From IMG/VR virus record IMGVR_UViG_3300028025_004197, positions 1-22,259 of that record: a stretch of DNA of 22,259 bases; one strand, written 5' to 3'. The position numbers and the translations under genes are program-made. The notes under the pieces are model-generated. The model worked only from the letters and a program-made list of their open reading frames with translations, was not told the origin of the DNA and did no database searches. The stretch comes from a virus. This document shows positions 1 to 22,259 of the stretch, in pieces (position 1 is the first letter of the stretch; each line of letters starts with the position of its first letter).

Positions 1-77
1 GTACAGACCCACTTGCAGCTAAACGGGCGCGCTTAGAAGAGTTGCGCCGTCTTAAGGCATCGCGGGGCGGTCAATGA
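1..77 (+). CDS. 3' end of an upstream virion-type gene (partial)
   Basis: The third forward frame is open from the window edge to a TGA at 75-77. It encodes a charged helical tail (…DPLAAKRARLEELRRLKA…). Its stop overlaps the next ATG as ATGA, which suggests translational coupling. Alanine/arginine-rich helical ends of this kind are common in phage tail or internal virion proteins, but too little is visible to name the family. Confidence 0.6.
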   Translation, partial: TDPLAAKRARLEELRRLKASRGGQ

Positions 78-2272
78 CCCCAGAGCAAGCGGCAGGCGTG
101 AATTATTTATACCCTGAAGATGAGGGCGCTGCCATTGACGCTGAAATCCTAGCGCTTGAGTCTGAACTTGGCGCAACGGATGATGCGCAGGTAGGAAGTG
201 CTATGGATGCTGAAATTGCTGCACTTGAGGCAGAGTTAGGGCAGCAGCCACAAGATCAATCTTCATGGGTAGGCCGTCAAGCTGATGCATTATCTGATTT
301 TGCAGGTGGGGCACTTGTTGGCGCGGCTGATACTGCATCTTTTGGCGCAGGCGACGAATTAATGGCAGCTGCGCAAGCTTGGCCAGCATTATTAACGGAT
401 AAAGCCACATTTAAAGACTTTTACGATAAAGCCCTAACGCAGGGGCGTGGTGAGCAAAATGCTATACAAGAGCGCAATCCTGTGGCATATGGAACTGGAC
501 AGGTCGCGGGGGCTATATTGCCGGGTAGCGGCTTGGTAAGTGGTGGGGCTAAATTAGCCTCTAAAATGCCTAAAACAATGGGGTTTTTAAATGCAGCACG
601 AGTACCTACCGCCGCAGGACGGCTCGCAGTCAGATCAGCACCTGCCGCCGGAGCTGGTGCTGTATCGGGGGGTGTATATGGATACGCCAGCGGCACTGGA
701 GGCAATGAGCAAAGATCTGAAAATGCTCAGAGTGGAGCGCTTATTGGAGGGGCTCTTAGCCCTGTTGGGGTTGCTGCTGGTCGTGTTTTATCTCCGCTAG
801 CTGCGCGCGCTATGAAGGCGTTTCGCTCTATTGGTAAGAGCGCGCCGGAGGTTGCCACCACTTCAGTGCGTGAAATCGCAGAAACAGCTACGAAACCAGC
901 ATTGCCAGCCGTAAGTTCCGGGCAAGAGGTGCAGGCGCTAGGTAAAGTAGAGCAATCACTACGCCAAGCTTTCCCTGATGAAATGCAGTATCAATCAGCG
1001 CTACAGGCTTATAAGCAGGGCGACGAATCGCTGGTTGAGTTGGCTTCAGCACCGCTACGCAATCGTGCGAAGGGTGCAGCTCAGTTCCCAAGCGGCCAGC
1101 AACGCGCTGAGCAGTTCTTTGATGAAAAAATGTCCGGCGTGGGCGCACGGGCTGAGCAGGCTATTGCCAAGAATGTCAGCGGAACTAAAGCGTTTTATGC
1201 AACGATTGATGATATTTTTGAAGCTGGGCGCAAGAAGGCGAAGCCTTTTTATGACAAGTCGGAAAGCGTTGTTATTGATGAGGCTTCACCTGTATTACAA
1301 ACTCCAGAAATAAAAACAGCGCTAGCAGCCGCACGCCGCAAATATCCTAGCGAGTTAAAGGATTTTCCTGATAACAGCATTAAGGCGCTTGATTATACCA
1401 AGCGTGTGATCGATGACCAGATCGGCGAGGCGGAACGTAAAGGGCAGGGCAACTTTGTTCGTTCACGCAGAAGTATTAAAAACGACCTAGTAGAAGTCAT
1501 GGACGAAGCTTCCCCTGATTACAAAAAAGCGCGTGCTGAATCTGGTGACTATCTATCGCTAACCAAGGCCATGGATGATGGTCTGGGGTTTGATTCGCTC
1601 GACCCTGAGTTGCTTGCTAAGAATTACGCCAAGCTCACGGACGCTGAAAAGAATGCTTTTAAATCGGGTGTTGCTAAGTCGCTTTACAACAAGATTGATA
1701 AAGGCGGGAACCCTTACAAGCAAACCATGGGCGACCCTGCAAAAACGAAACGACTGACAAAGATACTAAGTCCTGCCGAATATAAAAAACTCGATTCGGA
1801 TATGAAGGCGGAAGATCGTTTGTTTAAAATCCGCAATGAAGTTCTGGGCGGCTCGCCAAGCGTGAGTAAGGCCGTTGCTGCGGCTGATATTGCGGGCGCA
1901 TCAGATGAGATTGTTTCGATTGCATCGGGTGGTGGTGCTTTGGGTGCTGCTAAGTCTGGCATTGTTTCGGTTATTAAAAAGCGTCTGAGCGGGCTATCTG
2001 ATGAAACGGCAGGGCGCATTAGTGATATTCTGTACGAAACAGACCCCCAGAAGAAACTGTATATCATTGAGAACTTGGGCAAAGGCAAAGGTTTAAGCCG
2101 CGATGAAGCTAAGCGCGCGCAGGCTATAGCTTTGCAGCTTGAAAAAGAGTTCAAAAAGCGCCGGACGCAAGATGCCGTGCTCCCCATGGGTGGCACATCG
2201 GAAACCAACAAGAAACCTGTACTGCCTGAAGTCGAATTGCCGAGGGCTAATTTCACACCAACCATCGAGTAG
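74..2272 (+). CDS. Large virion protein, DNA-ejection/internal protein-like
   Basis: This 732-residue protein is coupled by ATGA to the gene before it. The N-terminus has two copies of an acidic helical motif, DAEI-x-ALE-x-ELG, at about residues 22-33 and 45-56. Residues about 75-245 are a low-complexity Gly/Ala-rich stretch with repeated short hydrophobic runs, which could insert into or cross membranes. From about 290 onward it is charged, helical and probably coiled. This composition and its place just before the tail fibre genes resemble the ejection or pilot proteins of podovirus-like phages, which leave the virion with the DNA. The role is inferred from architecture, not from a recognised catalytic motif. 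No lysozyme or transglycosylase motif was seen. Confidence 0.6.
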   Translation: MTPEQAAGVNYLYPEDEGAAIDAEILALESELGATDDAQVGSAMDAEIAALEAELGQQPQDQSSWVGRQADALSDFAGGALVGAADTASFGAGDELMAAAQAWPALLTDKATFKDFYDKALTQGRGEQNAIQERNPVAYGTGQVAGAILPGSGLVSGGAKLASKMPKTMGFLNAARVPTAAGRLAVRSAPAAGAGAVSGGVYGYASGTGGNEQRSENAQSGALIGGALSPVGVAAGRVLSPLAARAMKAFRSIGKSAPEVATTSVREIAETATKPALPAVSSGQEVQALGKVEQSLRQAFPDEMQYQSALQAYKQGDESLVELASAPLRNRAKGAAQFPSGQQRAEQFFDEKMSGVGARAEQAIAKNVSGTKAFYATIDDIFEAGRKKAKPFYDKSESVVIDEASPVLQTPEIKTALAAARRKYPSELKDFPDNSIKALDYTKRVIDDQIGEAERKGQGNFVRSRRSIKNDLVEVMDEASPDYKKARAESGDYLSLTKAMDDGLGFDSLDPELLAKNYAKLTDAEKNAFKSGVAKSLYNKIDKGGNPYKQTMGDPAKTKRLTKILSPAEYKKLDSDMKAEDRLFKIRNEVLGGSPSVSKAVAAADIAGASDEIVSIASGGGALGAAKSGIVSVIKKRLSGLSDETAGRISDILYETDPQKKLYIIENLGKGKGLSRDEAKRAQAIALQLEKEFKKRRTQDAVLPMGGTSETNKKPVLPEVELPRANFTPTIE

Positions 2273-2275
2273 TAT

Positions 2276-3610
2276 ATGGCACGCTTAGCCCCGCAAGGCC
2301 CATTTAGACAGTTTACCAACGACGGTGTACCACTGGCTGGTGGCAAGCTGTTTACGTATGAATCCGGCACCGTAACGCCAAAAGCTACCTATACGAGTGC
2401 TGATGAGAGTTCCGCCAATACAAACCCTGTTATTCTTGATGCGAATGGCCGTGCAAATGTGTGGCTGGATGCTGGTTCTTATACGTGGGTTTTGAAAACC
2501 TCGGCGGATGTAACTTTATGGTCGCAAGATGACATCAGCGCCGAAAGCCCATCCGCTTTTGGTGCATCTATTTCTACGGTAAGCTCTAATCTATCGGTTT
2601 CAGAAGCATACGCCAATGCACTGATTGTTTGCACCGCTACTCTCACGCTATCCTTGCTAGCTGCAGCAACGGCGGAAGAGGGGTTCTATTTCATCGTTAA
2701 AAACACTGGAACTGGCGTGGTTACCATTGACCCAAGTGGATCTGAAACTATTGACGGCGTAGCTACTATTACAGTTCTAAGAAATGAAAGCGCTGTTATT
2801 TTCTGCACTGGCTCTAACTGGATTTCGGTTCTTAAATCACCTGTCCCGTTTGTTCCCGCTTCCTCGACAACCTCCGCTTATCTGGATTTTGCTGAAGATA
2901 CGGACAACGGCGCGAACCGTGCTCGGGTTATTGCTCCGGCTGCCTTGGCTGCGGATGCTGATATTACGTTGCCGGGTGTTACGGGTACGCTTGCTACACT
3001 GGCCGGGACGGAAACTCTCATCAATAAAACAGCCACTAATATAGTTCTGAACGGTACCTTAACCGGCACTGCGATTAAAGATGAAGATGCGATGAGTTCG
3101 GACAGCAATACTGCAGTCCCAACCCAGCAAAGCGTTAAAGCTTATGTTGATGCCAGAACGGCCTTGGGCACTGCTATATCGACGACATCAGGCACCACGC
3201 ATGATTTTACAGGCATTCCTTCCGGTGTTCGCAATATTAGCGTTATGTTTAGAGGCGTCAGCGTCAACAGCACGTCTAACTTTCTTATCCAGATTGGTGC
3301 TGGTTCGATTACTTCGAGCGGTTACTTGTCCTCGGCCGACTACGGTGGTGCGTCTGCAACATCAACAGCCGGTTTTATTGTGCGCAACAGCTCCGCAGCT
3401 GAAGCCCACTCGGGGATAATTGTTATCAATGCGATAGGGTCAAATGCTTGGGTTTCCAGCCACAATATGCGCCCTAATAACGGAACCGGCACCAGCGGTG
3501 CGGGGATAGGAGACGTAGCGCTAGGCGGTACGCTTGACCGTGTGCGCATAACAACGGTTGGTGGTGATGTTTTTGACGCAGGAACGGTTAACATCCGATG
3601 GGAGTTTTAA
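2276..3610 (+). CDS. Tail fibre/tailspike protein
   Basis: This 444-residue protein begins 3 bases after the stop of the ejection-like gene. Residues about 1-85 match the N-terminal pattern shared by many phage fibres and spikes: GGKLFTYESGT, then NTNPVILDANGRA, then a W-rich stretch ending in TLWSQDDIS. This part usually attaches the fibre to the virion. The middle is Ser/Thr/Gly-rich beta repeats. Around residues 275-292 the sequence SDSNTAVPTQQSVKAYVD is typical of fibres just before the C-terminal tip domain. The C-terminal 150 residues, rich in Gly, Ser and Asn, are probably the receptor-binding tip. The family is clear; the receptor cannot be inferred. Confidence 0.85.
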   Translation: MARLAPQGPFRQFTNDGVPLAGGKLFTYESGTVTPKATYTSADESSANTNPVILDANGRANVWLDAGSYTWVLKTSADVTLWSQDDISAESPSAFGASISTVSSNLSVSEAYANALIVCTATLTLSLLAAATAEEGFYFIVKNTGTGVVTIDPSGSETIDGVATITVLRNESAVIFCTGSNWISVLKSPVPFVPASSTTSAYLDFAEDTDNGANRARVIAPAALAADADITLPGVTGTLATLAGTETLINKTATNIVLNGTLTGTAIKDEDAMSSDSNTAVPTQQSVKAYVDARTALGTAISTTSGTTHDFTGIPSGVRNISVMFRGVSVNSTSNFLIQIGAGSITSSGYLSSADYGGASATSTAGFIVRNSSAAEAHSGIIVINAIGSNAWVSSHNMRPNNGTGTSGAGIGDVALGGTLDRVRITTVGGDVFDAGTVNIRWEF

Positions 3611-3611
3611 C

Positions 3612-4514
3612 ATGATTAACGATAGCGAAGTAGGTGAAGCATTTCTAGGTATGGCTATCTCTCAAAGTCCCGGCACTGGTAATGTGCTTTTGTGGAATCC
3701 TTGGGAAAGCGGGAAGCTGCTCTATGTTGACCGGTTAATCATTGCTGGCAGCGGAGTGGTTGGGGCAGATGTACGTTATTGTAAGGCTACTTTTGGCACG
3801 CTATTTCCCGACCATGTAAGAAGCAAGAGAATCGACGGCGCGCCAGCAGTGGCGAAGATTTACACAGCGGCAAGCAACCCGCCAAGTGATTACCCCTATA
3901 ACCGTCCGGTGCAAGAAATATGGCTAGGCGGCACGTTTAACGATAGAGCCTACCCTTTTGATCCGGCGATTGTAGTACCTCAAGGGCGCGGTGTTATGGT
4001 TGGAATGTCAGGCGATAGCGCTGCTATTGCAAGCTTCCAGTGGCGTGAGAAGACTGACCCGCTTGGCGCTGTTTCTGCAGGCGGAGCGGAGCCGGGCGTT
4101 ATTACTGGCGGAACAGTACATGGAATCAACGTCACCAACCCCGCAGGCGCATTTGATGGGGACGAAGCAAGCTTTGCCAACGATCCAACGGATGGCACCA
4201 ACACTAACTACGCTCTCGGCAAAATCTGGAGCGCATCTAAAACTCTTGCCCGCTTTATCGTGAAAAGCCCTTCCGGGCGTAGCTTTTCAGCCGCTAACCC
4301 CGGCAGACTTCTCAATTGGGTATTAGAGAAGTGGGACGGTTCCACGTGGACTTCACACCAATCTGGCACCTATACGGAGCCGGGTACAGGTTCAACGCAA
4401 AGCGTCATTGATGTAACGCTATCCACTCCTTGTACGGCTTTAGGTCATCGTGTTCGTATCAGTGAAAGCGCAGTATCATCGCAGCGCGTTGCTGAAGTTG
4501 TCTTTTATTCGTAG
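3612..4514 (+). CDS. Fibre-associated protein with discoidin-like C-terminal domain
   Basis: This is a 300-residue protein. I chose the ATG at 3612, one base after the tail fibre stop and behind GGGAGTTTTAAC, because any earlier start in this frame lies inside the fibre gene. The first 170 residues are beta-rich. A Gly-rich linker at about 160-185 leads to a C-terminal domain of about 120 residues, with GTNTNYALGKIW, WVLEKWDGSTW and a final R-x-VAEVVFYS strand. That layout resembles a galactose-binding/F5-8 type C (discoidin) jelly roll, a common surface-binding module in phage tails. It probably sits at the distal tail and contributes to host binding. The domain call rests on pattern only. 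Confidence 0.65.
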   Translation: MINDSEVGEAFLGMAISQSPGTGNVLLWNPWESGKLLYVDRLIIAGSGVVGADVRYCKATFGTLFPDHVRSKRIDGAPAVAKIYTAASNPPSDYPYNRPVQEIWLGGTFNDRAYPFDPAIVVPQGRGVMVGMSGDSAAIASFQWREKTDPLGAVSAGGAEPGVITGGTVHGINVTNPAGAFDGDEASFANDPTDGTNTNYALGKIWSASKTLARFIVKSPSGRSFSAANPGRLLNWVLEKWDGSTWTSHQSGTYTEPGTGSTQSVIDVTLSTPCTALGHRVRISESAVSSQRVAEVVFYS

Positions 4515-4522
4515 CGGGGAAC

Positions 4523-4876
4523 ATGGTGGAAGAAGAAATGCGGTTAAAAAGATTGGAAATTGCTGTGCATAACCACAACCGCAGGTTAGACGATCATGAT
4601 TCATTACATGCAAAAGATGTAATATGGAAGGGTGAAGTCAAGGAGGAAATAGGCATGATGCACAAGATATTGCAGGAGAATCAAAAGCAAACTGCTATTT
4701 TCATGAAACAGTCCGAGGATATTATTGCTGTGCGTGAGTATGCCCAAAAAACATACGAGGTATTCCATCCTCTCGCCAAAATAGCGTCCACTGCGATTAA
4801 ATTCGGGGCGCTGGCAACCATTGTCTGGCATGGTGCTAAACTTGTTGCAGCTAAAATCGGGCTGGTGTTGTCATGA
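4523..4876 (+). CDS. Holin-like membrane protein with coiled coil
   Basis: The 117-residue product starts with a charged coiled-coil region (residues about 1-75) and ends in one hydrophobic segment (about residues 84-115, with IKFGALATIVWHGAKLVAAKIGLVL). Its stop overlaps the endolysin start by 4 bases (ATGA), the usual position of a holin gene. The C-terminal hydrophobic segment fits a small membrane protein that helps the endolysin cross the inner membrane, but it matches no holin family I can name. Start choice is uncertain. ATG 4523 follows CGGGGAAC very closely, while ATG 4538 has GGAAGAAG at better spacing and would shorten the protein by five residues. Confidence 0.55.
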   Translation: MVEEEMRLKRLEIAVHNHNRRLDDHDSLHAKDVIWKGEVKEEIGMMHKILQENQKQTAIFMKQSEDIIAVREYAQKTYEVFHPLAKIASTAIKFGALATIVWHGAKLVAAKIGLVLS

Positions 4877-5331
4877 AACTCTCAAAAAACTTCACGTTAT
4901 CAGAATTAACATTTTCACCAACCGCTGTTCAATCGGGGATTCACAATGAACCTAATTCGCAACAAATTGAATGCCTTAAAAAACTGGTGGTCAACATCCT
5001 CCAACCCTTGCGAGATTATTTTGATCGCCCTGTTGTCATTACTAGCGGTTTCCGCTCTGCTCCTCTCAATCGCGCTATTGGTGGAGCACTCACGTCCCAG
5101 CATCAACATGGAATGGCTGCCGACATCCGGATCATCGGGTTCGGCAACGATCTTGTGTGGCAGTACATCCATGACAACCTGCGATTCGACCAATTGATTT
5201 TAGAGCACACCCCAGCTAATAATCCCCATCAGGGCTGGGTGCATGTAAGTTATGACGAGCCACTGCGTGGTGAGGCTTTATCCTGCATTGCTCCGGGGGT
5301 TCATGTGAAGGGGCTTGTGTATGCTGAGTAG
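4873..5331 (+). CDS. Endolysin, M15-family peptidase
   Basis: This 152-residue protein has the peptidase M15 (D-Ala-D-Ala carboxypeptidase-like, M15_3) pattern. SGFRSAPLN lies at residues 58-66, SQHQHGMAADI at 75-85, and WVHVS at 122-126. The likely zinc ligands are H77 (or H79), D84 and H124, with E111 as the catalytic acid. Enzymes of this type cut peptide cross-links in peptidoglycan. There is no signal peptide, so it probably depends on a holin. The length is typical of a single-domain enzyme without a separate wall-binding domain. It is coupled by ATGA to the holin-like gene. A hydrophobic alternative-frame ORF lies inside it at 4946-5197 (see findings). Confidence 0.9.
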   Translation: MKLSKNFTLSELTFSPTAVQSGIHNEPNSQQIECLKKLVVNILQPLRDYFDRPVVITSGFRSAPLNRAIGGALTSQHQHGMAADIRIIGFGNDLVWQYIHDNLRFDQLILEHTPANNPHQGWVHVSYDEPLRGEALSCIAPGVHVKGLVYAE

Positions 5332-5518
5332 TTTCTTCCGGGACAAGGATGGTGACTACTCAATGACGTTGCTTATGTTATTCTTGTCGTTTTGGCCTAG
5401 TACATTCGTAGTTTTGACTCAAGAAAATGAAAATATTTTTTACGCTTACATTGCGGCATACACGGGTCTAGCGGCCAACAAACAATGGGCGAACAAAGGG
5501 AAAAAAGCGGTTGACTGA
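5321..5518 (+). CDS. Small membrane protein, possible second holin or antiholin
   Basis: The protein has 65 residues. I chose ATG 5321, with AAGGGG at seven-base spacing, over the in-frame TTG at 5315. A charged start (SSFFRDKDGD) is followed by two hydrophobic segments, about residues 17-32 (LLMLFLSFWPSTFVVL) and 39-52 (FYAYIAAYTGLAA), then a basic tail. It overlaps the end of the endolysin gene by 11 bases. Small two-span proteins beside endolysins are often holins or antiholins. That role is inferred from position and topology only. Confidence 0.6.
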   Translation: MLSSFFRDKDGDYSMTLLMLFLSFWPSTFVVLTQENENIFYAYIAAYTGLAANKQWANKGKKAVD

Positions 5519-5538
5519 AAACTCTAAATCTATAAAAT
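5511..5538 (+). promoter_or_regulatory. Sigma70-type promoter for the HNH-Rz transcript
   Basis: TTGACT (5511-5516) and TAAAAT (5533-5538) are separated by 16 bases. The -35 box overlaps the last codons of the preceding gene. The predicted start at about 5545 falls at the first base of the hairpin 5544-5576, so the transcript would begin with that stem-loop. Confidence 0.6.
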
Positions 5539-5543
5539 AAAAC

Positions 5544-5576
5544 GGCTAGGACAAGTGCTTGAACACTCTCCTAGCC
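5544..5576 (+). promoter_or_regulatory. Stem-loop leader upstream of the HNH endonuclease gene
   Basis: GGCTAGGA (5544-5551) pairs with TCCTAGCC (5569-5576). Inside it, AGTG (5554-5557) pairs with CACT (5564-5567) around the loop CTTGAA. It is not followed by a T-run on the plus strand, so it is not a plus-strand terminator. A second small hairpin (CGAG and CTCG around AGGAAG, near 5587-5600) places the ribosome-binding site of the HNH gene in a loop. The leader may restrain expression or protect the 5' end. Confidence 0.55.
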
Positions 5577-5601
5577 TAACCATAACGAGAGGAAGCTCGC
5601 C

Positions 5602-6105
5602 ATGACTAATTCAGAAAATACCAAACTAATACCGCTAACGCAAGGCCAGTTCGCAATAGTCGATGCATGCGATTATGAATGGTTGTCTCAATGGAAATGG
5701 CATTTTTCTCAAGGTTACGCCGCTAGACATGTCTACCAACCAAAGTCTGGGGTTAAAAGACATAATGTGATGATGCACCGCGCCATCAACCAAACGCCCG
5801 ATGGTTTAGACACTGATCATATTAACGGCGACAAATTAAATAATAGAAGATGCAATCTCAGAAGCTGCACTAAACAACAAAACCAGTTTAATGCGAGTCC
5901 AAGAACTAAAGGAAAGAGCAAATATAAGGGGGTTTATTTATTAACTTGCCACAAAAAATATCAGTATTGGATAGCTAGAATAAACATAAACGGCAAAAGA
6001 AAGCATCTTGGCTGCTTTAAGATGGAATTAGATGCTGCTTTAGCTTATAATGAAGCAGCGATTAAATATTATGGCGAATTTGCAAGGTTGAACGAATGTG
6101 GTTAA
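5602..6105 (+). CDS. HNH homing endonuclease with AP2 DNA-binding domain
   Basis: The product has 167 residues. The HNH core lies at about residues 54-97, with H59, the D72-H73 pair in LDTDHINGDKLNN and a following N-rich stretch (RRCNLRSCTKQQNQ). From residue 107 an AP2-type domain follows (KYKGVYLLTCHKKYQYWIA… through FKMELDAALAYNEAAIKYYG). The HNH plus AP2 layout is typical of free-standing phage homing endonucleases, which nick or cut related genomes so that their own gene is copied in. It sits between the two-span membrane gene and Rz, overlaps Rz by 10 bases and carries its own promoter and hairpins, so it looks like an insertion into a lysis cassette. Confidence 0.88.
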   Translation: MTNSENTKLIPLTQGQFAIVDACDYEWLSQWKWHFSQGYAARHVYQPKSGVKRHNVMMHRAINQTPDGLDTDHINGDKLNNRRCNLRSCTKQQNQFNASPRTKGKSKYKGVYLLTCHKKYQYWIARININGKRKHLGCFKMELDAALAYNEAAIKYYGEFARLNECG

Positions 6106-6515
6106 CTTTATTAAACAACTGGAAACTACTAGCGTACAGTCTGAGCGCGTTACTACTTCTAGCAATGTCGTGGCAAATACAGAACTGGAAAGCAAAGGCC
6201 GACCAGTTGGACGCAAAAAACACAGAGCTTTCTAAGTGTTACGGCGATCAAAAACTAACGCAGGAGCTATCCCTTGATTATCAGAAAAAGATTAGCGCTG
6301 TTGAGTATCGCCTTGCTAACGCTAAGCGGTTGCGCTCAGAAGTCTGCTTGCCAATATCCAACTCCCCCAGCAGCATTATTAGAACCGATACAGCCAAACT
6401 TCCAAACGCGAATGGAATTTCTTCTTGGGCATTAATTGACTACGCTGCCGACGCTCAGAAAGTAAACGAACGTGCCGCTTTGTGTAAGGATTTTCTTGAA
6501 AAATTCAGCAAATAG
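6096..6515 (+). CDS. Rz: Rz-like inner-membrane spanin
   Basis: This 139-residue protein has an N-terminal signal anchor (LLAYSLSALLLLAMSW, residues about 11-26) followed by a long charged helical periplasmic region with coiled-coil spacing. This is the topology of the i-spanin Rz, which spans the periplasm with Rz1 and fuses the inner and outer membranes in the last step of lysis. The nested Rz1 gene at 6274-6435 strongly supports the call. The presence of an outer-membrane spanin also indicates a Gram-negative host. The start overlaps the end of the HNH gene. Confidence 0.85.
   Translation: MWLTLLNNWKLLAYSLSALLLLAMSWQIQNWKAKADQLDAKNTELSKCYGDQKLTQELSLDYQKKISAVEYRLANAKRLRSEVCLPISNSPSSIIRTDTAKLPNANGISSWALIDYAADAQKVNERAALCKDFLEKFSK
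6274..6435 (+). CDS. Rz1: Rz1-like outer-membrane lipoprotein spanin, nested in Rz (+1 frame)
   Basis: A 53-residue reading frame lies wholly inside Rz, one frame forward. It starts at TTG 6274 behind AGGAG (6262-6266, seven-base spacing). The sequence opens MIIRKRLALLSIALLTLSGC: basic residues, a hydrophobic core and a textbook lipobox (LSGC) with C20 as the lipidated residue. The 33-residue mature peptide is proline-rich near its start (CQYPTPPAALLEPIQP), as in lambda Rz1. The o-spanin is anchored in the outer membrane and binds Rz in the periplasm. It falls below common gene-length cut-offs and uses a TTG start, so automatic annotation could easily miss it. Confidence 0.88.
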   Translation: MIIRKRLALLSIALLTLSGCAQKSACQYPTPPAALLEPIQPNFQTRMEFLLGH

Positions 6516-6593
6516 GGATTTTGCCGACGTTGTTAACGTGGTTTGTGGTCACTTTAGTCACCATCGCCTTGCGGTTAGATGGAATCCCATATT

Positions 6594-6758
6594 TTACTTG
6601 CCACAATGATGGCACTCTGGCCGATCCATCTGCTCGCGTATTGTTGCCTTATATGATTTTCGGCAATTGCGGCAATGGATAGTTAACCGTTTTTTCTCGA
6701 TTTCATATTCTAAAATCTGCTCGTCTGTATTTTTAACTTCCAATCGAAGATGGCTCAT
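6594..6758 (-). CDS. Small zinc-ribbon protein, 54 residues
   Basis: The ATG at 6758 overlaps the stop of the preceding minus-strand gene as ATGA. After an acidic N-terminal half there are two Cys-x-x-Cys knuckles: HCRNC (residues 28-32) and CHHC (49-52), followed by GK and the stop. The 16-residue spacing between knuckles fits a single zinc ribbon. It is the last gene of the leftward small-gene chain and faces the end of the rightward lysis transcript. No convincing terminator is visible in the 78 bp between them (6516-6593). The function is unknown; small zinc ribbons often bind nucleic acid or protein. Confidence 0.8.
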   Translation of the reverse strand: MSHLRLEVKNTDEQILEYEIEKKRLTIHCRNCRKSYKATIREQMDRPECHHCGK

Positions 6759-7012
6759 GAGAAATCCATAAAAACAGGCGGTTTAATGTTATTCACATAA
6801 AATTGTGGTATTTCTTTTTTCTTCTCCAGTGTCTTCGCGTATAAAGGTTCAATACTGCGAATCAAACGTAATGCCTCAGTATAGCATTTATGCTTGTAGA
6901 CTTGCATCTCATATCTTTCCTCACCTTTGATATTTTGGGAGGCTTCCCTCGCTGCTTTTGCTCTTTTAACCAATAGCTTGATAATCTCTTTGTCGTAGTC
7001 GGACGATTTCAT
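6755..7012 (-). CDS. Hypothetical charged helical protein
   Basis: The 85-residue product is rich in Lys, Glu and Arg and is predicted helical over residues 1-65 (KEIIKLLVKRAKAAREASQ, then YTEALRLIRSIEPLYAKTLEKKKE). The tail is Pro/Phe-rich. It is coupled by ATGA on both sides. I recognise no family. Confidence 0.75.
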   Translation of the reverse strand: MKSSDYDKEIIKLLVKRAKAAREASQNIKGEERYEMQVYKHKCYTEALRLIRSIEPLYAKTLEKKKEIPQFYVNNIKPPVFMDFS

Positions 7013-7188
7013 TTTCTGTGCCTTTCTATAAATTCTTTAACTTTGTTGCTATTCTCGATCTGTTGATCTTGTTTATAATATGTCCGGTTACGCTGCAGGT
7101 CTAGTAGCTCGATGGCCTCTTGTAGTAGTTCATCTAACCGACCATTTTCCTGACGCCGGGAAATTGGTTTTTCGTTGGATTCCCTCAT
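7009..7188 (-). CDS. Hypothetical 59-residue charged protein
   Basis: It starts at ATG 7188 behind a GGAGCTGGAG ribosome site that lies inside the end of the previous gene, and ends in an ATGA overlap with the next. The protein is mostly hydrophilic and helical (RLDELLQEAIELLDLQRNRT…) with a basic C-terminus. I recognise no family. Its place in the coupled chain with a good ribosome site supports it being real. Confidence 0.75.
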   Translation of the reverse strand: MRESNEKPISRRQENGRLDELLQEAIELLDLQRNRTYYKQDQQIENSNKVKEFIERHRK

Positions 7189-7337
7189 TTCTCCAGCTCC
7201 TCAAGATTTATTTTTATCTTCTGTTTGCCAATGTAATATGGGTTATTGTGGTAGTTATTTGATTCGCCATAGGGCGCTATGGTGCCAAATATCTCATCTG
7301 TTTCTTGATCGTGAAAGAATATCAACCAGAAATTCAT
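7185..7337 (-). CDS. Hypothetical 50-residue protein
   Basis: ATG 7337 follows GGAGAAGGGCAA, and the stop overlaps the next gene as ATGA. It opens with an aromatic hydrophobic stretch (MNFWLIFFHD) followed by Tyr/Asn-rich sequence (GESNNYHNNPYYIGKQKI). A compact beta-type fold is plausible. No family recognised. Confidence 0.72.
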   Translation of the reverse strand: MNFWLIFFHDQETDEIFGTIAPYGESNNYHNNPYYIGKQKIKINLEELEK

Positions 7338-7468
7338 TTGCCCTTCTCCTTCTCTTCTTTCTTTATTGTACCAAGCAGTGATGCAAAGATCACGACGAAC
7401 CCAGCAGAGCAGGCGCCAATGAGTGCTGCTACCCCAACTGCTGTATCTGGCAACGTTGGCTTAGTCAT
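7334..7468 (-). CDS. Small single-span membrane protein, 44 residues
   Basis: One hydrophobic segment (about residues 10-33, VGVAALIGACSAGFVVIFAS) is followed by a strongly basic and acidic tail (KKEEKEKGK), which would lie in the cytoplasm if the N-terminus is outside. The start overlaps the preceding gene by 8 bases and the stop overlaps the next as ATGA. The function is unknown. Small early membrane proteins of phages can act in exclusion or host takeover, but nothing here shows it. Confidence 0.72.
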   Translation of the reverse strand: MTKPTLPDTAVGVAALIGACSAGFVVIFASLLGTIKKEEKEKGK

Positions 7469-7643
7469 GCGAACCCCCTGCCTGCGGTGTGAGCTTTGCT
7501 AGGGCGCGATAGGCCATTGTTGCTCGCTGCTTAAAGTACTCATGATTCTCAAGGTAGGAAGCAAACTTGCCAAAACAATTATCCATGATGATCTTCACAG
7601 CCTCGTCCTCCCCCGGAAGCACGCTCTCGGTTGGTTTGGTCAT
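7461..7643 (-). CDS. Hypothetical 60-residue protein
   Basis: A short acidic N-terminus (MTKPTESVLPGEDEAV) is followed by a helical, aromatic middle (IIMDNCFGKFASYLENHEYF). It is coupled by ATGA to the gene before it and overlaps the next start by 8 bases. It shares the opening MTKPT with its downstream neighbour; otherwise they are unrelated. No family recognised. Confidence 0.72.
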   Translation of the reverse strand: MTKPTESVLPGEDEAVKIIMDNCFGKFASYLENHEYFKQRATMAYRALAKLTPQAGGSHD

Positions 7644-7882
7644 TTCGCCCTCCCATTCGGTTTATAGCACCCCAGCACATCGCCGGGACGCGGTACATTA
7701 GCCACCCAAATGCCTATTGGTTCTTCGACATCCGCCACCTCGTAAAGCTTCTCTAGCGGTGCTTTCAAGTCCATGTCCTTGGGTGGGTTTTTATAATAGC
7801 TAGCCGCCTTCTTTCTAATCTCCACGCAGGGGTCAACTGGTGCGTCATCAAGGAGAAACAGGCGCTGTAGTGGTCTATCCAT
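7640..7882 (-). CDS. Hypothetical 80-residue protein
   Basis: I chose ATG 7882, which overlaps the end of the previous gene by 8 bases. A longer in-frame extension to 8017 only shadows that gene and has basic, unconvincing sequence. The product has DDAPVDPCVEIRKKAASYY and a Pro/Gly-rich end (VANVPRPGDVLGCYKPNG). No family recognised. ATGA coupling to the next gene supports its frame. Confidence 0.72.
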   Translation of the reverse strand: MDRPLQRLFLLDDAPVDPCVEIRKKAASYYKNPPKDMDLKAPLEKLYEVADVEEPIGIWVANVPRPGDVLGCYKPNGRAK

Positions 7883-8468
7883 GCTCCCCCCGTGCGGCTT
7901 GGTGTTTGGCGAGGGCTTCTTGTGCAACACTAATCCATGCGCGGCTACTTTCACACAGCTCCGCCTCGACTGCATCAGCCAAAACCACCGCCAATTCATC
8001 CGCAAGCTTGCGCTCATGGGCTATGGTTTGTTTCATATAATCAGTAAGCTGTGTCATTTGTAATCTCCCTAGCAGCTTGTTTATTGAGGATATGGCGTTG
8101 TCAATTTGTTCGTAGCCCCACGATTCTCCGTTATGAGTCAAAGCATCACGTGCTTCCCGTAATGTGACCTCATAACGGGAGATAGGTGCTTGGTAGCCTT
8201 CCCTCTCCGCAGCTGCTAGTTCTGCAATTTTATTCAACTGCCATTCCCAAGTTTGCAATTGAGGGTGCTTAAACCCGTTCGGGAATAGTGCTTTAGACAC
8301 ATCTCGTTTTAGCTGTTCGGCTTGGGCTGTGGCGGCTTGCCATGCTAACCAAGCGGCCTCTTGATGTGAACATGCGTAAGTTTCGCTCATACCGTCCGTT
8401 GCTGTAAGGCGGCTAAACCACGCCTCAAACGCCCGCATAGCATCGCTGTGTTCGTTAGATTGGGTCAT
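7875..8468 (-). CDS. Mosaic phage protein, paralogue of 10993-11457
   Basis: This 197-residue, largely helical protein shares three blocks with the product of 10993-11457: SDAMRAFEAWF near the N-terminus, TIAHERKLADEL near residue 148, and AKHQAARG at the end. The sequence between blocks differs. The middle contains two further helical modules (EAAWLAWQAATAQAEQL and YEVTLREARDALTHNGESWG). Similar motif mixing is common in uncharacterised early proteins of tailed phages. The function is unknown. The start lies inside the end of the upstream gene, with GGAGCAACCCC as ribosome site. Confidence 0.78.
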   Translation of the reverse strand: MTQSNEHSDAMRAFEAWFSRLTATDGMSETYACSHQEAAWLAWQAATAQAEQLKRDVSKALFPNGFKHPQLQTWEWQLNKIAELAAAEREGYQAPISRYEVTLREARDALTHNGESWGYEQIDNAISSINKLLGRLQMTQLTDYMKQTIAHERKLADELAVVLADAVEAELCESSRAWISVAQEALAKHQAARGEHG

Positions 8469-8700
8469 GGGGTTGCTCCTTATGTTTGCGGTAGTATTTT
8501 TTAAGGCTGGTACGCACGCTTCTCACAAGGCGCTCGTGCCAATCTTTTTTGCCATAACGATAGGCATCATACGCATGCTCCATGCGTATAGATTCAACAT
8601 CAACACCATGGTAATAACAAAGGCTCCTAATGCCCCTAAAAGCAGCCGTGGTTTGCACAGCTTCAACCAGATAAGTACTGCCACAAAGGTCACACTTCAT
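8455..8700 (-). CDS. Hypothetical protein with N-terminal Cys-x-x-Cys
   Basis: The protein has 81 residues. I chose ATG 8700 over GTG 8703 because GGGAGAG stands at suitable spacing from it. An N-terminal CDLC pair plus a later C and H (SLCYYHG) could bind one zinc. The C-terminal half is strongly basic (ERLVRSVRTSLKKYYRKHKE), which suggests nucleic acid contact. It overlaps the next gene by 14 bases. No named family. Confidence 0.72.
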   Translation of the reverse strand: MKCDLCGSTYLVEAVQTTAAFRGIRSLCYYHGVDVESIRMEHAYDAYRYGKKDWHERLVRSVRTSLKKYYRKHKEQPHDPI

Positions 8701-8703
8701 CAC

Positions 8704-8967
8704 TCACTCTCCCTTAAGTTTCATCAGCGGCGCGGCGAGGGTGAGGGGTTTCTTTGCAGTGATTAAAACCCAATCATCATAAGCCAATTGACCATCGCAA
8801 TCCCCTGACCAATCGTAGCTGTCTACTGACAGTTTTCCCAAAGCCTCACCCATCGCCTTAATCACGTCGAGAAGGGCGCAAAATGTCTGCCGGGTTGGTG
8901 AATCCCCTGATATGTGCTTCAGTGCAAATTCCACTTCATCTGCGATCTTTTGTGTGTCTATTGTCAT
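8704..8967 (-). CDS. Hypothetical 87-residue protein
   Basis: It opens MTIDTQKIADEVEFALKH and is acidic, with a helical centre (ALLDVIKAMGEALGKLS). Its ribosome site and first six codons are duplicated 232 bp away (8950-8980 and 9182-9212), where they head a 12-codon micro-ORF. It overlaps the preceding stop by one base (TAATG). No family recognised. Confidence 0.75.
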   Translation of the reverse strand: MTIDTQKIADEVEFALKHISGDSPTRQTFCALLDVIKAMGEALGKLSVDSYDWSGDCDGQLAYDDWVLITAKKPLTLAAPLMKLKGE

Positions 8968-8980
8968 TACTGTTGCTCCT
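8950..8980. repeat. 31-bp direct repeat, copy A
   Basis: This copy spans the ribosome site and first codons of gene 8704-8967. It matches 9182-9212 over 31 bases with a single mismatch. The shared minus-strand core includes AGGAGCAACAGTAATGAC. Distance between copies is 232 bp. Confidence 0.9.
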
Positions 8981-9164
8981 CGTAATAGGCCGCTACTTTT
9001 CTGAAATATGAAGGAAGGTCGCTATCCATGGGCTGCCCATACTTCTCAATATCCAGCGCGTAATGGCGGATAACTGTTGCACTTGGTTTGAATTGTTCTG
9101 GTGGCGACTGTTGAACGCTGTTATCGCGCGTCAACCATCTTGGAAATTGTAATATCTTTATCAT
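8967..9164 (-). CDS. Hypothetical 65-residue protein
   Basis: It begins MIKILQFPRWLTRDNS and ends SYFRKVAAYYEEQQ. Its ATG overlaps the stop of the 12-codon micro-ORF as ATGA, so it may be translationally coupled to it. Its last codons contain the ribosome site of the next gene. It lies exactly between two direct repeats, so recombination between them would remove it cleanly. Confidence 0.7.
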   Translation of the reverse strand: MIKILQFPRWLTRDNSVQQSPPEQFKPSATVIRHYALDIEKYGQPMDSDLPSYFRKVAAYYEEQQ

Positions 9165-9199
9165 ATCCCATACCCCTTATCTTGTGTGTCTATGGTCAT
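9161..9199 (-). other. Twelve-codon chimeric micro-ORF
   Basis: ATG 9199 follows GGAGCAACAGTA and reads MTIDTQDKGYGI, then TGA overlapping the next ATG. The first half repeats the start of the gene 8704-8967; the second half resembles the end of the gene 9432-9566 (DRGYGR). It looks like the remains of a deletion or insertion that joined the head of one gene to the tail of another. It may still serve as a coupling leader for 8967-9164. Confidence 0.5.
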
Positions 9200-9212
9200 T
9201 ACTGTTGCTCCT
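9182..9212. repeat. 31-bp direct repeat, copy B
   Basis: Partner of 8950-8980 with one mismatch. It directly abuts a second repeat: 9161-9182 matches 9432-9453 with two mismatches in 22 bases. Together these make the segment 9161-9212 a composite of two neighbouring genes. Confidence 0.9.
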
Positions 9213-9435
9213 TATTTGCTATGCTCCAAGCTCCAGATATTTTATCTGGCGTTAAAAACGAAAGAACATCTGATTTAGTGTAACCCCAATCCTTCATCAT
9301 CTTCATGTAGATGCCTGTAAGCACTGCCACGGCTCCAAGCATATCTTTTGGCTTAGAGTAACAAAGGCAACCGAGCGCATCTTTGGTAGTGCGACCGTTA
9401 GAATTCCCACCGCACCATTTGCAATACCTACTCAT
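9199..9435 (-). CDS. Small protein with N-terminal zinc ribbon
   Basis: This 78-residue protein has four cysteines near the N-terminus: YCKWC (residues 4-8) and CLC (about 23-25), spaced to bind zinc. A helical part follows (MLGAVAVLTGIYMKMMKDWG) with a basic and polar C-terminus. Its start is preceded by GGGTATGGGAG, inside the end of the gene 9432-9566, with ATGA overlap. No named family. It is one of three small Cys-rich proteins in this block. Confidence 0.75.
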   Translation of the reverse strand: MSRYCKWCGGNSNGRTTKDALGCLCYSKPKDMLGAVAVLTGIYMKMMKDWGYTKSDVLSFLTPDKISGAWSIANKEQQ

Positions 9436-9566
9436 CTCCCATACCCCCTATCTGCTTCACGTTGACGCTGAATTGCGCCGTATAGTTCCATGATGACTAC
9501 GCCAGCGCAGGCAACCGCTAGGCTGATAACCAACACGGAACCAATGGATGTGCTGGTGTTTTTCAT
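9432..9566 (-). CDS. Small single-span membrane protein, 44 residues
   Basis: ATG 9566 follows AAGGGGACAAGCC, and the gene is linked by ATGA overlaps at both ends. The sequence has one hydrophobic span (about residues 8-26, IGSVLVISLAVACAGVVIM) and a charged tail (QRQREADRGYGR). Function unknown. The 3' end is duplicated at 9161-9182. Confidence 0.75.
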   Translation of the reverse strand: MKNTSTSIGSVLVISLAVACAGVVIMELYGAIQRQREADRGYGR

Positions 9567-9751
9567 GGCTTGTCCCCTTGAGATATTTCTACCCGCTCGA
9601 ATAGTTTGAAAAACCTGTCCTCTCTTAATGCTTCATCAAAGCCGGTTACACTGTACCCATATTCGTGTCTGCCAAAGCAGTCATCCAAAGCTACCGCTTG
9701 GAAGATTTCCCCTGTTTCCCTGTGGCGCACCATCATGTAAAAGTTGCTCAT
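9563..9751 (-). CDS. Hypothetical 62-residue protein
   Basis: I chose ATG 9751 (MSNFYMMVRHRETGE…) because it overlaps the preceding stop as ATGA; the in-frame extension to 9793 shadows the upstream gene. The sequence is aromatic and acidic (VALDDCFGRHEYGYSVTGFDEAL) and suggests a small alpha/beta fold. No family recognised. Confidence 0.72.
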   Translation of the reverse strand: MSNFYMMVRHRETGEIFQAVALDDCFGRHEYGYSVTGFDEALREDRFFKLFERVEISQGDKP

Positions 9752-9954
9752 CGTGCCCTCCAACCATCTGTGCGTTGCGCCGTATCTACCCACTTGACTC
9801 TCGGTTGACGCTCGCCTGCTTTGTGGATTTCGTCGGCAGGCGCTGCAATCATAAAGGCCATGAAAGCATGGGCTATAGTTTCTTCGTCCTTAGGCTCTAC
9901 ATGCCGCAACAAGCCAACTATTTGGCTGTGTAACCGTTCATAGGCTTGGTTCAT
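9748..9954 (-). CDS. Hypothetical 68-residue protein
   Basis: Mainly helical, with EPKDEETIAHAFMAFMIAAP in the middle and a basic, Trp-containing end (RVKWVDTAQRTDGWRAR). Linked by ATGA to both neighbours. No family recognised. Confidence 0.72.
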   Translation of the reverse strand: MNQAYERLHSQIVGLLRHVEPKDEETIAHAFMAFMIAAPADEIHKAGERQPRVKWVDTAQRTDGWRAR

Positions 9955-10166
9955 AACGCCTCCAAACGCATAGCTTTAACTGCATCACGGATGGACTCAT
10001 CCCAAACCAGTCGTTGCAATCGTCGTTCTCCTTCAAACAACATGCGCACTTCTTCGGCGGTGACTAGTTTAGCTTCTTGGTTAAACTCTGCGCACAGCTT
10101 GGCAACCTTGCGGTTACGAAGGGTTTGCGTTGCGGCTTCTATGGCAAGTTGGGTGTCTTTGTACAT
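9951..10166 (-). CDS. Hypothetical 71-residue helical protein
   Basis: A highly charged, probably all-helical protein (AIEAATQTLRNRKVAKLC, then VTAEEVRMLFEGERRLQRL). The start is two bases after the previous stop and the end overlaps the next gene as ATGA. No family recognised. Confidence 0.72.
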   Translation of the reverse strand: MYKDTQLAIEAATQTLRNRKVAKLCAEFNQEAKLVTAEEVRMLFEGERRLQRLVWDESIRDAVKAMRLEAL

Positions 10167-10168
10167 GG

Positions 10169-10411
10169 CTACGCCTCCAGCGGTGCGATAGATTTACGTA
10201 GCAATAAGTCTGCTTCGTACCATTCGCCGGTAACAAGAAGGGCGAATATCTTACCATCTAGGCCGTTGCTAACAATTCTGTCATAGCATTCATCCTCAAA
10301 GACTTTGCCAGCCTGTGAATCGCCAGCAAGATAGCGCACAGCCATGCGCTTTGTGGCCTCTAACTCGGCTTCATCGTAATTTGTAGTTGATACTGCGGGA
10401 TTGTATTCCAT
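10169..10411 (-). CDS. Hypothetical 80-residue protein, first gene after promoter P2
   Basis: It begins MEYNPAVSTTNYDEAELEATKRM and is acidic and helical, with FALLVTGEWYEADLLLRKS near the end. The ribosome site TTTAGGAGAGACAA lies in the 21-bp leader shared with the gene at 11977-12168. It is the first gene read from the consensus promoter at 10460-10487. No family recognised. Confidence 0.75.
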   Translation of the reverse strand: MEYNPAVSTTNYDEAELEATKRMAVRYLAGDSQAGKVFEDECYDRIVSNGLDGKIFALLVTGEWYEADLLLRKSIAPLEA

Positions 10412-10412
10412 T

Positions 10413-10433
10413 TGTCTCTCCTAAAGCTCTAAC
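10413..10433 (-). repeat. 21-bp leader repeat (copy at promoter P2)
   Basis: This segment is identical to 12170-12190. On the minus strand it reads GTTAGAGCTTTAGGAGAGACA and holds the ribosome site of the first gene of each transcription unit. In both copies it lies just downstream of a consensus promoter and an inverted-repeat-like stretch. Confidence 0.85.
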
Positions 10434-10459
10434 ACAGCCTAAGTGCGGTGTATGGGGTT

Positions 10460-10487
10460 ATTATAACTATTTATTTGCGAGTGTCAA
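10460..10487 (-). promoter_or_regulatory. Consensus sigma70 promoter P2 (minus strand)
   Basis: TTGACA (rc of 10482-10487) and TATAAT (rc of 10460-10465) are both perfect consensus boxes with a 16-base spacer. The -35 box and most of the spacer lie inside the 3' end of the gene 10471-10749, so this is an internal promoter that restarts transcription in the long small-gene chain. Confidence 0.85.
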
Positions 10488-10749
10488 GCGCATATTTGAA
10501 ATGAATGTGACAAATTTCTCTTAGTTCTGGATTAGCTGCAACCACCGCACGGGCTAGATCGGCATCGGCACAGACTTGATGGGCATCGTCGATGATCCCA
10601 TCATTAGGAATCCACTCACCACTGAGCATCTTTGCAAATGAGCTGTGTTTCAATCGTGTTCCCCGGTAGCGCCACGACATGCAGGATAGCGCATAGCAAA
10701 AATCACGCTCTTCCATACCGGATGCTTCTAATAGTTGGTTGAGTGTCAT
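10471..10749 (-). CDS. Hypothetical 92-residue protein
   Basis: The opening MTLNQLLEASGMEERDFCYAL resembles the first helices of a helix-turn-helix protein, but no clear recognition helix follows. The middle has SFAKMLSGEWIPNDG and the end is a hydrophobic and polar mix. It is linked by ATGA to 10746-10898. It hosts promoter P2 at its 3' end. Confidence 0.7.
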   Translation of the reverse strand: MTLNQLLEASGMEERDFCYALSCMSWRYRGTRLKHSSFAKMLSGEWIPNDGIIDDAHQVCADADLARAVVAANPELREICHIHFKYALDTRK

Positions 10750-10898
10750 CTAACTAATCCTACGCTAATTGCCTTTGTTTTCTTCTCGTGGGCAAGATTT
10801 TTAGCGATATGCCAAGCTTGCCCCACACTTGTTGCCGATACGTTGATCGAAAGCCCTATAGCAAATCTTATTTTGTATGTCTGGCGTTTACGAAACAT
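10746..10898 (-). CDS. Hypothetical basic 50-residue protein
   Basis: ATG 10898 follows AGGAGATAGTC. The product is strongly basic (MFRKRQTYKIRF, then NLAHEKKTKAISVGLVR), with a short amphipathic centre. It is linked by ATGA to the next gene. Nucleic acid binding is possible but not shown. Confidence 0.7.
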   Translation of the reverse strand: MFRKRQTYKIRFAIGLSINVSATSVGQAWHIAKNLAHEKKTKAISVGLVR

Positions 10899-10900
10899 GA

Positions 10901-10993
10901 CTATCTCCTATTTTGCAGATATATAATGAGAAGCATTGCTGTATGGGCAAGCATGTTAAGATGCAGCAGGTGAAGGCTTGTTTCTATGCTCAT
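10901..10993 (-). CDS. Possible 30-residue hydrophobic peptide
   Basis: ATG 10993 overlaps the previous stop (TGATG) and follows GGGGGATGTG. The peptide is hydrophobic (LHLLHLNMLAHTAMLLIIYL) with a basic end (QNRR), consistent with a membrane micro-protein. It fills what would otherwise be a gap in the coupled chain, and its end contains the ribosome site for 10746-10898. It could instead be a leader without its own function. Confidence 0.5.
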   Translation of the reverse strand: MSIETSLHLLHLNMLAHTAMLLIIYLQNRR

Positions 10994-11457
10994 CACATCC
11001 CCCGTGAGGCTTGGTGTTTGGCTCGAACCTTGGCTGTGGCATTGCGAATCCAATCAAGGCGTTGCCTTATATCGTTTACATATTGGATGCGCCTATCGTG
11101 GTCGTGGCGAAAATGTGTCATAACCCACCTCGGCACGCGAGGGCGATGATCTTCAATATACGGGCTGGCAAACGTGGTGTCCGTTAGCATTGCAGCAAGG
11201 CTTTTTGTTATGAGCGTTATAGCGTCGTTAAGTAGCCGCACATCAACCAACTCATCCGCCAGCCTGCGCTCGTGGGCTATGGCGGCTTGGTAGCCAGTGC
11301 AAAACATTTGCCATAAGTGCTGATAGCCATATTCATCTTCGTTTGACATGTGGCCAAACTTTTCCTCAAACGCTTCCCGCATAGCATCGCTAGGCCTAGC
11401 ATTTGCCAAATGCTCGTCCTCGTACCCTCCGATGAACTCTTCTTCACGGTGTCTCAT
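10993..11457 (-). CDS. Mosaic phage protein, paralogue of 7875-8468
   Basis: This 154-residue protein shares three blocks with the product of 7875-8468: SDAMREAFEEKFG, AAIAHERRLADEL and AKHQASRG. The blocks are also similar in DNA. The inserts differ: here a Tyr/Trp-rich stretch (EYGYQHLWQMFCTGYQ) and a long helical region (RIQYVNDIRQRLDWIRNATAK). Function unknown. The pair points to duplication followed by module replacement. Confidence 0.78.
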   Translation of the reverse strand: MRHREEEFIGGYEDEHLANARPSDAMREAFEEKFGHMSNEDEYGYQHLWQMFCTGYQAAIAHERRLADELVDVRLLNDAITLITKSLAAMLTDTTFASPYIEDHRPRVPRWVMTHFRHDHDRRIQYVNDIRQRLDWIRNATAKVRAKHQASRGM

Positions 11458-11603
11458 TTCTTATCCCTCCAGCTTAGCTCCACTAATTCACGCGCTATTG
11501 ACATAGCCTTGAGCACGTCCTCACATATACGACCATTGCACAACGCCAGCTCAGCTAGCAACCGCGCTTGATCGGTTAGGGGGGTGTTATCGTTGGCGTT
11601 CAT
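11454..11603 (-). CDS. Hypothetical 49-residue protein
   Basis: ATG 11603 follows TAGGAGCGGAGA, and the gene is tied to both neighbours by ATGA overlaps. It is a single helical peptide with two cysteines (QARLLAELALCNGRICEDVL) and a basic end. No family recognised. Confidence 0.72.
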   Translation of the reverse strand: MNANDNTPLTDQARLLAELALCNGRICEDVLKAMSIARELVELSWRDKK

Positions 11604-11830
11604 TCTCCGCTCCTAACTAAAAGCATTGCGTCGGCGTACTCATATGCTCCACGGGCTGCCTGCATGTTTGTCTCGTTTACTCCCGAATCTCTGGTTAATA
11701 CTTTTGTTTTGCTGACAATTGCCTGCAAAGCAGCTGCTGCAAAATAATCCCGAAGCGTCATGCCGCCCTCAAGATAACGCTCGTGCTCATTTATGGCGCG
11801 CGTAGGGAATGCTGGTGGGTTATCGTTCAT
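11600..11830 (-). CDS. Conserved phage protein with GMTLRDYFAAAAL motif
   Basis: This 76-residue protein has a pattern seen in many uncharacterised proteins of tailed phages: an N-terminal NPPAFPT, the motif GMTLRDYFAAAALQAI at residues 23-38, and a final AYEYADAMLLVR. The role of the family is unknown. It overlaps its upstream neighbour by 11 bases. Confidence 0.82.
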   Translation of the reverse strand: MNDNPPAFPTRAINEHERYLEGGMTLRDYFAAAALQAIVSKTKVLTRDSGVNETNMQAARGAYEYADAMLLVRSGE

Positions 11831-11975
11831 TTTTCAAATCCTTCACTTGTACTTTTTCAGTTGGTGTATAGGGAATGCGTTTCCAGTCCCCGGCATCATC
11901 TTCCAATGTAGCGGTGCCGGTTACAGTTCTAAAGCATGCCAATATTTCTTTAAGCTGTTCTCTCGGGATTTTCAT
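11820..11975 (-). CDS. Hypothetical 51-residue protein
   Basis: ATG 11975 is one base after the stop of 11977-12168 and behind GGGGGAAGTAAC. The product is charged, with REQLKEILACFRTVTGTATL followed by EDDAGDWKRIPYTPTEKV, suggesting a helix followed by a beta hairpin. No family recognised. Confidence 0.72.
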   Translation of the reverse strand: MKIPREQLKEILACFRTVTGTATLEDDAGDWKRIPYTPTEKVQVKDLKNER

Positions 11976-11976
11976 G

Positions 11977-12168
11977 TTACTTCCCCCTCGTCAAAGCAGT
12001 TAAAAAATCAGTCGACTGCACATCCGCTAGAAACGCATCATTAGCCTTTACCTCAGCTACAACCATAGCTCGGCAGGTGTTTACGTTGTGCAAATAGAAC
12101 AATGCGCCCGCAGTCATGCCGCTGGCTAATCCTAGGGTGATGAATGTGTGTTTGATGATTTTAAGCAT
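11977..12168 (-). CDS. Small membrane-anchored protein, first gene after promoter P1
   Basis: The 63-residue product has a basic start (MLKIIKH) and one hydrophobic segment (residues about 8-27, TFITLGLASGMTAGALFYL). A hydrophilic domain of about 35 residues follows. It is probably anchored with the C-terminus in the periplasm. It is the first gene of the long leftward transcript and uses the shared 21-bp leader. Function unknown. Confidence 0.75.
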   Translation of the reverse strand: MLKIIKHTFITLGLASGMTAGALFYLHNVNTCRAMVVAEVKANDAFLADVQSTDFLTALTRGK

Positions 12169-12169
12169 C

Positions 12170-12190
12170 TGTCTCTCCTAAAGCTCTAAC
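12170..12190 (-). repeat. 21-bp leader repeat (copy at promoter P1)
   Basis: Exact copy of 10413-10433, just downstream of promoter P1 and a hairpin whose arms ACGCATC and GATGCGT enclose AATCAG on the minus strand (about 12189-12208). It contains the ribosome site of 11977-12168. Confidence 0.85.
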
Positions 12191-12216
12191 GCATCCTGAT
12201 TGATGCGTATGTGTGG

Positions 12217-12245
12217 TTTATAGCATGGGGTTTCCTATGTGTCAA
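12217..12245 (-). promoter_or_regulatory. Consensus sigma70 promoter P1 (minus strand)
   Basis: TTGACA (rc of 12240-12245) and TATAAA (rc of 12217-12222) are separated by 17 bases. The promoter begins one base after the U-tract of the terminator 12246-12282, so one transcript ends and the next begins back to back. Confidence 0.85.
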
Positions 12246-12282
12246 TAGAAAAAATAGGAGGTGTGCATTTTAACACACCTCC
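12246..12282 (-). terminator. Intrinsic terminator of the recombination operon
   Basis: On the minus strand GGAGGTGTG pairs with CACACCTCC (rc of 12274-12282 and 12257-12265) around an 8-base loop, followed by TATTTTTTC. The stem is GC-rich and the T-run immediate. It closes the leftward transcript from the Erf gene. Confidence 0.88.
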
Positions 12283-12360
12283 CAAGCTATCCTCTTCACA
12301 AGGAACTATTATGGGTGGTAGACGATCCAAGGCTTACTACTTAGCCAACTTTGCCTGACA

Positions 12361-12489
12361 TTACTGTTTCGGCACCCATTGTATTCGTTTAGCGCCCCAT
12401 GCCACCGTGATCTCACAGCAACATGGGGTTTTCGTTTCGCCACTCCGCCGTTGCACTAAGACATGCGCCGCAACAGTACGGTTATGCAT
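12361..12489 (-). CDS. Hypothetical 42-residue protein with CCC motif
   Basis: ATG 12489 follows AGAGGTAATTC, a good ribosome site. The peptide is basic at the start (MHNRTVAAHVLVQRRSGE), has three adjacent cysteines (TPCCCEI) and two tryptophans, and probably forms a small beta sheet. It is the last gene before the terminator. The remaining stretch 12283-12360 holds nothing I can support. Confidence 0.65.
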   Translation of the reverse strand: MHNRTVAAHVLVQRRSGETKTPCCCEITVAWGAKRIQWVPKQ

Positions 12490-12506
12490 GAATTACCTCT
12501 GTAATT

Positions 12507-12875
12507 CTATACTGCTAATTCTAAGCCATGTTTGCCAAGCACGTCCTTAACAATATTAAGCGACCTGCGACCAAAATTGGGAACTTTCAGAAATTGTGAA
12601 CTCTTGCATTTAAGCAAATCTTGAGTAGTTACAATTCCCTCGTTTTTAATACAATTAACAGGGCGATTACCGCCGCTACGTGACTTCATTTCTACAAATA
12701 AATCTTCTAGCTTGGGCAATTCATTCGTAAAAAAGGGTTTAGCCAAATCTTCATAGGTAAACGTAACAGGATTAGCCCGCAACTTTGGAGAATCTAAAAA
12801 CATATCCAGTGCATCCATAATTTCTTTAGGCGCGTTATGCGCCAATAGAAACCCTTTAATTAAATCTTTACTCAT
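12507..12875 (-). CDS. Free-standing RNA polymerase alpha C-terminal-domain-like protein
   Basis: In this 122-residue protein, residues about 68-120 align with the C-terminal domain of bacterial RpoA. RPVNCIKNEGI fits RSANCLKAEAI, and PNFGRRSLNIVKDVL fits PNLGKKSLTEIKDVL of E. coli. By that alignment the DNA-contact residues R265, N268, C269, K271, G296 and S299 are kept as R71, N74, C75, K77, G102 and S105; K298 is R104 and E302 is I108. The N-terminal 65 residues are unlike the alpha N-terminal assembly domain, so it cannot replace alpha. It may bind AT-rich UP-like DNA or contact sigma or activators, and so alter transcription. The fold is well supported; the role is inferred. The ribosome site is AAGGAGATTTT. 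Confidence 0.82.
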   Translation of the reverse strand: MSKDLIKGFLLAHNAPKEIMDALDMFLDSPKLRANPVTFTYEDLAKPFFTNELPKLEDLFVEMKSRSGGNRPVNCIKNEGIVTTQDLLKCKSSQFLKVPNFGRRSLNIVKDVLGKHGLELAV

Positions 12876-12890
12876 AAAATCTCCTTAAAG

Positions 12891-13052
12891 TTAATCACAT
12901 TCTAGATGTTCCATTGCTAGCTTAGTAGTCTTCTGCAACGGAAGCGCGCCACTTGCCAGCTTCTCAATCAAGCTAACGCTAACGTCTAGCTTTTCTGCCA
13001 GTTGCTCGCGGGTCATCTTGGTTCGTTTTAGGTATTTCTTAACGTAAGTCAT
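12891..13052 (-). CDS. Small helix-turn-helix (Xre/Cro-like) regulator
   Basis: The protein has 53 residues. I chose ATG 13052 (MTYVKKYLKRT…), behind GAGGTGCAA, over an upstream in-frame start. The sequence KMTREQLAEKLDVSVSLIEKLASGALPL fits a helix-turn-helix with recognition helix around VSVSLIEKLASG. It is nearly a bare DNA-binding domain. It could act on this operon or on the divergent promoters near 14.7 kb; the target is not shown. Confidence 0.8.
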   Translation of the reverse strand: MTYVKKYLKRTKMTREQLAEKLDVSVSLIEKLASGALPLQKTTKLAMEHLECD

Positions 13053-13059
13053 TTGCACC

Positions 13060-13293
13060 TCAAAACGGGATAGTATCATTCAAATCATTGGCTTTTGCTG
13101 CTGGCTTTTTGTCGTATGGTTTGTCAATGCTAAAGTTTATCCAGCCGCCATCAGGCACGGAATCAAGGTAAGCTTTCAGTTCCGGCGTTTTTTTCATCCC
13201 GGCCTGCAGCCCGTATTTACCTTCTTTAACGTTCCCGCCAATCCAGTATTTCCCAGTATCAACTCGTTTAAATTTTACAGAATAGCCGTCCAT
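13060..13293 (-). CDS. Small protein with SSB-like C-terminal tail
   Basis: The 77-residue product is beta-rich and aromatic (YSVKFKRVDTGKYWIGGNV…, GGWINFSIDKPY), followed by a disordered lysine and alanine linker and the end NDLNDTIPF. The last residues resemble the acidic DDDIPF tip of bacterial SSB, which recruits repair and replication proteins. With Erf in the same operon, a role as a phage single-strand DNA-binding or SSB-mimicking protein is plausible. It is too short for a standard SSB, and the tail has only two acidic residues. Confidence 0.55.
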   Translation of the reverse strand: MDGYSVKFKRVDTGKYWIGGNVKEGKYGLQAGMKKTPELKAYLDSVPDGGWINFSIDKPYDKKPAAKANDLNDTIPF

Positions 13294-13466
13294 TATGCTG
13301 GTATCCCTTTTTCTAGTGTTTCGTGATATAGCTTTGTTAAATCATGCAATATGTCATTCAAAAAATCCATCTTCTCTATCCATTCCAAATCCTCAAAATC
13401 TTTGGATATATGGATTTTTCCTTCCTCTGCCCTATTCGGGTTCCAACTAGCTTTAATTTGGTACAT
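13293..13466 (-). CDS. Hypothetical 57-residue protein
   Basis: I chose ATG 13466 behind AAGGAGAGTTATT; the upstream in-frame extension overlaps the previous gene and has no ribosome site. The sequence begins MYQIKASWNPNRAEEGKIHI and has an acidic, helical second half. The stop overlaps the next start as TAATG. No family recognised. Confidence 0.72.
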   Translation of the reverse strand: MYQIKASWNPNRAEEGKIHISKDFEDLEWIEKMDFLNDILHDLTKLYHETLEKGIPA

Positions 13467-13893
13467 AATAACTCTCCTTAGGTGGCAGCAAGTGCTCGTT
13501 TGGATCTTGAATATAAACACCCTCGCTTGCAAATGCCTGTTTAATATCATCTATGAATTGCACGCTTTCAGGCTTGGTATAGTCTGCCATGCTAGCCTTC
13601 TTCTTAAATACAGGTTCCAAAATGCCGACATCTTCATCCGGGCCAAACAGCTGTTTTAGCTCCTTGTGCACCTGTGCCTGAGTTACCTTATAGCCCCTGT
13701 CTAAGTAGTGCTGGGCGACAACTGGGAGCACAACTTCGCGGTAGTAAGCATGCATCTCATTGCTGATTTTTAGGCGCTTACGGTCCACAGTAATGCAAAT
13801 GTCTTTTCCCTCGTGTGAAGCAAGCTCCGCCAAAAAAGATAGTTCTGCATTATCGGATAGCTGGCCATTTTCTATTTTGCTGTAAATTTTCAT
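13453..13893 (-). CDS. NinB-like recombination accessory protein (tentative)
   Basis: This 146-residue protein has ICITVDRKRLKISNEMHAYY near residues 32-51, reminiscent of the T-I-x-R-x-R-S-x-x-x-N pattern of lambda NinB. The C-terminal half ends in ESVQFIDDIKQAFASEGVYI. NinB-type proteins assist phage recombination and bind DNA. The gene lies directly after the Erf homologue, which supports a recombination role. The similarity is short and partial, so the name is tentative. It overlaps the next gene by 14 bases. Confidence 0.5.
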   Translation of the reverse strand: MKIYSKIENGQLSDNAELSFLAELASHEGKDICITVDRKRLKISNEMHAYYREVVLPVVAQHYLDRGYKVTQAQVHKELKQLFGPDEDVGILEPVFKKKASMADYTKPESVQFIDDIKQAFASEGVYIQDPNEHLLPPKESYYVPN

Positions 13894-13895
13894 TG

Positions 13896-14648
13896 TTAAC
13901 CCTGCAAGTGAAGACCATCAAGTTTCAACTGTAATGCATCCGTAGCATTCTGAGCATATTGGTCGTCTACGTTTTCAAGGCGGCGTATTCTTGTCCAGAT
14001 AACAGCCGCAGATTCTTTGTTCGGCAGGCGCTCAATTGCACTCATGGTTTCGTTGTAATACTTCTTAAACTCTACAGACGAGCCGAACTCTTCGCGCGCT
14101 GTTTTTTCACCGTTTGTAGGGGAATTGGGCGGTGATTTCTTTTCTTCTGATATGTCATTCGCTTCCGGCTCGTCACCAGTTTCAATAAGGAATGCCTGTC
14201 TTAAAGCATATTTAAGCGCACCAGTTGCAGCTTTATAGGAAGATTTATCACCAGTATCTACACCCTCTCCTATAGCGCATATCACGCGGTTAGTACCGCT
14301 GGGAACATGGGTAAAAACATAAGTATAGTTTACAACCACCCGAAAAGTTTTTTTATTATCACTTGTTACTGTAACATCCGCCAACTCTACCTTAGCCTCA
14401 GATGGTGTTGGTGGTAATACCCCATGCTTCAGCAGCGTAGGGCGCAATGCTTTAATTAAATCAGCCTCGCCTGCATAGCGGTAATTTTGCGCAGTATTTT
14501 TGCCTAGCTTTTGCACATAGCCAACTTCATTCATAATTGCTAAAAATGCCTCACCAATGTTTGCATGGGCGACTACTGTCAGTTCAGTAGAATTAGCAGC
14601 ATGTGCTCCTGAAGGCTCCGTCACTGCGTTGGCATTATTCTTCGTCAT
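13896..14648 (-). CDS. erf: Erf-family single-strand annealing protein
   Basis: This is a 250-residue protein. I chose ATG 14648 behind GGAGGATAT; earlier in-frame starts lack a ribosome site. The core, residues about 30-165, shows the Erf superfamily pattern: AFLAIMNEVGYVQKLGKN, YRYAGEADLIKALRPTLLKH, the beta strands FRVVVNYTYVFTHVPSGT, then GEGVDTGDKSSYKAATGALKYALRQAFLI. Erf proteins form rings that anneal complementary single strands and promote phage recombination or genome circularisation. A linker rich in Pro, Ser and Asn (about 170-185) leads to a helical C-terminal region. It is the first gene of the leftward recombination operon. Confidence 0.88.
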   Translation of the reverse strand: MTKNNANAVTEPSGAHAANSTELTVVAHANIGEAFLAIMNEVGYVQKLGKNTAQNYRYAGEADLIKALRPTLLKHGVLPPTPSEAKVELADVTVTSDNKKTFRVVVNYTYVFTHVPSGTNRVICAIGEGVDTGDKSSYKAATGALKYALRQAFLIETGDEPEANDISEEKKSPPNSPTNGEKTAREEFGSSVEFKKYYNETMSAIERLPNKESAAVIWTRIRRLENVDDQYAQNATDALQLKLDGLHLQG

Positions 14649-14674
14649 ATATCCTCCGTTGTTTCGATGCACGT

Positions 14675-14713
14675 TAGCAAAAACTGCAACCGCCTGTCTA
14701 GCAAATAATGCAA
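14675..14713. repeat. Two 15-bp direct repeats in the divergent control region
   Basis: TAGCAAAAACTGCAA (14675-14689) and TAGCAAATAATGCAA (14699-14713) differ at two positions and start 24 bases apart. They lie between the Erf ribosome site and the rightward promoter, where operator sites for a regulator of both operons would be expected. I saw no convincing leftward -10/-35 pair here. Confidence 0.6.
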
Positions 14714-14733
14714 CAAATTGAAAAATTGTTTTC

Positions 14734-14762
14734 TTGCCAATAACCACAAATATTTCTACACT
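14734..14762 (+). promoter_or_regulatory. Rightward promoter of the replication operon, probably leaderless
   Basis: TTGCCA (14734-14739) and TACACT (14757-14762) are separated by 17 bases. The predicted start falls exactly on the A of ATG 14769, and no ribosome site precedes that ATG. This suggests a leaderless mRNA. Confidence 0.5.
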
Positions 14763-14768
14763 GACGCT

Positions 14769-15110
14769 ATGAAAAGAAATTACCCAGAAGATGATTTACA
14801 GCGTGCAGTGATAAAATATATCCGCCTACAGTATCCGCATTTACTATGCTTTGCGGTTCCCAATGGCGGCAAGCGCAACCCACGAGAAGCAGCTAGGCTG
14901 AAGTCACAAGGTGTATTGGCTGGGGTTAGTGATATTCTTTTATTTTGGCCGGGTGGGATGGGCGCAATCGAGCTTAAAGCTGGAAACCGCAAGCCATCTG
15001 GTCAGCAAGAGTATTTTGGGGATAGATGGGAATGGTGCGGCGGTAACTTCGCAGTTTGTAATAGTTTGGATGGTGTTGTAGAGCTGCTGCGTAAATGGGG
15101 TGTTAAATGA
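14769..15110 (+). CDS. VRR-NUC domain nuclease
   Basis: This 113-residue protein has the compact phage VRR-NUC pattern. QRAVIKYIRLQYP lies at residues 11-23, PNGGKRNPREAARLKSQGVLAGVSDILL at about 31-58, and AIELKAGNRKPSGQQ at 66-80. The PD-(D/E)xK catalytic set is likely D55, E68 and K70, with Q79 or Q80 following. These nucleases act on branched or replicating DNA, as in recombination and Holliday junction processing. The start is ATG 14769; an upstream TTG at 14718 is in frame but would precede the predicted promoter start. Confidence 0.85.
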   Translation: MKRNYPEDDLQRAVIKYIRLQYPHLLCFAVPNGGKRNPREAARLKSQGVLAGVSDILLFWPGGMGAIELKAGNRKPSGQQEYFGDRWEWCGGNFAVCNSLDGVVELLRKWGVK

Positions 15111-15376
15111 GCGCGCCAACCAAAACACAGCGTGATAGGTGGCGCCGTATTGCCGAAATTGGGTGCCTAATATGCGCGCAACCCGCAGAAATCCACCATT
15201 GCTTAACTGGCGCCGGGGGAAGAAAAAACCATGATAAAGTGATAGGCCTTTGCTATCTACATCACCGTGGAAAACAAGGTATCCATTTCATGGGACGCAA
15301 GGCGTGGGCTAGGATTTGCGGCACCGAGCAAGAGCTTTTAGATAAAATTGATTTAATGGTTGCAACTTCCATATAG
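15107..15376 (+). CDS. Ref-like RecA-dependent HNH nuclease
   Basis: This 89-residue protein resembles the C-terminal nuclease part of phage P1 Ref and its short relatives. GCLICAQPAEIHH (residues 19-31) is followed by IGLCYLHHRGKQGIHFMGRKAW (46-67) and CGTEQELL. Zinc ligands are probably C20, C23, C49 and H52 or H53, with H30 and H31 near the active site. Ref-type nucleases cut DNA within RecA filaments. The start overlaps the VRR-NUC gene by 4 bases (ATGA), so the two are coupled. Confidence 0.8.
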   Translation: MSAPTKTQRDRWRRIAEIGCLICAQPAEIHHCLTGAGGRKNHDKVIGLCYLHHRGKQGIHFMGRKAWARICGTEQELLDKIDLMVATSI

Positions 15377-15388
15377 ATTATTTATACT
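15360..15388 (+). promoter_or_regulatory. Promoter for the structured leader and replication genes
   Basis: TTGCAA (15360-15365) and TATACT (15383-15388) have a 17-base spacer. The predicted start near 15395 would give an mRNA with a leader of about 110 bases carrying the three-way junction at 15412-15474. The -35 box lies in the last codons of the Ref-like gene. Confidence 0.6.
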
Positions 15389-15411
15389 GTTTGAAGCGCA
15401 ATAAAAAGCGT

Positions 15412-15499
15412 GGGGTGGCGGAGTTTGCAAGCTCTAGCTGATACATACCTTCCCGGTAATCAGCGTGCCACCCCTATAATCTAGGGAAGGAGGGAAGGT
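15412..15499 (+). promoter_or_regulatory. Structured leader RNA with loop complementary to the ribosome site
   Basis: The outer stem GGGGTGGC (15412-15419) pairs with GCCACCCC (15467-15474). Inside are two hairpins. Hairpin 1 is GAGTT/AGCTC around TGCA (15421-15434). Hairpin 2 is GCTGAT/ATCAGC (15437-15442, 15459-15464), continued after a bulge by TACC/GGTA around the loop TTCCC (15450-15454). The segment ACCTTCCC (15447-15454) is the exact complement of GGGAAGGT (15492-15499), five bases before the start codon of the replication gene. GGGAAGG occurs a second time at 15484-15490. A switch between hairpin 2 and loop/ribosome-site pairing would control translation. It matches no riboswitch class I know. 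Confidence 0.72.
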
Positions 15500-15503
15500 T
15501 GCA

Positions 15504-16133
15504 ATGCAATGGTTTAGATTCTACGGCGACGCCGTTAATGACCCTAAGGTTCAGTCCTTAACGGGTGATCAATTTAAGTTTTGGGTTAACCTTTTATGTG
15601 TTGCCTCAAAAAACAAAGGCACTATAAAAATATCTGAATTACCGTTCACATTAAGAATGGACGAGGCTGCCATTAGGCTCGCTTTAGGCTCGCTCGAGGC
15701 TCTCAATCTCCTCGTCCGAAGCAACCAGCACGCCGACTGTATAACCCCGAACGGCTGGAACAAAAGACAATATAAATCAGACGTCTCCACCGAAAGAGTG
15801 AAACGTTTCAGAAACGTTGCAGAAACGCCCCCAGAACAGATACAGAAACAGAACAGAACCCCTATAGTCCCCAGGGGGGATTTTAAAGCATTTTATTCCG
15901 CCTATCCTAAACGCATTTCACCTAAGGATGCAGAGAGGGCATATCTGAAAGCGTTAAAGTCAGTGGCGCATGAAGAGATAATGGCTGGTGTTATTAAATA
16001 CGCAAGCCATGTGGCTGGAACTGAAAGGCAATACATACAGGCACCAGCGGCATGGCTAAACAAAGGTCGATGGGCGGATGACTATGGCACCCCACAGTCT
16101 GCAATACCCGATTGGATTAAGGCGCAGCGATGA
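15504..16133 (+). CDS. Phage replication initiator/helicase-loader-like protein
   Basis: This 209-residue protein has an N-terminal winged-helix-like region (residues 1-85, MQWFRFYGDAVNDPKVQSL…) and a W-N-K-R-Q stretch followed by STERVKRFR at about 85-103. After a polar linker comes the C-terminal pattern FKAFYSAYPKRISPKDAERAY (127-147), ending in PAAWLNKGRW (181-190). This layout is common in phage replisome-organiser or O-like proteins, which bind the origin and recruit the helicase. The ribosome site AAGGAGGGAAGG is strong but may be masked by the leader RNA. It ends with a 4-base overlap into the primase-helicase gene. Confidence 0.75.
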   Translation: MQWFRFYGDAVNDPKVQSLTGDQFKFWVNLLCVASKNKGTIKISELPFTLRMDEAAIRLALGSLEALNLLVRSNQHADCITPNGWNKRQYKSDVSTERVKRFRNVAETPPEQIQKQNRTPIVPRGDFKAFYSAYPKRISPKDAERAYLKALKSVAHEEIMAGVIKYASHVAGTERQYIQAPAAWLNKGRWADDYGTPQSAIPDWIKAQR

Positions 16134-17702
16134 TAGATCAGCTTTTATCCATTGGCATCCGAATCAGGCATAGCCAAGGAACAAAAAAAACACTTTGCCC
16201 AAAATGCACACCAACAAGGAAAAACAAAGATGACAAAAGCCTCAGCGTCACAATCGAAACAGACTGCATCCTCTACAACTGCCACAACTGCCAATTTTCG
16301 GGACGAGTGGGAAGCGCTAGAAGCTCGGGGGATAAGCCGAGAGTTCGCAGCGAAACTTGGGTTGAGAACTTCAGGCGCAGGAAAACGTGGTAGAATTGAG
16401 ATCCCATATTACCTGAATGGCGAGGAAATTAACTGCAAAACCCGTGGCATAATGGGCGAGAAGTTCTTTTATCAACTGCCTGATAAACAAAAGATTTTTT
16501 ATAACCAAGATATAATTACAGAATGGCAAAAGACAGGCGAGCCTCTTTTAATTTGTGAGGGTGAGATTGATTGCATTTCTGCTTTACAGTGCGGTTATAT
16601 GGCTGTTTCGGTGCCGGACGGTGCGCCTGCGACAAAACTAGGAGATGGGGCGACAAGGAAGTATGAATATCTTGATGGTTTCCCAACTTCTGGCGAGGTT
16701 ATCATCTGCGCGGATGCCGATGGCGCAGGTGAAAACCTGCTTCATGATCTAGCTTTAAGGCTTGGACGCAAGCGCTGCAAATGGGTAAAATATCCTAAAG
16801 GATGCAAGGATTTAAACGATGCTTTACGGCTATTCGGGCAAAAGGGCGTAGACGCCACCATTAAAACTGCCAAATGGGTAGAGATCGACGGGCTATCACT
16901 TATGAGCGAATTGCCTCCACTTTCTATGCCAGAGCACAGGCCAGCTGGCTTTGTTCCACTGAATATCCGCAAGGGTGATTTCTGGATTGTAACCGGCATA
17001 CCTTCAATGGGAAAAACTCAGGTAACAAATTACTTGGCGCACACAGCAGCAACGCAAGGGTGGCATGTTACATTCGCAAGCTTTGAACAGAGGCCACAAA
17101 CACAGCACCGCTATAACTTGCGAAGCCTTTACCTAGACAAGCCCGCAGCAGCTGCAACTGATGATGAGCTGGCGCGCGCCGACAAGTGGATAGACGACCA
17201 TTACAGTTTTATTACCACGCCAAGAGACAGAAACGAAAGCCACGATCTATTTTGGTTGCTTGATAAGATGGCGGCGGCTGTGCATCGTTATGGCGCGGAT
17301 ATGTTTGTAATCGACCCTTGGAATGAGATTCAGCACCAATTTAACAACAAAGAGATGACGGGCACCGAATATATCCGCTTTGCAATTATGGAGTTAAAGC
17401 ACTTTGCAGATGATTACCGGGTGAATATGACAATAGTGGCGCACCCAACAAAGCAACAGAAACAGGACGGCAAGCTAACCGTTCCTACGCTTTATGACAT
17501 TGAAGATTCAAGGCACTGGTATAACAAAGCAGATGTTGGTGCTATTGTTCACCTTCAAGACGATGGTAGCACGTTGCTCAGAGTGGCAAAATCACGATAC
17601 CACGATGATATAGGAAAGACCGGGGACTACATTTTAAGTTACGACACTAAGACTAAGAAATTTGATAAACCAAACCCAATCTATTCAGCTTATCAGGAGT
17701 AA
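16130..17702 (+). CDS. T7-like primase-helicase, frame interrupted at 16295-16298
   Basis: Read with one +1 shift, the product is 523 residues. Residues 1-56 (first frame) form a primase zinc ribbon with C23, C26, C51 and C54. The second frame then continues DEWEALEARGISREFAAKLG, a Toprim domain (EGEID about 143-147, DADGAG 195-200) and a DnaB/T7-type helicase: Walker A GIPSMGKT (289-296), Walker B VIDPW (393-397), and TIVAHPTK with H438. The enzyme primes and unwinds DNA at the fork. The frame changes at TTTT (16295-16298); the first frame stops at 16391-16393. A zinc-less form could start at ATG 16230, behind AAGGAA, by analogy with T7 gp4B. The second frame upstream of that merely shadows the zinc ribbon. 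Confidence 0.85.
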
Positions 17703-17705
17703 AAT

Positions 17706-17909
17706 ATGTCACACAAAATTTACAGCATGGAATTACATCAAGTTATTGAAATAAATATGGATTACAAAACAGAATCAGGCTATGATAGCAAGCCTATGGA
17801 AGTAATGCGAGTGCCCGGCGGATGGATTTATGGTGTTGGAACTGAAAATTCGGTATTGGTGCCATATAGCGCTGATATGAAAGACATTATGGATGGAGTT
17901 GCGATATAA
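17706..17909 (+). CDS. Hypothetical 67-residue protein
   Basis: It starts 3 bases after the helicase stop with AGGAG nearby. The sequence is acidic and beta-rich (MEVMRVPGGWIYGVGTENSVLV), like a small SH3-type fold, and ends DMKDIMDGVAI. No family recognised. Probably co-transcribed with the replication genes. Confidence 0.72.
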   Translation: MSHKIYSMELHQVIEINMDYKTESGYDSKPMEVMRVPGGWIYGVGTENSVLVPYSADMKDIMDGVAI

Positions 17910-17939
17910 TTAAATAACCAATTAAATTCATTTTCCCTA

Positions 17940-17969
17940 TTGACTCTATGGTGAGGGTTGTGCGATAAG
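17940..17969 (+). promoter_or_regulatory. Possible promoter before the small-gene group
   Basis: TTGACT (17940-17945) is a good -35 box; GATAAG (17964-17969) is the best -10 match, with an 18-base spacer. The region before it (17910-17939) is AT-rich and could act as an UP element. The -10 box is weak, so this is tentative. Confidence 0.35.
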
Positions 17970-17987
17970 TTGTCTATCGGAGGACAC

Positions 17988-18161
17988 ATGAAAAAAACCA
18001 AAAACTACTTACCCATCTGCACTACACTACCGCTTGGTGGTGAGGCTGAAGCGTTCGCAGCGTATTGCAAGGAGATCAACCGTGCTCAGGCTTGGGTGAC
18101 CCGAGAAGCTTTGCGGGAGTTTATGAGAGGGGTTGCGTCTAATGGATTATGGGGCAGGTAA
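17988..18161 (+). CDS. Hypothetical 57-residue protein, possible ribbon-helix-helix
   Basis: I chose ATG 17988 behind CGGAGG; an earlier in-frame start at 17958 lacks a ribosome site. A short strand (YLPICTTLPL) precedes two helices (EAFAAYCKEINRAQAWVTREALREFMRG), a layout like a small ribbon-helix-helix DNA-binding protein, though without a clear consensus. The stop overlaps the next start as TAATG. Confidence 0.65.
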   Translation: MKKTKNYLPICTTLPLGGEAEAFAAYCKEINRAQAWVTREALREFMRGVASNGLWGR

Positions 18162-18247
18162 TGACCATCAAACAAGCAATCTTTGAAGTATCGATGTATG
18201 CAGTGGCTTTTTTTGGCACTACAGCAGCAATGCAGATGTTTTGGTAG
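18161..18247 (+). CDS. Possible 28-residue hydrophobic peptide
   Basis: ATG 18161 shares a base with the previous TAA and follows GGGGCAGGTA. The peptide has one hydrophobic segment (AIFEVSMYAVAFFGTTAAMQ) and ends MFW. It fills the space between two coupled genes, and its stop lies 15 bases before the next start. Probably a membrane micro-protein; it may only maintain coupling. Confidence 0.5.
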   Translation: MTIKQAIFEVSMYAVAFFGTTAAMQMFW

Positions 18248-18261
18248 GGGAGTGGCTGGCA

Positions 18262-18447
18262 ATGTCTAGAATCACCATAACGCAGGCTCTAGACGAAGCG
18301 CAGGAGTATCTGCATCGTGTTGGCCCCAAGTCTGGAGAATATCAGCGCTTTGAAAAAATTATGAGTCATTGGGCATTACACCCAAGGGGCAGGGAATGGT
18401 CTTTGGTTGACGATCTGGTTGATTTTGTTAAGTACGGCGAAAGATAA
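18262..18447 (+). CDS. Hypothetical 61-residue protein
   Basis: I chose ATG 18262 behind GGGGAGTGGCTGGCA; an upstream TTG in frame is less likely. It is helical and charged (ITQALDEAQEYLHRVGPKSG, then LVDDLVDFVKYGER). No family recognised. The next gene starts immediately after its stop. Confidence 0.7.
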   Translation: MSRITITQALDEAQEYLHRVGPKSGEYQRFEKIMSHWALHPRGREWSLVDDLVDFVKYGER

Positions 18448-18651
18448 ATGAAGAAGGGGTTAACAATAGGTGAAGCTTGTTTGCTGTTTAAGGTACCACC
18501 ATTGCCAGAAGGGATGATGATGAGTGGATGGCAGCGTTTACCAAGAGAACAACAAAAACAAATGTGGGCTGATTATGTTAAAGCTAATCCTAACTATGAA
18601 GCGGAATTACTTGGGTTAAATACAATTGACACTTTCCCCCCAAAAGGTTAA
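18448..18651 (+). CDS. Hypothetical 67-residue protein
   Basis: It starts directly after the previous stop. Residues 20-45 (PEGMMMSGWQRLPREQQKQMW) form an unusual Met/Gln-rich stretch, followed by ADYVKANPNYEAELLG. No family recognised. Confidence 0.68.
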   Translation: MKKGLTIGEACLLFKVPPLPEGMMMSGWQRLPREQQKQMWADYVKANPNYEAELLGLNTIDTFPPKG

Positions 18652-18660
18652 TGTAATCAA

Positions 18661-18906
18661 ATGGCTGATATAGAACCACCAGTTTGGAGATGCAAAAAGC
18701 GTATCGGTAACCTAATGGGGCGCTTGAATAAGCACGCAGAAGGTGAAATAGAGCTTACTGCAACGCAGGTTGCTGCGATTAGGCTTTACCTAGATAAAAC
18801 ATTGCCAAGCTTAGCATCGACTACAATTAGCGGCGATCCCGAGGGATCGCCTGTAAAACATTCTATTGATGTAAGGTTTGTTGATGCGGAACCGCGAGCA
18901 GATTAA
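18661..18906 (+). CDS. terS: Probable terminase small subunit
   Basis: This 81-residue protein resembles short phage proteins found just before large terminase genes. It has a basic helical start (VWRCKKRIGNLMGRLNKHAEG), then IELTATQVAAIRLYLDKTLPSL and a SGDPEG turn before a beta-like end (VKHSIDVRFVD). The T-A-x-Q-x-x-A…L-x-K-x-x-P-x-L pattern is typical of this group. Small terminases recognise phage DNA and load the packaging motor. It is shorter than classical TerS proteins. A near-perfect palindrome lies in its 3' part, and its end overlaps the GIY-YIG gene by 23 bases. Confidence 0.65.
   Translation: MADIEPPVWRCKKRIGNLMGRLNKHAEGEIELTATQVAAIRLYLDKTLPSLASTTISGDPEGSPVKHSIDVRFVDAEPRAD
18832..18851. 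repeat. 20-bp near-perfect palindrome inside the terS gene
   Basis: GGCGATCCC (18832-18840) and GGGATCGCC (18843-18851) are exact inverted repeats with two bases between them. It lies about 32 bases before the GIY-YIG start. It could be a hairpin in mRNA, a protein-binding site or part of a packaging signal. Confidence 0.75.
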
Positions 18907-19546
18907 GACAATAATTTATTGCATCATATGCGGAACAACGGGCTCCCCTATTTATGTTGGTAAAACCACAATGCTATTGCAACGCAGGATTGACAATCAT
19001 TTGGGCTCTGCTCGTAGGAATCCAAAAACAAAATTTCACAAATGGCTGGCATCTAATCAAGGTAACTTTAAAGTGGTGGTGCTGGCGAATGTTCAGTTTG
19101 AAGAATCAGGCGCATCCGAAATGCGCTGGATTAAGCGATTAGACAAAAGGTTTGCACTGCTGAATATGAAGGAATACAGCACTGGCAACCCAGGTGTGGG
19201 GCGTGTGAACTGGAACGAAGAAGCACTTGCCTTGTTGGGCAAAAGAACAGACACGGCCATAGCTGCCGTTCTTGGGTGCAATAGGCAAACAGTCGCGTAC
19301 CGTCGTGAGATGTTGGGTATCCCCCGCTTACCTGACCCACACAACGTACCAAGCGAAGTGGTTTTAGATCTTGTAACTATAAGCCAACTTGGAACGCAGC
19401 CTGATTATAAGATTGCAGAAGTGCTCGGCATATCTAAATTTGTAATAGCTAAACATCGTAAACGCATGGGCATACCGTCCTATGCGGAAGCGACGGGCAA
19501 CAACGGTAAAATAAAAGCAGGCGAGAAGCACCGCCGATGGAAATAG
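18884..19546 (+). CDS. GIY-YIG homing endonuclease
   Basis: The protein has 220 residues from ATG 18884 (AAGG at eight-base spacing). The N-terminal domain has the family signature: IIYCIICG…SPIYVGKT (about residues 9-27), then LLQRRIDNHLGSARR. The C-terminal half holds two similar helix-turn-helix-like units: RTDTAIAAVLGCNRQTVAYRRE followed by LGIPRLP, and QPDYKIAEVLGISKFVIAKHRK followed by MGIPSYA. They probably bind the target DNA. It lies between the two terminase genes and overlaps both (23 and 10 bases), so it invaded the packaging operon without disrupting it. The target may be a related terminase gene. Confidence 0.88.
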   Translation: MRNREQIKTIIYCIICGTTGSPIYVGKTTMLLQRRIDNHLGSARRNPKTKFHKWLASNQGNFKVVVLANVQFEESGASEMRWIKRLDKRFALLNMKEYSTGNPGVGRVNWNEEALALLGKRTDTAIAAVLGCNRQTVAYRREMLGIPRLPDPHNVPSEVVLDLVTISQLGTQPDYKIAEVLGISKFVIAKHRKRMGIPSYAEATGNNGKIKAGEKHRRWK

Positions 19547-20800
19547 AAATACCATCTGCATTCCAGCCCCTGTTCCAGCCGAAGAGATTTAAAATCTACT
19601 TCGGCGGGCGAAGGCGGGGCAAAAAGCCACAACGTAGCCCGTGCCTTGCTTATTATGGGTATGCAAAAGCCTATGCGGGTGCTTTGTGCACGCGAGCTGC
19701 AGAACTCCATTGGCGATTCGGTGCATAAACTCTTATCAGATCTCATTGCTGAGTATAACCTTGAGCAGGTCTATGAGGTTCAGAAATCAATTATCAAAGG
19801 CATCAATGGTACAGAGTTCATATTCAAAGGGCTGAAGTATAACAGCACGGAGATTAAATCCACTGAGGGCATTGACGTAGCGTGGATTGAAGAGGCGGAG
19901 AAGGTTTCCGATGCATCATGGGAAATGCTTATCCCTACGGTGCGTAAGCCTAACTCTGAAATCTGGATTACGTTTAACACGAAGAACCTAACAGATCCTA
20001 CCTATCAGCGTTTTGTGGTGAATGCGGATCAGGATATGTTAGTGCGCAAAGTGTCATGGCGGGACAACCCCTTCTTTCCGGCAGTGCTTGAATCGGAGCG
20101 CCAACGGCTAAAGGCAAGTGATCTTGAAGCATACGCCCATGTCTGGGAGGGTGAGCCGGACTCGAGGCGTAGCGGGTCTATCTACGCACGGTGGATTACT
20201 GATATTAGGACAAAAGGGCAGATATGCTCAGTGCCTTATGATAGGTCGTCGCAGGTTATTACGGCGTGGGATCTCGGTAAATCCGATGCAACGGCCATCT
20301 GGTTTGGGCAAATGGTAGGCAAGCAGCCACGGGTTATTGATTACTATTCGGCAAGCGGGCAGGATCTCGAGCATTACGTCAAGGTAATCAAGAATAGAGA
20401 CTACAATTATCAAGCGCATTACTTGCCGCATGACTCACGGCAACAGCGACTTGGCCAGCAATATAGTATCGAGGGGCAGTTGCGGATGATGGGGCTTAAT
20501 ATCAAGGTTTTGCCCATAGCTGAGGTTGAGGCTGGCATTGATTTAGTCCGCCAATTCCTACCTAATTGCTGGTTGGATAGCGTAAAATGCAAGCACGGCA
20601 TTAATGCGCTGGAGTCCTACCAATACCAATGGGATGAAACTAGGCAAATGTTTAAGCCTAATCCGCTGCATGACTGGGCAAGTGACCCGGCAGATGCCTT
20701 CCGGTACTTGGTGCAAGCCTTTAAGTTTAGCGACAATAAAACCAAAATACAGACACACTATCAAGAGCCGCCATCTCGCAATTCATGGATGGCAAGTTAG
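19537..20800 (+). CDS. terL: Terminase large subunit, frame interrupted at 19611-19612
   Basis: Read with one +1 shift, the protein is 420 residues. Residues 1-25 are MEIEIPSAFQPLFQPKRF…FGGR in the first frame. The second frame supplies GGAKSHNVARALLIMGMQK, giving a Walker A of GGRGGAKS at residues 23-30. Walker B is DVAWIEEAE, with E118-E119. The RNase H-like nuclease has WDLGKSDATA (D245, D250), PHDS (D299) and SDPADAFRYL (D383, D386). This is the packaging ATPase and headful or site-specific nuclease, Terminase_3/PBSX-like. The extra A lies in CGAAGG (19609-19614). As written, the first frame stops at 19726-19728, and the second has only internal starts lacking Walker A. Confidence 0.87.
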
Positions 20801-20803
20801 CGC

Positions 20804-20831
20804 TTGTAATGTTTCGGCGCGGTGGTATAAT
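20804..20831 (+). promoter_or_regulatory. Extended -10 promoter for late genes
   Basis: TTGTAA (20804-20809) and TATAAT (20826-20831) have a 16-base spacer, and TG precedes the -10 (TGGTATAAT), an extended -10. It lies just after terL and reads into the structural genes. The leader also holds an eight-codon ORF (20851-20877) of doubtful meaning. Confidence 0.75.
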
Positions 20832-20889
20832 CAATATCACTTGGGCAGCCATGCAAGGGATTAACCCGTTTGTCTGATAGGGGATTCGC

Positions 20890-21210
20890 ATGGACGCAAT
20901 GCACGTTAACACGCCTTCGTATGCATTAACGGTATCAACCAGTAGCGTGTCGATCACGCTCAACGACAATGATGTGATATCATCTTCCATTGTCATTTAC
21001 AACGAAGGCACGACACCGGTATTCATTGTATCTGGTGCAACGGCAGCCCCAACGGCTGTCTATCCAACGACAGGCACGCGCTTGCTGGGCAAGGTTATTG
21101 CACCGGGCGCAACTGTTATCTTCCAAAAAGGAATGCTTGATCGGTATATCGCAGCCATTCGCAGCACTGGCAGTGATTTGATTCATGTGGCTGTTGGTAC
21201 AGGAGAATAA
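20890..21210 (+). CDS. Virion-associated beta-rich protein
   Basis: The 106-residue product is Ser/Thr/Val-rich with alternating strands (ALTVSTSSVSITLNDNDVIS, then TRLLGKVIAPGATVIFQKG) and no signal peptide. Small beta-sandwich proteins of this kind occur as head decoration or tail-associated proteins. It follows the late promoter and has GATAGGGGATTCGC before the ATG. Virion role inferred from position and composition. Confidence 0.6.
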   Translation: MDAMHVNTPSYALTVSTSSVSITLNDNDVISSSIVIYNEGTTPVFIVSGATAAPTAVYPTTGTRLLGKVIAPGATVIFQKGMLDRYIAAIRSTGSDLIHVAVGTGE

Positions 21211-21211
21211 T

Positions 21212-21547
21212 ATGGCAGTAATTCCACAAACAAAAACGGGTATTAATCTTTTCTATCGTGCGAATAGTGTTGCGGCCTCGGATGCAATCCTGCGCGCACC
21301 GCTTTATCCGATGCATATTGAGGCGAGCTTCTCGAATGCTACGGCCACAGATACAGCAACGGTGGTTATTTATGGTGGGTCAACCTCGACCACCAACACG
21401 GTGCTTGCTACCATTTCGCTGAATGCCATTGACCGCCGAGAGGCATTCACCATTACTTCGACGCTCCCTTATGTAAGCGCGAGCATCACTGCGATTAACA
21501 ATCCAAACGCGAATGTTACGGTTATTGCTGACGCAGTGGAGGGCTAA
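21212..21547 (+). CDS. Virion-associated beta-rich protein
   Basis: The protein has 111 residues from ATG 21212 behind AGGAG at six-base spacing; the in-frame extension to 21185 overlaps the previous gene. Strongly beta (ATDTATVVIYGGSTSTTNTV…, FTITSTLPYVSASITAINNP), similar in style to its neighbour, and probably a jelly-roll or Ig-like fold. Its stop overlaps the next start (TAATG). Likely a tail or decoration protein; no named family. Confidence 0.6.
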   Translation: MAVIPQTKTGINLFYRANSVAASDAILRAPLYPMHIEASFSNATATDTATVVIYGGSTSTTNTVLATISLNAIDRREAFTITSTLPYVSASITAINNPNANVTVIADAVEG

Positions 21548-22259
21548 TGTCTATTGTAATCGAGCCTGCATCCTATGCAATAACCGCCTCATCTGTTAAT
21601 GTAGCATCGCCTGTTGGCAGCATAGGAACCCGCATGTTTGGCGGGCGCATGGGAACGCTAGACAACTCTACTTTAAAAACTTTCCACGTCGCTATGGAAG
21701 TTGCGCAAGATTACGATGCGGTGCGTTTAATCCTTTCCAACACAAGCGGCACTTCCTCAGACTATATCGCATCGGCTAAGATTTCTGCTTGGGGTGATGC
21801 TTCCGATCTCAATAATTCCGCTGGTACTTGGGTATCAGTTAACACCGAAGGCAATACAGCATACGCCACCGCACTAGCGTCTCGCAATGCCTCAAACCGG
21901 GTTGCTTATACTGTAACGGACTGGACGGCGCTTTCATCCGTACCACGTACAGATGGCGGGGTTAACCCGCTGCTTGGCGTTCGACTATACCATGTCAACA
22001 GCAACGCTTCTCTGCCTGTGTATGGCAACGGATCAAGCGATGACTATGCCAACTGGGCAACTCGCACGGATGGGTTATTGTGGTGCGCGCGTCAACAAAA
22101 TGGTGACCAGATTACTACACCGTCTGGGTTTACCTCGACCACCAACACGATTCAAAGCCCAATCTGCGGGGTACAATTCCTTGCCCGTGGTAAGGTCGTC
22201 ACGGTTATGAGTTTCGGTGATAGCATTACGGAAGGCCGTGGCACATATATCAACGAAGG
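21547..22259 (+). CDS. SGNH-hydrolase tail protein (5' part, runs off the window)
   Basis: At least 237 residues are visible. The first 220 are beta-rich and Asn/Ser/Thr-rich, without a signal peptide. Near the edge the sequence VVTVMSFGDSITEGRGTYIN carries block I of SGNH/GDSL hydrolases, with the nucleophile serine in GDSI. Phage SGNH domains often deacetylate or cleave surface polysaccharides during adsorption. The other catalytic blocks (Gly, Asn, Asp-x-x-His) would lie beyond 22259. It is coupled by TAATG to the gene before it. Confidence 0.8.
   Translation, partial: MSIVIEPASYAITASSVNVASPVGSIGTRMFGGRMGTLDNSTLKTFHVAMEVAQDYDAVRLILSNTSGTSSDYIASAKISAWGDASDLNNSAGTWVSVNTEGNTAYATALASRNASNRVAYTVTDWTALSSVPRTDGGVNPLLGVRLYHVNSNASLPVYGNGSSDDYANWATRTDGLLWCARQQNGDQITTPSGFTSTTNTIQSPICGVQFLARGKVVTVMSFGDSITEGRGTYINE

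Follow-up and report, generated by a model that had tools for sequence, protein, structure and literature searches.

The leader in front of the replication initiator gene of an uncultured virus encodes a candidate RNA structure of high predicted stability, which raises the question of whether this structure controls the initiator and by what mode of action. The window, i.e., the whole stretch of DNA analyzed, corresponds to the complete virus record of 22,259 nt.

Replication module and its leader

The structure lies in a replication module on the + strand, of which the following parts were annotated.

15360–17702 (+): replication module comprising a promoter-like site, a 115-nt leader, the initiator gene, and the primase/helicase gene
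15360–15388 (+): sigma-70-like promoter, TTGCAA-17-TATACT, 23 nt 5′ of the RNA element, with 9/12 consensus positions
15504–16133 (+): replication-initiation protein gene (209 aa), the proposed regulated gene (phrog_270, E = 7.1e-19; phrog_3926, E = 1e-7)
16152–17702 (+): DNA primase/helicase gene of the same module, 3′ of the initiator gene (phrog_239, E = 1.7e-70; Toprim, DnaB_C)

The sequence-only reading had placed the element before a replication gene and had assigned it its own promoter at 15360–15388. The former was borne out by the homology of the initiator to PHROG 270 (7e-19). The latter held in part: the site is there, but it agrees with the consensus at only 9/12 positions, and 1.2 sites of this quality were expected by chance over the 600-nt stretch scanned. 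No intrinsic terminator was found at the window leader, and neither an integrase nor a resolvase was found within the 22-kb fragment.

The element is crossed by an open frame of 24 codons (GTG 15410 to TAG 15484, +). A leader peptide from this frame was judged unlikely because the frame has no SD sequence. Downstream of the initiator gene, the zinc-binding part of the primase (CPKC..CHNC, 16130–16393) and the toprim/helicase part (16152–17702) are encoded in two overlapping frames. The primase is split in the same way in loci L001 (129–446/367–1761) and L002 (3847–4251/4106–5584), and likewise in L004, L005, L006, and L007, which suggests a programmed frameshift or a separate translational start.

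Fold of the element and complementarity of its loop

The element and its putative targets were mapped as follows.

15412–15474 (+): three-way-junction RNA, proposed antisense RNA, 63 nt; −31.2 kcal/mol, z = −4.5; none of 3000 dinucleotide shuffles reached this stability
15412–15419 (+): outer stem P1, 5′ strand GGGGTGGC, pairing with 15467–15474 (paired probability 1.0)
15467–15474 (+): outer stem P1, 3′ strand GCCACCCC, pairing with 15412–15419
15420–15435 (+): hairpin P2, GGAGTT-TGCA-AGCTCT, with the 4-nt loop TGCA
15437–15464 (+): hairpin P3, GCTGAT ... ATCAGC, with a 16-nt loop region containing the antisense sequence
15447–15454 (+): antisense sequence ACCTTCCC in the P3 loop, with its tip UUCCC open
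15484–15490 (+): target site 1, GGGAAGG, 7 nt, complementary to the loop at 7/7 positions
15492–15499 (+): target site 2, GGGAAGGT, 8 nt, the ribosome site of the initiator gene, complementary to the loop at 8/8 positions

The junction, composed of P1 (8 bp), P2 (6 bp), P3 (6 bp), and a 2-nt linker, was reproduced by the MFE fold of the element. Three nested perfect stems in a 63-base junction, and a loop complementary to 15492–15499 and to a second copy at 15484–15490, had been read from the DNA alone; all the stem coordinates proved exact, and so did both complementarities. ACCTTCCC is the exact reverse complement of GGGAAGGT, which directly precedes ATG 15504, and the loop and the RBS are separated by 38 nt on one transcript. 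Of the loop sequence, the fold leaves only UUCCC open, and ACC takes part in an inner helix of 4 bp. Opening these inner 4 bp costs 4.8 kcal/mol, while the pairing of the loop with the RBS yields −12.9 (8 bp) to −15.1 kcal/mol, and P1, P2, and the 6-bp P3 are all kept in the energy calculation. The junction can therefore stay intact during loop–RBS pairing, either in cis or in trans.

TTGCAA at 15425–15430 in P2 also matches TTGCAA at 15499–15504 beside the RBS. Kissing of the P2 loop with the latter site would fit a two-loop antisense RNA and is in collinear order, but the sequence is a palindrome of only 6 nt and was taken as weak evidence.

Significance of the element and searches for relatives

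The 8-nt complementarity to the RBS had a chance probability of approximately 0.01 when considered alone. A junction with an outer stem of at least 8 bp and a loop match of at least 7 nt was obtained in 0/5000 shuffled leaders. When 373 kb were scanned blindly, junctions with a 7-nt loop match downstream occurred at background (45 real and 38 shuffled), and thus, the significance rests on the position at the RBS and on the strength of the stem and fold. The earlier judgment that a tandem ribosome site with a matching loop is unlikely by chance can be set beside this test, in which the joint feature of outer stem and loop match exceeded chance.

The element had also been described as not matching the cores of hammerhead, tRNA, or familiar riboswitch classes, and the search against 4227 Rfam covariance models (including riboswitches, ribozymes, tRNA, and phage leaders) agreed, with no match to the element even at E = 10. 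The leader DNA showed no similarity to phage records, and exact and gapped DNA patterns of the element gave either no matches or only chance matches in viral contigs (the match in L066 was inside a coding gene, and the remaining matches looked like coding sequence). Neither close relatives of the initiator protein nor a close homologue of the element were found in the searches made. Relatives of the helicase, mostly with approximately 30–50% identity, were retrieved from 45 loci, and their leaders were inspected.

Comparison with C4 and CI RNAs

To our knowledge, the C4 and CI RNAs are among the few known phage immunity repressors that are antisense RNA. Most known examples come from phages of enterobacteria and from related phages. 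C4 is excised by RNase P, which cleaves its 5′ end at GGW at the base of stem P1, and its b′ loop covers the RBS (PMC5320573). The CI RNA of the satellite phage P4 pairs with seqA and seqC, thereby stopping the phage's own replication genes in the lysogen (PMC4825925).

In 13 known C4s, the outer stem had 16–18 bp, the linker 7–8 nt, P2 4–5 bp with a loop of 4 nt (deviating by one or two in a few cases), and P3 5–6 bp with an antisense loop of 9–12 nt; there were no nucleotides between P1 and P2. The window element resembles the C4 RNAs of phages P1 and P7 in having an outer stem and two hairpins, a first hairpin with a 4-nt loop sitting directly on the outer stem, and an antisense loop in the second hairpin. 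As in these phages, its targets lie at the ribosome site of the gene that follows on the same transcript, with a promoter (here promoter-like) upstream; c4 of phage P1 is annotated with its targets in the arrangement c4–targets–gene. The three-stem structure of C4, in which the P2 loop is short and the P3 loop large, is thus present, though the outer stem has only 8 bp, and the P3 loop corresponds to a b′ loop complementary to the downstream RBS (ACCTTCCC/GGGAAGGT, 8/8).

The element differs from C4 in its 8-bp outer stem and its 3′ linker of only 2 nt, so that there is no a′ element. An upstream a1/b1-type target copy was also lacking, as no GGGAAGG was found between the promoter and the element. 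The regulated gene would be a replication initiator, whereas C4 acts on icd/ant. There was no similarity in sequence or covariance model: Rfam detected C4 (RF01695) in phage P4 at 74.9 bits, and a trimmed core model built from 12 known C4s recovered phage P4 at 75.6 and phage P1 at 58.1 bits, but did not list the window element even with the filters off. Membership in the C4 family is therefore not supported; the layout and, probably, the mode of action agree. Like P4 CI, the element would be an antisense RNA made from a replication operon's leader. However, CI acts by transcription termination through seqA and seqC, which flank it, while both window targets are downstream, at the ribosome site, with no terminator found.

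Leaders of related replication modules

Thirty-five leaders of related replication modules were tested, for which the gene starts were chosen partly after looking. An antisense-to-RBS feature was identified at P < 0.01 each in the window, L003, L012, L026, and L030, compared with 4 of 522 starts of ordinary genes from these loci, one of the four being the L030 leader itself. The pairing sequences of L003, L012, L026, and L030 are unrelated to that of the window. Most of the 35 leaders showed no such feature.

The architecture was clear only in L012, where the loop CCCCCCAAG can form a 9-nt pair with CTTGGGGGG before ATG 2562, an earlier CTTGGGG provides a second copy, the outer stem has 11 bp, and the junction is very stable (z = −5.2); this contig carries an integrase. 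In L026, the outer stem TGTGGGGC/GCCCCGCA encloses the loop ATCCCTTGTA, which can form a 10-nt pair with TACAAGGGAT, and a second copy of 8 nt (TACAAGGG) precedes ATG 2641. L003 has a 10-nt pair of TCGTTTCCTC with GAGGAAACGA before ATG 2290. In L030, ACCACCTCATTGA and GCTAGATTGCG match CGCAATCTAGCtcTCAATGAGGTGGT before ATG 1983 collinearly over 13 and 11 nt, and this leader is conserved in L034. Two loops of L002 (CCCCTCC and CTGACA) fit TGTCAGGAGG collinearly, which was not significant alone. The folds of L002, L003, L026, and L030 were weak (z = −0.4 to −2.0). Among the loci with an initiator of the L026 type (80 loci, 49 of them non-redundant), the full motif was not enriched (3 hits in the 49 loci and 3 in shuffles).

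Several candidates were not counted, namely the low-P leaders of L038 (a terminator-type hairpin) and L043 (in coding sequence) and the complementarities in L025, which were not collinear. A match of L030 to the C4 model (16.5 bits, E = 0.93) was treated as chance.

Some further features were observed in these loci. The leader of L030 (1790–2010), in which 24 of 26 nt form an antisense copy of its own RBS region, is conserved in L034 (2270–2480); the helicases of both phages match the query at 39–40%. A − strand gene of 225 aa at approximately 1247 in L030 is preceded by a second strong RBS complementarity of 14 nt (CCAGCGGGGTGAGG). In L026, a T6 follows the outer stem (2602–2616), and the two could double as an intrinsic terminator making the 3′ end of the RNA. 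L022, from a phage with a related replication module, contains an Rfam match to skipping-rope RNA (6612–6734, +, 39.6 bits).

Alternative explanations

The main rival to C4/CI-like antisense control is a translational switch in cis, in which the loop would fold back on its own RBS as a pseudoknot, no free RNA would be made, and initiator translation would depend on folding kinetics or temperature. The 38-nt distance between the loop and the RBS on one transcript and their favorable pairing with the junction unbroken speak for such a switch. In the general class of pseudoknot or anti-SD operators in 5′ leaders, too, a leader element pairs with the ribosome site. Against a cis switch, a single loop needs no tandem targets, which are present in the window, L012, and L026, and in its autonomy and high stability the junction is similar to processed antisense RNAs; we regard a cis switch as rather unlikely. 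The tandem targets and the autonomous junction also set the element apart from the above operator class, and no conserved core, ligand, or protein is known for it. The leader could alternatively be an operator for a protein (e.g., in autoregulation by the initiator) or a ligand, in which case the loop/RBS pair would exist in one of the states. Autoregulation would be consistent with the location immediately 5′ of the initiator gene, and proteins or ligands can bind at three-way junctions, but a conserved core is missing (no Rfam class and no relative in the viral contigs searched), and the analogous leaders share a layout and not a sequence, which is the opposite of a conserved binding site. 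This makes an operator quite improbable.

A feature of the DNA, such as an inverted repeat at an origin or operator, or a stable hairpin and a purine-rich ribosome site that coincide by chance would be in keeping with the location in a replication module. Matches to SD sequences arise easily in pyrimidine stretches, as the chance probability of the 8-nt match illustrates, junctions with 7-nt matches are at the background rate elsewhere, and no close homologues were found to show conservation. Against this stand the joint feature, which did not arise in the shuffled leaders, and the recurrence of RBS pairing in other replication leaders well above the rate for genes generally. A DNA feature or coincidence was accordingly considered unlikely.

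Proposed mechanism and implications

The reading with the best support is that translation of the initiator is controlled through the loop/RBS pair. This had already been proposed from the sequence and stands, but the earlier proposal considered only a cis pseudoknot or a ligand or protein, and C4/CI RNAs are a closer precedent. By analogy with these, the element may be a C4/CI-type antisense regulator of the replication initiator, a proposal that we hold to be evenly balanced between right and wrong. It is favored because the fold and pairing jointly exceed chance, because pairing to the RBS gains more energy than opening of the inner helix costs, because the layout matches the known C4 cores and the phage P1 arrangement, and because related replication modules carry unrelated antisense/RBS pairs. 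It is weakened by the lack of C4 homology, the 8-bp stem, the 2-nt linker, and the lack of an integrase or resolvase in the 22-kb fragment, as well as by the mostly weak folds of the analogues, the many negative leaders, and the lack of enrichment in the 49 initiator loci.

For a C4/CI-type regulator, we infer the following course. A 63-nt RNA would be transcribed from the leader promoter and fold into the outer stem and two hairpins, and the UUCCC tip within ACCUUCCC would pair with the purine-rich ribosome site GGGAAGGAGGGAAGGU of the initiator message. The pairing would block initiator translation, and the primase/helicase operon might in consequence be terminated prematurely. As in phages P1 and P4, processing would free the RNA from the transcript that encodes it and allow it to act in trans, so that replication would be held down and immunity to the same phage type conferred.

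It is possible, though doubtful, that C4-like antisense immunity RNAs are numerous in the replication-module leaders of diverse uncultured phages and have only the architecture and the matching loop/RBS pairs in common. Such RNAs would be invisible to sequence and covariance searches because their pairing sequences would change fast, setting immunity groups. If the same device indeed operates at the initiator of unrelated environmental phages, RNA-based immunity would be broader than Rfam shows, and a rule of loop/RBS complementarity would detect such RNAs where homology fails.
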